From Komagataeibacter xylinus (GTDB lineage Bacteria; Pseudomonadota; Alphaproteobacteria; Acetobacterales; Acetobacteraceae), in contig NZ_CP041348.1 of assembly GCF_009834365.1 (NCBI RefSeq), positions 280,001-344,000 on the forward strand: a DNA stretch of 64,000 nucleotides, in the 5' to 3' direction. Each line of letters opens with the position of its first letter. Position 1 is the first letter of the stretch. Below the pieces are notes generated by a model. The model was not told where the DNA came from, did no database searches, and saw nothing but the letters and a program-made list of their open reading frames with translations. The position numbers and the translations under genes were made by a program. Positions 1 through 64,000 of the stretch are shown one piece after another.

Positions 1-455
1 GACTACTGGCCGCCCCCTCCGCCTGGGCGGCTGACGCGCTGGGCCAGCCAACGGCTTCGCTGTGCTTTCGCCTGCATGACGCTGCCCTTGCCGGTGGCTA
101 TTCATGGGGCAAGGGACGGCTTTATTTTGGTGGCCATTCCTACCCGGTCAAGATCACGGGCGGCGGCGCTGTGGGAATCGGCTACAGCACACTGCGGGGC
201 GAAGGAAAGGTCTATAACCTCGCCCGCCTGTCCGATATCAATGGCACGTACTGGTCGGTGCGGGCCGAAGGCACGATTGGCCGGGGCCGCAACGTGACAG
301 TACTCGATAACAACCACGGCGTTGACATCAAGGCGACCATGCACACGAGCGGAGCGCATCTGGCCGCTGCCGTCATGCGCCTGACCCTGAAGGTCAATCC
401 CGGTGGTGAGCGGGTCGAGGCTACGCCTGCAGTCTGCAGCTTCCCCATCCGCTAA
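1..455 (+). CDS. Secreted protein of unknown function, C-terminal part (5' end outside the window)
   Basis: The reading frame is open from the first bases of the window and ends at TAA 453-455, so the start lies upstream. The visible N-terminal residues LLAAPSAWAADA look like the end of a Sec signal peptide with an A-x-A cleavage site. The roughly 140-residue mature part is rich in Gly, Tyr and alternating hydrophobic residues (YSWGKG, GIGYSTL, KVYNL, GTYW, NNHGV), a pattern expected of a small beta-rich periplasmic or outer-membrane protein. I recognise the pattern from unnamed exported proteins but cannot give a function. A short GTG-initiated reading from 171 is only an internal start. A palindromic repeat follows the stop. 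Confidence 0.6.
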   Translation, partial: LLAAPSAWAADALGQPTASLCFRLHDAALAGGYSWGKGRLYFGGHSYPVKITGGGAVGIGYSTLRGEGKVYNLARLSDINGTYWSVRAEGTIGRGRNVTVLDNNHGVDIKATMHTSGAHLAAAVMRLTLKVNPGGERVEATPAVCSFPIR

Positions 456-487
456 AAGCGCATTTAAAAACAGATTATTAATAAAAA

Positions 488-550
488 AGAAGAAAAGTTT
501 CGGGCGTCGCCTTTCTTTAAAAAGGCGACATCTTCCGAAGCTTTTTGAAA
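488..550 (+). repeat. Dispersed palindromic element, copy 1
   Basis: Central hairpin at 506-529 with arms GTCGCCTTT and AAAGGCGAC, preceded by AAAAGTTT and followed by GAAGCTTTTT, which form an outer, imperfect pair. The segment just upstream (AACAGATTATT, 470-480) is shared with copy 2. It lies between two convergent gene ends, so it can act as a terminator for either. Seven further copies occur in the window. Confidence 0.75.
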
Positions 551-565
551 AGCGCCCTCAACTCA

Positions 566-2266
566 CTAGACCGTACTGATCACGATCTCGACGAGGTTGG
601 GCCGCCCTGAGGCCATCGCCGCCTCAATGGCCGGGGCAATATCGGCCGCTCGTGTGATCTGCCGCGCTTCGAGCCCGTATGAAGTCGCCATCGCCTGATA
701 ATCAATGGGCGGATCGCACAGATCCATCGCCAGGAAATTGCCCTGCCGGGCCGAGACATAATGCGTCTGCCCGCGCATGAAACCCTTGAGCACGTTATAT
801 TCGCGGTTGTTCATCACCACGAATGTTACCGGCAACTGCTCATGCGCCGCAGTCCAGATCGCCTGCGGGGAATAAAGGGCCGCACCATCTCCCACCAGGC
901 AGACCACCGGCTCGCGCCCCAGCCCCAGCGAAGCCCCCACCGCAGCCGGCATGCCCCAGCCCAGCGCGCCGCCGCGCAGGAAGGAATACTGCGCCGCCCA
1001 GTCGCTGTTGAGGAACATGCGCGTGTAGGACGACGTGGCAATGGCCTCATCCACAATGGCAACCTGGGGGCCAATGGCGCGCACGGCCTCGTAGGCGGCA
1101 ACACAGGGGGCTATGACCGCATCACCCTGATGATCCGCCACCAGTTCTTCGGCCTCAAGGCGCCTGCGGGCGCGGGCCGCCACGACTTTTCCACGTGCGG
1201 CAACATGGGCCGCACGGCAGGGTTCGGTCTCGCGCTGGAGAAGAGGCAGCAGCACGTCAAGCGAGGCGCGGATATTGCCCACGAGGGAAAGCGGCGTCTG
1301 GAACGTGCGGCCAAGATCACGCGCATCGGCCGAGACCTGATAGACCGCGCAGCCCGGCGGCACGGGCGAGCCCTCGGAATAGAGGATGGTGATGAGCGAT
1401 TTGCCGCCGAGTGCAAAGATCGCATCATAATCCGCCAGGCGACTGGCAATATCGGTGGCGCGCGTGGGCATGTTACCTGCCCAGAGCGGGCACGACGTGG
1501 CGAACGGAATGCGCGAGGGCCACGACGCGCCATAAACCGGCGCCCCCAGCATGTCGGCCACGGCGGCGACCTGTGCTGCGGCATCCGCCCCATGCACCTC
1601 ATCACCCGCGATGATGGCCAGCCGCCCCGGCGTAATGCCCGCCAGCGCATGGGCAAGTTCGGGCAGGCCGCCGGCTATGGCCGCTCGGTTGATGACCGAA
1701 GGACTGCCGATGTCGATCTCGCTGGCCTCTTCCATCACATCCATGGGCAGCGACAGGAAAACCGGCCCCGAAGGCGCTGCCATCGAATCGTTAAAGGCGC
1801 GGCGCACCAGCACGGGCAACTGGTCGGCATGCAGCACTTCCTGCGCCCATTTCACCGCCGGGGTGGCAATGCTGACCAGATCGCCAAACAGCAGCGGGTC
1901 GGAGATGGTATGCCGCGAATCCTGCTGGCCCGCCGTCACCACCAGCGGTGTCTGCGATACGCTGGCATTGAGCAGGTTGCCCATGCCATGCCCCAACCCG
2001 CCTGCCGTATGCAGGTTGAGAAAGCCGGGGCGGCCTGCTGCCTGCGCATAACCATCGGCCATGGCCACAACACTCGCCTCCTGCAGGGCCAGGATATATT
2101 TCAGGTCCGGGCGGCGCTGCAGGGCATCGATCAGGGGGAGTTCCGTCGTGCCGGGATTGCCAAAGATATAGCGGACCCCCTCACTTTCCAGAATTTCCAG
2201 AAGGATATCGGCGCCGCGCCGCCCTCCCGTTCTTCGTGCCGCGACCTCAAGCGGTGTAATGGCCAT
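566..2266 (-). CDS. Thiamine diphosphate-dependent decarboxylase/acetolactate synthase-like enzyme
   Basis: A 566-residue member of the ThDP enzyme superfamily (pyruvate decarboxylase, acetolactate synthase, benzoylformate decarboxylase). The N-terminal Pyr domain has GNPGTTE near residue 36, the ThDP-activating Glu in LQEA (about E63) and the active-site-type His in NLHTAGG (about H86). The C-terminal PP domain has the ThDP motif GDG (459-461) ending in NN (487-488). Overall it is closest to benzoylformate decarboxylase-like proteins, but the second catalytic His of that enzyme (H281 in the Pseudomonas protein) has no obvious equivalent, so the substrate is open. It is not next to ilvN, which argues against a biosynthetic acetolactate synthase. 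A Fur box lies 105 bp upstream of its ATG. Confidence 0.8.
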   Translation of the reverse strand: MAITPLEVAARRTGGRRGADILLEILESEGVRYIFGNPGTTELPLIDALQRRPDLKYILALQEASVVAMADGYAQAAGRPGFLNLHTAGGLGHGMGNLLNASVSQTPLVVTAGQQDSRHTISDPLLFGDLVSIATPAVKWAQEVLHADQLPVLVRRAFNDSMAAPSGPVFLSLPMDVMEEASEIDIGSPSVINRAAIAGGLPELAHALAGITPGRLAIIAGDEVHGADAAAQVAAVADMLGAPVYGASWPSRIPFATSCPLWAGNMPTRATDIASRLADYDAIFALGGKSLITILYSEGSPVPPGCAVYQVSADARDLGRTFQTPLSLVGNIRASLDVLLPLLQRETEPCRAAHVAARGKVVAARARRRLEAEELVADHQGDAVIAPCVAAYEAVRAIGPQVAIVDEAIATSSYTRMFLNSDWAAQYSFLRGGALGWGMPAAVGASLGLGREPVVCLVGDGAALYSPQAIWTAAHEQLPVTFVVMNNREYNVLKGFMRGQTHYVSARQGNFLAMDLCDPPIDYQAMATSYGLEARQITRAADIAPAIEAAMASGRPNLVEIVISTV

Positions 2267-2362
2267 GCTGTTCCCTGCCTGCTTTGAAGGTGTGGATCAT
2301 GGCAACACGTTTCGGGGTGCGGGTCCAGCAGCGGGGGGAGGAAGCAGGCGTCAATTTTTATC

Positions 2363-2391
2363 TTGATAATAATAATGATTATCATTATCAA
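2363..2391. promoter_or_regulatory. Fur box embedded in a symmetrical promoter
   Basis: Bases 2371-2389 match the classical 19-bp Fur consensus at 17 of 19 positions. The palindrome is flanked by TTGATA (2363-2368) and TATCAA (2386-2391), separated by exactly 17 bp. This reads as a -35/-10 pair on the plus strand and, by symmetry, on the minus strand too. Iron-loaded Fur bound here would block RNA polymerase in both directions: the short plus-strand transcript and possibly the ThDP enzyme gene at 566-2266. The motif is seen directly; Fur control is inferred. Confidence 0.75.
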
Positions 2392-2397
2392 GAATAC

Positions 2398-2495
2398 AAC
2401 CCGTGGGCTCTCCGACAGATTCCCAACCGTCGATTTCCCAACCCTTCCCACGGAAACTTACGGCATCACCTGCACCCGGGTGATGCCGTTTTTTT
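2398..2495 (+). ncRNA. Candidate Fur-repressed small RNA (about 98 nt)
   Basis: Transcription from the promoter overlapping the Fur box would start near 2398. The RNA would fold into an outer stem CCGTGGG/CCCACGG (2401-2407 with 2447-2453) enclosing a small hairpin CGAC/GTCG (2413-2416 with 2429-2432). It has C-rich unpaired stretches (TTCCCAACC and TTTCCCAACCCTT), a short A/U-rich linker (2454-2460) and a strong rho-independent terminator. There is no ATG and no ribosome-binding site inside. This layout is that of an iron-starvation regulatory RNA (functional RyhB/NrrF type), whose C-rich loops could pair with Shine-Dalgarno sequences. No homology to a named RNA is claimed. Confidence 0.6.
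2461..2495 (+). terminator. Rho-independent terminator of the candidate small RNA
   Basis: Perfect 10-bp stem CGGCATCACC/GGTGATGCCG (2461-2470 with 2479-2488), an 8-nt loop and a run of seven T (2489-2495). It lies 79 bp before the next plausible ATG, so it ends a separate short transcript or works as an attenuator. Confidence 0.85.
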
Positions 2496-2574
2496 ATGGA
2501 AGACCGGCACAGGCGCACGGCGCATGGCGGCACAAGCGTGCATCTTGTGATTGACCACCCACCACAACGCGAAG

Positions 2575-3069
2575 ATGATACATGCTTACGCGACCATGAA
2601 AGTACGCCCCTTGCCTGCCGACAGTCCCGTGCCCCCGACTGCCCAGACAACCGCCCACGGCACGCAGGCGGATCATGACCCGGCCCTTCCCGTCATTATC
2701 GAGACCCTGCGCCATGATGGCATCATTACCGCCCGCCAGGTCGAGGCGGCACGGTTCTGGGCCACGGATTACCGGATTGGCGTGATGGGGCTCGAAGACC
2801 CGCTGTTTGACCGGACATCGCTCGGCCTGTCACGCCGCCCGCTCAACGGACGGAGCGGGTCGATCAGCCGGTACCGGCATATTCATGATATTATCGGCGC
2901 ACGTTACGAGCGCGTGCTCATCGCCGCCATGATCGATCAGCGCCCCCTGCCCGAACTTGCCCGCCATGCCCGTCATGACCCGCAGCATATGGGGCAGGTG
3001 CTCGCACTGCTGCTTGATTTCCTGACCCGGCATTACGATGCGATGCCCGGCCATCTGTGGCGCGGCTGA
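2575..3069 (+). CDS. Hypothetical protein, possibly DUF6456-like
   Basis: A protein of about 164 residues with no signal peptide or membrane segment. It begins with a Pro/Thr-rich tail, then has helix-rich sequence (LRHDGIITARQVEAARFW, ERVLIAAMIDQ, LLLDFLTRHYD). The arrangement, with a G-x-I-T-x-x-Q helix start and a C-terminal L-x-R-H-Y helix, resembles the alphaproteobacterial DUF6456 group, which is thought to bind DNA, but I would not rely on it. The start is uncertain. An in-frame TTG at 2551 and ATGs at 2575 and 2596 are possible and none has a good ribosome-binding site. The gene stands alone between a terminator and a repeat element. Confidence 0.55.
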   Translation: MIHAYATMKVRPLPADSPVPPTAQTTAHGTQADHDPALPVIIETLRHDGIITARQVEAARFWATDYRIGVMGLEDPLFDRTSLGLSRRPLNGRSGSISRYRHIHDIIGARYERVLIAAMIDQRPLPELARHARHDPQHMGQVLALLLDFLTRHYDAMPGHLWRG

Positions 3070-3107
3070 AGGCGGTCTCACGCAAGCCTTATGCCTGTTC
3101 AGAAAAA

Positions 3108-3220
3108 ATTTTTGGTGCAGCTTTCTTCAAAGAGTTTCAAAAAAAGTCGCCTTTTTGAAAAAAGGTGACACCAAAAAACTGTTCTTATTTTTTATCAATA
3201 ATCTGTTTTCAAACCAGTTC
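3108..3220 (-). repeat. Dispersed palindromic element, copy 2 (extended)
   Basis: Hairpin 3146-3169 with arms GTCGCCTTTTT and AAAAAGGTGAC. Read on the minus strand it begins with AACAGATTATT, as does copy 1, so this unit carries the longest shared sequence. It lies between convergent gene ends (3069 and 3307). A second T/A-rich stretch at 3108-3140 resembles the element's other arm. Confidence 0.75.
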
Positions 3221-3306
3221 TGAAAAAAATGCCGCTCTTTTTTGCAAAAAAGCGGCATCCACAGGTTGGTCTTGTTTTTATAAAGCAGCCAATTTCAAAC
3301 AGGCTC

Positions 3307-4281
3307 TCAGTCCTGGCGGTAAGCCTCGGCAAAGGCTGCGGCCGCACCGAGCAGACCGGGCTGCGGATAGGTAATCAGCTTTACCGGCATTTCCGACATC
3401 ATGCCCTCGAACCGGCCCTTGGCCACAAAGCGTTCGGCAAAACCAGAATTGGGCAGGTGCTTGGCCAGGCGCAGCCCGAGGCCGCCTGCAATCACCACGG
3501 CACTGCCACCCTGCGCCAGCGCAAGATCGCCCGCCACGGTGCCCAGGCTGAGGCAGAAGCGCTCGAGGGCAGCGGCCGCCACGGGGTCCGAGCCTTCCAG
3601 CGCCATGGTCCACAGGGCCTTGTCATCACGCGCCTTGACCGAGAGTTCTCCCATCTCGGCAATCGCCTCATACAGGTTCAGCAGGCCCGGCCCGGATACC
3701 ACGCGCTCGACCGACACGCGGCGGTAACGGCGGCGCAGCACGGTCAGGATCCGGTCTTCCAACTGGTCGAGTGGCGAGAAATCGATATGCCCACCCTCGG
3801 TCTCACACACGAAATAACCATTCTTGCGCCGCACGATATAAGCCGAACCCAGCCCCGTGCCCGGCCCGACCACGGTGGTCACGCCCTGCTCGGGCAGCGG
3901 AATGTCAGGCCCGCAGATATGCTGGAGGCTGTCCACGCCAACCTGCGCCACGGCGTGGGCCACCGCGCCGAAGTCATTGACCAGGATCAGTTCGTCCACC
4001 CCCAGCTTGACCGGCAGCCACGCAGGCTGGATCACCCACGGGTTGTTGGTCAGCTTGAGGATATCGCCCTTGATCGGGCACGCCACTGCAATGCCGGCCG
4101 CCTTGGGCAGCGGGCGGTCGACCACGCGGGCAAAGGCTTCCCATGCCAGCTGCAGGCTGGCGTGATCAGCACATTTCAGGGTCGTGGCCTCCCCCAGCGT
4201 GACGACACGGCCCTGGTCCACCTGGGCAATGGCGAACCGCGCATGGGTTCCACCAATGTCAACTGCTACGATCTCTTTCAT
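3307..4281 (-). CDS. glk: Glucokinase
   Basis: ATP-dependent phosphorylation of glucose to glucose 6-phosphate in the cytoplasm, feeding the pentose phosphate/Entner-Doudoroff routes. The 324-residue length is typical of the Glk family (PF02685; E. coli 321). The N-terminal phosphate-binding motif DIGGT is at residues 8-12. The sugar-binding LVNDFGA, the second phosphate motif GPGTGLG, the ETEGGH segment with substrate Glu and the C-terminal adenosine motif IAGGLG are all intact. It stands alone, convergent with the preceding gene and following the SDR gene on the same strand after about 260 bp. The upstream region shows no clear consensus promoter. Confidence 0.95.
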   Translation of the reverse strand: MKEIVAVDIGGTHARFAIAQVDQGRVVTLGEATTLKCADHASLQLAWEAFARVVDRPLPKAAGIAVACPIKGDILKLTNNPWVIQPAWLPVKLGVDELILVNDFGAVAHAVAQVGVDSLQHICGPDIPLPEQGVTTVVGPGTGLGSAYIVRRKNGYFVCETEGGHIDFSPLDQLEDRILTVLRRRYRRVSVERVVSGPGLLNLYEAIAEMGELSVKARDDKALWTMALEGSDPVAAAALERFCLSLGTVAGDLALAQGGSAVVIAGGLGLRLAKHLPNSGFAERFVAKGRFEGMMSEMPVKLITYPQPGLLGAAAAFAEAYRQD

Positions 4282-4538
4282 GTCCGGTCACGCTCCGTGG
4301 CCATACGGCAGCTTGCTGCCTGCATCATTGTAATAAAAACGGCCTGCAAGTGTGCCCGCCCCCGGCATTGCATGCAACAGGCAGATGAATTGAGGCTTTG
4401 CAGGCCCATGGGTTCACGTCTCGGGTATGAAAAAAGACCAGTCGGGTCGGTATTTCATTGATCGAGGTCACAAAATAGCCACAATCCCCACAATCGGGAC
4501 TAAAATACATTTTATTAAGTCCCGCGCACGCATTGAAA

Positions 4539-5336
4539 TCAGTCCGTCTGGTCCGCCCTGATGGCGGAAAGGATGCGCCGCTTGAGCGGCCATGGCACCA
4601 ATGTGTCGATCAGCCGCAGCACCGAGAACACGAACGGAAAGACAAGATGGGGCTGGTTACGCGCCACCGCGCGCGCAATGCGGCGCGCGGCAGAGGGCGC
4701 GCTTTGCAGGAAGGGCTTGGCCCCCACCACGCGGCGGCTCATGGGCGTATCGACAAACCCTGGCGAGACCAGCGTCACCCCGATGCCTAAAGGTGCAAGG
4801 GCCATCTGCTGGGCCTCGGCAAAGCGCTTGAGCCCGGCCTTTGAGCCGGAATAGGCGGCTGCAAACGGCAGCGCATGAAAGGCCGCGACCGAACTGAGCA
4901 TGACGATATGCCCCCGCCCGCGCGGCACCATGCATTCGGCCGCCGCCGCCGCCATGGCGGAAGGGGTGGCATAATTGACCAGCCCCAGCCGCAGCACGTC
5001 CTCCGCCTTTTCCACCACATCATCGCTGCGGCGCATGTCGCCAAGCCCTGCGGCAAGAATGGCGATGCCGATGGGATGGGCCGCATCATCGGCGCGCAGG
5101 GCCGCGATGGCGGCGGCCCCATCCGCCAGGTCAAGCACGCGGGTCTCGACCGCAACGCCGCACCCGCGCGCGCGCGCCGCCACCGCATCAAGCCGCCCGG
5201 CATCACGCCCCCACAGCAGCAGCGGCCGCCTCTGGGCTGCATAAAGCCATGCCAGTTCCGCTCCTATCCCGCTCGAGGCCCCCGTAATGAGCACGTATCG
5301 GCCTTCATCCGTGCGTGATGCAGAGCTTACTGTCAT
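4539..5336 (-). CDS. Classical short-chain dehydrogenase/reductase
   Basis: A 265-residue NAD(P)-dependent oxidoreductase. The cofactor motif TGASSGIG is at residues 18-25, catalytic Ser at 148/149 (LSSV) and the YxxxK pair at Y162/K166 (YSGSK). The usual NNAG element is replaced by the AAGLGD segment. A Shine-Dalgarno AAGGAAG precedes the ATG. The C-terminus (PWPLKRR and flanking hydrophobic residues) suggests membrane association, as seen in SDRs acting on lipids. It is divergent from the acyltransferase-like gene at 5493 across 156 bp. That pairing hints at lipid (possibly sphingolipid) metabolism, an inference only; by sequence the substrate is unknown. Confidence 0.85.
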   Translation of the reverse strand: MTVSSASRTDEGRYVLITGASSGIGAELAWLYAAQRRPLLLWGRDAGRLDAVAARARGCGVAVETRVLDLADGAAAIAALRADDAAHPIGIAILAAGLGDMRRSDDVVEKAEDVLRLGLVNYATPSAMAAAAAECMVPRGRGHIVMLSSVAAFHALPFAAAYSGSKAGLKRFAEAQQMALAPLGIGVTLVSPGFVDTPMSRRVVGAKPFLQSAPSAARRIARAVARNQPHLVFPFVFSVLRLIDTLVPWPLKRRILSAIRADQTD

Positions 5337-5492
5337 TGTCCATCTTCCTTTTCGGGGTCCATCTGTGCCATGAGCACAACAACAGGACGGACCACCGAAT
5401 CATTTCTTTCAACCCATGCCTGCATAGCCTGCCCCGTTTTGCCACGGAATGAAGGTCGATGCCGGTAATGTTCAGGATGCAACGAACCGGTC

Positions 5493-6653
5493 ATGAACGA
5501 AACCGATCGTCTTACTATCATACCCGTTTCCGGCTTTCGTCAGATGACCACCTTCATCCAGTTGCCCCGCCACCTCTATGCGGGGCTGCCAGGCTATGTG
5601 CCGCCGCTCGACCTCACCCAGCGCGACCTGCTCACCCCGCGCAAGAACTCCTTTTTCCGCAATGGTCGGGCGCAGTATTTCCTCGCCATGCGCGGCAGGC
5701 GGGCCGTGGGCCGCATCTCGGCACAGATCGATCCGGTCTCGATGGAACATTATGGCGAGCCGATCGGCTTTTTTGGCGCGCTCGATGCGATTGACGACCT
5801 TGAGGTGGTATCCGCCCTGCTTGATGCCGCAGGCACCTGGCTGCGCCAGCGCGGCATGAAGTCCATGCGCGGCCCCCAGACGCTCGACAGCAACGGCGAG
5901 TTCGGGATGATGCTGTCAGGTCACCACGCGCTGCCCATGGTGGCCATGCCGTGGCACCCAAAATGGCTGCCGGGCATGATGGAGGCCTGCGGCTGCACCA
6001 AGGTGCGCGACCTGGTGGCCTACCAGATGCACACTGGGCCTGATGCGGAGGAAGCCCATCTCGTGCCCGCCAGCCTGCGGCTGGGCGAAGGCCGGCTGGG
6101 CAATGTCACCACGCGCGGCCTGCGCATGGACCGCATCAAGGAAGATGGCGAGATCCTGCGCCAGCTTTACAACGATGCCTGGCGCAATAATTGGGGCTCG
6201 ATCCCGCTGGCGCGCGAAGATATCGAATCCATGATCGTGGAGATGAAGCCGCTGCTCAAGCCCGAGCATTTCGTGCTGATCGAACAGGCGGGCAAGCCGG
6301 TCTGCGTGGCGCTGGTGGTGCCCAACGTGTTCGACATCTCGGCAGACCTGAACGGCGCCCCCTCGCCGCTGGGCTGGCTCAAGCTGGGCAAGCGCCTGCT
6401 GCGCCACGAGTTCCATTCCGCCCGCGTGATCCTGCTTGGCGTAAGCTCCGTGCTTGATGGCACCGCCCTTGGTGCGATCATGCCCGCACTGGCCATTACC
6501 GAACTCATGAAGCGTGGCCACAGCCTGCCCTACCGCACCATCGAACTGGGTTGGGTGCTGGAAACCAACACATCGATGCGCCGCCTGATCGAGCGCATCA
6601 CGCCCGAGCCATGCAAGCGCTACCGGGTGTATGACCGCCCCTTGGAAGAATAG
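5493..6653 (+). CDS. Acyl-CoA N-acyltransferase-superfamily protein (candidate ceramide synthase-like)
   Basis: A 386-residue protein with the fold signature of a doubled GNAT-like acyltransferase. The N-terminal part has LYAGLPGYVPPL and FFRNGRAQYFLA followed by GRRAVGRISAQID. The C-terminal half has LGVSSVLDGTALG and ELGWVLETN, where GNATs bind acyl-CoA. This layout matches a widespread family annotated only as acyltransferase, to which I believe the bacterial ceramide synthase of Caulobacter belongs. Acetic acid bacteria do make sphingolipids, so that role is plausible but unproven. No membrane segment is evident. The neighbour across a 156-bp divergent gap is an SDR. A palindromic element follows the stop. 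Confidence 0.6.
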   Translation: MNETDRLTIIPVSGFRQMTTFIQLPRHLYAGLPGYVPPLDLTQRDLLTPRKNSFFRNGRAQYFLAMRGRRAVGRISAQIDPVSMEHYGEPIGFFGALDAIDDLEVVSALLDAAGTWLRQRGMKSMRGPQTLDSNGEFGMMLSGHHALPMVAMPWHPKWLPGMMEACGCTKVRDLVAYQMHTGPDAEEAHLVPASLRLGEGRLGNVTTRGLRMDRIKEDGEILRQLYNDAWRNNWGSIPLAREDIESMIVEMKPLLKPEHFVLIEQAGKPVCVALVVPNVFDISADLNGAPSPLGWLKLGKRLLRHEFHSARVILLGVSSVLDGTALGAIMPALAITELMKRGHSLPYRTIELGWVLETNTSMRRLIERITPEPCKRYRVYDRPLEE

Positions 6654-6660
6654 GAAAAAA

Positions 6661-6720
6661 ATAAAAGTTTCCGGATGCCGCCTTTTTTCAGGAAGGTGGC
6701 GTTCCTGCGAAGCTTTTTTA
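6661..6720 (+). repeat. Dispersed palindromic element, copy 3
   Basis: ATAAAAGTTT, then a hairpin at 6677-6700 (GCCGCCTT with AAGGTGGC), then GCGAAGCTTTTTT. It lies exactly between the convergent stops at 6653 and 6718, leaving no other intergenic sequence. Confidence 0.75.
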
Positions 6721-7716
6721 TTTTTTGGAGTTTGCCTTCGGTTCGGCCACGTGGCTCCAGCCCCGCCGGGCGAGCGGCATCTCGTTGCCTGCCTCATCAC
6801 GCACCTGCACACCCGCCCCCGGCACCATCCGGCCAATACGGGTCACGGCAACGCCCACGCGGGCAGCATGGGCCAGTAAACTGGATTCCTTTGCCGGCGG
6901 CACGGCCAGCAGCAGTTCATAATCATCGCCGCCTGTCAGGCACTGCGCCAGCCATGCAGAGCCAAGCGCATGCACGGCTGGCGAAAGCGGCACTCGTGGG
7001 GCTTCGATGACCGCACCCACCCCGCTCTCGCGCGCCAGGTGCCCCAGATCCTGCACCAGCCCGTCCGACACATCCATGCCTGCCGAGGCAATGCCACCGA
7101 GTTCAAGCCCCAGTCGCGGGCGCGGCAACTGGTAGCGGCTGGCAAGGAAGCCATCGGGATCGGGCACCTGCCCCTGCCGCGCCAGCAGGCCCATGGCGCC
7201 ATCGCCAATCGTGCCGGTTACCCATATGCCGTCACCTGCCCGCGCGGTATTGCGCCGTAGCGCCATGCCCGGCGCCACATGCCCCAGTATGGTGAGCGAG
7301 AGCACCAGCGGGCCGGATGTGGCGGTGGTATCGCCACCAAGCAGGGTAATGGCAAACTGCTGCTGGTCCTGCGCGAGGCCAGCCGCAAAACCGGCAAACC
7401 AAGCCTCATCACGCGCAGGTGGCATGGACACGGTCAGCAGGTAGCCCAGAGGCGTTGCATCCATGGCCGCAAGATCGGACAGGTTGCAGCGCAGCAGCTT
7501 GCGGCCAATGGTGTGCGACGGGTCATCAGGCAGGAAATGCACACCCTCGACCATGGCATCCGCCGCAACAACAAGCTGCCGCCCTGCGGGGGGCGTGAAC
7601 ACGGCTGCATCATCGCGCAGGTCCAGAGCGCCATCACCCGCCAGCGGGCGGAACACGCGGGCAATGAAGCCGAATTCAGCTGGAAGGCCGTTCTCCCCGG
7701 CGCGCTCCGGTGCCAT
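6718..7716 (-). CDS. thiL: Thiamine-monophosphate kinase
   Basis: Phosphorylates thiamine monophosphate to the cofactor thiamine diphosphate with ATP. The 332 residues fit the ThiL family. The N-terminal DDAAVF metal/nucleotide motif (residues about 35-40), DAMVEGVHF (substrate binding), the conserved GRKLLRCNLSDLAAM helix, LLGGDTT, the glycine-rich WVTGTIGD and DVSDGL are all present. The start has an ideal Shine-Dalgarno (AAGGAGGG). It follows nusB after a 23-bp gap on the same strand, the common nusB-thiL arrangement of alphaproteobacteria. Confidence 0.94.
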   Translation of the reverse strand: MAPERAGENGLPAEFGFIARVFRPLAGDGALDLRDDAAVFTPPAGRQLVVAADAMVEGVHFLPDDPSHTIGRKLLRCNLSDLAAMDATPLGYLLTVSMPPARDEAWFAGFAAGLAQDQQQFAITLLGGDTTATSGPLVLSLTILGHVAPGMALRRNTARAGDGIWVTGTIGDGAMGLLARQGQVPDPDGFLASRYQLPRPRLGLELGGIASAGMDVSDGLVQDLGHLARESGVGAVIEAPRVPLSPAVHALGSAWLAQCLTGGDDYELLLAVPPAKESSLLAHAARVGVAVTRIGRMVPGAGVQVRDEAGNEMPLARRGWSHVAEPKANSKK

Positions 7717-7739
7717 GGCCGCCCTCCTTTTTCCCTGCC

Positions 7740-8285
7740 TCAGGAAGCCGGGCTGTCGGGTGCTTCATCAACGACGTCCTGCGCCGCCTCGGCCGTGGCG
7801 GCAGGCGCCGGTTCGTTCACGCGGCGTGACAGGGCATCGAGCACGCCGTTGAGCATGCGCGGCTCATCACCAGCCAGGAAGCCGTGGCCGATATCCATGT
7901 ATTCATTGATGATGACGCGCGCGGGTGCGGGGTCGGCTGCCAGCATCTCGCCGCCTGCCGCATGCATGATGGCGCGCAGCACCGGGTCAAGCCGGGCCAG
8001 CGGCCACGACGCGGGCAGGATCTCGTGCAGCAGCGCGTCAATGCGCTCCTGCCGGGCCATGGCCCCGCGCACCACAATGCCGAACAGCCGCGCATCGGCA
8101 TCGGGCACCTGGCCTTCGGCATACTCGGAACCGGTCCCACCAAGGCGATGGCGGTTGAACTGGTTGATGACCTGCTCCGCCCCTTCACGCCCCTGCTCGA
8201 TCTGGAACAGGGCCTGCACCGCTGCCACGCGTGAAGCGGTGCGGGAACGGACCTTGGGCTGCCGGTCGCCGTCTGTCTGTGTCAT
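7740..8285 (-). CDS. nusB: Transcription antitermination protein NusB
   Basis: RNA-binding antitermination factor that joins NusE at boxA of rRNA leaders. The protein has 181 residues with an extended, Ala/Pro-rich C-terminus beyond the E. coli length (139). Conserved elements are SRTASRVAAVQALFQIEQ at the N-terminus, LPASWPLARLDPVLRAIM, and INEYMDIGHGF. The last belongs to the helix carrying the family signature. The start is preceded by AGGAG. The gene lies between nrdR and thiL, all on the minus strand, probably one operon. Confidence 0.93.
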   Translation of the reverse strand: MTQTDGDRQPKVRSRTASRVAAVQALFQIEQGREGAEQVINQFNRHRLGGTGSEYAEGQVPDADARLFGIVVRGAMARQERIDALLHEILPASWPLARLDPVLRAIMHAAGGEMLAADPAPARVIINEYMDIGHGFLAGDEPRMLNGVLDALSRRVNEPAPAATAEAAQDVVDEAPDSPAS

Positions 8286-8357
8286 GGCGCGTTACTCCTG
8301 CTGTGGCGTTGCTGCAAAATCACGGCTTCATCGCCTCTTTGGGCGGCGGGGTCCAGT

Positions 8358-8864
8358 TCAATCTTTGTCTTTCGGGCCGGAAGGCGGAAAGTCCTCGCCG
8401 CCCTCGCCTGGCCCGGCGGTCGAAATCGTGGCCAGAATATCAGCAAAATCCTTGGTTTCACGGAAATCCCAGTGCACGCTGGCAAAGCGGATATAGGCTA
8501 CCGAATCAATTTCGCGCAGCGTTTCCATCACCAGCCGCCCGATATCACGCGAGGGAATGTCCGTCTCCCCCATCGCCTCAAGCCTGCGCACCAGCCCATT
8601 GACGATCCGCTCGATCCGCTCGGCATCAACCGGGCGCTTGCGCAGCGCAACCTTGACCGAGCGCGCGAGCTTGTCGCGCTCGAAGGGCACGCGCCGGGCA
8701 TCCGCCTTGATCACAACCAGATCGCGCAGTTGCACGCGCTCGATGGTAGTGAAGCGCTGCCCGCATGAGCCACAGATGCGCCTGCGGCGAATGGCCGCCC
8801 CATCTTCATGCGGGCGGCTGTCCTTTACCTGTGTGTCGTCATGTCCGCAAAAAGGGCAACGCAT
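8358..8864 (-). CDS. nrdR: Transcriptional repressor NrdR of ribonucleotide reductase genes
   Basis: Zinc-ribbon plus ATP-cone regulator that represses nrd operons when dATP is high. The zinc-binding cysteines C3, C6, C31 and C34 are visible (MRCPFCG and ICGSCG), followed by RFTTIE. The ATP cone follows with [17 protein letters not shown], and the C-terminal end has [14 protein letters not shown] place the start at ATG 8864, giving MRCPFC as in all NrdRs; the TTG two codons upstream lacks support. The 168-residue length is normal. It precedes nusB and thiL on the same strand after about 70 bp. Confidence 0.95.
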
Positions 8865-8911
8865 GGGCAAGCTGTTCCTGATCTGGGGGCAAAAGCACGC
8901 GTGGCGCGGAC

Positions 8912-10741
8912 TCAGGCCCCGGTTTGCGCCAGCACATCGAGCACCGCCTCGCCATAGCGGGCCAGCTTCGAGCCGCCCACGCCACGGATCATGCCAAGCT
9001 CATCAAGCGTGGTCGGGCGCTCGAGGGCAATATCATGCAGCACCGCATCATGAAAAATGACATAGGGCGGAATTTCCTGCTCGCGCGCCTCGCCCAGCCG
9101 CCAGCTGCGCAGCGCCTCGTAGCGGGCAGCGGCCTCGGGCGTGAGGTCGGCCATGGCGGGGCGCGTGCCGCCTGTGCCGCGCGCGGCCTTGAGATCCTCG
9201 GTCGCGTCCTCGCGCAGCATGATCGGTTCCTCGCCCCGCAATATGGGCCGCGCGCGTCCTTCCTCAAGGGCAAGGGCGTTATATTCGCCCGTTACCCTGA
9301 TGGCGCCCCGCGCGATAAGCTGGCGGATCACGCCGCGCCAGAACGGCTCGGGCCGGTCGCGGCCTATGCCGAACACGCTCAGCTTTTCATGCCCGTGCCG
9401 CGCCGTCATGTCCGAGGCCTTGCCCCGCAGCACGCCCGCCACATGCACCGCGCCAAAGCGCTGGCCGGTGCGGTAAATGGCCGAGAGTACCTTCTGCGCG
9501 GCTACCGTGCCATCAAACGTGGCCACCGGGCTGCGGCAGTTGTCGCAATGGCCGCAGGCTTCATCAAGTTCCTCGCCAAAGCACGAAAGCAGCGCCTGGG
9601 TGCGGCAGCCCGTGGTTTCGGTCAGGGCAATCATGGCTTCGAGCCGCGCGCTCATAATGCGTTTCTGCGCATCCGGCGCGTTGGACTGCTCCAGCCAGTA
9701 CCGTGCGCGCGCCATGTCATCGCCGCCATAAAGCAGCACGGTTTCCGCCTGCTCGCCATCGCGCCCGGCGCGGCCGATCTGCTGGTAATACCCTTCGGGC
9801 GAGGAAGGCATGTCGAGATGCACCACGGCGCGCACGTCGGGCCGGTCGATGCCCATGCCAAAGGCGATGGTGGCCACGATCACCACCGGCTCGCCCGAGC
9901 GGAAGCGCATCAGTGCGGCGCGTTTTTCCACCGGCGAGAGACCGGCATGGAACGGCAGCGCCGCATAGCCCTTGCCCGCCAGCGAGCGGGCCACACGCTC
10001 GGTCTTGCTGCGGCTGCCGCAATACACAATGGAAGCCGCCCCGCGATGCCGGTCGAGAATGGCAGTAAGCTGGCGGATTTCCGATGTCTTGGGCTTGACC
10101 GCAATATCGAGATTGGGGCGGTGGAAGCTGGCCTTGAGCACCGTGGCGTCGGGCATGGCCAGGGCTTCAAGAATGTCGCTACGCGTGCGCGCATCCGCCG
10201 TGGCGGTGAGCGCTATGCGCGGCACATTGGGGAAATGCTGCGGCAATGCCGCGAGTTCACGGTATTCGGGGCGGAATTCATGGCCCCAGGCCGAGATGCA
10301 GTGCGCCTCGTCAATGGCTATGACCGAGAGCGTCAGCCGCCCGAGCCGGTCAAGCATACCCGGCGAGAGCAGGCGCTCGGGCGAGACGTAGAGAATGTCG
10401 AGCCTGCCTGCCATCAGGTCCGAGCGCACGCGGGCGGCGTCGTCAGGCTCCTGCTCGGAATGCAGGGCGCCCGCATTGACACCAAGCTGCCGCAGGGCGG
10501 CAACCTGATCATCCATCAGCGCAATCAGCGGGGATATGACCAGCCCCGTGCCGGGCCGGGCAAGGGCGGGCACCTGATAGCACACGCTCTTGCCGCCGCC
10601 GGTGGGCATGAGCACCAGACAGTCGCGCCCGGCCATGACCTCCGCCACCGCCTGCTGCTGCAGGCCACGGAAATCGGGAAAGCCGAAAACCTCGGCCAGC
10701 ACCGCGCGCGGGTCGCGCGTGCTGCCTTCGGGCGCCGTCAT
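8912..10741 (-). CDS. recQ: ATP-dependent DNA helicase RecQ
   Basis: 3'-5' helicase for recombination and replication-fork repair. 609 residues in the full RecQ order: Walker A TGGGKS (about 47-52), DEAH box (144-147), helicase motifs TATAD and YCGSR, motif [12 protein letters not shown], the four-Cys zinc subdomain (ending CGHCDNC) with the winged helix ([11 protein letters not shown]), and a C-terminal HRDC domain (residues about 525-605, RYEALRSWR to the end). All motifs look functional. The lipoprotein gene upstream ends only 23 bp before the recQ start, so the two may be cotranscribed. The ATG lacks a good Shine-Dalgarno sequence. Confidence 0.96.
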
Positions 10742-10764
10742 ATCATGAAAAGCGGGGCCTTCGC

Positions 10765-11139
10765 TCAGTGTCCGCCGACCTCGATCTCGACCCGGCGCGA
10801 AGCGAGCGCACCGTCTTCGTTGTTCATCGGGCCACGCGGCTGCTGGCTGATATGGCCTGCATCCACGCCGTCAACCGCAAGCTGACGGGCCACGATCTTG
10901 GCGCGGTCAATGGCCAGCAGTTCATCGGCCGACAGGTCATGGCTGGCAGCGGCATAGCCTTCAACGCGCACCTTGGCATTGTTTGCCACCGCGCGCTGGG
11001 CTGCCTGCGAGATCACGGTCTGGGCCGGGGCATCAAGCTGGGCCGAATTGGGGGTGAAGAACACGACATACTTGCCCGGATGGCCACCAGCGCATCCTGT
11101 CAGCAGACCGAGACCAAGAAGAAGGGACAGGCGACGCAT
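10765..11139 (-). CDS. Small OmpA-like lipoprotein
   Basis: A 124-residue protein with a lipoprotein signal peptide (MRRLSLLLGLGLLTGC, lipobox LTGC) followed directly by a shortened OmpA/Pal-type peptidoglycan-binding domain. FFTPNSAQLDAPAQ, VRVEGYAA, the LAIDRAKIVARQL helix and the C-terminal RRVEIEVGG are recognisable. It probably tethers the outer membrane to the cell wall. It is much shorter than Pal, with no linker between the anchor and the domain. GGGAG precedes the ATG. recQ follows after 23 bp. Confidence 0.8.
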   Translation of the reverse strand: MRRLSLLLGLGLLTGCAGGHPGKYVVFFTPNSAQLDAPAQTVISQAAQRAVANNAKVRVEGYAAASHDLSADELLAIDRAKIVARQLAVDGVDAGHISQQPRGPMNNEDGALASRRVEIEVGGH

Positions 11140-11273
11140 GATGGAGTTACTCCCGTTTCAGATATGCATGACGGACCGCGCCCAGCCTGGAGGTGTGTCC
11201 GATCCGGTTTTCCGCTACTTCGTGCCCGCTGGGGCGGGGCACGTCAATCCTTTCGGCAGGCGGGATGGCCCCT

Positions 11274-12971
11274 TCATGCCGTAGCCGCCACGGTTTTACC
11301 ACCCACGATACGCCATGCCTGATCCAGCTTTTCCACACCCGTCAGCCGGTGCACGATCAGAATGACCGTGCGCCCTTCCGTCACCTCATTAAGGGTAAGC
11401 AGGAATTCACGCTCGGTCTGGGCATCAAGCCCGGTGGCCGGCTCATCAAGGATCAGGATCGGCGCGCGCGACAGCAGCACGCGGGCCAGCGCCAGGCGCC
11501 GCCCCTGCCCGCCGGATACGCTGGCACCACCCTCACCCAGCCAGCTATCCAGCCCATCAGGCAGGGCGCGGACCACGTCGGCCACGCGGGCCTGCTCGAG
11601 CGCCGCCCACAGGTCGGCCTCGGTGGCATCCGGGCGGCCAAGCAGCAGGTTGGCGCGAATCGTATCGGTAAACAGATGCGTGGCCTGTGACAGCCAGGCA
11701 ATCCGCTCGCGCATCGCCTCGTCGCGGATGGTGGCGATATCCTCGCCGCCCAGCGTAATGCGCCCCGCCTGCGGCCCCACTACCTTGAGCAGGAGTGCCG
11801 CCAGCGTGGACTTGCCCGCCCCCGAAGGTCCCATGACCGCAATGCGCTGGCCTGCGGGAATGCTCAGGTCAAGACGATCAAGCACCGGCGCGCGGGCCTC
11901 ATCCCACCGGAAAGAAACCTGCTCGAAGCGGATGTCTGTGCCCGCAGGCGCAGGCTGCGTGCCTTCGAGCGGGGCATGTTCGGGCAGGTCGCCCACCGCC
12001 ACCACGCGGGCGGCGGCGCGGGTGATGTTGCCCGCAAGCGCGCCCGCGCGCGTCAGCCCGCCAATACTCTCGAAGGCCGCAACCGTAAGGAACAGCACGG
12101 CTGCGGCAGGCAGCGGGGCAATGCGCGGCAGGCCCAGACCCAGGGCCGCCGCCAGAACCGCAACAACCGCCGCCTGCCCGCACAGGTAGGAGGCAGCACC
12201 AGCCAGCGCCAGCATGCGGGCCTGCTTCATCTGCGCACGGCAGAGTGCGGCATCACGGTCGCGCACATGGTCAAGCATGCGCCCCTCCGCCCCGAAGGTC
12301 GCGATCTCACGCAGGCCACCCACCATGTCGAGCACGCCCACGCGCAGTTGCGCCGCCTCATGGTTGACCAGCCCGCCTTCGCGCCGCCCCATCATGGCAG
12401 CACAGAACGGCAGCACGAATGCCCCGCAGGCAAACAGCGCGCACACCACCACGGCCAGCACGGAACTGACCATGTTGATGGCAATGAACAGGAAGGGCAG
12501 TACAAGGCACGCGCCCGCCAGCGGAATGATGATGCGCAGGTAAAGCCCGTCCAGCGTCTCGACATCCGACACGAGGCGCGAGAGCAGGTCACCCGCGCGG
12601 CGGAAGCCAAGCCCCGCCGCCGCCCCGCGCGCAAGATGGCGGAAGAACCACACCCGCACATCGGCCAGCGCGCGGAACATGGCATCATGCGCGACCAGCC
12701 GCTCCGCATAGCGCAGGATCACCCGCGCACTGCCAAAGATGCGCAGCGCCCCGGTGGTGACCACGATCATGCCCATGGTCATGGCCGCGACACGGATGCC
12801 TGCCTCGCGCATCAGCACAAGGCCGATGATCAGGGCGAGCAGCGACAGCAGCGCGCCCGCCGTGAGCAGCGGCGCGCGATGCTGCCAGATCTGCAAGATG
12901 TGCCCCACGGGGGCGAGCACGCCCTCGCGCCGAGCCTCACGGTTCAGTTCCCTTGTCTGTGAGGATTTCAC
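11274..12971 (-). CDS. cydC: Heterodimeric thiol exporter CydDC, subunit CydC
   Basis: ABC exporter half-transporter (565 residues): an N-terminal domain with six predicted membrane helices (residues about 30-310), then a nucleotide-binding domain with Walker A GPSGAGKST, signature VSGGQGRR and Walker B LILDEPATGLD. With CydD it exports glutathione/cysteine or haem-linked reductant to the periplasm and is needed to assemble cytochrome bd oxidase. The start is GTG at 12969-12971, overlapping the CydD stop (GTGA), which implies translational coupling. cydAB is not in the window. Confidence 0.9.
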   Translation of the reverse strand: MKSSQTRELNREARREGVLAPVGHILQIWQHRAPLLTAGALLSLLALIIGLVLMREAGIRVAAMTMGMIVVTTGALRIFGSARVILRYAERLVAHDAMFRALADVRVWFFRHLARGAAAGLGFRRAGDLLSRLVSDVETLDGLYLRIIIPLAGACLVLPFLFIAINMVSSVLAVVVCALFACGAFVLPFCAAMMGRREGGLVNHEAAQLRVGVLDMVGGLREIATFGAEGRMLDHVRDRDAALCRAQMKQARMLALAGAASYLCGQAAVVAVLAAALGLGLPRIAPLPAAAVLFLTVAAFESIGGLTRAGALAGNITRAAARVVAVGDLPEHAPLEGTQPAPAGTDIRFEQVSFRWDEARAPVLDRLDLSIPAGQRIAVMGPSGAGKSTLAALLLKVVGPQAGRITLGGEDIATIRDEAMRERIAWLSQATHLFTDTIRANLLLGRPDATEADLWAALEQARVADVVRALPDGLDSWLGEGGASVSGGQGRRLALARVLLSRAPILILDEPATGLDAQTEREFLLTLNEVTEGRTVILIVHRLTGVEKLDQAWRIVGGKTVAATA

Positions 12972-14680
12972 GATACTTTCTCCCCACTGGTCACGACATG
13001 GCCCTGCGCCAGGTCAATCCGCTGGCCGTCAAACCCGGCCACGGCACTGGAATGGGTGGCCAGGATGACGGTGCGCCGGGCGGCAAGGCGGCGCAGGCTT
13101 TCAAACACGTCTGCCTCGGTGTCGGGGTCGAGATGCGCGGTTGGCTCATCAAGCACCACAAGCGGCGCATCTTTAAGGAAGGCGCGGGCAATCGCCACGC
13201 GCTGCGCCTGGCCGCCAGACAGGCCGAAGCCGCCCTCGCCAATAAAGGTATCAAGCCCGTGGGGCAGGCTGGCCACGAAATCTCCGGCCGCTGCCGCCGT
13301 AACTGCGGCGTGAAGCTGGTCTTCCGTTGCATCGGGGCGGGCAAACAGGATGTTCTCGCGCAGCGTGCCCGCAAACAGCACCGGCTTCTGCCCGATCCAC
13401 GAGGTCATGGCCACCAGCGCTTCAGGCGCCAGCGTGGTCATGTCCACGCCATTGAATGTGATGCGCCCGCTGGCAGGCTGGATGAAGCCGAGCAGCAGTT
13501 CGATGATGGTGGATTTGCCCGAACCCGACACGCCGCACAGCAGCAGCGTCTGGCCCGCGGGCACGCTGAAGGACACATCATCAACCGCCATGCCGCGTGC
13601 GACATCCCATGCGAAACTGACATGCTCGAAGGCAACTGCCACGCCCCCCGTCATGTCGCACACCGCCTGGCCGCCAACCCGCGCGGGCGTGGCATCGGGC
13701 AGGATGCGCATGGCACTCGCGGCCCCCGAGGCATGCGCCCGGTCCTGATAGGCCAGGGCGAGACTGCGGAAGGGAGCAAAGAATTCCGGCACCACCAGCA
13801 CCACGAACAGCCCGCGCGCCACCTGCCCGGCCATAACGGCAGCAGGCACGCCCTGCTCATGCAGGTCCATCAGGTGGGCACCGTTGCGCAGCGCGATGAG
13901 CACAAGGGCCACGACCATGGCGCAGTCAATGGAGGCGGAAGACAGGAAGGCCACGCGCAGCACCTTCATGGTGCGCAGGCGCAGTTCCTCGGCGCTCGCG
14001 GCAAGCCTGCGGGTTTCATCCTCCGTGCGGCCAGACAGGACAATGGTGGCGATGCCGCGCACCCGGTCAAGGAAACGCGCCTGCAGGCGGGTCATGGCCA
14101 GGAACTGGTTGCGCGAGGCCACCGCCGCCCCGATGCCGAACAACGCCTGACCAAACGGCACGGCAAGGCCGCAGATGGCCATGATCAGCGCCGAGCCCGG
14201 CTGCACGAACGCCGCAAGCACCCCGATGACAAAGGGTGCGGCCACCCACAGCACGGATGCGGGCAGCCAGCGGGCGAAAAATCCGTCCAGCGCCTCGATC
14301 CGGTCAACGGCCAGCGCGGTCAGCTCGCCCGTATGGTGCTGGCGCAAAAGGCCCGGCCCGCCACGCATGATCGCCTCGATCACGCCGCCACGCAGGCGGG
14401 CGCGCCCCTTCATGCCCGCGCGCGCGGCCAATGTATCGGATGCGGCCTGCAGGCCTGCGCGCACCACCGCCAGCCCGACCAGCCCGGCCAGCGGCCACGC
14501 AACAACCGGCATGCCACCGGGCACCAGCACGCAGGCCAGCACGGTGGCGATGCACCACACCTGCCCCACGGCAACGGCGGATATGGCCAGACCCAGCAAC
14601 ACGACAGGCATGGCCTGCCTGCGCCCCAGGCGCGACTGTGCCCGGGTCCACGCCTTCATCACTGTCTTGTCATCGTTCAT
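12968..14680 (-). CDS. cydD: Heterodimeric thiol exporter CydDC, subunit CydD
   Basis: ABC exporter half-transporter (570 residues): a membrane domain (six helices, residues about 25-310) and an ATPase domain with Walker A GVSGSGKST, LSGGQAQR signature and LVVLDEPTAHLD. The order cydD-cydC with a 4-bp overlap and the sequence of the pair identify it. GGGAG stands before the ATG. About 100 bp separate it from the stress-response histidine kinase upstream, so it probably has its own promoter. Homologous lipid A exporters (MsbA-like) were considered, but the tandem pairing favours CydDC. Confidence 0.9.
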   Translation of the reverse strand: MNDDKTVMKAWTRAQSRLGRRQAMPVVLLGLAISAVAVGQVWCIATVLACVLVPGGMPVVAWPLAGLVGLAVVRAGLQAASDTLAARAGMKGRARLRGGVIEAIMRGGPGLLRQHHTGELTALAVDRIEALDGFFARWLPASVLWVAAPFVIGVLAAFVQPGSALIMAICGLAVPFGQALFGIGAAVASRNQFLAMTRLQARFLDRVRGIATIVLSGRTEDETRRLAASAEELRLRTMKVLRVAFLSSASIDCAMVVALVLIALRNGAHLMDLHEQGVPAAVMAGQVARGLFVVLVVPEFFAPFRSLALAYQDRAHASGAASAMRILPDATPARVGGQAVCDMTGGVAVAFEHVSFAWDVARGMAVDDVSFSVPAGQTLLLCGVSGSGKSTIIELLLGFIQPASGRITFNGVDMTTLAPEALVAMTSWIGQKPVLFAGTLRENILFARPDATEDQLHAAVTAAAAGDFVASLPHGLDTFIGEGGFGLSGGQAQRVAIARAFLKDAPLVVLDEPTAHLDPDTEADVFESLRRLAARRTVILATHSSAVAGFDGQRIDLAQGHVVTSGEKVS

Positions 14681-14778
14681 GACCGCTCCCTATACCGAAT
14701 GACACGACACAGGGACAGCCATCATGCGCCGCCATAAACTGCCCGTGAGATAACTCTGCCATGCATTTTTGCATGCAT

Positions 14779-16584
14779 TCAGTCGGCCAGTTCATCCTGA
14801 TCGGGCTGCTTTAACGGAAAAACAAGCACATAGCGGGTGCCGTTTTCCTCGAACATCTGCAACGTACCGCCCAACTGCCGCGCAAAGCCGCGGATCAGCT
14901 GCATGCCGATCCCGCTGCGCTCGTCTTCCGCTCCCCTGAGGTTGCGGCCCGCTGCCATGCCCACACCGCTATCGGCGATCCACAGGCACGCCCGGCCGCC
15001 ATCAAGCGCGCGCAGGCCCACTTCAAGCGTGCCGTGCAACTGGTCGGGAAAGGCATATTTGATGGTGTTGCTGACCGCCTCGGTCACGATCAGGGCCAGC
15101 GGCACGGCCTGGTCGGGCACCATCAGCAGGTCATCCACGCGGATGTCGAGCGTGATCCGGCCTTCATCGGATTCACCGATGGCATGCATGATCTGGCCGC
15201 ACAGTTCGCGCACGAAACTCTGCATGTTCAGGCTGTACAGCTCGCCATCGGCATACAGATAGCGGTGCAGGGTGGCCAGCGCGCGCACACGGTCGCGCGC
15301 CTGGGCAAATTCCTCGCGCGCGCCAGGCTGGCGGATGCGGCCGGCCTGCAGATTGAGCAGAGAGGCCACGATCTGCAGGTTGTTCTTGACGCGGTGGTGC
15401 ATCTCCTTGAGCAGCAGTTCCTGGCGCACCTGCGCGCGCTCAAGGCGCTTTTCATGCCGCGCCAGCCTGCGCGTAGCCTTGCTGAAGGCATGGGCAAGCT
15501 GCCTGACCTCAAGCGGCATGGCCCAGTTCGAGCGCACGTCATACACCCCGCCAAGCTGCCACTGGTTGACCGAGGCCGTGAGCTGGCGCAGGGGCGTTAT
15601 CACCAGCACATCAGCACTTTTCGAAGCCCCCAGAAGCCCCACGAGCAGCAGCACCCCGCTTGTAACAAGCGAAATGGCAAACATGACCACCGCATGCCGC
15701 TCGCTGGCGTTGCGCCGCGTCATGGTGAGCACATATACCCCACCCTGCACTCGCCCGATGGAATACGAGCCTTCAGGCAGGGTGATGTGGTCGTGCTCCA
15801 CGCCACGCATGACCTCAAAGCGCGCCCACTGCATGATCCGCGCCGGCGGATGTTCCTGCCAGTTGCAATCCGCGCAGAGGGGCGCTGTGGCGCGGGCGTG
15901 ACTGTCCATGACCCAGATCTCGATCGGGCCATTCTGCTGCATCAGGTCAAGCCGGGGGTCGCTGGTCTGGAGCATGGCACTGCGCCATGACAGCGGCATG
16001 ATGGCGGTAAGATAGCCCGAGCGCGCCGGGCGGCCCGCATCATCGCCAATCATGGCCGCAACGGTGATGCGGAAGTGACCGGGCACGCCCGTCAGTGCAT
16101 CAGGTATGGCCACGACCTTCACATCGCCCTGAAAGCGGGGCATCTCGTCAACGGTCAGGGTGGGCGCCTCATGGTCGGGGCCGACGGCGGCGGCGATATT
16201 TCCCCGGTCATCAGCCAGCGCGATCTGGCTGTAATGCCGCCCGGTCAGGGACTCGACAAGCTGGAGCATGCGCGCAAGCCCGCTACTGTCGAGCCGCATG
16301 CGCGCCACCGCCTGCAGCAGCGAGGCGACATGCTCGGATTCATGGTGCAGTTCAAGATCGATGCGCGCCACGGCCATGTCCGTGCGGTAGCCCGGTGCCT
16401 CGAGGGTATTATGATAGCTGTGCCATGCCTGCACGGCCCCGATCAGGGCGATGGGCATGGCCGCGAGCAGGATGATCGCCATCATCCGGCCACGCACGGC
16501 ATCGAACACGCGCCCGACCCGCGTAAACAGGCTGCGATGGCGCCCGTGCCTGCCGCCCCGACCGGAAGAAGGTGGAACGGACAT
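14779..16584 (-). CDS. Membrane histidine kinase of the HisKA_2 type, general stress response sensor
   Basis: 601 residues: a basic cytoplasmic N-terminus, membrane helix 1 (about 35-55), a periplasmic sensor region of about 230 residues containing a CADC pair, membrane helix 2 (about 300-320), a HAMP-like linker, and a HisKA_2 phosphoacceptor region with the motif MHHRVKNNLQ. The C-terminal ATPase domain has TEAVSNTIKYA (N box) and DSGVGM/GIGMQLI (G boxes). HisKA_2/HWE kinases of this type phosphorylate PhyR. The gene starts 2 bp after the nepR stop, consistent with that partner. The stimulus is not evident; the Cys pair could sense redox or bind metal. Confidence 0.88.
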   Translation of the reverse strand: MSVPPSSGRGGRHGRHRSLFTRVGRVFDAVRGRMMAIILLAAMPIALIGAVQAWHSYHNTLEAPGYRTDMAVARIDLELHHESEHVASLLQAVARMRLDSSGLARMLQLVESLTGRHYSQIALADDRGNIAAAVGPDHEAPTLTVDEMPRFQGDVKVVAIPDALTGVPGHFRITVAAMIGDDAGRPARSGYLTAIMPLSWRSAMLQTSDPRLDLMQQNGPIEIWVMDSHARATAPLCADCNWQEHPPARIMQWARFEVMRGVEHDHITLPEGSYSIGRVQGGVYVLTMTRRNASERHAVVMFAISLVTSGVLLLVGLLGASKSADVLVITPLRQLTASVNQWQLGGVYDVRSNWAMPLEVRQLAHAFSKATRRLARHEKRLERAQVRQELLLKEMHHRVKNNLQIVASLLNLQAGRIRQPGAREEFAQARDRVRALATLHRYLYADGELYSLNMQSFVRELCGQIMHAIGESDEGRITLDIRVDDLLMVPDQAVPLALIVTEAVSNTIKYAFPDQLHGTLEVGLRALDGGRACLWIADSGVGMAAGRNLRGAEDERSGIGMQLIRGFARQLGGTLQMFEENGTRYVLVFPLKQPDQDELAD

Positions 16585-16586
16585 GT

Positions 16587-16769
16587 CTATTTTGTCCGCT
16601 TCCGGTCTTCCTCAATAAGACGCAGCAGCTCCTCGGGAACAGGCTCTTTGGTCACATCATCGAACAACTGGTGCAGCCCTCGCCTCAGCCATAGCTCGAA
16701 CGCATCATCCGATCTGCTTGTGGACTTCTTTCCTGGTTGCCTGGGAGGACACTTGTCCTTCAGAGCCAT
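16587..16769 (-). CDS. nepR: Anti-sigma factor NepR
   Basis: A 60-residue protein with the NepR core (DDAFELWLRRGL to PVPEELLRLIEED): two amphipathic helices separated by a short linker ending in EPVPEEL. NepR holds the EcfG sigma factor inactive. When PhyR is phosphorylated, its sigma-like domain captures NepR and frees the sigma factor. The location between the sigma genes and the kinase is the standard arrangement. The start ATG is preceded by CGGGA. It is probably translated together with the kinase, 2 bp downstream. Confidence 0.9.
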   Translation of the reverse strand: MALKDKCPPRQPGKKSTSRSDDAFELWLRRGLHQLFDDVTKEPVPEELLRLIEEDRKRTK

Positions 16770-16786
16770 CGCATTATCCCGAAGTA

Positions 16787-16911
16787 AATTCCCACTTCAC
16801 ACAACCCCTGCCTACGTGCCAGGGCCGTATCATTACCCTGTAGAATCCCGAGGTACTGACGAAGATATCAGTGTCAGTGCCATATTCACGCCATAATTCA
16901 AAGTGGGAATT
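16787..16911. repeat. Separated inverted repeat flanking the nepR upstream region
   Basis: AATTCCCACTT (16787-16797) and its exact reverse complement AAGTGGGAATT (16901-16911) lie 103 bp apart, bracketing the sequence between the ECF sigma gene and nepR. The copy near the sigma gene extends to GGGAATTCCC. They could be paired operators. Neither forms a convincing GGAAC/CGTT stress promoter with normal spacing. Confidence 0.4.
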
Positions 16912-16917
16912 CCCGTC

Positions 16918-17490
16918 TCAGGCCGATGCAGCGGTCGTCGCGACACGGGCCTGCGTGCGCGAACGCAGGCGCTGCACCGCCCCGCGCAGTTCAACGGTGG
17001 AGATATCGCGCTCCTCGCCATACAGCCACGTAGCAAGCTGGCGGCGGGCGCGGAATACGCGGCTCTTGGCGGTGCCCACGGCGCAACTGGTGGCGACGGC
17101 AAGCTCGTCATAGCTCATGCCCTGCATCACCACGAGCACCAGCGCCTCACGCTGGTCGGCGGGCAGGCGGTTCATGGCCTCGGCAAGTTCCTTGACCATC
17201 AGGCGTTCTTCATGCGCGCCGCTGCCTGCCATGCTGGACGCGGGCACATCCTCGATATTGCCGGTCTCGCGCTTCTTGCGCAGGTCGGAAATGAAGCGGT
17301 TGCGCAGGATGCGGTGCATCCATGCCGAGAAATTGGTGCCCGGCGTAAAGCTGTGCTGGGCGGCCAGCGCATTGCACACGGCATCCTGCACCAGGTCATC
17401 GGCTGCCGCCCGGTTGCGCGTGAGCGACAGGGCCTGCACACGCAGTCGGGGCAGGATTGCAATCATCTGGTCATGAAAGCTGCTGGTCAT
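16918..17490 (-). CDS. ecfG: ECF sigma factor of the EcfG type (general stress response), paralogue 1
   Basis: Sigma-70 family regulator of about 190 residues with region 2 (DDLVQDAVCNAL, NFSAWMHRILRN) and region 4 (LPADQREALVLVVMQGMSYDELAVATSCAVGTAKSRV), joined by a short linker. This is the layout of EcfG sigma factors held by NepR. I choose ATG 17490, because AGGGGAG lies 6 nt before it; an upstream in-frame ATG at 17517 has no ribosome-binding site. After region 4 it has a 25-residue basic tail (RSRTQARVATTAASA), longer than in paralogue 2. Between it and nepR lies the 148-bp segment with the separated inverted repeat. Confidence 0.88.
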   Translation of the reverse strand: MTSSFHDQMIAILPRLRVQALSLTRNRAAADDLVQDAVCNALAAQHSFTPGTNFSAWMHRILRNRFISDLRKKRETGNIEDVPASSMAGSGAHEERLMVKELAEAMNRLPADQREALVLVVMQGMSYDELAVATSCAVGTAKSRVFRARRQLATWLYGEERDISTVELRGAVQRLRSRTQARVATTAASA

Positions 17491-17546
17491 TTTCATCTCC
17501 CCTGTTTCGTCGTTCATGCCAGTGCAATGAACGGGAGGGATGAAAG

Positions 17547-17565
17547 GTTACATTTTCCATGTAAC
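17547..17565. promoter_or_regulatory. Perfect palindrome between the two sigma genes
   Basis: GTTACAT, a 5-nt spacer, ATGTAAC. It lies in the 104-bp gap upstream of the chosen start of the first sigma gene. It can be an operator or a small RNA hairpin; it has no T-run, so it is not a terminator. Confidence 0.4.
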
Positions 17566-17594
17566 GAAAACGCGAGCACCGCGCACCGGTTCCC

Positions 17595-18086
17595 TCAGCC
17601 TTCGCCGGCGGCGCCCGCCTGCATGTATTCCATGATCTGGGCGCGCGCGCGTGACACGCGAGCCTTGAGCGTGCCCACCGTCACGCCGCACACAAGGGCG
17701 GCCTCGGCATAGGTCATTTCCTGCACGCCCACGAGCACCAGCGCCTCGCGCAGGCGGGGAGTGAGCTGCCAGATCGCACCATTGAGGTCGCGCAGTTCAT
17801 CGGCCTCCCCCACACTGGTGTCGCTTTCGGCCTGGTCGGGGCGACGGGCGTAATCCGACATCACATCACGCTCGCGCCGCCCCTTACGCGCCTGCTCGTA
17901 AAACAGGTTGCGCGCGATGGTGTAAAGCCACGCCTTCATGCTGGTGCCCAGCGTGAACTGCTCGAGCGCGCCGAGCGCGCGCAGCACGGTTTCCTGCACC
18001 AGGTCATCCGCTGCCGCGGGCTGGCCGGTCAGGAAACGGGCAAAACCACGCAATTGTGGCAGGAGAGACAGGATCTCCCCACGCAA
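17595..18086 (-). CDS. ECF sigma factor of the EcfG type, paralogue 2
   Basis: 163 residues with region 2 (DDLVQETVLRAL, SMKAWLYTIARNLFYEQARKGRRERD) and region 4 (LTPRLREALVLVGVQEMTYAEAALVCGVTVGTLKARVSRAR), very similar to its neighbour. The two genes are tandem copies on the minus strand. The best start is TTG at 18084-18086; no ATG or GTG is available upstream before the in-frame stop. It is divergent from phyR across a 127-bp region that should contain both promoters. I find no perfect GGAAC-N16/17-CGTT there. Whether it competes with paralogue 1 for NepR cannot be told from sequence. Confidence 0.85.
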   Translation of the reverse strand: MRGEILSLLPQLRGFARFLTGQPAAADDLVQETVLRALGALEQFTLGTSMKAWLYTIARNLFYEQARKGRRERDVMSDYARRPDQAESDTSVGEADELRDLNGAIWQLTPRLREALVLVGVQEMTYAEAALVCGVTVGTLKARVSRARAQIMEYMQAGAAGEG

Positions 18087-18213
18087 GTGCGTGACCCGTG
18101 ACGGATCAAATGGTATTCCTGATTCCAGTTTGTTTACTCTTCAACTCTTGCAGCACAGTCTAACGCTGTCATGATCCGGAGTGTAACAGTTTATCTGGGG
18201 AGATGAATGCCTC

Positions 18214-18954
18214 ATGCCGCTATCACGGCGTCAAGACCTGCTTCGCGCCCTGCCCTATGCCCGGCGTTACGCCCGTGCGTTATGTGGCAGCCAGTCGAGC
18301 GGCGACCTTCTGGTGGCCGAAAGCCTGCGCGAACTCATGGCGGTGGATGACCCCACCCTGCCACCGAGGCTACGCCTTTACCAATGGATCTCGCGCCACC
18401 ATGCCCAGCACGGCGCGCAGGATGCGAAGGCGGGCGGCATGCCGCCGCTGGCGCGCAAGCTGCTCCTGCTCACCTCGCTTGAGGAACTCAGCGTGAATGA
18501 TGCTGCCCGCGTGCTGGCCATTGCCCCGCCGCAGGCCGCCGCCATGCTGGAGGATGCCCATGCCCGCCTGCGCTCGTGCGCCCAGACCAGCGTGCTGATC
18601 ATCGAGGATGAACCGATCATCGCGATGGATATCGAGGAACTGGTGCGCCAGTGCGGCCACACCATTGCCGGCGTTGCCAGCAGCGAGGAGGAGGCCGTGC
18701 GCCTTGCACGCGAGACCCGGCCCGGCCTTATCCTGGCCGACATCAATCTCGGCGATGGCGGTGACGGAATGAATGCCGTCTCGGCCATATTGCAGCACCA
18801 GGACATTCCGATCATCTTCGTCACCGCCTACCCCGAACGGCTGCTCACGGGCGATACGATCGAGCCGGCCTTCGTCATCACCAAGCCATTCGAACCGCTG
18901 ACGCTGGCGGTATCCACCTATCAGGCCGTATCGGGCGGGGTACCGCTGAACTGA
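18214..18954 (+). CDS. phyR: General stress response regulator PhyR
   Basis: 246 residues. The N-terminal EcfG-like sigma domain (about 1-110) lacks DNA-binding competence and serves as a decoy for NepR. The C-terminal receiver has acidic pair E131/D132, phosphoacceptor D176, T204 and K224. ATG 18214 is preceded by GGGGAG at a good distance; the upstream ATGs at 18203 and 18207 are not in the right place. Phosphorylation by the kinase at 14779-16584 would expose the sigma-like domain to NepR. It faces the second sigma gene divergently, and otsA follows 123 bp downstream. Confidence 0.94.
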   Translation: MPLSRRQDLLRALPYARRYARALCGSQSSGDLLVAESLRELMAVDDPTLPPRLRLYQWISRHHAQHGAQDAKAGGMPPLARKLLLLTSLEELSVNDAARVLAIAPPQAAAMLEDAHARLRSCAQTSVLIIEDEPIIAMDIEELVRQCGHTIAGVASSEEEAVRLARETRPGLILADINLGDGGDGMNAVSAILQHQDIPIIFVTAYPERLLTGDTIEPAFVITKPFEPLTLAVSTYQAVSGGVPLN

Positions 18955-19077
18955 CAAAGCCGCATGCCAGTCCCGGCGCAACCGGCATCCCGCTCCCCGG
19001 CCAGATGTGTATGCTGCCCCGGTTGCTGCCGGACGAAGCTGGGCCGCCATGCGACAGCTGAGTGAAGAGAGGGCAGA

Positions 19078-20457
19078 ATGAAACGGCTGGTCATCGTCTC
19101 CAATCGCGTTCCCGTTCCCAAGGAGGGGCTGCGGCCCGGTGGCCTCGCGGTGGTGCTCAAGGACCTGCTGGCCCGCCAGGGCGGCATGTGGTTTGGCTGG
19201 AACGGCACCTGCCACCCCGACGCCGCCCACCTGCCGCCTGAACACCAGCAGGCCGAAGGAGTGGAATACGCCACCATCGGCCTCACCCCCGCCGAGCACC
19301 GCAATTACTACACCGGCTTTTCCAACTCCACGCTGTGGCCGCTCATGCACTCGCTGCCCGAGCACATCCACTTCGAGCGCCGCGAGCTTGAAACCTACTG
19401 GTCGGTCAACCAGCGCTTCTGCGAGAACCTGCTGCCCCTGCTGCGGCCCGATGACATCATCTGGATACACGACTACCACCTGCTGCCGCTGCCCGCCCTG
19501 CTGCGCCGCAACGGGGTGCGCCAGCCCATCGGCTTCTTCCTGCACACGCCCTTCCCCGCGCCCGACATGCTGGCCACGGCGCCTGATGGCGGCACCTTCC
19601 TGCGTGACCTGCTCAAGGCGGACCTGCTCGGCTTCCAGACTGCTGATGACACCGCCAATTTCATCTTCGCCGCAACCCGCACGGCAGGCGCGGTCCTCAA
19701 GGGTGAGGACACGCTGATGTTCGAGGACCATACGGTGCGCGTGGGCACCTTTCCCGTCGAGATCGACCCGCAGGCCTTTGCACGCGCCGCAGCCACCGCA
19801 GCCGATTCGCAGGACCTGAAGCGCCTTTCGGGCTCGCTGGCGGGGCGCAAGCTGATCTTTGGCGTGGACCGCATGGACCCCACCAAGGGACTGGACCACC
19901 GGCTGGCGGGTTATGAGCGCATGCTCGAGACCTACCCCAAGCGCGAGCGGCAGGTCACCTTTTTGCAGATCGCGGCCGAAAGCCGCACCGAGGTCGCCTC
20001 CTACAAGGCGCTGCGCAAGAAGCTCGAGCACCAGATCGGCAAGCTCAACGCCCATCGCGGCCAGGCGGACTGGACGCCGCTGCGCTTCCTCACCCGCGGC
20101 AGCCCGCGCCCCACGGTGGCGGGCTACATGCGCTTGGCCGATATCGGCTACATCACCCCGCTGCGCGATGGCATGAACCTCGTGGCCAAGGAGTTCATCG
20201 CAGCCCAGGACCCCGAGAACCCCGGCGTGCTCATCCTGTCGCGGCTGGCGGGGGCGGCCAGCCAGCTTGATGCGGCCCTGCTGGTCAACCCGCTCGACCA
20301 TGATGGCATGGCCGATGCGCTCGAGCAGGCGCTGGCCATGCCCGCACCCGAAAAGCGTGAACGCTGGCAGGCCTGCTGGAACGCCATCGCCAACCGCACG
20401 GCATTGGGCTGGGGGCTGTCCTTCCTCCAGTTGCTGGAAAGCACGGTGCGCAAATAG
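19078..20457 (+). CDS. otsA: Trehalose-6-phosphate synthase
   Basis: Glycosyltransferase family 20 enzyme joining a nucleotide-activated glucose (UDP- or GDP-glucose) to glucose 6-phosphate, making the osmoprotectant precursor trehalose 6-phosphate. 459 residues. The N-terminal SNRVPVP motif, the [18 protein letters not shown] acceptor region, [16 protein letters not shown] and the C-terminal sugar-nucleotide motif [11 protein letters not shown] are intact. GAGAGGG precedes the ATG. The position next to phyR suits an EcfG target gene. No otsB phosphatase gene is adjacent; uup follows. Confidence 0.93.
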
Positions 20458-20510
20458 GGGTTGCCTACACGGACCTTGCGCCCGGCCCGCCTGACACGAC
20501 ATAAGCGGGT

Positions 20511-22337
20511 ATGGCTCCTCCTCCCCTTCTCCTCCTCCAGGATATTACCCTGACCCTTGGCGGCGCGCCGCTGCTTGATGGCGCGGGATTTGGCATCGGC
20601 CCCGGCGAGCGGGTCTGCCTTGTCGGGCGCAATGGCTGCGGCAAGTCCACCCTGCTGCGCATTGCGGCGGGCGAGATCCAGGCCGATGACGGCACGGTCT
20701 TCCTCCAGCCCGGCACCACGGTGCGCTACCTGCCGCAGGAGCCCGACCTGTCGGGCTTTGCCACCACGCTGGATTACGTGCGCGCAGGCATGGGGCCAAA
20801 CGACCCGGAATACCGCGCCGAACTGCTGCTGACCGAACTCGGCCTGAACGGCACGGAAGACCCCTCGACCCTCTCGGGCGGGGAAGCACGCCGCTGCGCG
20901 CTGGCCCGCGCGCTGGCCCCCGAGCCGGACCTGCTCCTGCTCGATGAGCCGACCAACCACCTCGACATGCCGACCATTGAATGGCTGGAGCGTGAACTGC
21001 TTTCACTCTCATCGGCCATGGTCATCATCAGCCATGACCGCCGCCTGCTCGAGACACTGTCGCGCTCGGTCGTGTGGCTTGACCGGGGCGTGACCCGCAG
21101 GCTCGACCAGGGCTTCGCCCGCTTCGAGACTTGGCGCGAGGAAGTGCTGGAGCAGGAAGAACGCGACAGCCACAAGCTCGACCGCCAGATCGCGCGCGAG
21201 GAAGACTGGATGCGCTACGGCGTGACCGCGCGCCGCAAGCGCAACGTGCGCCGCGTGGCCGAACTGGCCGAACTGCGCAACCAGCGCCGCACCGCCATCC
21301 GCCCGCAGGGCGGCCTGAAGATGGAAGCCCGCGAGAGCGACCTGTCGGGCAAGCTCGTCGCCGTGGCCGAGGATGTATGCCGCGCCTATGACCCCGCCCA
21401 CCCCGTGGTCAGTCACCTCGACCTGCGCGTGCTGCGTAAGGACCGGCTGGGCATTGTAGGGGCCAATGGCGCGGGCAAGAGCACGCTGCTGCGCCTGCTC
21501 ACCGGGCAGGACAAGCCGGATTCGGGCACGATCAATATCGGCAGCGCGCTATCGGTCGTAACCCTGGACCAGCAGCGCCGCACGCTCGACCCCAAGGCCA
21601 CCCTGGCCGATACGCTGACAGGCGGCGGTGGCGACATGGTGCAGGTGGGCGACGAGAAGCGCCATGTGATCGGTTACATGAAGGACTTCCTGTTCCGCCC
21701 CGAGCAGGCGCGCACCCCGGTGGGCGTGCTGTCAGGCGGTGAGCGCGGGCGACTGATGCTGGCCTGCGCGCTGGCACGCCCCTCGAACCTGCTGGTGCTC
21801 GATGAGCCGACCAACGACCTCGATCTTGAAACGCTCGACCTGTTGCAGGAGATGCTGGCCGCCTATTCCGGCACGGTGCTGCTCGTCAGCCACGACCGTG
21901 ACTTCCTCGACCGGGTCGCCTCCTCCATCCTTATGGCTGAAGGCGGTGGCAGATGGGTGGAATATGCCGGTGGCTACAGCGACATGCTGGCCCAGCGGCA
22001 GGATGCAACACTCGCCGCCCGCCCCCGCACCGAGCGCAGTGAGGCCCCACCCGCCACGACCGATGTCACGCCCACCGCCTCGCCCCGCCAGCCCGCGCGC
22101 AAGATGACCTACAAGGACAAGCATGCGCTGGAGCAGTTGCCGAAGCAGATGGCTGCCCTCGAGGCGGAAATCGAGCGTCTGCGGGCAATCCTGAGCGATG
22201 GCGGGCTTTATGCCCGCGACCCTGCCGCCTTCACCGCCGCTACCGCCGCCCTCGAAAAGGCGCAGGCCGACCTGACATCTTCCGAGGAACGCTGGCTGGA
22301 GCTTGAAATGCTGCGCGAGACGCTTCAGTCCTCCTGA
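20511..22337 (+). CDS. uup: ABC-F family ATPase Uup
   Basis: Soluble tandem-ATPase translation/replication-stress factor. 608 residues with two ABC domains (Walker [10 protein letters not shown] near residue 40 and GANGAGKST near 315). Each has a Walker B/D-loop ([18 protein letters not shown]) and signature ([16 protein letters not shown]). A charged linker joins them. The C-terminal 100 residues contain a Lys-rich segment and a coiled coil ([17 protein letters not shown]), the feature that separates Uup from EttA. The last 13 bases overlap the convergent gene at 22325. Confidence 0.93.
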
Positions 22338-23326
22338 ACGGGGGGAATGATCAGCCCCGAGGCCTCCATCTGCGCCCGTGTTGCGGCAATGCCCTGCGTA
22401 ACTGCAAGGGCGGCTGCCAGCGCCCGGCGGCCTGCCGCGCCATCAACCAGTACTTTCACGCCATCAAGGCAGGCAGCGGCAAAGGCCGCGTGTTCGGCGG
22501 CCAGCGTGTCATGGTCGCGCCACGTGACCGATTCGCGGCGGAAGCCGCCAGTGCCCGGCAGCGGCAGGCCACGTTCGCGCCCGATCATGGTCAGTTCGCG
22601 CTTCATGAAATCGGCGGAGAGATAGCCCTCCTGTGAGAACACACGCATGCGCCGCTCGGTCTTGAGCGAGATGCGGCTGGCAGCAATGGTCGCAACGCAG
22701 CCATTTTCAAACCGCACGCGGGCATTGGCGATATCCTCGAACGGTGAACTCACCGCCGCACCCAGCGCATCCACGCTTTCGATCGGGCTGTCGACAATGG
22801 CCAGAACCAGATCGAGGTCATGGATCATGAGGTCAAGAATGACCGATACATCCGTACCGCGCGGCTTGTAGGGCGCGATGCGGGTCGCCTCGATATAGAG
22901 CGGGCGGGTAATGCGCTCGGTAATGGCCCGGTGCTCGGCGGAATAGCGCAGCAGGTGCCCCACCTGCAGCACCACGCCATGCTTCTGCGCCAGATGCATC
23001 AGTTCATCGGCCTGCTCCAGCGTCGCGGCCATGGGTTTTTCCACCAGCACGTGCCGGTCTGCCGCCAGTGCCTCGCGGGCGAGGTCGAAATGATATTCCG
23101 CCGGCGCCGCCACGATGATCGCATCAGAACGGGCCAGCAGGTCGGGGTAGGACAGCACCGGCACGCCACCGGCCTCATCAGCCACCTTGCGCGCCCGCGC
23201 GGCATCGGGGTCATGGATGCCCACGAGTTCCTCCCGCGCGCCAGACAGCACCTTGAGCGCGTGAAAGCGGCCAAAATGCCCTGCCCCCACAATGCCGATG
23301 CGTAACCGCCGTGCTGCCTGCGCCAT
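22325..23326 (-). CDS. Gfo/Idh/MocA-family NAD(P)-dependent oxidoreductase
   Basis: About 333 residues: an N-terminal Rossmann domain with GIVGAGHFG and the family EKP motif (LVEKPMAA), then an alpha/beta domain typical of sugar or cyclitol dehydrogenases. The ATG at 23326 is preceded by GGAAGG and gives MAQAARRLRIGIVGAG; a longer reading to 23476 crosses a perfect 17-bp inverted repeat and is unlikely to be translated. Substrate unknown. Its 3' end overlaps the end of uup by 13 bp (convergent). Confidence 0.85.
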   Translation of the reverse strand: MAQAARRLRIGIVGAGHFGRFHALKVLSGAREELVGIHDPDAARARKVADEAGGVPVLSYPDLLARSDAIIVAAPAEYHFDLAREALAADRHVLVEKPMAATLEQADELMHLAQKHGVVLQVGHLLRYSAEHRAITERITRPLYIEATRIAPYKPRGTDVSVILDLMIHDLDLVLAIVDSPIESVDALGAAVSSPFEDIANARVRFENGCVATIAASRISLKTERRMRVFSQEGYLSADFMKRELTMIGRERGLPLPGTGGFRRESVTWRDHDTLAAEHAAFAAACLDGVKVLVDGAAGRRALAAALAVTQGIAATRAQMEASGLIIPPVQED

Positions 23327-23355
23327 ATCCTGCCTTCCGTGCATGCCGTTCTTTC

Positions 23356-23403
23356 GGGGCCGTTTCAAAAGCAGGCCTGTTACCGCGCTTTTGAAACGGC
23401 CCC
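23356..23403. repeat. Perfect 17-bp inverted repeat (long hairpin)
   Basis: GGGGCCGTTTCAAAAGC (23356-23372) and its exact reverse complement (23387-23403) enclose a 14-base loop. It lies in the leader of the oxidoreductase gene and upstream of secD. As RNA it would form a 17-bp stem on either strand. It has no T-run, so it is not an obvious terminator; it may be an operator, an RNA structure or a repeat element. Confidence 0.65.
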
Positions 23404-23631
23404 CTGCCGGATTAGCAGCCGGCACGCCGGTCGCACAGCCCCCCGCCATGCCCGCTTCCCCCTGCCAATGCGGCAAAACGGCAACGCCGGGCAGGCGCTC
23501 GGTGCATCAGCGGTTGCATCATCGGGCGTGGGGCGGCATGTTCCCGCACTGATTTTACGTGCACACGACACATTGACCATGCCGGGCAAGGGAACCGGCT
23601 CAGCCGGGCGCAGGGAGCTTTCCATCAAGTC

Positions 23632-25182
23632 ATGATGTATTACAGTCGGCTCAGAATGGCTTCGGTCATTGGCGTATGTCTGATCGGGCTGGCGCTGTGC
23701 CTGCCCAATTTCATCCGCCAGCCCAGCCCTTCCCTCCCATGGCGCCAGATTCATCTGGGCCTTGACCTGCGTGGCGGCTCATACCTGCTTTTGCAGGTGG
23801 ACATGGCCAGTGTTGCCGCCGACAGGCTGCGCGGCCTGCAGGACCAGACACGCCAGACCCTGCTCAAGGCCGGGCTGGGCTACCGCAACCTTGCCACCGG
23901 CCCCCGCGGCGTGACGTTTACGCCCCGCACGCCCGACGAGACGCAGCCTGACCTCAAGGCGCTGCGCAGCATGCCGATGAATGTGCCGGGCGAGTTCAGG
24001 GTGGAACAGGGCGATGGCGGGCAGATCGCCCTCACGCTCTCGCCCGATGCCGCCCGCCAGCGCGCCTATGATGCGGTGACCCAGTCCATCGAGATCGTGC
24101 GCCGCCGCATTGACGCCACCGGCGCGATCGACCCCGAGATCACCCGCCAGGGCGAAGACCGGATCATTGTGGAGCTGCCGGGCATCAGCGACCCCGAGCG
24201 GGTAAAAAACCTGCTCGGCACCACAGCCAAGATGACCTTCCACCTTGTGGCCGATTCCGCCATTGGCTCCGCCGTGCCGCCAGCAGGCGTGGAAATGCTG
24301 CCCATGAGCGAGGGACAGGGCACGCTGCCGGTCTTTTCGCACGTGGATGTAGATGGCGCTGACCTGACCAATGCCAGCGCCTCGGTTGATCCCGATGGCG
24401 GCGGATGGGCGGTGAACTTCACCTTCGATTCGACCGGCGCGCAGGAATTTGGCGATGTGACCCGCGCCAATGTGGGCAAGCGCTTCGCCATCGTGCTTGA
24501 TAACAAGGTGATCGAGGCCCCGGTCATCCGCGGCGCCATTACCGGCGGCAACGGGCAGATTACCGGCGGCTTCTCCGCCCAGCAGGCCACCGACATCGCC
24601 CTGCTGCTGCGCGCGGGCGCCCTGCCCGCACCGCTCAATGTAATCGAGCAGCGCTCCATCGGCCCGTCGCTCGGTGCTGATTCGATCCGGGCAGGCGGCT
24701 ACAGCCTTGCCGCCGGCTTCGTGCTCGTGATCGCGTTCATGGCGCTGTTCTATGGCCGGTTCGGCTGGTACGCCAACATGGCCCTGCTGGCCAACCTGGT
24801 GCTGATGACCGCCATCCTCTCGCTGTTCGAGGCAACACTGACCCTGCCGGGCATGGCGGGCATGCTGCTGACCCTGGGCATGGCGGTGGATGCCAACATC
24901 CTGATCAACGAGCGCATCCGTGAGGAAGTGGCCCGTGGCCGCAGCGCGCTCCAGGCCATGCAGGCAGGCTTCGAACGCGCGACCGCCACTATCGTGGACA
25001 GTAACGCCACCGCGCTGCTGGCCCATGTGATGCTGTTCGTTTTCGGAACCGGGCCGGTGCGCGGCTTCGCGCTGACCATCACGATCGGTATCGTGACAAC
25101 CCTGTTTACCACCCTTCTCCTTTCCCGGATGCTGATGGTGCGCTGGTATGCCCGCACACGCCCCAGCACCCTGCCGGTCTGA
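23632..25182 (+). CDS. secD: Protein translocase subunit SecD
   Basis: Inner-membrane RND-type subunit that uses proton flow to finish Sec-dependent export. 516 residues: an N-terminal membrane helix, a large periplasmic part with LGLDLRGGSYLLLQVD, TQSIEIVRRRIDATG and the IIVELPGI/FTFDSTGAQEF elements, then five membrane helices beginning near LAAGFVLVIAF and containing GMAVDANILINERIREE. The ATG has GGGAG upstream. It is followed 10 bp later by secF, the standard secDF pair. yajC is not visible upstream. Confidence 0.95.
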   Translation: MMYYSRLRMASVIGVCLIGLALCLPNFIRQPSPSLPWRQIHLGLDLRGGSYLLLQVDMASVAADRLRGLQDQTRQTLLKAGLGYRNLATGPRGVTFTPRTPDETQPDLKALRSMPMNVPGEFRVEQGDGGQIALTLSPDAARQRAYDAVTQSIEIVRRRIDATGAIDPEITRQGEDRIIVELPGISDPERVKNLLGTTAKMTFHLVADSAIGSAVPPAGVEMLPMSEGQGTLPVFSHVDVDGADLTNASASVDPDGGGWAVNFTFDSTGAQEFGDVTRANVGKRFAIVLDNKVIEAPVIRGAITGGNGQITGGFSAQQATDIALLLRAGALPAPLNVIEQRSIGPSLGADSIRAGGYSLAAGFVLVIAFMALFYGRFGWYANMALLANLVLMTAILSLFEATLTLPGMAGMLLTLGMAVDANILINERIREEVARGRSALQAMQAGFERATATIVDSNATALLAHVMLFVFGTGPVRGFALTITIGIVTTLFTTLLLSRMLMVRWYARTRPSTLPV

Positions 25183-25192
25183 GGCGCGCCGA

Positions 25193-26146
25193 ATGATGTT
25201 TGATCGTCCCCTTCTCCGGTTCGTGCCGCGCGGCACGAAAATCAACTTCATGCGCGGGCGCTTCATCGGGCTGGCAACGTCCGCCGTGCTGTCCATTGCG
25301 TCGCTGATCCTGTTCTTTCACCCCGGGCTGACGCTGGGGCTGGATTTCCGCGGTGGCATCGTGGTCGAGGCCCGCACGCAGGGGCCGGCTGATTTCAACG
25401 TCATCCGCGCAGCCCTTGCGAGCGAGCATGTCTCGGCTGCGGGCGTGCAGTCCTTTGGCGGGCCGGACGACGTGCTGATCCGCCTCGACACGCCCCCCGA
25501 CAGCGAACCCGACCATGAAGCCCGCACGCAGGCCATGGTCGACTCCGTGCGCCATGCCATCGCCACCCTGCCGGGCGCGCAGGTGCTGCGGGCGGATGCG
25601 GTCGGGGCCTCGGTATCAAGGGAACTGTTCCGCAACGGCATGCTGGCGCTGGGCATCAGCCTGCTGATGATCCTGGCCTATATCTGGTTCCGTTTTGAAT
25701 GGGAGTTCGCGGTCAGCGCGGTGGTGACGCTGGTGCTGGACCTGACCAAGGCCATCGGCTTTCTGGTCATTACGCATTTTGAGTTCGATCTGGTGATGGT
25801 GGCCGCCATCCTGACCATTCTGGGCTATTCCACAAACGACAAGGTGGTGGTGTATGACCGCGTGCGCGAGAACCTGCGCAAATACCGCACCATGCCGCTG
25901 GCCGAATTGATCGACCTGTCGATCAACGAGACGCTGAGCCGCACGCTGGGCACGTCATGCACCGTCTTTCTGGCCGCCCTGCCGCTGGCCCTGTTTGGCG
26001 GGGCGAGCCTGTCCGGCTTTGCGTGGGTGATGCTGTTCGGGATTGTGGTGGGCACGTCGTCTTCCATCTTCATTGCAGCGCCGCTGCTGCTGCTGATGGG
26101 CGAAAAGCGCCTGCGGCGGGATGCACGGCCGCCCGCTCGCTCGTGA
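25193..26146 (+). CDS. secF: Protein translocase subunit SecF
   Basis: Partner of SecD. 317 residues: the N-terminal helix and GLDFRGGIVVEA motif, a periplasmic domain (about 60-140), then five helices including YSTNDKVVVYDRVREN and the conserved ETLSRTLGTSCTVFLA. I use ATG 25193 (MMFDRP, 10 bp after the secD stop) rather than the longer in-frame reading from 25148, which would overlap secD. A palindromic element follows. Confidence 0.95.
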   Translation: MMFDRPLLRFVPRGTKINFMRGRFIGLATSAVLSIASLILFFHPGLTLGLDFRGGIVVEARTQGPADFNVIRAALASEHVSAAGVQSFGGPDDVLIRLDTPPDSEPDHEARTQAMVDSVRHAIATLPGAQVLRADAVGASVSRELFRNGMLALGISLLMILAYIWFRFEWEFAVSAVVTLVLDLTKAIGFLVITHFEFDLVMVAAILTILGYSTNDKVVVYDRVRENLRKYRTMPLAELIDLSINETLSRTLGTSCTVFLAALPLALFGGASLSGFAWVMLFGIVVGTSSSIFIAAPLLLLMGEKRLRRDARPPARS

Positions 26147-26170
26147 GAGCGCAACGTCAAATTCATAAAA

Positions 26171-26230
26171 TTTAAAAGTTTTGGGTGCCGCCTTTTTTCA
26201 AAAAGGCGGCATTCTTTTTTTGAAGCTTTT
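26171..26230 (+). repeat. Dispersed palindromic element, copy 4 (near-consensus)
   Basis: The most regular copy: AAAAGTTTTGG, then the hairpin at 26187-26210 (GCCGCCTTTTT with AAAAAGGCGGC), then ATTCTTTTTTTGAAGCTTTT. It lies between the convergent ends of secF and the lipoprotein gene and would terminate both transcripts. Confidence 0.8.
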
Positions 26231-26237
26231 CTCCACA

Positions 26238-26693
26238 CTATCTGGGGGCAGGTCCAGCCGCAGGCGGCACGACCACCTGCCCGTTTGCATTGACGGGCAT
26301 GAGGGGCGCGCCGGGAAGGCAGCGTGCAGGTGCCACGCCATTCAGCGTGGAAGGGTCGGGCTGGTTGGCGCAGGCCACCATGAGGGCCACGGCCTGCCTG
26401 CCTTCACGGCGCGTGCGGCGTGAGGGCTTTTGCAGCACGGTCATGATCGTGTGCTTGCCGTATTTAAGCGAGGCCGCCATGTCATACACCTGCTGGCCCG
26501 ACAGCCCGCCATCCTGCAGGCGGCTGACAAGGCTGCCCTCGGCCATGAAATAGGTCGAGACCAGCAGGTAATCCTGTGCCGGGCCGGGCAGACGCGCCAT
26601 GTCCGGGCGCCGCAGACCGTGGCAGCCCCCAAGCAGGCCGACTGCCGCCACAAGCAGCATGCCGGAACGGACATGTCTTCGAATATCAATCAT
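26238..26693 (-). CDS. Putative lipoprotein of unknown function
   Basis: About 151 residues from ATG 26693. The N-terminus MIDIRRHVRSG, a hydrophobic stretch and LLGGC form a lipoprotein signal with Cys as acceptor. The mature part has MARLPGPAQDYLLVSTYFMAEGSLVSRL, a helical stretch and a Pro/Ala-rich C-terminus with three further cysteines (CANQ, ARCL and the lipobox Cys). I do not recognise the family. The longer reading to 26738 lacks support, since the lipobox would then sit too far from the start. Confidence 0.7.
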   Translation of the reverse strand: MIDIRRHVRSGMLLVAAVGLLGGCHGLRRPDMARLPGPAQDYLLVSTYFMAEGSLVSRLQDGGLSGQQVYDMAASLKYGKHTIMTVLQKPSRRTRREGRQAVALMVACANQPDPSTLNGVAPARCLPGAPLMPVNANGQVVVPPAAGPAPR

Positions 26694-26867
26694 GTAGCGC
26701 CAACCCTGTAACGGCTTTGAAAATTCTCTTTCATGCACAACGCATGCCCCGCGCCGTGGCCAGGCGGGCGGGTTACGGCCATCGGGTTACACAAACGCTG
26801 CATCCGATCAACCCGCGCCTGCCGATAGTGGGCACACGGGCCACCGGGCACAAGTATGCGGGAGGAC

Positions 26868-26902
26868 ACAAAAAAAACGGGCACCCACAACAGGGTGCCC
26901 GT
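26868..26902 (-). terminator. Rho-independent terminator of mscL
   Basis: 10-bp stem ACGGGCACCC/GGGTGCCCGT (26877-26886 with 26893-26902), 6-nt loop, followed on the minus strand by eight or more T. Confidence 0.9.
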
Positions 26903-26929
26903 TCCTTACGCTGCGCCTGGGGCGTGCGT

Positions 26930-27439
26930 TCAGGCCTTGGGGGCCTCGCCCTTCTGGGCGGCTTCGGTCTTGAGCACGTCGAGAATGTCCTGCAGCAGCA
27001 GTTCGCTACGCGGGGGTGCGGGCGGCGTTGCCGGCTTCTCGGCTTCTTTCTTCGCGGTCAGGCGGTTGATGACCTTGACCACCCAGAAAATCACGAAGCC
27101 GATGATGATGAACTGGATCACGGCGTTGAGGAACAGGCCCACGTTCAGCGTGACGGCGCCTGCCTTCTGCGCATCGGCCAGCGTGGCCAGATGCGGGCCG
27201 CGCAGCGTGACGAACAGGTTGGTGAAGTCGATGCCGCCAATGAGCAGGCCAAGGATGGGGGTGAAGATATCCTTCACCAGGCTGTTCACGATAGCCGTGA
27301 AAGCCGCGCCGACGATAACACCGACAGCGAGGTCAACCACGTTGCCGCGCATGAGGAAGTTACGGAATTCGCCCAGCCAGCCAGGCACATGAATATCCTT
27401 GACGTGCAGTTCAGGCACGTGATCCGGCAGTTTTGCCAT
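26930..27439 (-). CDS. mscL: Large-conductance mechanosensitive channel MscL
   Basis: Homopentameric inner-membrane channel that opens when membrane tension rises after hypo-osmotic shock. 169 residues: an amphipathic N-terminus, helix 1 with [19 protein letters not shown], a periplasmic loop, helix 2 ([22 protein letters not shown]) and a cytoplasmic helix. The tail is longer and more Pro/Ala-rich (KPATPPAPP) than in E. coli. ATG 27439 follows AAAGGAT and begins MAKLPDHV; the much longer in-frame reading is not real. A strong terminator follows. Confidence 0.95.
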
Positions 27440-27600
27440 TAACGCCAATCCTTTATTTCTCAGAAGAAATTCATTCCTAGCAACATCGGGCGCGCGTGAC
27501 GACTGCATCAACGCCGCTTTTTTGCCATTCCGGCTGCCTGATGCAACGCGGTAACACCCTGCCTGCCCGCAGCGGGCGCGGGTTTTCTTGTTATCGGGTG

Positions 27601-27629
27601 TTGATCTCGGGCGCCCATCTCGTCTATAG
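27601..27629 (+). promoter_or_regulatory. Sigma70-type promoter of rpmE
   Basis: TTGATC (27601-27606), 17-bp spacer, CTATAG (27624-27629). Transcription would start about 55 bp before the rpmE ATG. Seen as a motif only. Confidence 0.5.
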
Positions 27630-27688
27630 GCCAGCCGAACATACGCCCCCGGTCGGCATCGGTGGGCCCAGCGCGAAAGTTGTTTGAA

Positions 27689-27919
27689 ATGAAATCCGGC
27701 ATCCACCCCGACTACCACGAGATCAATGTCATCATGACCGATGGCACCGAGTACAAGACCCGCTCCTGCTACGGCAAGCCGGGCGATACGCTCCGCCTCG
27801 ACATCGACACCAAGTCCCACCCGGCGTGGACCGGCGTGCAGCGCATGATGGACACCGGGGGCCAGGTCGCCAAGTTCAACAAGAAGTTCGGCGCGCTGGG
27901 CCAGCGCAAGAAGGGCTGA
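27689..27919 (+). CDS. rpmE: 50S ribosomal protein L31
   Basis: 76 residues, [27 protein letters not shown], then [10 protein letters not shown] and a basic C-terminus. This is the L31 type lacking the N-terminal CxxC zinc site, as usual in alphaproteobacteria. The start ATG 27689 gives the standard N-terminus; a GTG-type reading from 27662 would add nine residues without reason. A promoter-like pair lies at 27601-27629. Confidence 0.95.
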
Positions 27920-27971
27920 TAACCCTCACCTCCACCGAACATACACTGCGGTTACCGGCAATGCCCGGTCC

Positions 27972-28000
27972 CTTGAACGGGGGGCCGGGCATTCCCATGT
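27972..28000 (+). promoter_or_regulatory. Sigma32 (RpoH)-type heat-shock promoter of hsp20
   Basis: CTTGAA (27972-27977) and CCCATGT (27994-28000) are separated by 16 bp, close to the RpoH consensus CTTGAA-N-CCCAT-x-T. Start of transcription near 28007 would give a leader of about 100 nt, which is the structured part below. Confidence 0.65.
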
Positions 28001-28007
28001 CTGGACC

Positions 28008-28105
28008 ATGCGAACGCCCGAGCGGGTTCGCATCTTCCCTACAGCGCGGCCCGCTCGACCGAGGAGCCGCCCACCCGCAGACCTTGCTTCATGGAGGTTT
28101 TGAAC
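28008..28105 (+). ncRNA. ROSE-like RNA thermometer in the hsp20 leader
   Basis: Three hairpins follow the predicted start. Hairpin 1 pairs ATGCGAA/TTCGCAT with CCCG/CGGG inside (28008-28033). Hairpin 2 pairs GCGGC/GCCGC with CTCG/CGAG inside (28046-28070). Hairpin 3 pairs ACCT (28081-28084) with AGGT (28095-28098), placing TTGCT opposite the Shine-Dalgarno GGAGG (28093-28097). A TYGCT segment opposite the Shine-Dalgarno is the hallmark of ROSE elements, which melt on heating to allow hsp20 translation. The 5' position, length and downstream gene all fit. Confidence 0.65.
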
Positions 28106-28615
28106 ATGGCTTATGATTTCGCACCACTGTTTCGCAGCGCGATCGGGTTTGACCGGCTGGCCCAGCTTGTCGATACGGCAGCCCAGAATCCGGTAAGCCC
28201 GTCCTACCCGCCCTATAATATCGAAAAACTGTCCGATGCCCGTTATGTCCTGACCATGGCGGTGGCAGGCTTCGGCCCTGATGACATCGAACTGACCGTG
28301 CAGGACAACACGCTGATCGTGGCCGGTCGCGTGGCGGAAAACACGCAGGACCGCGAGATGCTCCATCGCGGCATCGCCACCCGCGCGTTCGAGCGCCGCT
28401 TCGTTCTTGCCGACCACGTGGTGGTGGAAAAGGCGGACATGACCAACGGCCTGCTGCGCATTGCCGTGCGCCAGATCGTGCCCGAGGCGCTCAAGCCGCG
28501 CCGCATTCCCATCTCGTCAGGGCAGGTCATGGGCATGGAAGGCGCACCACCCCCGGACTCCGTTGCGGCACCTGCCATGGCGGCCCAACCTGCCGCCTGC
28601 GGTTGCGCCGCCTGA
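28106..28615 (+). CDS. ibpA: Small heat-shock protein, Hsp20/IbpA family
   Basis: ATP-independent chaperone that binds unfolding proteins in the cytoplasm. About 169 residues: N-terminus AYDFAPLFRSAIGFDRL, central alpha-crystallin domain (about 40-130, with PPYNIEKL, VAGFGPDDIELTV, RAFERRFVLADHVVVEKADMTNGLLRI) and a C-terminal RRIPIS, the I-x-I anchor for oligomer assembly. ATG 28106 follows GGAGG; the in-frame ATG at 28091 overlaps the Shine-Dalgarno and is rejected. Expression is predicted to be heat-induced at both the promoter and the leader. Confidence 0.93.
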   Translation: MAYDFAPLFRSAIGFDRLAQLVDTAAQNPVSPSYPPYNIEKLSDARYVLTMAVAGFGPDDIELTVQDNTLIVAGRVAENTQDREMLHRGIATRAFERRFVLADHVVVEKADMTNGLLRIAVRQIVPEALKPRRIPISSGQVMGMEGAPPPDSVAAPAMAAQPAACGCAA

Positions 28616-28648
28616 GCAGAACCCGCAATGGCAGCGCCATTGACGACG

Positions 28649-28678
28649 GGGGCGGGCCATCTGGCCTGCCCCTGTTTT
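28649..28678 (+). terminator. Rho-independent terminator of hsp20
   Basis: GGGGCGGGCC/GGCCTGCCCC (28649-28658 with 28663-28672, one G-U pair), 4-nt loop, then TGTTTT. Confidence 0.8.
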
Positions 28679-28769
28679 GCATGGTGTGGCTGCCTGCCCG
28701 GCGGGTCAGCGTATTTGCAATGTCCGGGGCTGATGGATGCGAAACATCCAGCGCGGGCGGATTGAAGTC

Positions 28770-28798
28770 TTGACCTTTGGCGCCCTCAACCTTCATAT
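28770..28798 (+). promoter_or_regulatory. Sigma70-type promoter of trcR
   Basis: TTGACC (28770-28775), 17-bp spacer, TCATAT (28793-28798). Transcription would begin about 125 bp before the gene. Motif only. Confidence 0.5.
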
Positions 28799-28929
28799 CA
28801 CTTCCACGAGTGTTTTCCGTTTCTGGCGCGCCAGCAGGCACGCACGGTTCCCGCTTCGGGATGGAGCCGTTTCAAACACCCTTTCAGGTGCCTGCGTGTG
28901 GCGCCACACGCTGTAGGACCTGAGTGACA

Positions 28930-29517
28930 ATGACTGCCCTGCCCCTGATGCCCAAGGCCACCGCCGTGTGGCTTATTGAAAAGACGGCGCTGACCTTTAC
29001 CCAGATTGCCGAATTCTGTGGAATGCACCCCCTTGAGGTGCAGGCCATCGCCGATGGCGAAGTGGCGCAGGGAATCGTGGGCTATGACCCGATTGCCAAC
29101 CACCAGCTGACCCAGGCGGAAATCGATCGCTGCGAAAAAGACCCTGAGTCGCGCCTCAAGATCCTGCCGCCCGCCAACCCGATCAACCGCCGCTCGAAGG
29201 GCGCACGGTACACGCCGGTGGCCAAGCGCAATGACCGGCCTGATGCGATTGCGTTCATCCTGCGCAACTTCCCGCAACTGTCCGAGCAGCAGACCAGCAA
29301 GCTACTGGGCACCACCAAGGACACGATCGAGAAAGTGCGCAGCAAGCAGCACTGGAACAGCCCCAACATCAAGCCGCGTGATCCCGTCACGCTGGGCCTG
29401 TGCAGCCAGACCGACCTCAATGCCATGGTTGCTGCCGCCAATGAGCGCCTTGCCCGTGAAGGCCAGGCCGTGCCCCCGCCGCTCGAACTCGACGACGACA
29501 GCGAACACGCGCTCTAA
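28930..29517 (+). CDS. trcR: Cell-cycle transcriptional regulator TrcR (DUF1013)
   Basis: 195-residue protein of the alphaproteobacterial DUF1013 family; the Caulobacter member binds RNA polymerase and cell-cycle promoters. Typical segments are KATAVWLIEKTALTF, IAEFCGMHPLEVQAIADGEV, YDPIANHQLT, KRNDRPDAIAFILRNFPQLSEQQ and the basic region TTKDTIEKVRSKQHWNS. The first part resembles a helix-turn-helix. I start at ATG 28930 (MTALPLMPK) because the GTG two codons upstream has no support. A GC-rich 12-bp hairpin (29525-29552) follows the stop without a T-run. Confidence 0.92.
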   Translation: MTALPLMPKATAVWLIEKTALTFTQIAEFCGMHPLEVQAIADGEVAQGIVGYDPIANHQLTQAEIDRCEKDPESRLKILPPANPINRRSKGARYTPVAKRNDRPDAIAFILRNFPQLSEQQTSKLLGTTKDTIEKVRSKQHWNSPNIKPRDPVTLGLCSQTDLNAMVAAANERLAREGQAVPPPLELDDDSEHAL

Positions 29518-29569
29518 AGCCTGACCGCCCGGTGGCCCATGCCGCCGGGCGGAAAGCAGGGCCTTTTGT

Positions 29570-29740
29570 TCAGCCCAGCCTGGCCAGTCGCTCGATTTCT
29601 TCCTTTACGCGCAGTTTTTCCAGCTTGAGCCGCCTGATCGCGCCCTCATCGGGCAGCGGCCTGCGATCTTCATCAAAAATGCGGGCATCAAGCCGCGCAT
29701 GGCGAGTTTTGAGGCTGTTGATACGCGCTTCATACGACAT
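29570..29740 (-). CDS. YdcH/DUF465 family mini-protein
   Basis: A 56-residue protein, MSYEARINSLKTRHARLDARI, then FDEDRRPLPDEGAIRRLK, ending LKLEKLRVKEEIERLARLG. The N-terminal helix with L-x-x-RHA-x-L and the C-terminal L-K-x-x-K-L-x-x-KEEI helix are the DUF465 signature: a short helical hairpin, probably dimeric. GGAGG precedes the ATG. Function unknown. It lies divergent from the related gene at 29899, separated by 158 bp. Confidence 0.85.
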   Translation of the reverse strand: MSYEARINSLKTRHARLDARIFDEDRRPLPDEGAIRRLKLEKLRVKEEIERLARLG

Positions 29741-29898
29741 GGAATCCTCCAGCGTTTTGCTACGACCCGATCAGGCTAGACCAGACGCGCGGGCGAATTC
29801 CATGCTAAAATTGCAGACCGTGGGGTAAGGCGCGCATTTCGCCTTTTGGCGCGGATATGCTTAGACTAGGGCCCTGCCCACCGAACAGATGAGCCGCC

Positions 29899-30099
29899 AT
29901 GCTGACAGATCGCGAGACCCTCCTTCGCAAGCTGCATGAACTGCGCAGCGAACATCGTGACCTTGACACGGTCATAAGCCGCATGGCCCTGCAGATATCA
30001 GACCAGTTGCAGCTGCAACGGCTGAAAAAGCGCAAACTGCTGCTCAAGGACGAGATCACCTGGCTGGAAAGCCGCCTGATCCCCGACAGTATTGCCTGA
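29899..30099 (+). CDS. YdcH/DUF465 family mini-protein
   Basis: 66 residues with the same family pattern ([20 protein letters not shown] then [20 protein letters not shown]). It is divergent from the homologue at 29570. It ends 25 bp before the probable GTG start of purE, so the two may be cotranscribed. Function unknown; such proteins occur in nearly all alphaproteobacteria, often as neighbours. Confidence 0.85.
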
Positions 30100-30124
30100 C
30101 GACCTGACGAGAGTATTTCAAACC

Positions 30125-30625
30125 GTGAGCCACCCTTCTTCCGCCTCCCCCCGCGTGGGAATCATCATGGGCAGCCAGTCCGACTGGGAAACCATGCGCC
30201 ATGCCACCGCCGTGCTGGAAAAGCTTGAAGTTGCGCATGAGGTGCGCATCGTCTCCGCCCACCGCACACCGGACCGTCTGGCCGACTATGCAAAATCAGC
30301 CCAGGGGCGCGGGCTCTCGGTCATTATCGCAGGCGCGGGCGGGGCGGCTCACCTGCCGGGCATGTGTGCAGCCTGGACGGCGCTGCCGGTAATGGGAGTT
30401 CCGGTCGAATCGCATGCGCTCAAGGGCATGGACAGCCTGCTTTCCATCGTGCAGATGCCCGGCGGCATCCCCGTGGGCACGCTGGCCATTGGCAAGGCAG
30501 GGGCCACCAATGCCGCCCTGATGGCGGCGTCCATCCTCGCCCTGTCCGACCCGGCACTTGGCACGAGGCTGGCAGCATGGCGCGCGGCCCAGACGGCCGC
30601 CGTGGCGGATGAACCAACCCGATGA
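30125..30625 (+). CDS. purE: N5-carboxyaminoimidazole ribonucleotide mutase
   Basis: Purine biosynthesis: converts N5-CAIR to CAIR after PurK. 166 residues from GTG 30125. The N-terminal [22 protein letters not shown] segment [55 protein letters not shown] and [12 protein letters not shown] are diagnostic. An in-frame TTG at 30092 overlaps the previous gene and would add 11 residues with no PurE counterpart. The stop overlaps the purK start (ATGA). Confidence 0.95.
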
Positions 30626-31776
30626 GCATGCTGCCCCCCGGTTCCGTTCTGGGCATTGTGGGCGGTGGCCAGCTTGGCCGCATGTCCGCCATTGCCGCTG
30701 CCCGCCTTGGCTACCGCGCCCATATCCTGACCACCGAGGCCGATGGCCCCGCAGCCCAGGTGGCGCATGCCGTAACCCTAGGCGCCTATGATGACCACGA
30801 CGCCCTGCGCCGCTTTGCCGGTGCGGTGGATGTCATCACCTTCGAGTTCGAGAACATCAGCGCTGACGGGCTTGACCTGCTCTCCAGCCTGCGCCCGGTC
30901 CACCCGGCGGGCGCGATCCTGCGCATCAGCCAGGACCGCATTGCCGAGAAGACCTTCATGGGCGAACACGGCATCCCCGTCGCCCCCTGGCATGCGGTGG
31001 AAAGCCGCGCCGACCTTGACCGCGCAGCGAAAGCACTGGGCTATCCCTTCATCCTCAAGACCACGCGGCTGGGCTATGACGGCAAGGGACAGGCCCGCAT
31101 TCACAGCGCTGCCGATCTGGACCACGCTTTTGATACGCTGCGCCCCCACCCGCTGGTGGCCGAGGGCATGATCCGCTTCGCGTGCGAGGTGAGCGTGATG
31201 GTGGCGCGTAACGAGCAGGGCGATATCAGCACCTTTGACGTAACCGAGAACCGCCACCGCAACGGCATTCTCGACATCAGCCTGGCCCCGGCCCGCATCA
31301 GCCCTGATCTTGCGGCACAGGCCCGTGACCTGGCCCGACGCATTGCCACAGCTCTTGGCCTTGTGGGCCTGTTGGGCGTGGAAATGTTCGTGGACCACGA
31401 CGGCAGTCTGCGCGTGAACGAGATCGCCCCCCGCCCGCATAATTCGGGCCACTGGACCATGAATGCCTGCCCGGTGGACCAGTTCGAGATGCATGTGCGT
31501 GCCGTAACCGGCCTGCCGTTGCCACCTGCCACCCGCCATAGCGACGCGGTGATGAAAAACCTGATCGGCCCGGATGACATGGCGCTGTGGCCTGAAATCA
31601 TGGCCACCCCGCACCTGCTGGCCCACCATTACGGCAAGGCCAAGGCCCGGCCGGGACGCAAGATGGGGCATGTGAACGTGATCTTTCCACTCGGCAGCCT
31701 GCCAGGTGAGTTCGGTGTTGAGGCTGCCCTCGGTCCTCTTGCAACGCCTGTAAAGGAAAAAGACACGGCTCCCTGA
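30622..31776 (+). CDS. purK: N5-carboxyaminoimidazole ribonucleotide synthase
   Basis: ATP-grasp enzyme carboxylating AIR to N5-CAIR, the step before PurE. 384 residues. The N-terminal [22 protein letters not shown], the ATP-grasp core ([48 protein letters not shown]) and the C-terminal [17 protein letters not shown] are conserved. ATGA overlap with purE implies translational coupling. About 250 bp of intergenic sequence without recognisable features follow. Confidence 0.95.
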
Positions 31777-32034
31777 AAGGCTGCTTAAAAACAGGCCGCC
31801 CGAGATAATAGATGTTTTGTTCAAAAGCCTCACCAGATGCCGTGTTCTTGAAAAACCGGCGGAACGTGAGGACTTTTACTTTTTCATTAACGATGAACCT
31901 TCAAACTGTATCCTGTTTGTATTGAATGACGGGCCCGCTTAGCGGTTTTGAACGATCTATCATCATGACCGCCCTTTCAGGCAGCAATGCCTGGATTGGG
32001 GCCATGCTGGTAAAAGACGCCTGGCCCTGACCTG

Positions 32035-32706
32035 TCAGGCAATCAGCCCCATGGCGCGGAAACTGTGGGTGCGCCCGTTGCCCACAATAATGTGGTCATG
32101 CACGACAACACCCATCAGCCTGCCAATCTGAGCAATGCGCATGGTCATCTCGATATCAGCCCCTGATGGCTCGGGGCGGCCTGCGGGGTGGTTATGGGCC
32201 AGCACCAGCTTTTCGGCGCCAAGTTGCAAAGCGCGGCGCATGATCTCGCGCGGATAGACGGGGGAATGGTTGACCGTGCCAGTGCCCATTAAATCATCGG
32301 CCAGCAGGCGGAACTCCCCGTCAAGAAACAGTACGCGGAACTGCTCGACCACTTCATGGCCCATGCAGGCCTGCAGGTAGGCCTCCAGCCCCTTGCGGCC
32401 CGCGAGCACATCCGTGCGCCGCACCCGGCCCCGATACAGCCGTAATGCCGCCTCACGCGCCACAGCGAGCAACGGCGGCACGAGGGCCTCGCGCCCCGCC
32501 ACTTCATCAAGCCCGCCCACATGCGCCGAAAGCGCCATGCCCGCCGAGCCGAAACGGGCCAGAAGGCTGGCTGCCAGCCGGTCGGGGGCGGGGTGCGCCG
32601 TATCAAGCGTGCGGATGAGACGATGCAGGAGCGCATGATCCTGCGCACGGCTGATTCTGCCGCCAAGCGGCACTGATGCGGGAACGGGTGGCTTATGGTC
32701 GGACAA
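32035..32706 (-). CDS. radC: RadC family protein (JAB/MPN domain), intact
   Basis: 223 residues: a helical N-terminal domain (about 1-100) and a C-terminal JAB1/MPN fold with the metalloprotease-like motif HNHPAGRPEPSGAD. The core VEQFRVLFLDGEFRLLADDLMGTGTVNHSPVYPREIMRRAL is typical of RadC/DUF2466. Such proteins were once linked to DNA repair, but their activity is unknown. The best start is TTG 32704-32706 with GGGAAGGG upstream; no ATG is available in frame. A degenerate paralogue lies 0.8 kb away. Confidence 0.9.
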   Translation of the reverse strand: MSDHKPPVPASVPLGGRISRAQDHALLHRLIRTLDTAHPAPDRLAASLLARFGSAGMALSAHVGGLDEVAGREALVPPLLAVAREAALRLYRGRVRRTDVLAGRKGLEAYLQACMGHEVVEQFRVLFLDGEFRLLADDLMGTGTVNHSPVYPREIMRRALQLGAEKLVLAHNHPAGRPEPSGADIEMTMRIAQIGRLMGVVVHDHIIVGNGRTHSFRAMGLIA

Positions 32707-32789
32707 AACGGCCCTTCCCCAACAATTGCAGGACAGAACGCGCCGCCATGGTGCATGATGGCGACAAAATAAGGAGGTTATGAACCTGC

Positions 32790-33482
32790 ATGCGTCTTCA
32801 TCAGTCCCATACCGTACTTTTTGACCTCGATGGCACCATCATCCGCTCGCGTGATGGCATTGTCGAATCCATCCATGCCGTGCTGCGCGACCTCGGGCAT
32901 GAGCCCGACCTGTCGATGGACCTGACCTGGGTGGTTGGCCCGCCGCTTGAGGAACTGATCGGCCACATCCTCGCCCATTATGGCGATGACCGTGTGCACG
33001 AAGCAATGGCGCTGTACCGCAAACACTACGAGTCGGGGGGCATGCACAAGAGCCCGGTTTTCGAGCATATGCGCGAGGTGATCGAGACCCTCTCGGCCGA
33101 GGGCGTGCGGCTGTTCGTAGCCACCTCCAAGCCGCGCTACCTGGCGCGCAAGATCCTGCACATGCGCGGCCTGGTGCAGTATTTTGACGGCCTGTCCGGC
33201 GCGCGTGAGGATGAAAGCGGGGCCGAAAAGCCCGAACTGATCGCCGCCGTGCTGCGTGAATACGCCGTCAACCGCGAGGATGCGCTGATGATCGGCGACC
33301 GCCGCTTCGACATCAGCGGGGCGCATGCCAACCATGTGCGCGCGCTGGGCGTGCTATGGGGCTACGGCACGCGCGAGGAACTTGTGCAGGCGGGTGCGGA
33401 TGCGCTGGTCAGCCAGCCTGCCGAGCTGCTGGCCGCCATCCGCCAGCAATTCGCGGCAGCCGAGGCCCATCCCCACACCTAG
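32790..33482 (+). CDS. gph: HAD-superfamily phosphatase, Gph-like
   Basis: 230 residues. HAD motif I FDLDGTIIRS (nucleophile Asp), motif II VATSKP, motif III with Lys in GAEKPELIA and motif IV MIGDRRFDISGA are present, together with a helical cap. This fits phosphoglycolate phosphatase (removing 2-phosphoglycolate from DNA repair) or a related nucleotide phosphatase. AAGGAGG lies at 32771-32777, 12 nt before the ATG, while an out-of-frame ATG at 32780 is only 2 nt away. The start at 32790 is the first possible in frame because a stop precedes it. Confidence 0.8.
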   Translation: MRLHQSHTVLFDLDGTIIRSRDGIVESIHAVLRDLGHEPDLSMDLTWVVGPPLEELIGHILAHYGDDRVHEAMALYRKHYESGGMHKSPVFEHMREVIETLSAEGVRLFVATSKPRYLARKILHMRGLVQYFDGLSGAREDESGAEKPELIAAVLREYAVNREDALMIGDRRFDISGAHANHVRALGVLWGYGTREELVQAGADALVSQPAELLAAIRQQFAAAEAHPHT

Positions 33483-34174
33483 CGCTCCATCAGCCCCCGC
33501 ATGCTCACCACCTGCCCCGCCCCACGCACCAGGCAGTCCTGAAACATCAGGCCGAGCAGGCGGGCATGGGCGTATAACATGCGCACAAGGCGCAGTTCGG
33601 GCAGGTTTTCAGCCGGTGGGGGCGCGTGCCGGCCCATGTCGCGCACCGCAATGAGCGAGACCGTATGCAGTTCAAGCGCGCGGGCCAGAACCGCGCGGCA
33701 CTGTTGCGGCGGAAGGCCCGCGGGCACGACCTCATCGGCCAGCATCTGGCGGGCTGAATCAAGGTAGAACATCCGCATGCCATCAGGCGTGCAGGCCGGC
33801 AGGCGGTCGCAGTAATCGAGCAGCACCGCCATATCGGTAAAAACGACCTGCCCGCGCAGGTCGGCATGGGCCAGGCGCTGCGCCACCTCCCCCGGCACGC
33901 TGATGACCGCCACCCCGCGCGGCCCCAGCCCCGCCGCCCGCAGGGCGGAAGGCGTGGCCTCAAGCACCGCCTCGAGGCTGCCAAACGTGGCCAGCAGGGC
34001 CTTGGCCTGCGGCTTGGTGTCGCGCCGGGGGGTTGCGGCAAACAGCAGCACCTCGAGCAGTTCATAGTCGGCCAGCGAGTGCGCGCCCGCCACGCGAATG
34101 CGCTCGCGCATGCGCGCCCTGTGGCCGCCGGGGCCGACCCGTGCCGGTGTTTTTATTGGCTTTGTTTCTTTCAT
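33479..34174 (-). CDS. RadC paralogue with a degenerate JAB motif
   Basis: 231 residues from ATG 34174 (MKETKPIKTP). The N-terminal domain (RARMRERIRVAGAHSLADYELLEVLLFAATPRRDTKPQAKALL) is fully RadC-like and includes the RERI motif. The MPN domain retains MRMFYLDSARQMLADEVV, but the metal-binding HNHP-G-x-x-x-P-S-x-x-D motif is replaced by RDMGRHAPPPAENL, with no His-x-His pair. It therefore cannot bind metal in the usual way. Its stop overlaps the end of the convergent phosphatase gene by 4 bp. It is divergent from uvrD. Confidence 0.75.
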   Translation of the reverse strand: MKETKPIKTPARVGPGGHRARMRERIRVAGAHSLADYELLEVLLFAATPRRDTKPQAKALLATFGSLEAVLEATPSALRAAGLGPRGVAVISVPGEVAQRLAHADLRGQVVFTDMAVLLDYCDRLPACTPDGMRMFYLDSARQMLADEVVPAGLPPQQCRAVLARALELHTVSLIAVRDMGRHAPPPAENLPELRLVRMLYAHARLLGLMFQDCLVRGAGQVVSMRGLMER

Positions 34175-34237
34175 GACCCCTCCACACGCCCGATAGCATT
34201 GGTGCGCACTGCCCGGATTGGTATAGAAGAAAGCGTG

Positions 34238-36451
34238 ATGGACAGCCTTATCCCTACCGGCAACGCGCCGGAATACCTCAACCGCCTCAACCCCGAGCAG
34301 CGCGACGCGATCGAGACAACCGATGGCCCGCTGCTGGTCCTTGCCGGTGCGGGCACGGGCAAGACGCGGGTGCTGACCACGCGGTTCGCGCATATCCTGC
34401 TCTCGGGCCGGGCGCGCCCCAACCAGATCCTTGCCGTAACCTTTACCAACAAGGCCGCGCGCGAGATGCGCGAGCGCGTGAGCGCCCTGCTGGGCGAACC
34501 GGCGGAAGGGCTGTGGCTGGGCACCTTCCACGCGCTATGCGCGCGCATGCTGCGCCGCCATGCGGAATATGTGGGGCTTACCAGCAGCTTCACCATTCTC
34601 GATACCGATGACCAGTTGCGCCTGCTCAAGCAGGTGCTCGAACCCTACCGTATCGACACCAAGCGCTGGCCGCCACAGGCGATCATGGGCGTGATCCAGC
34701 GCTGGAAGGATCGTGGCCTCGTGCCCGACGCCATCACGGCCGCCGAGGATACCGATTTCGCCAATGGTCGCTGCGCCGAGATCTATACCGACTACCAAAA
34801 TCGACTGAAGCAGATCAACGCCTGCGACTTTGGCGACCTGATGCTGCATATGACCGAAATCCTGCGCAGACACCCCGCCGTGCTGGAGCAGTATCACCGC
34901 TACTTCCGCTATATCCTCGTCGATGAGTATCAGGATACCAACACCATCCAGTACCTGTGGCTGCGCCTGCTCGCCCACAGGAAAGGCCAGCCCTCGAACA
35001 TCTGCTGCGTGGGTGATGATGACCAGTCCATCTATTCATGGCGCGGGGCGGAAGTGGAGAACATCCTGCGCTTCGAGCGCGACTTCCCCGGTGCGCGCGT
35101 GGTGCGGCTCGAGCGCAATTACCGCTCCACCCGCCAGATCCTTGGCGCAGCTTCGGGCCTGATCGCCCATAACGAGGAGCGGCTTGGCAAGACGCTGCAC
35201 CCCGGCCGCGAGGATGCGGAAGGCGAGAAGGTGCGCGTGATTGCCGTGCAGGACTCCGATGACGAGGCCCGCATGGTCGGCGCCGAGATCGAACGCCTGC
35301 GCGGCGATGGCCACGCCATGAGCGAGATCGCCATCCTCGTGCGCGCGGGCTTCCAGACCCGCGCGTTCGAGGAACGGCTGATCACCCTTGGCCTGCCCTA
35401 CCGCGTGGTGGGCGGCCTGCGCTTTTATGAACGTGCCGAAATTCGTGATGCCATTGCCTATATGCGCGTGGTCAGCCAGCCCTCCGATGACCTGGCGTTC
35501 GAGCGCATCATCAACGTGCCGCGCCGGGGCGTGGGGGCAACGGGGCTGCAGAAGCTGCACATGCACGCCCGCGAACGCCAGATGCCACTCACCGCCGCCG
35601 TGCTGGAAATGCTCGCCACCGGCGAGATCAGGGGCCGGGCGAAGGAACAGCTGACCGCGCTGATGCACGCACTCGCCACCGCGCGCGAGCAGGCCGGGCG
35701 CGAAGGGCATGTCGTAGCCATCGACAACCTGCTCGATGAAAGCGGGTATATCGAGATGTGGAAGGCCGACAAGTCGCCCGACGCGCCGGGCCGGATCGAG
35801 AACCTCAAGGAACTCGTGCGCTCGCTGGCTGATTACGAGAACCTTGGCGGATTCCTCGAACATGTCGCCCTTGTCATGGATACCGAGGCGAAGGCGGGCG
35901 ATGACAGCATGAGCATCATGACGCTGCATGGCGCCAAGGGGCTGGAATTCGATACCGTGTTCCTGCCCGGATGGGAGGAAGGGGTCTTCCCCTCGCAGCG
36001 CACGCTCGATGAAGGCGGGCTGAAGGGGCTGGAGGAAGAACGCCGCCTGGCCTATGTGGGCATTACGCGCGCGCGCAGGCTGGCCATCATCAGCCATGCC
36101 GCCAACCGCCTGATCTATGGCAGCTGGCAGTCCGCCATTCCCAGCCGGTTTGTGGAGGAACTGCCCGCCGAGCATATTGAAAGCCGGGGCGACAGCACCA
36201 GCAGCCGCCGCAACTTTCTGGGCCGCCCGGCGGTGTTCGGCTCATCCCCCTTCCCGCTTGTTGCGGCGCGAAAGGTGCATGACGTCACACCCGCGGCAAA
36301 GACTGCACCCGGCATGAAGGTGGGGGTGCGTGTGTTCCACCAGAAATTCGGCTACGGCACGATTACCTCGGTCGAAGGAAACCGGCTGGAAGTCGCGTTT
36401 GAAAAAGCAGGCCCCAAGCGGGTGATCGATAAATTTGTTGAGCAGGTATAG
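34238..36451 (+). CDS. uvrD: ATP-dependent DNA helicase UvrD/PcrA family
   Basis: Superfamily 1A 3'-5' helicase for nucleotide-excision and mismatch repair. 737 residues: the Q motif LNPEQRDAI, Walker A GAGTGKT, motif Ia TFTNKAAREM, motif II DEYQDTN, motif III VGDDDQSIYSWRGA, motif IV LERNYRST, motif V MTLHGAKGLEF and motif VI YVGITRAR. The C-terminal SH3-like RNA polymerase-binding end (VFHQKFGYGTITSVEGNRLEVAF) is present. ATG 34238 (MDSLIPTG) is chosen, as a longer reading into the radC-like gene is not supported. prmA starts directly at its stop. Confidence 0.95.
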   Translation: MDSLIPTGNAPEYLNRLNPEQRDAIETTDGPLLVLAGAGTGKTRVLTTRFAHILLSGRARPNQILAVTFTNKAAREMRERVSALLGEPAEGLWLGTFHALCARMLRRHAEYVGLTSSFTILDTDDQLRLLKQVLEPYRIDTKRWPPQAIMGVIQRWKDRGLVPDAITAAEDTDFANGRCAEIYTDYQNRLKQINACDFGDLMLHMTEILRRHPAVLEQYHRYFRYILVDEYQDTNTIQYLWLRLLAHRKGQPSNICCVGDDDQSIYSWRGAEVENILRFERDFPGARVVRLERNYRSTRQILGAASGLIAHNEERLGKTLHPGREDAEGEKVRVIAVQDSDDEARMVGAEIERLRGDGHAMSEIAILVRAGFQTRAFEERLITLGLPYRVVGGLRFYERAEIRDAIAYMRVVSQPSDDLAFERIINVPRRGVGATGLQKLHMHARERQMPLTAAVLEMLATGEIRGRAKEQLTALMHALATAREQAGREGHVVAIDNLLDESGYIEMWKADKSPDAPGRIENLKELVRSLADYENLGGFLEHVALVMDTEAKAGDDSMSIMTLHGAKGLEFDTVFLPGWEEGVFPSQRTLDEGGLKGLEEERRLAYVGITRARRLAIISHAANRLIYGSWQSAIPSRFVEELPAEHIESRGDSTSSRRNFLGRPAVFGSSPFPLVAARKVHDVTPAAKTAPGMKVGVRVFHQKFGYGTITSVEGNRLEVAFEKAGPKRVIDKFVEQV

Positions 36452-37354
36452 ATGAGCCTTTCCCCCCGGCGTCACGCCACCGAACTTGAAACCATATCGG
36501 TCACCGTTCCGCCCGATGCGGTCGAGGCCTATGAATCCGCCCTCGCCACCGTCTGCGCCACCATCGGCATATTCGAACTTGATGACAGCCAGACCCTGTG
36601 GCGCGTGGAAGGGGTGAAGGACACCGGCAACGGTGAGGACGAACTACGCGCCGCCCTGATCCTCGCCGCCCTGACCAGCGGCGTGGATGCCGAACTCGAG
36701 CGCAGCCACACCGAGGCCGAAGGCTGGCTGGCCCGCACCTACGAATCCTTCCCCGAGCAGCTTGCGGGCAGGCGCTTTGCCATTCGCGGCACGCATCTTG
36801 AAGATGCGCCCAACCCGCAGCGCATTACCATCACGCTTGATGCGGGCGTGGCCTTTGGCTCGGGCGAGCACGGCTCCACGCGCGGCTGCCTGCGCGCGCT
36901 TGAAATGGTGGCCTACCGCAAACCACAGCGCATTCTCGACCTCGGCTGCGGCTCGGGCATCCTTGCCATGGCAGCCGCAGCCCTGCTGCACAAGCCGGTG
37001 CTGGCAACCGATATCGACCCGTGGTCGGTGCGGGTGACAAAGCGCAACGCCGCCATGAACGGGCTTGCCAATCTGGTTGACTGCCATCTGGGCAATGGCT
37101 GGGCCACGCCCGCCATCCGCCACCATGCACCCTATGACCTTGTGTTTGCCAACATCCTGGCGCGCCCCCTGTGCAGCATGGCCGCTGACCTGGCACTCAA
37201 CCTGCTGCCCGGTGGCACCGCAATCCTGGCCGGGCTGCTCAACACGCAGGTGCGCATGGTGCTGGCCGCCCATCGCCGCCACGGGCTTGTTCTCGAGCGC
37301 CACCTGCGCGAGGGAGACTGGGGCACGCTGATCCTGCGCAAACCCCATGGCTGA
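36452..37354 (+). CDS. prmA: Ribosomal protein L11 methyltransferase
   Basis: SAM-dependent trimethylation of L11 residues. 300 residues: a helical N-terminal L11-binding domain, then the methyltransferase with FGSGEHGSTRG, motif I LDLGCGSGILA, TDIDPWSV and the NILARPL motif. The start is immediately after the uvrD stop. The end overlaps the acetyltransferase start by 8 bp, so the set uvrD-prmA-GNAT is probably one operon. Confidence 0.93.
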   Translation: MSLSPRRHATELETISVTVPPDAVEAYESALATVCATIGIFELDDSQTLWRVEGVKDTGNGEDELRAALILAALTSGVDAELERSHTEAEGWLARTYESFPEQLAGRRFAIRGTHLEDAPNPQRITITLDAGVAFGSGEHGSTRGCLRALEMVAYRKPQRILDLGCGSGILAMAAAALLHKPVLATDIDPWSVRVTKRNAAMNGLANLVDCHLGNGWATPAIRHHAPYDLVFANILARPLCSMAADLALNLLPGGTAILAGLLNTQVRMVLAAHRRHGLVLERHLREGDWGTLILRKPHG

Positions 37355-37865
37355 CACGCCTGCCCTCCTGATCCGCGATGCGACGGATGACGACATCCCG
37401 GCCATTGTCGAGATCGTCAACCACGCCATCCGCAACAGCACCTCGATGTGGGAAACGCAGGAAACCACCATCGAGGCCCGGCTGGAATGGCTGCACACCA
37501 GCCAGGCCAGCGGCTTTCCCGTGCTGGTGGCGCAGATGCCCGATGGCAATGTTGCAGGCTACAGTAGCTGGAAGATGTTCCGCCCGTTTTCGGGCTACCG
37601 GCATACGGTGGAGCATTCGCTGTATATAGCGCCCGTCTACAAGCGCCAGGGCATTGGCAGCGCCCTGCTGCAGGCCCTGTGCGAGCGGGCGAAGGCGGCG
37701 GACGTGCATGTCATGATCGCGGGCATTACCTCGACCAACATCGCCTCGCGCAAGCTGCATGAGCGCTTTGGCTTCCAGCATGGGGGCCTGCTGCCAGAAT
37801 GCGGCACCAAGTATGGCCGCTGGATGGACCTCCTGTTCCTGTACCGCATCATGTCGCCGGTATAA
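37347..37865 (+). CDS. GNAT acetyltransferase, phosphinothricin acetyltransferase-like
   Basis: 172 residues. The acetyl-CoA binding motif A YKRQGIGSALLQAL, the N-terminal IRDATDDDIPAIVEIVNHAIRNSTSMWE typical of the Pat/BAR-like group, and the C-terminal HERFGFQHGGLLPECGTKYGRWMDLLFL are present. Members acetylate small amines or amino-acid analogues such as methionine sulfone or phosphinothricin; the natural substrate here is unknown. It overlaps the end of prmA by 8 bp. Confidence 0.85.
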   Translation: MADTPALLIRDATDDDIPAIVEIVNHAIRNSTSMWETQETTIEARLEWLHTSQASGFPVLVAQMPDGNVAGYSSWKMFRPFSGYRHTVEHSLYIAPVYKRQGIGSALLQALCERAKAADVHVMIAGITSTNIASRKLHERFGFQHGGLLPECGTKYGRWMDLLFLYRIMSPV

Positions 37866-37891
37866 GTTCCAACCCCGTCAAGGATATGCCC

Positions 37892-39664
37892 ATGTCGCCA
37901 GCCCCGAACCGCCCCGAAGCCCTGCGCGCCGCCCTGAGCCGGATGGGCGTGGATGGCTTCATCCTGCCGCGTGGCGATGAGCATCTGGGCGAATATGTCG
38001 CCCCCTGCGCGGAACGGCTGGCCTGGCTCACCGGCTTTACCGGCAGCGCGGGGCTGGCGGCCATCCTGCCCGACCGCGCCGCCGTGTTCTCCGATGGGCG
38101 CTACATTACCCAGATGGACCAGCAGGTTGATGGCACGATCTGGGAGCGGCTGCACATTACCCGGACCCCGCCCGCAGGCTGGCTGGCGCAGCATGGCGCG
38201 AGCCAGCGCATCGGCTACGACCCACGCCTGATTGCCGAGAGCGCGCTGCGCCCGTTCAGTAATGCCGGGCTGACGCTCGTGCCGCTGGCTGAAAACCCGG
38301 TGGACCAGATCTGGACCGACCGCCCTGCCCCGCCCTGCACGCCCTGCGTGCCGCAGCCAGAAGCCTGGGCCGGGCAGGCCAGCACCGCCAAGCGCGAAGC
38401 CCTTGCCACCAGCCTGCAGGCCGCGGGCGAGCACGCACTGGTGCTGAGCGACCCGGCCTCGATTGCGTGGCTGCTCAACATTCGTGGCACCGATGTGCCC
38501 TACACCCCGCTCAGCCTGAGCTTTGCCATCGTGCGCGATGACGGGCGGGTGACGCTGTTCATCGACCCCGCCAAGGTAGCGCCGCAGACGCGCGACTGGC
38601 TGGGCGCCGACGTGACCCTGCTGCCACCCTCAGCGCTCGAGGAGAGTCTGCGCGCCCTGGCCCCGGCCCGTGTGCAGGTTGACCCCGCCCGCAATGCCAT
38701 CTGGTTCATGCAGGTGCTGGAGCAGGCCGGTGCCACGGTCATCCGCAAGGATGATCCGTGCCAGTTGCCCAAGGCCATCAAGAACCCGACCGAGCAGGAA
38801 GGCAGCCGCCGCGCTCACCTGCTTGATGGTGTTGCGATCTGCCGCTTCCTGCACTGGCTGGATGAAAACGCGGCCCTTACTACGGAACTTGATGCCGCCG
38901 AAAAGCTCAACGGCTTTCGCGCCGACTGCCCCGATTACCGTGAGGAGAGCTTTCCCGCCATCTCCGGCGCGGGGCCGAACGGGGCCATCATCCACTACCG
39001 CGTCACCCCCGAAAGCAACCGGGCGCTACAGGCCAACGAGGTCTATCTGATCGATAGCGGCGGGCAGTATCCCTTTGGCACCACCGACATCACCCGCACC
39101 ATCTGGACCGGGCCGGATGCGCCCGATGCGGCGGTGCGTGATGCCTTTACCCGCGTGCTGCGCGGGCATATCGCGCTTGCCCGCGCGCGCTTTCCCACCG
39201 GTGTGACCGGCCACGCGCTCGATGCGCTGGCCCGCCATGCCCTGTGGGAGGGCGGACTGAATTATGACCACGGCACCGGCCACGGCATTGGCAGCTATCT
39301 GTCGGTGCATGAGGGACCGGCCACGATCTCGCCCGTATTCCGGCCCGTGGCGCTGCATGCAGGCATGATCCTGTCTAACGAACCGGGCTATTACCGCCCC
39401 GGCGCGTTTGGCATCCGGCTTGAAAACCTGCATCTGATCCAGCCCAGCACCGTGGGCGAGGCCAACCGGTCGTTTCTGGAGTTCGAGGTGCTTACGCTCG
39501 CCCCCTTTGACAGGCGGCTGATTGATGCCGCCAGCCTGTCAGCAGCCGAAATTGCCTGGCTTGATGGCTATCATGCACGGGTTTTTGAAAGCATTGCCCC
39601 GCATCTGCAAACTCCGGCACGCACATGGCTTGCAGCCGCCTGCGCGCCGCTGCACGCCGGATAA
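37892..39664 (+). CDS. Aminopeptidase P family (Xaa-Pro aminopeptidase)
   Basis: Cytoplasmic M24B metallopeptidase removing an N-terminal residue before proline. About 590 residues, the long two-domain type: creatinase-like N-terminal domains and a C-terminal pita-bread domain. The metal ligands are in LIDSGGQYPFGTTDITRT (two Asp), HGTGHGIGSY (His), LSNEPGYY (Glu) and LEFEVLTLAPFD (Glu). ATG 37892 is chosen because AGGA lies 7 nt before it; the ATG at 37886 is too close. It starts 26 bp after the acetyltransferase. Confidence 0.92.
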   Translation: MSPAPNRPEALRAALSRMGVDGFILPRGDEHLGEYVAPCAERLAWLTGFTGSAGLAAILPDRAAVFSDGRYITQMDQQVDGTIWERLHITRTPPAGWLAQHGASQRIGYDPRLIAESALRPFSNAGLTLVPLAENPVDQIWTDRPAPPCTPCVPQPEAWAGQASTAKREALATSLQAAGEHALVLSDPASIAWLLNIRGTDVPYTPLSLSFAIVRDDGRVTLFIDPAKVAPQTRDWLGADVTLLPPSALEESLRALAPARVQVDPARNAIWFMQVLEQAGATVIRKDDPCQLPKAIKNPTEQEGSRRAHLLDGVAICRFLHWLDENAALTTELDAAEKLNGFRADCPDYREESFPAISGAGPNGAIIHYRVTPESNRALQANEVYLIDSGGQYPFGTTDITRTIWTGPDAPDAAVRDAFTRVLRGHIALARARFPTGVTGHALDALARHALWEGGLNYDHGTGHGIGSYLSVHEGPATISPVFRPVALHAGMILSNEPGYYRPGAFGIRLENLHLIQPSTVGEANRSFLEFEVLTLAPFDRRLIDAASLSAAEIAWLDGYHARVFESIAPHLQTPARTWLAAACAPLHAG

Positions 39665-39837
39665 TGTGACTGTAAAACCGCAAGCCCGGCCCCGTGGCCC
39701 GATTGTCACACCGGACTGGGGGGCCTAGGACTTTTAACCAGTTCCGACGGGGCACCCGGCAACGAACCGGGTCCGCCAAGCCGGTGCGTATGCTGAAACG
39801 CTTTTCAGTAGCAAGCACTAAAGGGAGACGTTCGAGA

Positions 39838-40866
39838 ATGTCTGCAGAAAAAACAATTCCCGCTACCCTGATTCCCGGTGATGGAATCGGGCCTGAAATT
39901 GTCGACTCCGTTGTCGAGATCCTTGATACGGTTGGCGCCCCCTTCAAATGGGAAAAGGCGCTTGGTGGCGTTTCCGCCCTTGAGGCTACCGGCAGCCCGC
40001 TGCCCAAGGAGACGATCGAGAGCATCCGCCGCACCGGCCTTGCGCTGAAAGGCCCGCTGACCACGCCCGTCGGTGGCGGCTTCAAGTCCATCAACGTGAC
40101 ACTGCGCCAGGAGTTCGGCCTGTTCGCGAATGTACGCCCCACAAAAACGATCGTGCCGGGCGGCCGCTTCGAGAACATCAATCTCGTCATCTTCCGCGAG
40201 AACCTCGAGGGCTATTACGCCGCACTCGAAAACTACATTCCCGTTGGTGACGACCCGCATGCCATCGCAACGAGCGCAGGCTACACCTCGCGCGCGGAAT
40301 GCAACCGCATCGTGCGCTATGCCTTTGAATACGCGGTCAAGAACAACCGCAAGCGCGTGACGCTGGTGCACAAGGCCAACATCCTCAAGCTGCTGACCGG
40401 CCTGTTCCTTGAGGAAGGCCGCAAGGTCGCCAAGGAATATGAAGGCCGCGTGGAAGTGAACGAGCGCATCGTGGACGCCTGCGCCATGCAGCTCGTGACC
40501 GACCCCTGGCAGTATGACTGCATTGTCACCACCAACCTGTTTGGTGACATCCTGTCCGACCTGACCGCCGGTCTGGTTGGCGGCCTTGGCCTGGCACCAG
40601 GTGCGAATATTGGCGAGAAGGCCGCCGTGTTCGAGGCCGTGCATGGTTCCGCTCCTGACATTGCGGGCCAGAACAAGGCCAACCCGACCTCGCTGCTGCT
40701 CGCTGCCAACATGATGCTGCAGCATGTCGGCCGCCAGGACCTGGCAACCCGCATCGACAAGGCCATCGAGAAGGTCATCTCCTCGGGTGCCGTGCGCACC
40801 GGCGACCTTGGCGGCAAGGCCAGCACGACCGACCTGACGGCAGCGCTGAAGCAGGCTGTTTCCTGA
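39838..40866 (+). CDS. icd: Isocitrate dehydrogenase (NAD-type, homologous to isopropylmalate dehydrogenase)
   Basis: Oxidative decarboxylation of isocitrate in the TCA cycle. 342 residues, the short beta-decarboxylating dehydrogenase type. TLIPGDGIGPEIV at the N-terminus, RPTKTIVPGGRFENI, the substrate-binding FRENLEGYYAALEN, VHKANILKL, the divalent-metal segment CIVTTNLFGDILSDLTAGL and GSAPDIAGQNKANPTSLL are present. The Arg-rich NADP loop is absent, consistent with NAD use, but this is not decisive. AGGGAG stands before the ATG. A strong terminator follows. Confidence 0.88.
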   Translation: MSAEKTIPATLIPGDGIGPEIVDSVVEILDTVGAPFKWEKALGGVSALEATGSPLPKETIESIRRTGLALKGPLTTPVGGGFKSINVTLRQEFGLFANVRPTKTIVPGGRFENINLVIFRENLEGYYAALENYIPVGDDPHAIATSAGYTSRAECNRIVRYAFEYAVKNNRKRVTLVHKANILKLLTGLFLEEGRKVAKEYEGRVEVNERIVDACAMQLVTDPWQYDCIVTTNLFGDILSDLTAGLVGGLGLAPGANIGEKAAVFEAVHGSAPDIAGQNKANPTSLLLAANMMLQHVGRQDLATRIDKAIEKVISSGAVRTGDLGGKASTTDLTAALKQAVS

Positions 40867-40910
40867 TTTTGGTGCATCCTGCGGCGGGGCGACCTGTCGC
40901 AGGAGCATGC

Positions 40911-40946
40911 AAAAAGGGCCGTGGCGATCATGCCACGGCCCTTTTT
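40911..40946. terminator. Bidirectional rho-independent terminator after icd
   Basis: 15-bp arms (40911-40925 and 40932-40946) with A-runs and T-runs at the two ends (AAAAAGGGCCGTGGC and its complement), a 6-base loop. Effective for icd and, from the other side, as a barrier for the minus-strand operon. Confidence 0.93.
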
Positions 40947-40989
40947 GCATTTATGCTGACGCCCTCTTTTTGTGAGAGACGCCGTTATC

Positions 40990-41035
40990 TGAGGCTTTTT
41001 GAAAAAAGCTTCACCAAAAACTTCTGGTTTTCAGC
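40990..41035 (-). repeat. Dispersed palindromic element, copy 5 (variant)
   Basis: GGCTTTTTGAAAAAAGCTTC hairpin with flanking CACCAAAAACTTCTGG. The GC-clamp of other copies is replaced by AGGC/GCTT, but on the minus strand the flanks AAGTTTTTGGTG agree with copies 4 and 8. It lies between the icd terminator and the uraH stop. Confidence 0.6.
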
Positions 41036-41387
41036 TCCCGCGGTAGGTCGAAAACCCGAACGGTGAGGCCAGAAGCGGCACATGGTAATGCCCTCCCCTG
41101 CCATCCGCCCCGGCTGCCGCCATGCCAAACGCAATCGGCACCACATCAAGGAAAGGCGGCTCGGACAAAGTCGTCCCCTGCGCGCGGAAATAATCTGCCA
41201 CGGCAAATTCCAGCCGGTAGGCGCCGGGCTGCATCTCGCCCATCTGCTCGCCAAGTTCAGGGCAGCGGCCATCAGCGTTGGTTACGCCCCTGAACAGGCA
41301 GTCCTGCCCCGCCCACAGGCTGATGCCCATGCCAGCAGCAGGCTTGCCCGATACGAGATCAAGCACATGGGTGGAAAGCGTGCTCAT
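41031..41387 (-). CDS. uraH: 5-Hydroxyisourate hydrolase (transthyretin-like)
   Basis: Second step of urate breakdown: opens 5-hydroxyisourate to OHCU. 118 residues with the family's STHVLDLVSGKPA N-terminus, the LFRGVTNADGRC loop and the diagnostic C-terminal YRGS tetrapeptide. The start overlaps the uraD stop (ATGA). It is the last gene of the nine-gene minus-strand operon; the palindromic element overlapping its end may stop transcription. Confidence 0.95.
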   Translation of the reverse strand: MSTLSTHVLDLVSGKPAAGMGISLWAGQDCLFRGVTNADGRCPELGEQMGEMQPGAYRLEFAVADYFRAQGTTLSEPPFLDVVPIAFGMAAAGADGRGGHYHVPLLASPFGFSTYRGS

Positions 41388-41911
41388 ACTTCATGCTCCA
41401 GGCGTTCGAGCACATCAGCCAGGCGAAGTGCTGCGATCTTGTTGATCTCGGCCAGCGCGGTCTGCTGCTCGGCCTCGGGCGTGTTTTCCAGCCGGGTCCG
41501 CAGCCCGTTCAGGATGGCCTGCTTGTCCGAACGCCGCACGCAGATGATGAACGGCATGCCGAATTTGGCGGCATAGGCCTCATTGAGCGCGCGGAAGCTG
41601 GAAAACTCATCAGGCGTCAGCCGATCCAGCCCGGCGGAGGCCTGCTCGGCTGCCGAGGCCGAGGTGAGCGTGGGGTCAACCCCCATGCGCTGCGCAAGCT
41701 CGGGGTGGGCGCGAATGAGGGCCATCTTTTCGGCTTCATCCGCCTGTTCCAGCACCAGCGCCATGGCGGCCAGCATGGAATCGTGCCCGCTGAAGGGCGC
41801 GTGACCATGGGCACGCTGGGCAATCCAGGGCGAATGCTCGTATATCGGGCCAAACAGTTCCACAAACCGCACGGCGGAGAGGGAATTTACCCGGTCAAAG
41901 ACACGGTTCAT
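41384..41911 (-). CDS. uraD: 2-oxo-4-hydroxy-4-carboxy-5-ureidoimidazoline (OHCU) decarboxylase
   Basis: Third step of urate breakdown, giving S-allantoin. 175 residues from ATG 41911: FVELFGPIYEHSPWIAQRA, the catalytic-type IRAHPEL segment (His) and EFSSFRALNEAYAAKFGMPFIICVR. A longer reading to 41965 overlaps the upstream gene; the start overlaps the puuE stop (ATGA), which supports coupling. Confidence 0.94.
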   Translation of the reverse strand: MNRVFDRVNSLSAVRFVELFGPIYEHSPWIAQRAHGHAPFSGHDSMLAAMALVLEQADEAEKMALIRAHPELAQRMGVDPTLTSASAAEQASAGLDRLTPDEFSSFRALNEAYAAKFGMPFIICVRRSDKQAILNGLRTRLENTPEAEQQTALAEINKIAALRLADVLERLEHEV

Positions 41912-42819
41912 GCCGGATGCGTCTCGAGCCAGTGCCGTGCAATGTCCAGCCGGGTGGCGACCCACACCTTCTCGCGCTGGGCAATATAGTCAAGGAAGCG
42001 TGCCACTGCCCGCGCACGGCCCGGGCGACCGGCCACACGGCAGTGCAGGCCGACCGACATCATGCGCGGCTTATCCGCCCCTTCCTCGTAGAGTTCATCG
42101 AACGTGTCGCGCAGGTAGTTGAAGAACTGCTCGCCCTCGGTAAAGCCGTTCAGCGCCACGAAGCGCATGTCGTTCACATCAAGGGTGTAAGGCACGATCA
42201 ACTGCGCCCGGCCCGCGCTGCGGTCGTAATAGGGCAGGTCATCGGCGTAGGAATCGGCGTCGTACACAAAGCCGCCTTCTTCCGCCACGATGCGCGCGGT
42301 ATTGGGGCTGGTGCGCCCCTGGTACCAGCCCAGCGGGCGCGAGCCGGTCAGCTTTTCATGCAGCGCAATGCATTCAAGGATGTGGGCGCGCTCAACGGCT
42401 TCAGGCACGTGCTGGTAGTCGATCCAGCGCAGCCCGTGGGAGGCGATCTCCCACCCGGCATCCTTCATCGCGGCAACTGCTGCAGGGTTGCGCGCCATGG
42501 CGGCAGCCACGGCAAACACCGTAAGCGGCTGTTTGCGCTGGGTAAAGATGCGGTGCAGCCGCCAGAACCCGGCGCGCGAGCCGTATTCATACAGGCTTTC
42601 CATCGCAATGGCGCGGGCGCCGGGAATGGACTGCGCCCCCACCATCTCGGACAGGAATGCCTCCGACCCGCGATCGCCATGAAGGACCGAGTTCTCGGCC
42701 CCCTCCTCGTAATTGATGACGAACTGGACCGCGATCCGCGCCCCGCCAGGCCATTTTGCATCGGGCGGGTTACCGGCATAACCAACCATGTCGCGCGGAT
42801 AGGCACCTGTATCAGACAT
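41908..42819 (-). CDS. puuE: Allantoinase PuuE (polysaccharide deacetylase family)
   Basis: Hydrolyses allantoin to allantoate. It is the cofactor-independent, NodB-like allantoinase, unrelated to amidohydrolase-type AllB. 303 residues: RDMVGYAGNPPDAKWPGGARIAVQFVINYEEGAENSVLHGD, EIASHGLRWIDYQHV, RTSPNTARIVAEEGGFVYDADSYADDLPYY and the C-terminal VGLHCRVAGRPGRARAVARFLDYI. AGGAG stands before the ATG. It is spaced 20 bp after pucG and coupled to uraD. Confidence 0.95.
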   Translation of the reverse strand: MSDTGAYPRDMVGYAGNPPDAKWPGGARIAVQFVINYEEGAENSVLHGDRGSEAFLSEMVGAQSIPGARAIAMESLYEYGSRAGFWRLHRIFTQRKQPLTVFAVAAAMARNPAAVAAMKDAGWEIASHGLRWIDYQHVPEAVERAHILECIALHEKLTGSRPLGWYQGRTSPNTARIVAEEGGFVYDADSYADDLPYYDRSAGRAQLIVPYTLDVNDMRFVALNGFTEGEQFFNYLRDTFDELYEEGADKPRMMSVGLHCRVAGRPGRARAVARFLDYIAQREKVWVATRLDIARHWLETHPA

Positions 42820-42839
42820 TACGCCGTGGTCTCCTGTTA

Positions 42840-44069
42840 TCAGTCGTTATAGGCGGCAAGGGCAGCATCAACGCCGCTGCCTGCGCTAAAGCCGTGGCCT
42901 TCATGGCGCAGCACGGTTTCAAGCGCGCCCATGGTCAGCAGCACCTTGTGCTTTTCAGCGTTGTAACCCATGGCCCCGATGCGCCAGATCTTGCCCTGCA
43001 GCGGGCCGAAGGCGGAGCCGATCTCGATCTCGAAATCCTCGCGCATGCGCGCGCGCACCTTCTCGCCATCAATGCCCTTGGGGATGTACACGCCGGTCAC
43101 GTTGGTCATGCGGTGTTCATCGCCGCCAAACAGTTCCAGCCCCATGGCGCGCAGCCCGGCGCAGACCGCGCGCGATGCTGCTGCATGGCGGGCGAAGCGG
43201 GCCTGCAGCCCTTCCTCAAGCGCCACGCGGGCGGCTTCACGCGCGCCGTAGAGCATGGTGGTGGCCTCGGTGTGATGGTTCAGGCGCTTTTCGGACCAGT
43301 AATCCATAACCATGGCCAGATCGAAATAGTTCGACGGAATGCGCACGCGCGTGCCATCGGTCGTGTCGCTGCCCCGGATGCCGGCCTCGACATGGCGGCG
43401 GGCGAAGATGTGCTCGGCCGCGCGGTCTGAGATGGTGATGGGCGCGGAACCCGGCGGGCCACCCATGCATTTCTGCAGGCCCGAACTCACCACATCCACG
43501 CCCCAGCGGTCGGTGGCCACTTCCATGCCGCCCAGGGTGGCCGTGGTATCGACATAGGACAGCACGTCATACCTGCGGCACAGCGCGCCTACCCCATCGA
43601 GCGGCTGGGCCATTGTGGTGGACGTATCGCCATGAATGCACGCCAGCACATGCGGGCGATGGGTCACGATGGCATCCTCGATCTGTTCAAGGCTCGCGAC
43701 CTCGCCCCAGGGCAGGTCCAGCGTCACGATATCGGCGCCGATGCGCTGCGCGATCTCGGAGAGCAGCAGGCCAAAACGCCCCGCGCGCACGATCAGCAGC
43801 TTCATGCCCGGCTCGACCAGCGAGACCAGCGCCGCCTCGATCCCGGCCCGCGCCGTGCCATCAACCAGCAGGGTCCAGCGGTTGTTGGTCATGAACACCT
43901 GACGGTAGAGTTCCATCGTCTGGTTCATGTAATCGGTCATCTCGGGGTCGAACTGGCCCAGCATGTCGGCCGCCATGGCACGCAGCACGCGCGGGTGCGC
44001 GTTGACCGGCCCCGGCCCCATGAGCAGCCGGGCAGGTGGGTTGATCTGGCCGAAAAAGGTCTGGGTCAT
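42840..44069 (-). CDS. pucG: (S)-Ureidoglycine-glyoxylate aminotransferase
   Basis: PLP-dependent fold-type I aminotransferase (409 residues) that moves the amino group of ureidoglycine to glyoxylate, producing oxalurate and glycine. PARLLMGPGPVNAHPRVLRAM at the N-terminus, the Schiff-base lysine in SSGLQKCMGGPPGSAP, and the AGT/SPT-type C-terminus (GALETVLRHEGH). Alone it could be called alanine-glyoxylate aminotransferase; the purine context makes PucG/HpxJ the better name. The start overlaps the allC stop. Confidence 0.92.
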   Translation of the reverse strand: MTQTFFGQINPPARLLMGPGPVNAHPRVLRAMAADMLGQFDPEMTDYMNQTMELYRQVFMTNNRWTLLVDGTARAGIEAALVSLVEPGMKLLIVRAGRFGLLLSEIAQRIGADIVTLDLPWGEVASLEQIEDAIVTHRPHVLACIHGDTSTTMAQPLDGVGALCRRYDVLSYVDTTATLGGMEVATDRWGVDVVSSGLQKCMGGPPGSAPITISDRAAEHIFARRHVEAGIRGSDTTDGTRVRIPSNYFDLAMVMDYWSEKRLNHHTEATTMLYGAREAARVALEEGLQARFARHAAASRAVCAGLRAMGLELFGGDEHRMTNVTGVYIPKGIDGEKVRARMREDFEIEIGSAFGPLQGKIWRIGAMGYNAEKHKVLLTMGALETVLRHEGHGFSAGSGVDAALAAYND

Positions 44070-45337
44070 CCGAAATGTCTCTCAAAAAGTCCGATAAAGG
44101 CGATCATGGCCCGCAAGGCCGCATCCGTATCCGCATCGGTTACGGATTCAGCGGGGTTATGGCTGATACCGCCCTCGCAACGAACGAACAACATGGAAAC
44201 CGGGGCCAGATGCGCCATGATCATGGCATCATGCCCGGCACCGCTGACCAGCAGGCGCGGGTCAGTACCCGTCACGTCCCGCACGGCCTGTTCCATGAAG
44301 GATGTCAGGCGCGGATCACATGGGGTGGCGTCGAGATCCTGCTGCAGGGCCACGTCCAGCGCGAGATGACGCGCCTGCGCCACCGCGTGGGCCACGGCCA
44401 GGATTTCCTGCGCGGCCCGGTCGCGCACCGCATTGGTTCCCGCACGCACATCCACGGTCAGCACCACCTCGCCTGGCACCACGTTGGCGGCACCCGGCAC
44501 CACATCGAGCGAGCCTACGGTAGCCACCAGCCCCTGCGTGCCCGCGCGGCCGATACGCTCGGCAGCGAGGATGATCTCGGCAGCGCCTGCCAGCGCGTCG
44601 CGCCGCAGGTCCATCGATACGGTGCCTGCATGCCCCGCCATGCCGCGCAGGGTCATGCGGTAGCGGTGCTGCGCGGCAATGGCGCTGACCACGCCAAGGG
44701 CGCGGCCCTCGGCCTCGAGCACCGGCCCCTGCTCGATATGCGCCTCGACATAGGCAAGGATCTTTTCGCCCTTGCGTGATGCCGTGTGCATCTGGCCCAC
44801 ATCCAGCCCGAATTCAGCCAGCGCCTTGGCCAGTGTCGCGGTCTCGGCCCAGTCGCTCATGGCGGGATCAGGCGCTTCGAGCACGCCAGCCACGGCATGC
44901 GAGGTCAGCATGCCTGAGGGAAAGCGCGAGCCCTCCTCATCCCCAAAGCCGATCACTTCCAGCGCGAAGGGGAAGCGTTTGCCCTCTGCCGCGAAATGGG
45001 CCACGGCCTCGATGCCGAGGATGACCCCCAGCATGCCATCAAAAAAGCCGCCATCGCGCACGCTGTCGATATGCGAGCCGAGCAGCAGCACCGGGGCATC
45101 CGGCGTCAGGCCCTCGTAGCGCCCCAGCAGGTTGCCTGCCGCATCCATGCGCGTGGTCATGCCTGCCGCGTGCATCCACGTAGCCAGCCGGTCGCAGGTG
45201 GCGCGGTAGGATGGGCCGAGATAGGGGCGGAACAGCCCGCCCTCCATCTCGGAATACGGCGCGCGACCCAGCTCGGTGCAGCGTGCAACGGCGCGCTGGC
45301 CCGAAGGGCGGTCCATGCTGTCCCGTGCGTTTACCAT
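44066..45337 (-). CDS. allC: Allantoate amidohydrolase
   Basis: M20-family zinc enzyme releasing ammonia from allantoate to give ureidoglycine (HpxK in the Klebsiella system). About 423 residues: LGSHIDSVRDGGFFDG, FGDEEGSRF, EAHIEQGPVLE (metal ligands), RMTLRGMAGHAGT and SGAGHDAMIMA. ATG 45337 (MVNARDSMDRP) is preferred to 45349; its ATGGTAA overlaps the hpxW stop. It overlaps the pucG start at its end. Confidence 0.93.
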   Translation of the reverse strand: MVNARDSMDRPSGQRAVARCTELGRAPYSEMEGGLFRPYLGPSYRATCDRLATWMHAAGMTTRMDAAGNLLGRYEGLTPDAPVLLLGSHIDSVRDGGFFDGMLGVILGIEAVAHFAAEGKRFPFALEVIGFGDEEGSRFPSGMLTSHAVAGVLEAPDPAMSDWAETATLAKALAEFGLDVGQMHTASRKGEKILAYVEAHIEQGPVLEAEGRALGVVSAIAAQHRYRMTLRGMAGHAGTVSMDLRRDALAGAAEIILAAERIGRAGTQGLVATVGSLDVVPGAANVVPGEVVLTVDVRAGTNAVRDRAAQEILAVAHAVAQARHLALDVALQQDLDATPCDPRLTSFMEQAVRDVTGTDPRLLVSGAGHDAMIMAHLAPVSMLFVRCEGGISHNPAESVTDADTDAALRAMIAFIGLFERHFG

Positions 45338-46923
45338 GCGGCGACACATCCATCGCTGCGCGGGTCGCTCGCCCCCTCCAGCAGGCCGGATTCGTGGCGC
45401 ACCAGCGCGCCCGCATGCCCCATGATGGAGGAAAACGGCGCCACGCGTTCCATCTGGTGGCCCGCGGCACTCATGCGGGCGATCACCTCGGGGTCGAAGC
45501 GGTCTTCATATTTCAGGCTGACGCTGGATTCCCCCCATGTACGGCCCAGCAGCCAGCGCGGCGCCGTGATGGCGCGCTGCAGCGGCATGCCGTAGCGCGC
45601 GTAGCGGGTGAACAGGGCCGCCTGTGTCTGGGGCTGTCCTTCGCCGCCCATGGTACCGTACACCATGGTCCGCCCATCCTCGAAGCGCGCACCCGCCGGG
45701 TTGAGTGTATGGAACGGCTTGCGGCCCGGCCGCAGGCCGTTCCACCCCTGCGGGTCAAGCCCGAAGCTGGTACCGCGGTTCTGCCACACCACACCCGTGC
45801 GTGGCAGCACCACGCCCGAGCCATATTCAAAATACAGGCTCTGGATCATGCTCACGGCCAGCCCATCGGAATCGATCACACCCAGCCATACCGTATCGCC
45901 CTGCTGCGACTGCCACGGCCAGGGGGCCGCCTTGTTCGGGTCGATGGCGGCCGCCATGCGGTCAAGCGCCTTGCGGTCATCAAGGATGTCCTGCGCCTGC
46001 ACGGTCATGTAGGCGGGATCGCCCACATGCGTGTCGCGGTAGCGGAAGGCCTGCTTGGTGGCCTCGACCAGTCCGTGCAGGTAATCGAAATCATCCGCGT
46101 TCGCCGCCTTGAGCCGGTCAAACAGCGCCAGGATCAGCAGCGAGGCCACGCCCTGCGTGGGGGGCGCCATGTTGTACAGGTCCGCGCCATGGATGCGGGC
46201 ATGCAGCGCTGGCTGGTGGGTCGCCTTGTGCGCCTGCAGGTCGGCCAGGGTCAACGGGCTGCCAAGGGCCTGCAGGTCGGCGGCCAGTTCACGCGCCACC
46301 GTGCCACGATAGAAGCTGGAAAGCCCTTCATCAGCCAGTTGGCGCAGCGTCGTGGCCAGGCGCGGGTTGTGCAGGATGTCGCCTGCCTGCGGCAGCTTGC
46401 CGCCGGGCATGAACTGCGCGGCAAAGCCGGGCACGTTTTTGAGTTCATCCATTTTCTGGCGGGTAATCTCGGCAGCGCCCGCGGTGACTGGCACGCCCTG
46501 CTCGGCATAGTACAGCGCATCGCGCAGCACGCGGCCAAGCGGCAGGCCCGGCGCCATGGCATGGCTCCATGACAGGGCCATCTCCCACCCCGATACCGTG
46601 CCCGCGACCGTGTTGGCCGCAAGCGGGCCACGCCACGGAATCGTGTCATGGCCTGCGGCGTGATAGAACGCGGCATCCGCCTTGCCTGCGGCCGCACCGC
46701 AGGCATCGATGGTTTCAACCCTTCCATCGGGCCACATGGTCAGCCAGAAGGCATCCCCCCCGATGCCGGTCATGTGCGGATAGACCACGGCCAATGCTGC
46801 GGCAGTGGCAACGGCGGCCTCAATGGCCGTGCCGCCTGCCTTGAGCACGTCAAGGCCTGCCTGGCTGGCAAGGTGGTGGGGGGATGTGACCATCCCCCGG
46901 CATGAACGCGGCGTATTCAGCAT
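45331..46923 (-). CDS. hpxW: Oxamate amidohydrolase-like Ntn hydrolase (gamma-glutamyltransferase homologue)
   Basis: 530 residues, a self-cleaving N-terminal-nucleophile hydrolase of the GGT family. The autoprocessing site is GDTVWLGVIDSDGLAVSMIQS (Thr after GD), followed by the oxyanion-region NRGTSFGLDP; the N-terminal ASQAGLDVLKAGGTAIEAAVA is typical. It has no signal peptide, so it is cytoplasmic, unlike classical GGT. HpxW of Klebsiella hydrolyses oxamate to oxalate and ammonia in urate degradation; the neighbours hpxX and hpxY fit that assignment. GGAAGGAG precedes the ATG. Confidence 0.85.
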   Translation of the reverse strand: MLNTPRSCRGMVTSPHHLASQAGLDVLKAGGTAIEAAVATAAALAVVYPHMTGIGGDAFWLTMWPDGRVETIDACGAAAGKADAAFYHAAGHDTIPWRGPLAANTVAGTVSGWEMALSWSHAMAPGLPLGRVLRDALYYAEQGVPVTAGAAEITRQKMDELKNVPGFAAQFMPGGKLPQAGDILHNPRLATTLRQLADEGLSSFYRGTVARELAADLQALGSPLTLADLQAHKATHQPALHARIHGADLYNMAPPTQGVASLLILALFDRLKAANADDFDYLHGLVEATKQAFRYRDTHVGDPAYMTVQAQDILDDRKALDRMAAAIDPNKAAPWPWQSQQGDTVWLGVIDSDGLAVSMIQSLYFEYGSGVVLPRTGVVWQNRGTSFGLDPQGWNGLRPGRKPFHTLNPAGARFEDGRTMVYGTMGGEGQPQTQAALFTRYARYGMPLQRAITAPRWLLGRTWGESSVSLKYEDRFDPEVIARMSAAGHQMERVAPFSSIMGHAGALVRHESGLLEGASDPRSDGCVAAW

Positions 46924-48290
46924 GACTGCTCCTTCCGCGCGTAACCCGCATCAAGCGGGCGGCAGGCGGCAAGGCCCGCGCGCTGCAGTTCGGCGGCCAC
47001 GGCAAACAGTTTTGCCTCAGCCCCCGGCGCGCCGATCAACTGGATGCCCAGCGGCAGGCCCGGAGCGGCCAGCGGGGTTGCCAGCACTGGCAGCCCGGCC
47101 AGGCTGATGGGCTGGGTATAAATGCCCAGATTGGCCCGCGCGGAGACACTCTTGCCATCCACCATAATGGAAGGCTGGTCGATACGCGGCGCAACGCCCA
47201 CCGTGGTGGGCGCCACCAGCACATCGGCCTGCGTAAAGGCCTCATGTACCTGCGCGCGGAACCACCGGCGGAAGCGCTGCGCCTGCACGAAGGTGGCCGC
47301 AGGCAGCATGGCGCCTGCCATGAGGCGGCTGCGGGTGGCCGGGTCATACTGCATGGAGCGCCTGCGCAGGCGGGGCAGGTGCAGATTGCCCCCTTCCGCC
47401 GCACTGATGAGGAAGGCGGATGCCCGCGCCCGCGCCACCTCGGGCAGTTCGATCACGCGGTCATGGCCCAGATGCGCCATCACGCCATCAATCGCAGCCG
47501 TCAGCTCAGTGCTGACATTGCGGGCAAACCAGCCCCCCAGCCGCGCCACTTTCACCGATGCCACATCGGGCAGGGCTGATACGTCCCGGCCGGACATGAC
47601 GGCATACACCGCCATCAGGTCCTCAAGCGTGTCGGCCATGGGGCCTGCAGTATCGAGGCTGGCCACGAACGGATAGACACCACGCAGCGGCATCTGCCCG
47701 TAGGTGGGCTTGAGCCCCCACACTCCGCACAGCGCGGACGGAATGCGGATCGAGCCATTGGTGTCCGAGCCCAGCGTAAACGGCAGCAGCCCCGCAGCCA
47801 CGGCGGCAGCCGACCCGCCTGACGAGCCACCGGCAAGGCGGGCATGATCATGCGGGTTGCGGGTGGTGCCGTTATGCGCGTTCTCGGTCGAGAAGCCGTA
47901 GGCAAATTCATCCATGTTCAGGGTGGCCACCGGCACGGCGCCAGCCGCACGCAGGCGGGCGACGACGGTAGCGTCCTCGGTAGCGGGCAGGTTGTCGCGC
48001 AGCACGATGGAGCCTGCGGTGGTAACCTCGCCGCGCACGTCAAACAGGTCTTTTACGCCAAAGGGCACGCCTGCCAGCGGGCCGGGGTCGCGGCCTGCGG
48101 CAATGGCCTTGTCCACTTCCTCGGCCTGCGCCACGGCGGCGGGGCCAAGGATGCGGGTCACGCTGTTGAAGCGGGTATCACGCGCCTCGATATCGGAAAT
48201 GACGGCCGTGACCACGCCCACGGCGTTGCGGCGGCCCGCGCGTATCTCGGCCGCGATACCAAGCGCTGCCCCCATGGCGCGCGCGCTCAT
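46917..48290 (-). CDS. hpxY: AtzE/HpxY family amidohydrolase
   Basis: 457 residues, amidase-signature enzyme. The catalytic Lys is in FGVKDLFDVRG, the Ser in GGSSGGSAAAVAAG, and the second Ser in LGSDTNGSIRIPS. AtzE in cyanurate breakdown and HpxY in urate breakdown belong to this type and need a small AtzG-like partner, here the preceding gene hpxX. Exact reaction in this pathway is unsettled (oxalurate- or urea-derivative deamidation). It overlaps hpxX (ATGA) and hpxW (7 bp). Confidence 0.85.
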   Translation of the reverse strand: MSARAMGAALGIAAEIRAGRRNAVGVVTAVISDIEARDTRFNSVTRILGPAAVAQAEEVDKAIAAGRDPGPLAGVPFGVKDLFDVRGEVTTAGSIVLRDNLPATEDATVVARLRAAGAVPVATLNMDEFAYGFSTENAHNGTTRNPHDHARLAGGSSGGSAAAVAAGLLPFTLGSDTNGSIRIPSALCGVWGLKPTYGQMPLRGVYPFVASLDTAGPMADTLEDLMAVYAVMSGRDVSALPDVASVKVARLGGWFARNVSTELTAAIDGVMAHLGHDRVIELPEVARARASAFLISAAEGGNLHLPRLRRRSMQYDPATRSRLMAGAMLPAATFVQAQRFRRWFRAQVHEAFTQADVLVAPTTVGVAPRIDQPSIMVDGKSVSARANLGIYTQPISLAGLPVLATPLAAPGLPLGIQLIGAPGAEAKLFAVAAELQRAGLAACRPLDAGYARKEQSC

Positions 48291-48523
48291 GGCACGTACC
48301 CGTAGGCTGGCTCGCAGTCATCGGGCAGCACGAAGCCTGCCACGAGGTCGGCATAGCCCTGCAGCAACGCCGTATTGGCCACGACATCTGGCAGGCAGGC
48401 CACCGGAATGTTCAGCCCGATCATCCGGGCCAGATCAGCCACGGGGGGAACCTTGTGGTCATTGCTTGCCTCCGCACCGGCGACACCCGGCGCGGAAGGC
48501 GAAAGACTTACAGCGCTACTCAT
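48287..48523 (-). CDS. hpxX: AtzG/HpxX-like small partner protein (DUF4089)
   Basis: 78 residues: a Ser/Ala-rich N-terminal tail, then the DUF4089-type core with LARMIGLNIPVACLPDVVANTALLQGYADLVAGFVL and the end PDDCEPAYGYVP. AtzG-type proteins resemble GatC and stabilise the amidase they precede. The position right before hpxY with an ATGA overlap is the usual one. A flavin monooxygenase gene ends 42 bp upstream. Confidence 0.85.
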   Translation of the reverse strand: MSSAVSLSPSAPGVAGAEASNDHKVPPVADLARMIGLNIPVACLPDVVANTALLQGYADLVAGFVLPDDCEPAYGYVP

Positions 48524-48565
48524 CTACTCACTCTCTCCCGAATGGATAAATCTACCCGGGGCGCA

Positions 48566-50014
48566 TCATGCAACAGGAGGATCGAGACTGACTAGTTCCG
48601 CCACGTCATAAGACAGCAGACTTTCAAGGTGCTGCCGGCCATCGGCCACGTACAGGTCACGCCCCAGCCCATGGGCCAGACGTTCCACACCAAAGCGCAT
48701 GCCGCTGATCGAAGCCCCCGAAAGCCCCATGCTCGGCGTGGCGGAGAACGTGAAATTGTGGATGTTGGCCAGCATGGGCGCCAGCGGATCATCCTTGTGG
48801 CGCGGCAGGAACTGATAGCAGTCGCCAAGGTAGGGGTAGCTTTCCAGCACCGCGCTCTCGGCACCTGCGGGAGCCTTGTAGCGCTCGCCCCAAAGGGCGA
48901 CGGAGGGCGCAAACGATGCGGTCTCGGGCCTGCGGGAGAGGTCGGTTGCGAAGCCGGTGCCAATGATCACGAAGTCAAAGCGCATCTCGCCAGTGGGCGA
49001 ATCGACCACGATCTCATCGCCTTCCATGCGCGCGCCCGTCCAGGGGCAGCCGGTGCGGTAGGAGAAGTTTTCATGCCTGCGGCACCGCCAGAACGTATCC
49101 TGCGGCGGCGGCTGGTTGAGATCGAAGATCCGGCGCATGAAGCCCCACCGCAGCTCATCGGACAGGGCGGGGTAGTAGGCAAGGAAGCCGGTATTCTCCA
49201 TCCACCGGTACGGGTTGATGGAGGGGATTTCCTTGCGGCGCAGGCACAGGGTCACGCTGCCCGCGCCTTCTTCGAGTGCCGTGGCTGCGTTATCGAACGC
49301 CGAGGCCCCGGCACCGAGCACGCCGATGCGCTTGCCCTTCAGCGCCGCAAAATCAATCGCCTCGGATGTATGGGCATAGCGCTCGCGCGGCAGGCCGTTG
49401 CGGATGAAGTCGGGCACATGCCACGTGCCACACCCTTCGATGCCGGTAGCCAGCACCAGCTTGCGGGCATAATGCACGTGGCTCGTACCATCAGGGCGGC
49501 GGAAGGTCAGGCGCAGCAGGCCGCCCTCCCACGTCACACCCATGAATTCGTGGTCGTTGGCGACCGGCAGGTCGAGGATGTCGCGGTACCAGTCGAGATA
49601 GGCCTGCCAGTCCCCACGGGGGATCTTGTCCAGCTTCTCCCACGCGGCCGCGCCGTACTGCGCCTCATACCATGAGCGCGGGGTGAGCGAGGGCACGCCA
49701 AGGTCGGGGCCGGTCACGTATTTGGGAGTGCGCAGCGTGATCATGCGCGCGAATGTCACCCACGGGCCTTCGCCGCCCTTTGCTGCCCGGTCGAATATGC
49801 GTACATTGGTGATGTTGTTGCGCTTGAGCGCAAAGGCCGTGGCAAGCCCGCCCTGCCCGGCACCGATGATCGCGACATCAAGCACACGCTGTCCATCACG
49901 ATCGATGGGGGGAATCCATTCCTTGCGCGGGTAGCGGATGATTTCCAGATCACGGCGCACGGCTGCATCGAGCGCTGCCAGCCCCCCGTCTTTCGGCTGC
50001 ATGTTGGTATCCAT
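48566..50014 (-). CDS. FAD/NAD(P)-dependent monooxygenase-like protein heading the purine operon
   Basis: 482 residues of a class B flavin-monooxygenase-like fold: the N-terminal FAD motif GAGQGGLA (near 52), then a second Rossmann motif GVLGAGASAFDNAATA (near 240) for NAD(P)H, then IIGTGFATDLS. It is the first gene of the nine-gene purine operon, yet no uricase, PuuD or HpxO gene is present. A role in hydroxylating urate is therefore the simplest inference, but the sequence is not HpxO-type (that enzyme is class A and shorter). It may also act on another intermediate. The start is ATG 50014 with GGGAAC upstream. Confidence 0.7.
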   Translation of the reverse strand: MDTNMQPKDGGLAALDAAVRRDLEIIRYPRKEWIPPIDRDGQRVLDVAIIGAGQGGLATAFALKRNNITNVRIFDRAAKGGEGPWVTFARMITLRTPKYVTGPDLGVPSLTPRSWYEAQYGAAAWEKLDKIPRGDWQAYLDWYRDILDLPVANDHEFMGVTWEGGLLRLTFRRPDGTSHVHYARKLVLATGIEGCGTWHVPDFIRNGLPRERYAHTSEAIDFAALKGKRIGVLGAGASAFDNAATALEEGAGSVTLCLRRKEIPSINPYRWMENTGFLAYYPALSDELRWGFMRRIFDLNQPPPQDTFWRCRRHENFSYRTGCPWTGARMEGDEIVVDSPTGEMRFDFVIIGTGFATDLSRRPETASFAPSVALWGERYKAPAGAESAVLESYPYLGDCYQFLPRHKDDPLAPMLANIHNFTFSATPSMGLSGASISGMRFGVERLAHGLGRDLYVADGRQHLESLLSYDVAELVSLDPPVA

Positions 50015-50057
50015 CTGCGGGTTCCCATCTGTTTTTTCGTCTTTTGCTGATGCAGCC

Positions 50058-50085
50058 CCGTATGACGTCCCCCGACGCCATACGG
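50058..50085. promoter_or_regulatory. Near-perfect 12-bp inverted repeat ahead of the purine operon
   Basis: CCGTATGACGTC (50058-50069) and GACGCCATACGG (50074-50085), 11 of 12 paired, loop CCCC. It lies 44 bp upstream of the monooxygenase gene and 3' of lysR. It has no T-run, so it may be an operator for the adjacent LysR regulator, or an RNA hairpin. Confidence 0.5.
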
Positions 50086-50187
50086 ATATCCCCCAACCGC
50101 ACCACGATGGCGTGATCTAATCAGCCCGCCTGGTGTTTCGTCCAGTAGAATGATTTCATCGTTCCGTTGCATAAATCGCAACGGCGG

Positions 50188-51144
50188 TCAGACCGCGCGC
50201 TCATCGCTCACGCCCTGCACGCGGCGCAGTTCAAGACGCAGTTCCTCGATCACGGTTTCCAGCAATGGCGGAAGCCAGCGGGATTCGCGCACATATGCCC
50301 CAAGGTCGGTCACGGCGCGGGTATCACGCAGCGGCACGTGGCGCAGGCTGTCCTGGCCGGGCTGCACGCCCACCGCGAGCGGCGACTGGAAGGCCAGCCC
50401 CGCGCCAGCAAGCACCATGCGGTTGGTCAGTTCGATCGAGCCGGTATGCAGCACCACGTTCAGCCGGTCCTGCCACGGGCGCAACATGGGCTCCATCACG
50501 CGGTATAGCGAGAGCGTGCGCGTGGGCAGGATCAGGCGGTAGGCCACGCATTCCTCTACCGTGACCGTGCGCAGGTGCGCGAGCGGATGGTCGGCGCGCA
50601 CCACGGCCCCAACGGGGAAGTGCCCCACCGCCACCCGCCGCAATTCAGGATAAAGCGCCAGCGAGAACGCAATGCCAAGGTCAACCCGCCCATCCTGCAA
50701 CGCCGAGACGATGGTCTTGGGGGCACCGACCTCCACATGCAGTTCCACGGTGGGAAAAGCGGAGATGATGCGCTCAAGCAGCGCGGGCAAAAGTTGGCCT
50801 GCGATTCCTTCCACCGCCATGATGCGCAGCCTGCCGTCATGTCGGCCGGACAGGGCGTTGATCTGCTCCTCCGTGCGCGCGGCATCCTGCATCACGGTCA
50901 CGATATGGCGGGCCATGATGGTGCCCACCTCGGTCAGGACCATGCCTTCGGGCAGGCGGTCGAACAGGGGCGCGCCGATCTCGGCCTCCATCTGCGCAAG
51001 CTGCCGCGTGAGGGCCGAGGGCGTGACATTGAGCCTGCGCGCCGCCTCGCGGATGGAACGGCATTCCCGCACCGCATTGAAATAGGAAATGCCCCGCGCG
51101 TGCAGGCGCATCATGCGGGGCGTGCGCGAAAGCGGATCGTTCAT
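50188..51144 (-). CDS. LysR-family transcriptional regulator
   Basis: 318 residues: an N-terminal winged helix-turn-helix (YFNAVRECRSIREAARRLNVTPSALTRQLAQME, residues about 18-55) and a C-terminal effector-binding domain. The gene lies between xdhC (start overlaps the xdhC stop, ATGA) and the operon starting at 50014. It is the probable pathway regulator, responding to a purine or one of its degradation products. The palindrome at 50058-50085 and another at 55935-55949 are possible targets. Confidence 0.85.
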   Translation of the reverse strand: MNDPLSRTPRMMRLHARGISYFNAVRECRSIREAARRLNVTPSALTRQLAQMEAEIGAPLFDRLPEGMVLTEVGTIMARHIVTVMQDAARTEEQINALSGRHDGRLRIMAVEGIAGQLLPALLERIISAFPTVELHVEVGAPKTIVSALQDGRVDLGIAFSLALYPELRRVAVGHFPVGAVVRADHPLAHLRTVTVEECVAYRLILPTRTLSLYRVMEPMLRPWQDRLNVVLHTGSIELTNRMVLAGAGLAFQSPLAVGVQPGQDSLRHVPLRDTRAVTDLGAYVRESRWLPPLLETVIEELRLELRRVQGVSDERAV

Positions 51145-51995
51145 AAGCGTCTCTCATCCCCATCTGCATCACCCTCTTCCCGCGGTGCGTGCAGGAAGCG
51201 CGTGACGATTTCCGCCGCCACCAGCGCCGCGATGACCGGGGGCCGCTTGTCACGCACGTCCTGCCCCCCGATGGGGCAGACCATGGCATTGATGCGGTCT
51301 TCGGGCAGGCCGAGCGCGCGGAAGGCCGCCTCGAAGCGGCGGCGCTTGGTGTGCGAGCCGATCAGGCCCACATAGCGAAAGTCGCCCCGTTCGAGGATGG
51401 ATGCAACAATCAGGCTGTCAAGCGCGTGGCTTTGGGTCAGCACCAGTGCGCCGGAACCGGCGGGCGCACCGGCTACAAGGCGCTGCCAGTCGCCATCATC
51501 ATGCACCTCCACCCCTGCGGGAATGACGGGGCCGAATTCATGCGGGCGCGAATCGCACCAGGCCAGCCGCAGCGGCAGCGGGGCCATTACATGGGCCAGC
51601 GCGCGCCCCACATGGCCTGCACCGAACAGCAAAAGCAGCGGAGCCTCGCGGCGCTGTCGCTCGAGTTGTGCCATGATGCCGTCCAGCCCCCCGTCATCGG
51701 GCACATCAATGAACAGCATCACCTCGCCCCCGCAGCACTGCCCGGAGCGGCCGCCAAGGTCGATGCGCAGGTCCTGCGCCTCGCCACCGGTGGCCAGCAG
51801 GCGGCGGGCGTGATGGATACCGTTCCATTCAAGCTCGCCACCGCCCACCGTGCCGGACTGCTCCGTGGCTGTGACAAGCATGAAGGTACCCGCCTCACGC
51901 GGGGTGGACCCCCGTACCGAGGACACGCAGATCCGGGCGACCGGCTGGCCCATGAGCCGCCACCGGGCCAGATCGGCGCGCATTTCCATGCTCAT
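51141..51995 (-). CDS. xdhC: Xanthine dehydrogenase accessory protein XdhC
   Basis: 284 residues. It binds molybdenum cofactor, adds the sulfido ligand and delivers it to XdhB. Conserved are SVRGSTPREAGTFMLV, GTVGGGELEWNGI, the GGRSGQCCGGEVMLFID core, LLLFGAGHVGRALA and the GLIGSHTKRRRFEA region. It begins 5 bp after xdhB and is coupled to lysR. Confidence 0.93.
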   Translation of the reverse strand: MSMEMRADLARWRLMGQPVARICVSSVRGSTPREAGTFMLVTATEQSGTVGGGELEWNGIHHARRLLATGGEAQDLRIDLGGRSGQCCGGEVMLFIDVPDDGGLDGIMAQLERQRREAPLLLLFGAGHVGRALAHVMAPLPLRLAWCDSRPHEFGPVIPAGVEVHDDGDWQRLVAGAPAGSGALVLTQSHALDSLIVASILERGDFRYVGLIGSHTKRRRFEAAFRALGLPEDRINAMVCPIGGQDVRDKRPPVIAALVAAEIVTRFLHAPREEGDADGDERRL

Positions 51996-52000
51996 GGGGT

Positions 52001-54361
52001 TCAGCCAGCGGGAGGCTGACCGCAGCGCAGGCGCTCCACCGTGCGCAGGATCATCTCCGGCGTGGCGGGCGCGTCGAGCCGGGGGCAGGTGCGGTAGCCA
52101 TCAAGGCTGGCCAGCGCATCCGATATCGCCTGCAGCACCGATACCCCATGCACGAAGGGTGGCTCGCCCACGGCCTTGGAGCGGAAGATGGTGTGCTCGC
52201 GGTTGGGCGCGTTTTCCAGCAGGTCCACGTTGAACACGCGCGGCCGGTCGGAACAGGCGGGGATTTTATAGGTGCTTGGCGCATGGGTGCGCAGGCGGCC
52301 AGCATCGTCCCAGACCAGTTCCTCGCAGGTCAGCCAGCCTGCGCCCTGCACGAAGCCACCCTCGATCTGGCCGATATCCAGCGCCGGGTTCAGCGACTGG
52401 CCTGCATCATGCAAGATATCGACCCGGTCGATTTTCGTCTCGCCGGTCAGCAGGTCGATCACCACCTCCGAACATGCGGCCCCGTAGGCGAAGTAATAGA
52501 AGGGCCGCCCCTGCCCCGTATCGCCATTCCACGAGATCTTGGGCGTTTTATAGAACCCGTTGGCCGACATGGACACGCGCGCGAAATAGGCCTGCCGCGT
52601 AAGGTGCGGGAACGCGATGACCTTGTGCCCCACATGCACGCCATCGGGCGCGAAGCGCACCTCGTCCTCGCTTACGTTCCAGTGGCTGGCGGCAAACTCC
52701 ACCAGCCTGCGCTTGATGCGGCGCACGGCGTCGAGCACCGCCATGCCGTTGAGGTCCGCCCCGCTCGAGGCCGCCGTGGCCGATGTGTTGGGCACCTTGC
52801 CGGTGGTGGTGGCGGTAATGCGCACCTGATCGGGCCCGAGACCAAATTCGCGCATGGCCACCTGCACCATCTTGGTGTGCAGGCCCTGCCCCATCTCGGT
52901 GCCGCCGTGGTTCACCTGCACCGAGCCATCGGTATAGACATGCACCAGCGCACCGGCCTGATTATAATGGGTGGCGGTGAACGAGATGCCGAATTTGACC
53001 GGGGTGATGGCAATGCCGCGCCGCAGGTACGGGCTGGCGGCATTGAATTCACGGCACGCCGCGCGACGCTGTGCATAATGGCAGCGCCGCGCCAGTGCGG
53101 GCAGCAGGTCGTGGGTGATCGAGTCCTCCACCACCATGTTATAGGGCGTGACGTTACGGTCATGTGTGCCATAGGCGTTGCGCAGGCGGACCTCGAGCGG
53201 GTCGAGGCCGGTGGCGAATGCGATCTCCTCGATCACACGCTCGGCGGCGACGATACCCTGCGGACCGCCAAAGCCGCGATAGGCGGTATTGGACTGCGTG
53301 TTGGTGCGCAGCGGCTCCGAGCGCAGGCGCACATCGGGATAGAAATAGGCGTTATCGGCATGGAACAGCGCGCGGTCGATGACCGGGCCGGACAGGTCGG
53401 CCGACCAGCCGCAACGCGCGGCGAGGACCATGTCCACCGCCACGATCCGGCCTTCATCGGTAAAGCCTGCATCGTAATCAATCACGAAGTCATGGCGCTT
53501 GCCGGTCATGGTCATGTCGTCATCGCGGTCGAGGCGCATCTTGGCAGCCCGGCCCGTTTTGTCGGCCACGAGGGCGGCGAGGCAGGCACAGGCATTGGCC
53601 TGCGTTTCCTTGCCGCCAAAGCCGCCACCCATGCGCCGGACCTCGACGGTGATGAGGTTTGAGGGACGGTCGAGCACATGGGCAATCATGTGCTGTGTCT
53701 CGGTCGGGTGCTGGGTGGATGAGGTGACATGCATCTCCCCTTCCTCCCCCGGCCGGGCGAGAGCCACCTGCCCTTCTAGGTAGAAATGCTCCTGCCCGCC
53801 CACCGTAATGCGGCCCGAAAGCCTGCGGGGCGCATGTTCCAGCCCGGCCAGCGCATCGCCACGCTTCATTTCCATGGGCCGCCAGACCAGGGGGCTGCCG
53901 TTTTCGCGCGCCTGCGCGATGTTGAGGATGGCGGGCAGGTCCTCGTATTCCACGACCGCAAGCCGCGCCGCACGTCGGGCCGCACCACGCGTGGCGGCGG
54001 CAACCACGAACAGGGGCTGGCCGTAAAAGGAAACAATATCCTTGGCCAGAAGCGGCTCATCGCCCTTGCCCACCGGGCTGATCTGGTTCTCGCCCGGTAT
54101 GTCGGCTGCCGTATAGACTGCCACAACGCCCTCGGCCTGCCGCACGGCGTCAAGGTTCATGGACACGATGCGGGCATGGGCGCGCGTGCTCAGCCCAGGC
54201 ACGAGGTGCAGCGTGCCACGGGGTTCGGGCAGGTCGTCAATATAACTGGCCGTGCCCTGCACGTGCATGGCCGCACTCTCGTGCCGCAGGCTTTCCGAGG
54301 CCCCGCCAGGCACAACACCAGCAGCGGGAGCTGCGGTGGCCGTGATGTTTGCATCAGCCAT
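52001..54361 (-). CDS. xdhB: Xanthine dehydrogenase molybdopterin-binding subunit
   Basis: Large subunit oxidising hypoxanthine and xanthine to urate. About 786 residues from ATG 54361 (MADANITA). HESAAMHVQGTASYIDD, GQEHFYLEGQVALA, MGGGFGGKETQA (cofactor contact), GFGGPQG, MGQGLHTKMVQVA and the active-site Glu in KAVGEPPFVHG are present. It overlaps xdhA by 8 bp. The longer reading to 54430 is inside xdhA and is not used. Confidence 0.95.
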   Translation of the reverse strand: MADANITATAAPAAGVVPGGASESLRHESAAMHVQGTASYIDDLPEPRGTLHLVPGLSTRAHARIVSMNLDAVRQAEGVVAVYTAADIPGENQISPVGKGDEPLLAKDIVSFYGQPLFVVAAATRGAARRAARLAVVEYEDLPAILNIAQARENGSPLVWRPMEMKRGDALAGLEHAPRRLSGRITVGGQEHFYLEGQVALARPGEEGEMHVTSSTQHPTETQHMIAHVLDRPSNLITVEVRRMGGGFGGKETQANACACLAALVADKTGRAAKMRLDRDDDMTMTGKRHDFVIDYDAGFTDEGRIVAVDMVLAARCGWSADLSGPVIDRALFHADNAYFYPDVRLRSEPLRTNTQSNTAYRGFGGPQGIVAAERVIEEIAFATGLDPLEVRLRNAYGTHDRNVTPYNMVVEDSITHDLLPALARRCHYAQRRAACREFNAASPYLRRGIAITPVKFGISFTATHYNQAGALVHVYTDGSVQVNHGGTEMGQGLHTKMVQVAMREFGLGPDQVRITATTTGKVPNTSATAASSGADLNGMAVLDAVRRIKRRLVEFAASHWNVSEDEVRFAPDGVHVGHKVIAFPHLTRQAYFARVSMSANGFYKTPKISWNGDTGQGRPFYYFAYGAACSEVVIDLLTGETKIDRVDILHDAGQSLNPALDIGQIEGGFVQGAGWLTCEELVWDDAGRLRTHAPSTYKIPACSDRPRVFNVDLLENAPNREHTIFRSKAVGEPPFVHGVSVLQAISDALASLDGYRTCPRLDAPATPEMILRTVERLRCGQPPAG

Positions 54362-55853
54362 GAGCGTGTTCTCCCGTGGCAGTACAGGCTGCATGCACGC
54401 TGGTCGGCACGCGGGCGGCCTGCGGTCCACACTCAGCGTAAAGGCGGGTGAGCAGGTTGGCGGCCACGGTGCTGCGGTACCACGCGCTTGCCCGCATGTC
54501 GGTCAGGGGTGTGAAATCCTTCATGATCGCCTCACGCGCGGCTTCCAGCGTGGCTTCATTCCACTTCTGGCCTGCAAGGGCGGCTTCCGTGCGCAACGCG
54601 CGGCATGGGGTGGCCGCCATGCCACCAAAGGCGATGCGCGGATTGCTGATGGTGCCATCGGGTGCAAGCGTGAGCGAAAATGCGCCCAGAATGGCCGAGA
54701 TATCCTGATCGAAGCGCTTGGACACCTTCCACGCGCGGATGACCGTATCGGGCGCGGGGGCGGGAATGGTGATCCCTTCCACAAACTCGCCCGGCGCGCG
54801 GTCCTGTTTGCCGTATGCAATGAAGAACTCTTCAAGCACGATGGTCCGGCGCGTATCGCCCCGGCGCAGATGCACGGTGGCCCCTGCCGCGATCAGCACC
54901 GGCGGGCCATCACCAATGGGCGAGCCGTTGGCAATGTTGCCGCATACCGTGCCCGCATTGCGCACCTGCACCGAACCGATGCGGCGGAACACTTCCTCAT
55001 CCGGCTGGGGCAGGATCTGCACCAGTGCCGCCCGGGCTTCCTGCCATGTTACCGCAGCCCCGAGGAAAAGCCCCTGCGCTGTCATCTCGATACGCCGCAG
55101 GTCGGCAATCTGGCCAATGGGGATCACATGCGGCAGGTCGCGCAGGCCCTTGGTCACCCACAGGCCCACATCGGTGGCGCCTGCCACGATGCGGGCTTCG
55201 GGGTTTTCAAGCAGGGTTGTCGCCAGCGCATCCGCCGTTACGGGAATGGTCAGGCGGCCCATGGGCCCGGTGATGTCAACCGTGGCCCCATCGCGCAGGG
55301 CACGCAGGCGCTCGGCCATATCATCGGCCATGGCATCGAAATGATCGGGGCCGGCCTGCATGGCGTGGCGCATGGCGCGCACGATGGGTGCATAGCCGGT
55401 GCAGCGGCACAGATTGCCTGCCAGCATGTCGTCAATGCCGCGTTCATCCTGCGCAAGCCCCGCCGCCTTGCGACCTGCCACCATAGACATGACAAAGCCC
55501 GGCGTGCAGAACCCGCATTGCGAACCATGATGCTCCACCATGGCCTGCTGCACCGGGTGCAGGCTGCCATCAGGTGCGCGCATGTCCTCGATGGTGAGCA
55601 CCTGCGCGCCATCGAGCATGGATACGAACTGGATGCACGCATTGACCGCGCGCCAGACAAGGCGCTCGCCTTCCAGCCTGACCACAAGCACCGTGCAGGC
55701 GCCGCAATCGCCCTCGTTACAGCCTTCCTTGGTGCCGGTCAGGCAACGTTCCTCGCGCAGCCAGTCCAGCAGCGTGCGTGTTGGCGCGATGTTGGCCAAC
55801 TCATGATATTCGTTTCCGACATAGAAACGGATATCGTGTCTGATCCCCGTCAA
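54354..55853 (-). CDS. xdhA: Xanthine dehydrogenase iron-sulfur/FAD subunit
   Basis: Small subunit (499 residues): an N-terminal plant-type 2Fe-2S cluster (GCNEGDCGACTVL), a second cluster (CGFCTPGF, then LCRCTGY), and an FAD domain (residues about 190-480 with IVAGATDVGLWVTK and CGNIANGSPIGDG). The start is TTG at 55851-55853 preceded by AAGGGA; no ATG exists upstream before an in-frame stop. The electrons pass from XdhB through the clusters to FAD and then NAD. A 15-bp palindrome lies 82 bp upstream. Confidence 0.94.
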   Translation of the reverse strand: MTGIRHDIRFYVGNEYHELANIAPTRTLLDWLREERCLTGTKEGCNEGDCGACTVLVVRLEGERLVWRAVNACIQFVSMLDGAQVLTIEDMRAPDGSLHPVQQAMVEHHGSQCGFCTPGFVMSMVAGRKAAGLAQDERGIDDMLAGNLCRCTGYAPIVRAMRHAMQAGPDHFDAMADDMAERLRALRDGATVDITGPMGRLTIPVTADALATTLLENPEARIVAGATDVGLWVTKGLRDLPHVIPIGQIADLRRIEMTAQGLFLGAAVTWQEARAALVQILPQPDEEVFRRIGSVQVRNAGTVCGNIANGSPIGDGPPVLIAAGATVHLRRGDTRRTIVLEEFFIAYGKQDRAPGEFVEGITIPAPAPDTVIRAWKVSKRFDQDISAILGAFSLTLAPDGTISNPRIAFGGMAATPCRALRTEAALAGQKWNEATLEAAREAIMKDFTPLTDMRASAWYRSTVAANLLTRLYAECGPQAARVPTSVHAACTATGEHAHG

Positions 55854-55934
55854 ACCTGTTCCCTTGTCCTGCGGCCACGGACTGCCTCACCCCCCTCAAG
55901 GCAGACAGCCGGAACAGCCATTGATGTCTTCTGA

Positions 55935-55949
55935 TCCCAGTATATGGGA
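55935..55949. promoter_or_regulatory. 15-bp palindrome upstream of xdhA
   Basis: TCCCA-GTATA-TGGGA, perfect 5-bp arms with a 5-bp spacer, 82 to 96 bp before the xdhA start codon. LysR-type regulators bind dyads with a similar T-N-A outline, so it is a candidate operator for the LysR regulator downstream. Palindrome seen; binding inferred. Confidence 0.45.
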
Positions 55950-55999
55950 AAGTGATCCTACCCTGTCACCCTGCCGGAAAGCAAAGAGGCAATGCCGTG

Positions 56000-56060
56000 A
56001 TGCGTTTTTTCAAAACGCCACCTTTTTGAAAAAACGCGGCACCTGAAAACTTTTATCACT
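56000..56060 (-). repeat. Dispersed palindromic element, copy 6
   Basis: Two overlapping hairpins: GCGTTTT/AAAACGC (56002-56018) and GCCACC with GCGGC (56017-56040, imperfect). On the minus strand it opens with GATAAAAGTTTTCAGGTGCC, matching copies 4 and 8. It lies between the xdhA upstream region and the end of the hydantoinase-like gene. Confidence 0.65.
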
Positions 56061-56069
56061 GCATCATTT

Positions 56070-57419
56070 TCAAACGGATAACCGCGCCGCCTGCCGCATC
56101 CGCTCCGACAGGCCGGGCCGGAATGCCGGGCATGGCACGCAGGCACCACTGCCCGCCTCCTCATGCAACGCGCCATCACGGAACGCCACCACCCCGCCCC
56201 GGATCACGCACACCGCCTGCCCGCCCAGCGTGATGCCGCCGTACAGGCTGCCCGCGCTGGCAGGGCGCGTTTCCTGCGCATCGGGGTTCCACAGTACAAG
56301 GTCGGCATCCGCACCCGGCATGATGGCCCCTTTACGGGGGTAGATGTTGAACGCCATTGCCGCCGCCTCCGACGTGGCGCGGACAAATTCCTCCGCCCCC
56401 ATCACGCCCGCCTGCACACCGTGCCGCCACACCACGCGCATCCGTTCGGCCAGCCCTGCTGTCACGCCATGGGCCGCCTGCCGGGCCGGGCTGAAGCCAC
56501 TGGCCACCATGCCCACCGCGCCGCAGGCCAGCGCGCCCCACAGCGCCTGCCGGTGCGTGCTGTCCCGAAAGGGCGGACAGGTGATGTAGGGGGCAGCGTC
56601 ATCAGCGTCATACACCGCCTCATCAAGCACAAGATGCGGTGCGAGCACATGCGCCTGCACGCGCTGGGCCCGGGCACGGGCCGCGATAATGGCGGCACAC
56701 GCGCCCGTGGTTGAAACCGGGCCCACATGCACCGGCGCCCCCACCAGCCCCGCCAGCATGATGGCCCGGCCCACGGCATCCGCCTCGGTGGCGGGCGGGC
56801 AGGCCAGCAGGCAGGCTTCACCCCCGCTCACCCCGGCATGGTCAAGGGCCGCGCGCAGGTAAGCCATGGCCTGCGCATTCTGTGCCTCGACCATGCAGAG
56901 CGCACCAAGGCCAGCGGCATGGGCCGCCAGATCAAGAATGTCACGATCCGCCATGCCCGCTGCCATGGACAGGTGAAAGCTGTTGACCCCATGGCCCGCC
57001 AGCGTGTCCATGCCGCCCATGACAGCGCCCCCGGCATCCGGCAGCGCCATGCACAGCCCGACATCGACCGGCGCGCGGGCTGCCGCCTGCCGCCAGTCGC
57101 GCCAAGCCTGCGCCATGTCACGGCCCTGTGGGTACATCACATCGATTATGGTGGTGGTGCCGCCTGCCAGCGCATCAGCCGTTGCGGCAAAACCGGCTTC
57201 ATCCGCGCCAATGCTGGTATGGGGGTCAACTCCGCCTGGCAGCACCAGCAGGCTACCGGCATCAATGACCGTGCAGCCGGTGGGGGTTTCCAGATCCGGC
57301 CCGACGGCCAGAATTTCCCCCACGCCACCACACAGCACATCCACCCGCAGGCTGGCCTGCCCTGTAACCACCGTGCCGCCGCGTATCAGCAGCAGGTCGC
57401 GCTGCGCTGCGTGCTTCAT
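56070..57419 (-). CDS. Dihydropyrimidinase/hydantoinase-like protein with a lost metal site
   Basis: 449 residues in the amidohydrolase layout (LIRGGTVVTG, VDAG-like VIDAGSLLVLPGGVDPHTS, FNIYPRKGAIMPGADADLVLWNPD). Of the six metal-site residues of active family members only the first His (H67) remains. The others are replaced: S69 for the second His, H149 for the carbamylated Lys, V177 and P234 for the two later His, and Gly for the catalytic Asp (ASGFSP). It is therefore probably non-catalytic, perhaps a binding partner. ATG 57419 follows GGGGGC. It lies upstream of the purine island and may be linked to it. Confidence 0.7.
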   Translation of the reverse strand: MKHAAQRDLLLIRGGTVVTGQASLRVDVLCGGVGEILAVGPDLETPTGCTVIDAGSLLVLPGGVDPHTSIGADEAGFAATADALAGGTTTIIDVMYPQGRDMAQAWRDWRQAAARAPVDVGLCMALPDAGGAVMGGMDTLAGHGVNSFHLSMAAGMADRDILDLAAHAAGLGALCMVEAQNAQAMAYLRAALDHAGVSGGEACLLACPPATEADAVGRAIMLAGLVGAPVHVGPVSTTGACAAIIAARARAQRVQAHVLAPHLVLDEAVYDADDAAPYITCPPFRDSTHRQALWGALACGAVGMVASGFSPARQAAHGVTAGLAERMRVVWRHGVQAGVMGAEEFVRATSEAAAMAFNIYPRKGAIMPGADADLVLWNPDAQETRPASAGSLYGGITLGGQAVCVIRGGVVAFRDGALHEEAGSGACVPCPAFRPGLSERMRQAARLSV

Positions 57420-57480
57420 GCCGCCCCCTGTTACCGATAAGCCTAAAAGATTGTTTGGAAACACATCATGAATAAAAAAT

Positions 57481-57540
57481 CAGAAAAGCTTCTGGGAGTC
57501 GCCTTTTTGAAAAAAAGCTTCGCCCAAACCTTCTGATCCT
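57481..57540 (-). repeat. Dispersed palindromic element, copy 7
   Basis: CAGAAAAGCTTCTGGGAGTC then GCCTTTTTGAAAAAAAGCTTCGCC and AAACCTTCTG. Its two halves look like a fusion of the GCC-clamp form and the AGCTT-clamp form seen in copy 5. Lies upstream of the hydantoinase-like gene, next to the IS630 insertion. Confidence 0.6.
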
Positions 57541-57556
57541 TAAATCAGATTTCTAG

Positions 57557-58657
57557 CTAGTGTCCTGATTCTGAAGTTTCGCTGATTTTGGTAGTACGGA
57601 GGCAGAATCGCTTGACGGCCTGCAGGATGTCGTCGGCGGATCTGGTCCATTTGAAGGGCTTGGGCTGTTCGTTATGGACGGCGATGAAAGCCCTGATGTC
57701 GGCCTCCAGGGCTTCGGTCGAACGGTGAATGCCGCGCCTGATCTGCTTTTCAGTGACGAGAGCGAAAAACCGCTCCACCTGATTGATCCATGAGGCCCCG
57801 GTCGGCGTAAAATGAACGTGCCAGCGCGGGCGCCTGGCCAACCAGTCACGGATCAGCTTCGTCTTGTGGGTGGCATAGTTATCCATCACCAGATGGATAT
57901 CGAGGTCAGTCGGCACATTGGTTTCGATCTGGTCAAGGAATTTGCGGAATTCCGTGGATCGGTGCTTCGGATAACACTTTCCAATGATGGTGCCGGTGGC
58001 AATGTCGAGAGCTGCGAACAGTGAGGTCGTACCGTGGCGGGTATAGTCATGTGTCCGCCGCTCGACCTGGCCGGGCCGCATCGGGAGCATGGGCTGGCTG
58101 CGATCCAGCGCCTGGATCTGGCTCTTCTCATCCACGCACAGTACCAGCGCACGCTCCGGCGGTGCCATATACAGACCAACGATGTCGCGGACCTTCTCCA
58201 CGAAGAGGGGGTCGTTCGACAGTTTGAAGGTCTCTGTTCGATGCGGCTGTAACCCGAACGCTTTCCAGATGCGATGGATCGTTGACGGTGCATATCCCAC
58301 GGCCTGTGCCATCGAGCGCAGCGACCAATGCGTAGCACCGCGCGGGGTTTCTTCCAGTGTCCGGCGGATCGTCTCCGCGATTTCCCCGTCGCCGATCGAG
58401 CGTGGTGTCCCCGGCCGGGGTTCATCGTAAAGCCCGTCCAGACGGTCCGTTGCAAAACGCCGGCGCCACTTGCCAACCGTGTTGATGTCCGCGCCCGTCA
58501 GGTCACGGATCGCCTTGTTCTCATGCCCATCGGCTGCGGCAAGGACAATACGGGCTCGCCGCGCAAGCGCCTGGCCCGTCTTGCGCGCCCTTGCCAGAGA
58601 TTCCAGTTCCTGACGCTCCAATGCCGTCAGTTCAATCGCAACCGCTACACGTCCCAT
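57557..58657 (-). CDS. IS630-family transposase
   Basis: 366 residues in one frame: an N-terminal helix-turn-helix ([26 protein letters not shown], then [18 protein letters not shown]) and a DDE catalytic domain. The acidic residues are in [13 protein letters not shown] (Asp), [11 protein letters not shown] (Asp) and [12 protein letters not shown] (Glu). AGGAG precedes the ATG. The stop TAG lies at the left end and uses the target TA. No frameshift is present, so the element may still be mobile. Confidence 0.94.
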
Positions 58658-58708
58658 TCGATTACTCCTGCCATCAGGATAATCATATAAACTTCTCGAT
58701 CAGGACAC
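57560..58708. mobile_element. IS630-family insertion sequence, complete (1149 bp)
   Basis: Terminal inverted repeats of about 27 bp: left end GTGTCCTGATTCTGAAGTTT (57560 onward), right end read inward from 58708 GTGTCCTGATCGAGAAGTTT, three mismatches in the first 20 bases. Flanked by the TA duplication characteristic of the family (57558-57559 and 58709-58710). One intact transposase. The right-hand TA is inside the stop codon of ppx. Confidence 0.93.
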
Positions 58709-60204
58709 TAGTGATCGCGGACGCGCACCGGCATGTTCATGGCACTGCCCAGGCGTTCGAGCCTGCGGCGCACGCTCTCGCCCTGCACCACGTCACGCCC
58801 CGGCGCAAAATGCAGCGACAGCGTGCCACCCGCCATTTCCAGCCGCGTACCATCAAGCAGGGCTTCCGTGCCGCCACTCACCGTATAGGCCAGCCGCAAT
58901 GCCTGCCCCAGCACCACGGCATGGGCAAACTGGGCGGGATCAAGCAACTGGCGCGAAGGCTGCAGATACGCCACCGACAGGTCAGCCCCATAGCGCACCG
59001 CCAGCGTAAGCGACAGGAACGCCCGCGCCTGATGCGTAAAGCCCACGCCCTGCAGCCGCAGGATGCGCAGATAGGTCTGCTCGGCCCGGTATTCCGGGTG
59101 GTCATGCGCCCCTACATCCGACAGCCAGCATGCCACCGCGCGCAGGCGGTCGGCCCCGGGGTCTTCATCGGGGAAGAGCGGAGCCGTCCAGTCCGCCAGG
59201 CGCTCGGGCAACTGCATGCTGCGGCCGAGCATGCAGCACATCTCGCGCGCCACGGCATCCTGCGGGTCGTTATTGGCAACGCTGGCGGCGACATTGTGCA
59301 TGTACCACCCCTCGCGCAGGCCATCGACACAGAAGACCAGCCCGTTGGGCTGCGCATGCCGCATGAGCCGGCGCAGAACGGTGGCGGCAAAGGGCGCATC
59401 ATCAAGCCGCTTGCGCGGCACGCCGGGCAGGCGCTCGATCGAGCGTTTGCTGGCGCTCAAAATCCAGTCCGTCATCTCACGCGCGGTGTCGGGCGCAAGC
59501 TGATAAAGATGCACGATATTGAGCGGATAGGCCGTGCGCGCGATCTGCATGCGCGCCAGCGCGCGAAAGGCGCCGCCCACCAGGTACAGATCCTGCCCGC
59601 GCACATCTTCCAGCCAGCCCACGCGGGCCAGGTCTTCATCCACCAGTGCCCGCGCGCGAGCCAGATCGCCATCAGCGCGATCATTGAGCCGGATCACGCC
59701 CAGCGGCAGGGTGCAGGCATCGCGTTTGCGCCCGTTCTCGATGCGGATCAGCTCAAGCGAGCCGCCGCCAATATCGGCCACCAGCCCGTTGGCATCGGGT
59801 ATGCCGCACAAGACGCCGGTGGCGGAATAATCGGCTTCCTCCTCCCCGCTCAATATGCGGATCGGCACGCCGGGCAGGCGTGATTTCAGGCCCGCCACGA
59901 ATTCCGGGCCGTTGGTGGCATCACGCACCGCCGCCGTGGCCAGTACCTCAAAGGGGCTGGCCTCCATGCCGCGCGCGATGGCGTTGAAGCGGGCCATGAC
60001 TTCCATGGCCAGCGGCACCGCCTCATCGTTCAGCCGGCCCGTGGCGTTGAGCCCCCGGCCCAGCCTGAGCACGACCTTCTCGTTGAAGATGGGCGCGGGA
60101 TTGCGCGAAATGCCGTCAAACACCACAAGGCGCACGGAATTCGAACCCAGATCAATGACCGCCGAACGGCGAAACCCGCCAGCACCCGTCACATCGCGCC
60201 CCAT
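58708..60204 (-). CDS. ppx: Exopolyphosphatase
   Basis: Ppx/GppA family (498 residues): removes terminal phosphate from polyphosphate, and may act on pppGpp. N-terminal SAVIDLGSNSVRLVVFDG, ATAAVRDATNGPEF, LSGEEEADYSATGVL and DIGGGSLELIRI form the ASKHA core; the C-terminal half resembles an HD-type domain with HDHPEYRAEQ. It follows ppk by 45 bp. An IS630 element has landed in its TAG stop codon (TA at 58709-58710), regenerating TAG, so the protein is complete. Confidence 0.92.
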   Translation of the reverse strand: MGRDVTGAGGFRRSAVIDLGSNSVRLVVFDGISRNPAPIFNEKVVLRLGRGLNATGRLNDEAVPLAMEVMARFNAIARGMEASPFEVLATAAVRDATNGPEFVAGLKSRLPGVPIRILSGEEEADYSATGVLCGIPDANGLVADIGGGSLELIRIENGRKRDACTLPLGVIRLNDRADGDLARARALVDEDLARVGWLEDVRGQDLYLVGGAFRALARMQIARTAYPLNIVHLYQLAPDTAREMTDWILSASKRSIERLPGVPRKRLDDAPFAATVLRRLMRHAQPNGLVFCVDGLREGWYMHNVAASVANNDPQDAVAREMCCMLGRSMQLPERLADWTAPLFPDEDPGADRLRAVACWLSDVGAHDHPEYRAEQTYLRILRLQGVGFTHQARAFLSLTLAVRYGADLSVAYLQPSRQLLDPAQFAHAVVLGQALRLAYTVSGGTEALLDGTRLEMAGGTLSLHFAPGRDVVQGESVRRRLERLGSAMNMPVRVRDH

Positions 60205-60249
60205 ATGCTGCCCGCGCGTCCTGCCTTGAGCGTGCCCATGCCGTAATCC

Positions 60250-62547
60250 TCAGTCCTCAATAATCTGTTCCGCATGCCACGGCTGCGATGCGCTGACCCG
60301 GATCGGGGCTTCTGACGCGCCACGCACCGGATAGCCCGGATGCTCCATGAAATACTCATGCGATGAAAAGGGCCTGCGCCCCGGCTCCAGCCGCCGCCAG
60401 ACCCCGTTACGCTGTAGAATCCACGACTGCAGGTTGTCTTTGAGATCGATCATCATGATCTGGTCAAGCACGCGGGCATGAATTTGCGGGTCGAGCATGG
60501 GCACCATGCTTTCAACCCGCCAGTCCATATTACGCTGCATCCAGTCCGCCGAGGAAATATACAGCTTCGCCTGCTTTGACGGCAGGCGGTGCCCGTCACC
60601 AAACGCATAGATGCGGGCATGCTCAAGGAAGCGCCCCACGATGGACTTGACCTTGATGTTCTCCGAAAGGCCGGGCACGCCAGGGCGCAGGCAGCAGATG
60701 CCGCGCACCACGGCCACGATGCGCACACCCGCGTTCGATGCCGCATACAGCCGGTCGATCAGATCGGGATCGACCAGCGAGTTCATCTTGAGCCAGATCT
60801 GCCCCGGCCTGCCCGCCTGCACATGCGCGATCTCGCCTGCGATCAGTTCTTCCAGCGTGCGGCGGATGGTCACGGGCGAGAACGCGATCGCCTCCATCTT
60901 GGCGGGCATGGCGTAGCCGGTCATGTAGTTGAACAGCCGCGCCGAATCACGCGCAAGCTCAGGGTTGCACGTAAAGAACGACAGGTCGGTATAGATCCGC
61001 GCCGTAATGGGGTGGTAATTGCCGGTGCCAAAATGCGCATACGAGCGCAGGCCGCTGCCTTCGCGCCGCACCACAAGGCTGAGCTTGGCATGGGTCTTGA
61101 GGTCGGAGAAGCCAAACACCACCTGCACGCCAGCAGCCTCGAGCGCGCGGGCGAGGCGGATGTTCGCTTCTTCATCAAACCGGGCGCGCAGTTCAACCAT
61201 GGCGGTCACCGCCTTGCCCGCTTCCGCCGCCTCGATCAGTGCCTTGACGATCGGGCTGTCGCGCGAGGTGCGGTACAGCGTCTGCTTGATCGCCACCACG
61301 GCGGGATCGAGCGCTGCCTGCCGCAGGAACTGCACCACCACGTCAAAGCTTTCAAACGGGTGATGCACGATCATGTCGCGCGCGCGGATGGCGGCAAAGC
61401 AGTCGCCCCCGCAATCGACAATTCGCTCGGGGAAGCGCGGCGTGTAGGGCGGGAACAGCAGGTCGGGCCGGTCATCGACGATCAGCTGCTTGAGGTCCAC
61501 CACCCCGATCAGCCCGGACTGCACGAACACTTCATCGGGTGGCGGGGCCAGCCCGTCGGCCATGGAACGGGCCAGATCCTCGGGCATGCGCGATTCGATA
61601 TCGAGATGGATCACCACGCCACGCCTGCGGCGCTTGAGCGCGCTCTCATACGAGCGAACCAGATCCTCGGCTTCGTCCTCGAACTCCACATCCGTGTCGC
61701 GCACCACGCGCATTACCCCCCAGTCCCCTGCCACGAGGCCGGGGAACAGGCGGTCGATGCACATCACGATCAGGCGCTCGAGCAGGATGAAGCGCGTGAC
61801 ACCGGGCGGCGACAGGGCATCTGGCAGGCGGATGAAGCGCTCGATGCGCGCAGGCAGCAGGATCAGCGCCTCCATCACAAACTGCCCGGTCTCGGCATTC
61901 ATCAGCCGCAGCGCCTGTGCAATGCCCATGTTGGGGATGAAAGGCAGCGGATGGGCGGGGTCGATGGCCAGCGGCGTGAGCACGGGAAAGACGCGCTCCA
62001 TGAAGCAGCTGTCCAGCCATTCCTGCTCCTCGGCGGTGAACGAGACCTCGTCACACACCACCACGCCCGCGGCTTCAAGCTCGCGCTGCAGGTCGCGCCA
62101 GATGCGCTGCTGCTCCTGCAACAGCCGCCCCGTGCGCTCGCGCACGGCGGAAAGCTGCTGCTGCGGCGTCAGCCCATCAGGCGAGGTCTTGACCAGCCCC
62201 TCGCGCACCTGCCCCACGAGCCCCGCCACGCGCACGGAATAGAATTCATCAAGGTTGGAGGCGCTGATCGACAGAAAGCGCACGCGCTCGAGCAGCGGGT
62301 TGCGGGGGTTGTCGGCCTCATCGACCACGCGCTGGTTGAAGTCGAGCCAGGACAGTTCCCGGTTAATGAAACGTGCGGGCGATGTGGCGTCGATCAGGGT
62401 TTCTGGTGCTTCGCGCAGGGCGACCTGCCGCCCTGCCGCCCTGGTGGAGGCGGCGCGGCTGCGCGTGCGGGGCGCCGGTTTTGCGCCCGTGGCAGGCTTG
62501 CGTGGCGTTCTGGCCAATGGATTCGCGCTCCCGTTCGGCGGTGGCAT
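60250..62547 (-). CDS. ppk: Polyphosphate kinase
   Basis: Reversible polymerisation of ATP gamma-phosphate into polyphosphate. About 765 residues from ATG 62547 (a TTG start four codons upstream is possible). A Pro/Ala/Arg-rich N-terminal tail of about 55 residues, then [19 protein letters not shown], the kinase core with two catalytic-type His regions ([28 protein letters not shown]) and [13 protein letters not shown] and [14 protein letters not shown] are typical of PPK1. Forms a ppk-ppx operon, so synthesis and breakdown of polyphosphate are coupled. Confidence 0.95.
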
Positions 62548-62659
62548 TGCTTGTTGCAAGTGATTCTAGACGACGGAGCGCCCTCTTGACCAGCGCCAAG
62601 CCCCTGCGCGCACGTAGCCTTCAGGGCCAGCATCCCGAAATCTGAGGTGACGCTTCTTT

Positions 62660-62720
62660 CAAAACGATTCAGGAGAACGCCGCCTTTTTGAAAAAAGGCG
62701 GCACCCAAAAACTTTTATTC
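62660..62720 (-). repeat. Dispersed palindromic element, copy 8
   Basis: Hairpin 62679-62702 with arms GCCGCCTTTTT and AAAAAGGCGGC and the flank CACCCAAAAACTTTTATTC, on the minus strand nearly identical to copy 4. Lies between ppk and the end of hdaA. Confidence 0.8.
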
Positions 62721-62796
62721 TGAAAGGGATATCCACCAGTGCGCTTAAGGCCGAAGCCCATGAATTTTTTATGACACGCGCAAAATCCTGATTTTT

Positions 62797-63498
62797 CTAG
62801 CCCGAAGGCACCAGCGGCTGTTCGGCTGGCAGCAGGTCGGCCAGCACATGTGCGGCCAAAGCGCGGGTGACCGGGCGACCCGAGGCAAGGGCTGCGTGAT
62901 CCAGCCGGTTCGCAGCCTCCTGCATGGCAAGTGCCGTGCGCGGCAGGCGGCGCAGCAGCCACTCCACCACCGGCTGCGCCACCACGATCTGCCGCTCGGC
63001 CAGCAGGCGCAGCAGCAGCACGCGCAGCAACCCATCCCCCGGCTGGCTGATGGCCACAGCCATGGTCGCACGCAACCGGCTGGCCAGGTCCGGCAGGGCT
63101 ACCGCCCAGCGTGCAGGCGGCGTGCGCGCGCCAAGCAAAAGCACCATGCCATGCTCGCGCGCGGCATTGATCAGGTGCAGGAGCGCGCGCTCATCGGCGC
63201 ATTCATCGGCACGATCGAGCGCAATGGCCATGAGCGGCACGCGCGCGCCACAGGCCGGGAACAGGGCCGCCACATGCGCGTGCGACAGGCTGGCCCCGTG
63301 CAGCAGCCGCGCGCCATGACGGTGCGCCCAGATTTCAAGCAGATGGGTCTTGCCGGTGCCTGCCGCCCCCCACAGCGCCAGCCTGCGCTCGGGCCATGGC
63401 GTGGCGCCGAGCAGCCAGCTCCGGGCTGCGGCATTGGAGGCGGCAAAAACGAAATCGGCGGCACGGAAACGCGGCGTGTGGGCAAACGGCAACACCAT
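62797..63498 (-). CDS. hdaA: HdaA-type regulator of DnaA (AAA+ domain protein)
   Basis: About 233 residues, DnaA-like AAA+ protein without the DNA-binding domain. [25 protein letters not shown], Walker [32 protein letters not shown] (sensor region) and the Arg-finger-type LASRLRA are present. It promotes hydrolysis of DnaA-ATP with the sliding clamp, preventing re-initiation. ATG 63498 (MVLPFAH) fits the short N-terminus; a GTG four codons upstream is possible. It is divergent from purM across 194 bp, an arrangement common in alphaproteobacteria. Confidence 0.85.
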
Positions 63499-63692
63499 CT
63501 GGCCGATCACCCCGGCAGGCGTGTTTTCATCCGTTTTCAGCTTCGTATGCTCAACCACCGCTTTGTGCACAGCCCCGCCATGACGTAAAGAAAGCCGGAA
63601 GTCCGTTTGAACCCGGCTCCAAGGGCGGTTTTCATAGCCTGCGCGAGGGAGTCCGGGAAAGTGATAGTTTGCTTGTGAAAAAGGCCTGCTGC

Positions 63693-64000
63693 ATGACGTC
63701 CGCCCCCCGCCCGCCAAAGCCTACCTCCGACAACGCGCCAAGCGCCACCTACCGCGATGCCGGGGTGGACATTGCCGCCGGTGACGCGCTTGTCGAAGTC
63801 ATCAAGCCTGCGGCAAAGGCCACGGACCGCCCCGGCACCATGGGCGGGCTTGGCGGATTCGGCGCGCTGTTCGACCTCAAGGCTGCCGGTTTTTCCGACC
63901 CCATCCTCGTGTCATGCACCGATGGCGTGGGCACCAAGCTCATGATCGCCATCGAAAGCGGCCTGCATGAAACCGTGGGCATAGACCTCGTGGCCATGTG
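63693..64000 (+). CDS. purM: Phosphoribosylformylglycinamidine cyclo-ligase, N-terminal part (truncated by the window end)
   Basis: First 102 codons from ATG 63693. [33 protein letters not shown] and [17 protein letters not shown] are the PurM N-terminal landmarks (AIR synthetase, ATP-dependent ring closure of FGAM). The frame stays open to the end of the window. A Pro-rich tail of about 18 residues precedes the conserved start. Confidence 0.93.

Follow-up and report, generated by a model that had tools for sequence, protein, structure and literature searches.

Positions 2398-2495 of the window (the whole 64-kb stretch analysed, G000:C1:280001-344000 of a chromosome of 3,527,401 bases) probably encode, with a probability of about 0.85, a Fur-repressed trans-acting RNA that would, when iron is scarce, keep iron-sulphur enzymes from being translated and so be RyhB-like in action. 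In the proposed mechanism, iron-loaded Fur would cover the promoter of this RNA (copy A); when iron is low, Fur would leave the box over the -35 and -10 elements and the RNA would be made. Its unpaired C-rich core would then invade the start regions of sdhC (succinate dehydrogenase operon) and acnA (aconitase) and, in Komagataeibacter, could also pair with that of nuoA (complex I operon). Pairing would block ribosome entry, sparing iron. A second copy beside dps (copy B) bears the same core. Repression as the direction of regulation is suggested by the position of the sites and by analogy with RyhB-type RNAs; any need for Hfq is presumed. The first-pass annotation had proposed a Fur-repressed small RNA at this locus, and its proposal gains support from sequence conservation, from other Fur-box loci near iron-uptake-type genes and from targets predicted in silico. 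Features are collected in Table 1.

Table 1. Coordinates of the features discussed; unprefixed positions are those of the window.
Feature	Position	Strand	Basis or remark
Small RNA, copy A	2398..2495	+	fold, conservation; putative start ~2398-2400
Promoter, -35 TTGATA 2363-2368, -10 TATCAA 2386-2391	2363..2391	+	spacing 17 bp; read from sequence
Fur box core AATAATGATTATCATTATC, 19 bp	2371..2389	no strand	18/19 vs typed consensus
Outer stem 2401-2407 / 2447-2453, enclosing a domain with two C-rich single strands	2401..2453	+	fold
Weak inner hairpin CGAC/GUCG, 2413-2416 / 2429-2432, loop containing UUCCCAACC	2413..2432	+	fold
Pairing core UUCCCAACCGUCGAUUUCCCAACC	2420..2443	+	first 21 nt same in copy B of own genome
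UUCCCAACC with nuoA leader GGUUGGGAA, 9 bp	2420..2428	+	predicted
CCCAACCGUC with acnA codons 2-5 (GACGGUUGGG), 10 bp	2422..2431	+	predicted
CGUCGAUUUCCC with sdhC leader GGGAAAUUGACG at -20 to -9, 12 bp, one G-U	2428..2439	+	predicted
Intrinsic terminator, 13-pair stem 2460-2489, T-run 2489-2495 (seven T)	2460..2495	+	terminator scan, sequence
Divergent thiamine-pyrophosphate enzyme gene	566..2266	-	beside copy A in 18/18 loci
Downstream ORF, 172 aa	2551..3069	+	no Pfam match at E 0.001; variable distance from RNA
RNA, copy B	G000:C1:83428-83524 (L031:1929-2025)		Fur-like box before it; similarity search
~325-aa ORF (MSETTGCTADWHLEHS..., MSETTGC...) directly 3' of copy B	L031:2054-3031		no Pfam above cut-off

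Promoter, fold and conservation of copy A

A near-palindromic Fur box overlaps the -35 and -10 elements of the copy A promoter, and both the box and the element pair with its 17-bp spacing were present as first annotated. The generic promoter scan did not list this pair, because its rule wants T as the last base of the -10 element. Against the central-A form of the typed Fur consensus used for scoring, the box scored 17/19, one position fewer than against the form given in Table 1. Matches with three or fewer mismatches numbered four in the window, all within 2365-2389, and none in 100 shuffles. Across the 3.98-Mb genome this threshold returned three loci (reversed control, 0), among which the copy A box, with a single mismatch, was the genome's best, the other two having three mismatches each. 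Judged from translations read by eye, the first of these (G000:C1:2793200, L245) has a FecI/FecR-like pair on one side and a PepSY-type membrane protein on the other, and the second (G000:C1:3053516, L246) is next to a P19-like periplasmic iron protein. Because both adjoin iron-uptake-type genes, they support control of copy A by Fur. Three Fur-family proteins in the genome exceeded the Pfam cut-off.

The predicted RNA is about 96 nt long. Folding of 2398-2500 gave -37.1 kcal/mol (z -5.0), and none of 200 shuffles was as good. The C-rich strands are predicted to be unpaired, with a mean probability of 0.90 for 2420-2428 and 0.97 for 2434-2443, in agreement with the C-rich loops of the first-pass annotation; the segments facing acnA and sdhC, which include the weak inner stem, average 0.65. 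The strong terminator reported earlier was recovered, with a stem of 13 pairs and a T-run of seven reaching position 2495. The locus had also been called free of open reading frames. In substance this stands, since the two forward frames over copy A (63 and 88 codons) gave no Pfam match at E 0.001 in a search confined to forward frames, and the copies of the RNA differ by 1-, 2- and 4-base indels; taken literally it does not, as mechanical frames cross the interval on both strands (106 and 99 codons on the reverse).

Of 19 Komagataeibacter genomes, the own one counted, 18 have copy A; in the remaining genus member (G004) copy B alone was seen. For the 18 copy A loci, mean pairwise identity stood at 0.70 in the upstream DNA and 0.67 immediately ahead of the box, rose to 0.88 (0.876) in the box, was 0.46 from the -10 element to the start, 0.86 in the RNA (0.855 over 2400-2489) and 0.93 in the T-run, and fell to 0.35 beyond it; the opening 100 bases of the next ORF gave 0.61. 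Conservation thus peaks at the Fur box and the RNA of copy A. A lack of conservation here beside conserved flanking genes had been named beforehand as evidence against a small RNA, and the comparison turned out the other way.

A sister copy and the extent of the family

The same 21-nt core, TTCCCAACCGTCGATTTCCCA, occurs at a second locus on the chromosome (C1:83450), about 199 kb from copy A. This copy B, of which the first-pass annotation was unaware, is flanked by a divergent gene for a Dps-type ferritin (PF00210) and by the ~325-aa ORF. Its box, TTGCAATTGATATTCGTTTGCATTATC, gave no second match to the typed Fur form within three mismatches; since it is only Fur-like, its regulator is less certain. 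Unlike that of copy A, the copy B terminator has an interrupted T-run and lies near the start of the ORF.

Alignment of 30 copies (18 A and 12 B) allowed the structure to be compared between the two kinds. The nearly identical pair L039 and L040 was represented in the copy alignments by L039, and L058 was left out of the locus comparison. In most A copies the outer stem reads CCGTGG/CCACGG and in most B copies TCACGG/CCGTGA, so that four of six pairs are changed on both sides, and every cell of the stem is paired. Paired cells made up 97.3% of the whole structure; shuffles gave 92.5%, and sliding the structure along the alignment gave no more than 53.8%. Further pair types numbered 12, under the shuffle mean of 14, and the inner hairpin is less constant, its outermost pair being broken in 12/30 rows and its A-U pair replaced by G-U in 12/30. 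The covariation of the outer stem is largely the product of one divergence, that between copies A and B.

These data bear on a reading that assigns the Fur box to the divergent gene for the thiamine-pyrophosphate enzyme and sees in the stem-loops no more than a nearby terminator region. Such a role would suit the near-palindromic box, the start of the divergent gene only 97 bases from it and the 0.70 identity of the DNA on that side. However, conservation is higher (0.86) over the 90 bases on the RNA side of the box, where the compensatory stem, the target matches described below and the core in common with copy B are all found, and copy B has a Fur-like box yet other neighbours. We therefore regard this reading as very improbable.

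Within the sampled Acetobacteraceae, a covariance model matched 32 of 397 genomes, in 5 of 102 genera; under the strict filters of the search, weak members may have been missed. Two copies of the RNA were found in four Gluconacetobacter genomes. Translation of the flanks in one of them (L194) placed one copy, with a stronger T-run, next to dps; the other kind precedes an MSET-type ORF. ORFs that begin similarly are also found downstream of the RNA in loci of Gluconacetobacter, g97, g10 and g55. A pattern scan of named species genomes, blind to the form of the RNA in g97 (which may be Novacetimonas), returned 110 stretches. By a simple script, 18 of these resembled the RNA, and two more (L083 and L096) were RNA-like and incomplete at the end of the stretch, giving 20. 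Among the 80 stretches with a species title, 17 were RNA-like, from Komagataeibacter (11) and Gluconacetobacter (6). In most other stretches a frame encoding a PNVDFP-like peptide was present (87 on a loose criterion, under which L083 and L096 are also counted), and five were of other kinds. A search of a plasmid collection gave no match to the RNA.

The gene order around copy B invites a different reading of the family, as a Fur-controlled 5' leader whose terminator or attenuator acts in cis on the downstream gene, without a free small RNA. Copy B in Komagataeibacter and one Gluconacetobacter kind do directly precede the ~325-aa ORF (MSETTGC...), with interrupted T-runs. At copy A, by contrast, seven T close the terminator, conservation is poor (0.35) in the DNA that follows, and the spacing to the next ORF varies, being about 400 bases greater in 2 of the 18 loci; complementarity to three unlinked iron-enzyme genes would also be left unexplained. 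For copy A we consider control in cis distinctly unlikely. A history combining the two modes may be entertained, if tentatively and at somewhat less than even odds: the family would be specific to the Acetobacteraceae, would have begun as a Fur-type-controlled leader of the gene for the ~325-aa protein, would still act as a leader in one copy, and would have been duplicated into free-standing copies (copy A and the dps-linked Gluconacetobacter copy), the core evolving together with the sdhC, acnA and nuoA start regions.

Predicted pairing with iron-enzyme mRNAs

The first-pass annotation had guessed that C-rich strands pair with the ribosome-binding regions of iron-protein mRNAs, and in silico this was borne out for sdhC, acnA and nuoA. 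Two of these, sdhC and acnA, were chosen in advance as targets, sdhC being the classic target. As background we used 381 genes from 400 kb plus the window, scoring up to eight starts per gene and keeping the best. All 381 fell short of each of the three targets in contiguous-helix energy, and the longest plain match in the background was 8 nt. When the core was shuffled at the mononucleotide level, 0 (sdhC), 3 (acnA) and 11 (nuoA) of 3000 shuffles did as well, never for two targets together. Contiguous-helix scoring was adopted after a gapped duplex search of 341 genes, which was dominated by G+C-rich loops and had no recognisable iron gene among its top 25. In that search, with a slightly different core and window, 9/341 background genes reached -20.5 kcal/mol, the energy of the sdhC site, or better. 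The gene nuoA was absent from the 341 genes, apparently because an overlapping longer frame displaced it, and from the 381 background genes as well.

For sdhC, the copy A core CGUCGAUUUCCC and the leader form 12 bp at -20.5 or -22.6 kcal/mol. The leader reads GGGAAATTGACG in 19 Komagataeibacter and three g97 genomes and GGGAAATCGACG in six Gluconacetobacter, in each case at -20 to -9, and complementarity was found in 28 of 30 genomes. In the own sdhC the longest plain Watson-Crick run is 7 nt, followed by the G-U; 31 of the 381 background genes equal or exceed this run, and the strength of the site is thus due to the G-U pair. Because the leader is kept well beyond the pairing site, its conservation is not independent proof of pairing. 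Over about 45 bases (L287:1400-1446) the sdhC leader is nearly identical in Komagataeibacter, g97 and Gluconacetobacter, and it may hold a further control element.

The two genomes lacking the common sdhC site, G158 (g55) and G027 (g10), have altered RNA cores. In G158 the RNA sequence ATCGTCGCCTCG is a perfect 12-nt complement of the genome's own sdhC start region, CGAGGCGACGAT; one of 5000 shuffles gave a match as long, and 31 of 5000 reached its duplex energy. When five RNAs were crossed with four leaders, the own pair of G158 (-34.4 kcal/mol) was the best in both its row and its column. The same was true of the own pair in G027 (-29.9), for which 331 of 5000 shuffles reached the energy and the longest match was 7 nt. 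The re-formed match in G158 is the strongest sign of selection on pairing, as read from the sequence of one genome.

The predicted acnA site falls in codons 2-5, where GACGGTTGGG (10 nt) was found in 23 of 30 genomes and CGGTTGGG (8 nt) in six Gluconacetobacter; G158 retains the match, and G027 was the one genome of the 30 with no site in these codons. As the codons specify a conserved peptide, conservation of the site is not independent proof. On the minus strand of L334, some 140 bases ahead of acnA, lies a strongly conserved block, GGGTATGTTCTAC...GTTGGGAGATC, that resembles a promoter and start site and could also pair with the RNA core at -18.5 kcal/mol. The part GTTGGGAGATC, near the likely 5' end of the acnA mRNA and a possible further site, precedes acnA in 28 of 29 genomes (G001 left out) and is absent in G158; this may be promoter conservation, and the block was not counted as a site.

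Unlike the other two targets, nuoA was not chosen in advance and emerged from a genome pattern scan with GGTTGGGA, which occurs before an ATG at 14 places in the own genome, two of which, nuoA and thrC, read as true gene starts. The equivalent scan with GGGAAATCG also gave 14 matches, none of which read as an iron gene; the own sdhC was missed because it has GGGAAATTG. The nuoA leader carries all 9 nt of aacaGGTTGGGAAcacgga before the ATG in 18 of 19 Komagataeibacter genomes and 8 of the 9 in the remaining one. In g97 the RNA core has one C more (TTCCCCAACC, 3/3 RNAs), and the nuoA leader reads GGTTGGGGA in two genomes of three, with an extra T in the third. The site was absent in all six Gluconacetobacter and in G158; for G027 the search did not locate a nuoA start. 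Two tRNA genes lie about 0.3 kb upstream of nuoA (L218:1024-1205). In the thrC-like leader (G000:C1:412543, L201), GGTTGGGA is near the start, and similar strings occur in several members of the genus; thrC is not an iron gene.

It may be asked whether a real iron-responsive RNA has other mRNAs, or a protein, as its main partners, with the sdhC, acnA and nuoA matches secondary or coincidental. Three target genes were examined closely, part of the genome was scanned, and the thrC leader shares GGTTGGGA. Nevertheless, both genes picked beforehand beat all 381 background genes in contiguous helix, and the sdhC match was re-formed in the far relative G158. We judge other principal partners unlikely.

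Relation to known iron-sparing RNAs

Fur-repressed iron-sparing small RNAs combine a Fur box over their own promoter, a structured transcript with an intrinsic terminator and no conserved ORF, and complementarity to the start regions of iron-enzyme mRNAs. The first two features were found here at the sequence level and the third in silico. No Rfam family reached its gathering score anywhere in the 64-kb window, and the RyhB covariance model was not among the eight matches up to E 1 for 2340-2520. Copy A scored 17.1 bits against PrrF (RF00444; cut-off 90) and 14.0 bits against FsrA (RF02273; cut-off 80), and its other weak matches (CcsR1 at 20.3 bits, suhB and others) were all far under their cut-offs. 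Copy B gave two weak Rfam matches, one of them to a microRNA family. The first-pass annotation knew of no such RNA in acetic acid bacteria. A literature search judged by title and the start of the abstract, with most subscription journals outside its scope, recognised among the hits listed no paper on a Fur-controlled small RNA in these organisms.

Many Alphaproteobacteria control iron through regulators other than Fur. Under the tentative history of leader and duplication given above, the family would add a non-coding arm to the Fur regulon in this class. A Fur-boxed RNA with a re-formed sdhC match offers a directly testable case. The hosts are cellulose- and vinegar-making organisms, in which respiratory flux passes through succinate dehydrogenase, aconitase and complex I.

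The sdhCDAB operon is a target of RyhB in enterobacteria. RyhB resembles copy A as a Fur-repressed short RNA that represses iron-using enzymes, as outlined in PMC11005374 and PMC9410917; the pairing core and architecture of the copy A RNA differ from it. PrrF1 and PrrF2 of Pseudomonas are likewise duplicated, Fur-controlled iron RNAs, but those copies are in tandem, according to a title cited in PMC3751524, whereas the two copies here are about 199 kb apart. FsrA of Bacillus and IsrR of Staphylococcus are iron-sparing RNAs with C-rich single strands, and those of FsrA bind Shine-Dalgarno sequences (PMC9410917); both belong to another phylum, and IsrR is set beside the copy A RNA by description only.

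Within the Alphaproteobacteria, RusT of Caulobacter crescentus is also an iron-starvation small RNA, but according to PMC11005374 its regulator is NtrYX, no Fur site has been recognised for it, and its action is largely on transporters of the outer membrane. The Caulobacter region CC0680-CC0682 is Fur-repressed, and its authors speculate that processed small RNAs mediate iron sparing; compared here by description only, it differs in that the northern blot showed only a large transcript, and the passages of PMC3751524 name no targets. Judged on sequence features, the RNA pair fits best as a new family within the known RyhB/PrrF/FsrA/IsrR kind, and the iron-sparing RNA solution seems to have been invented independently once more.
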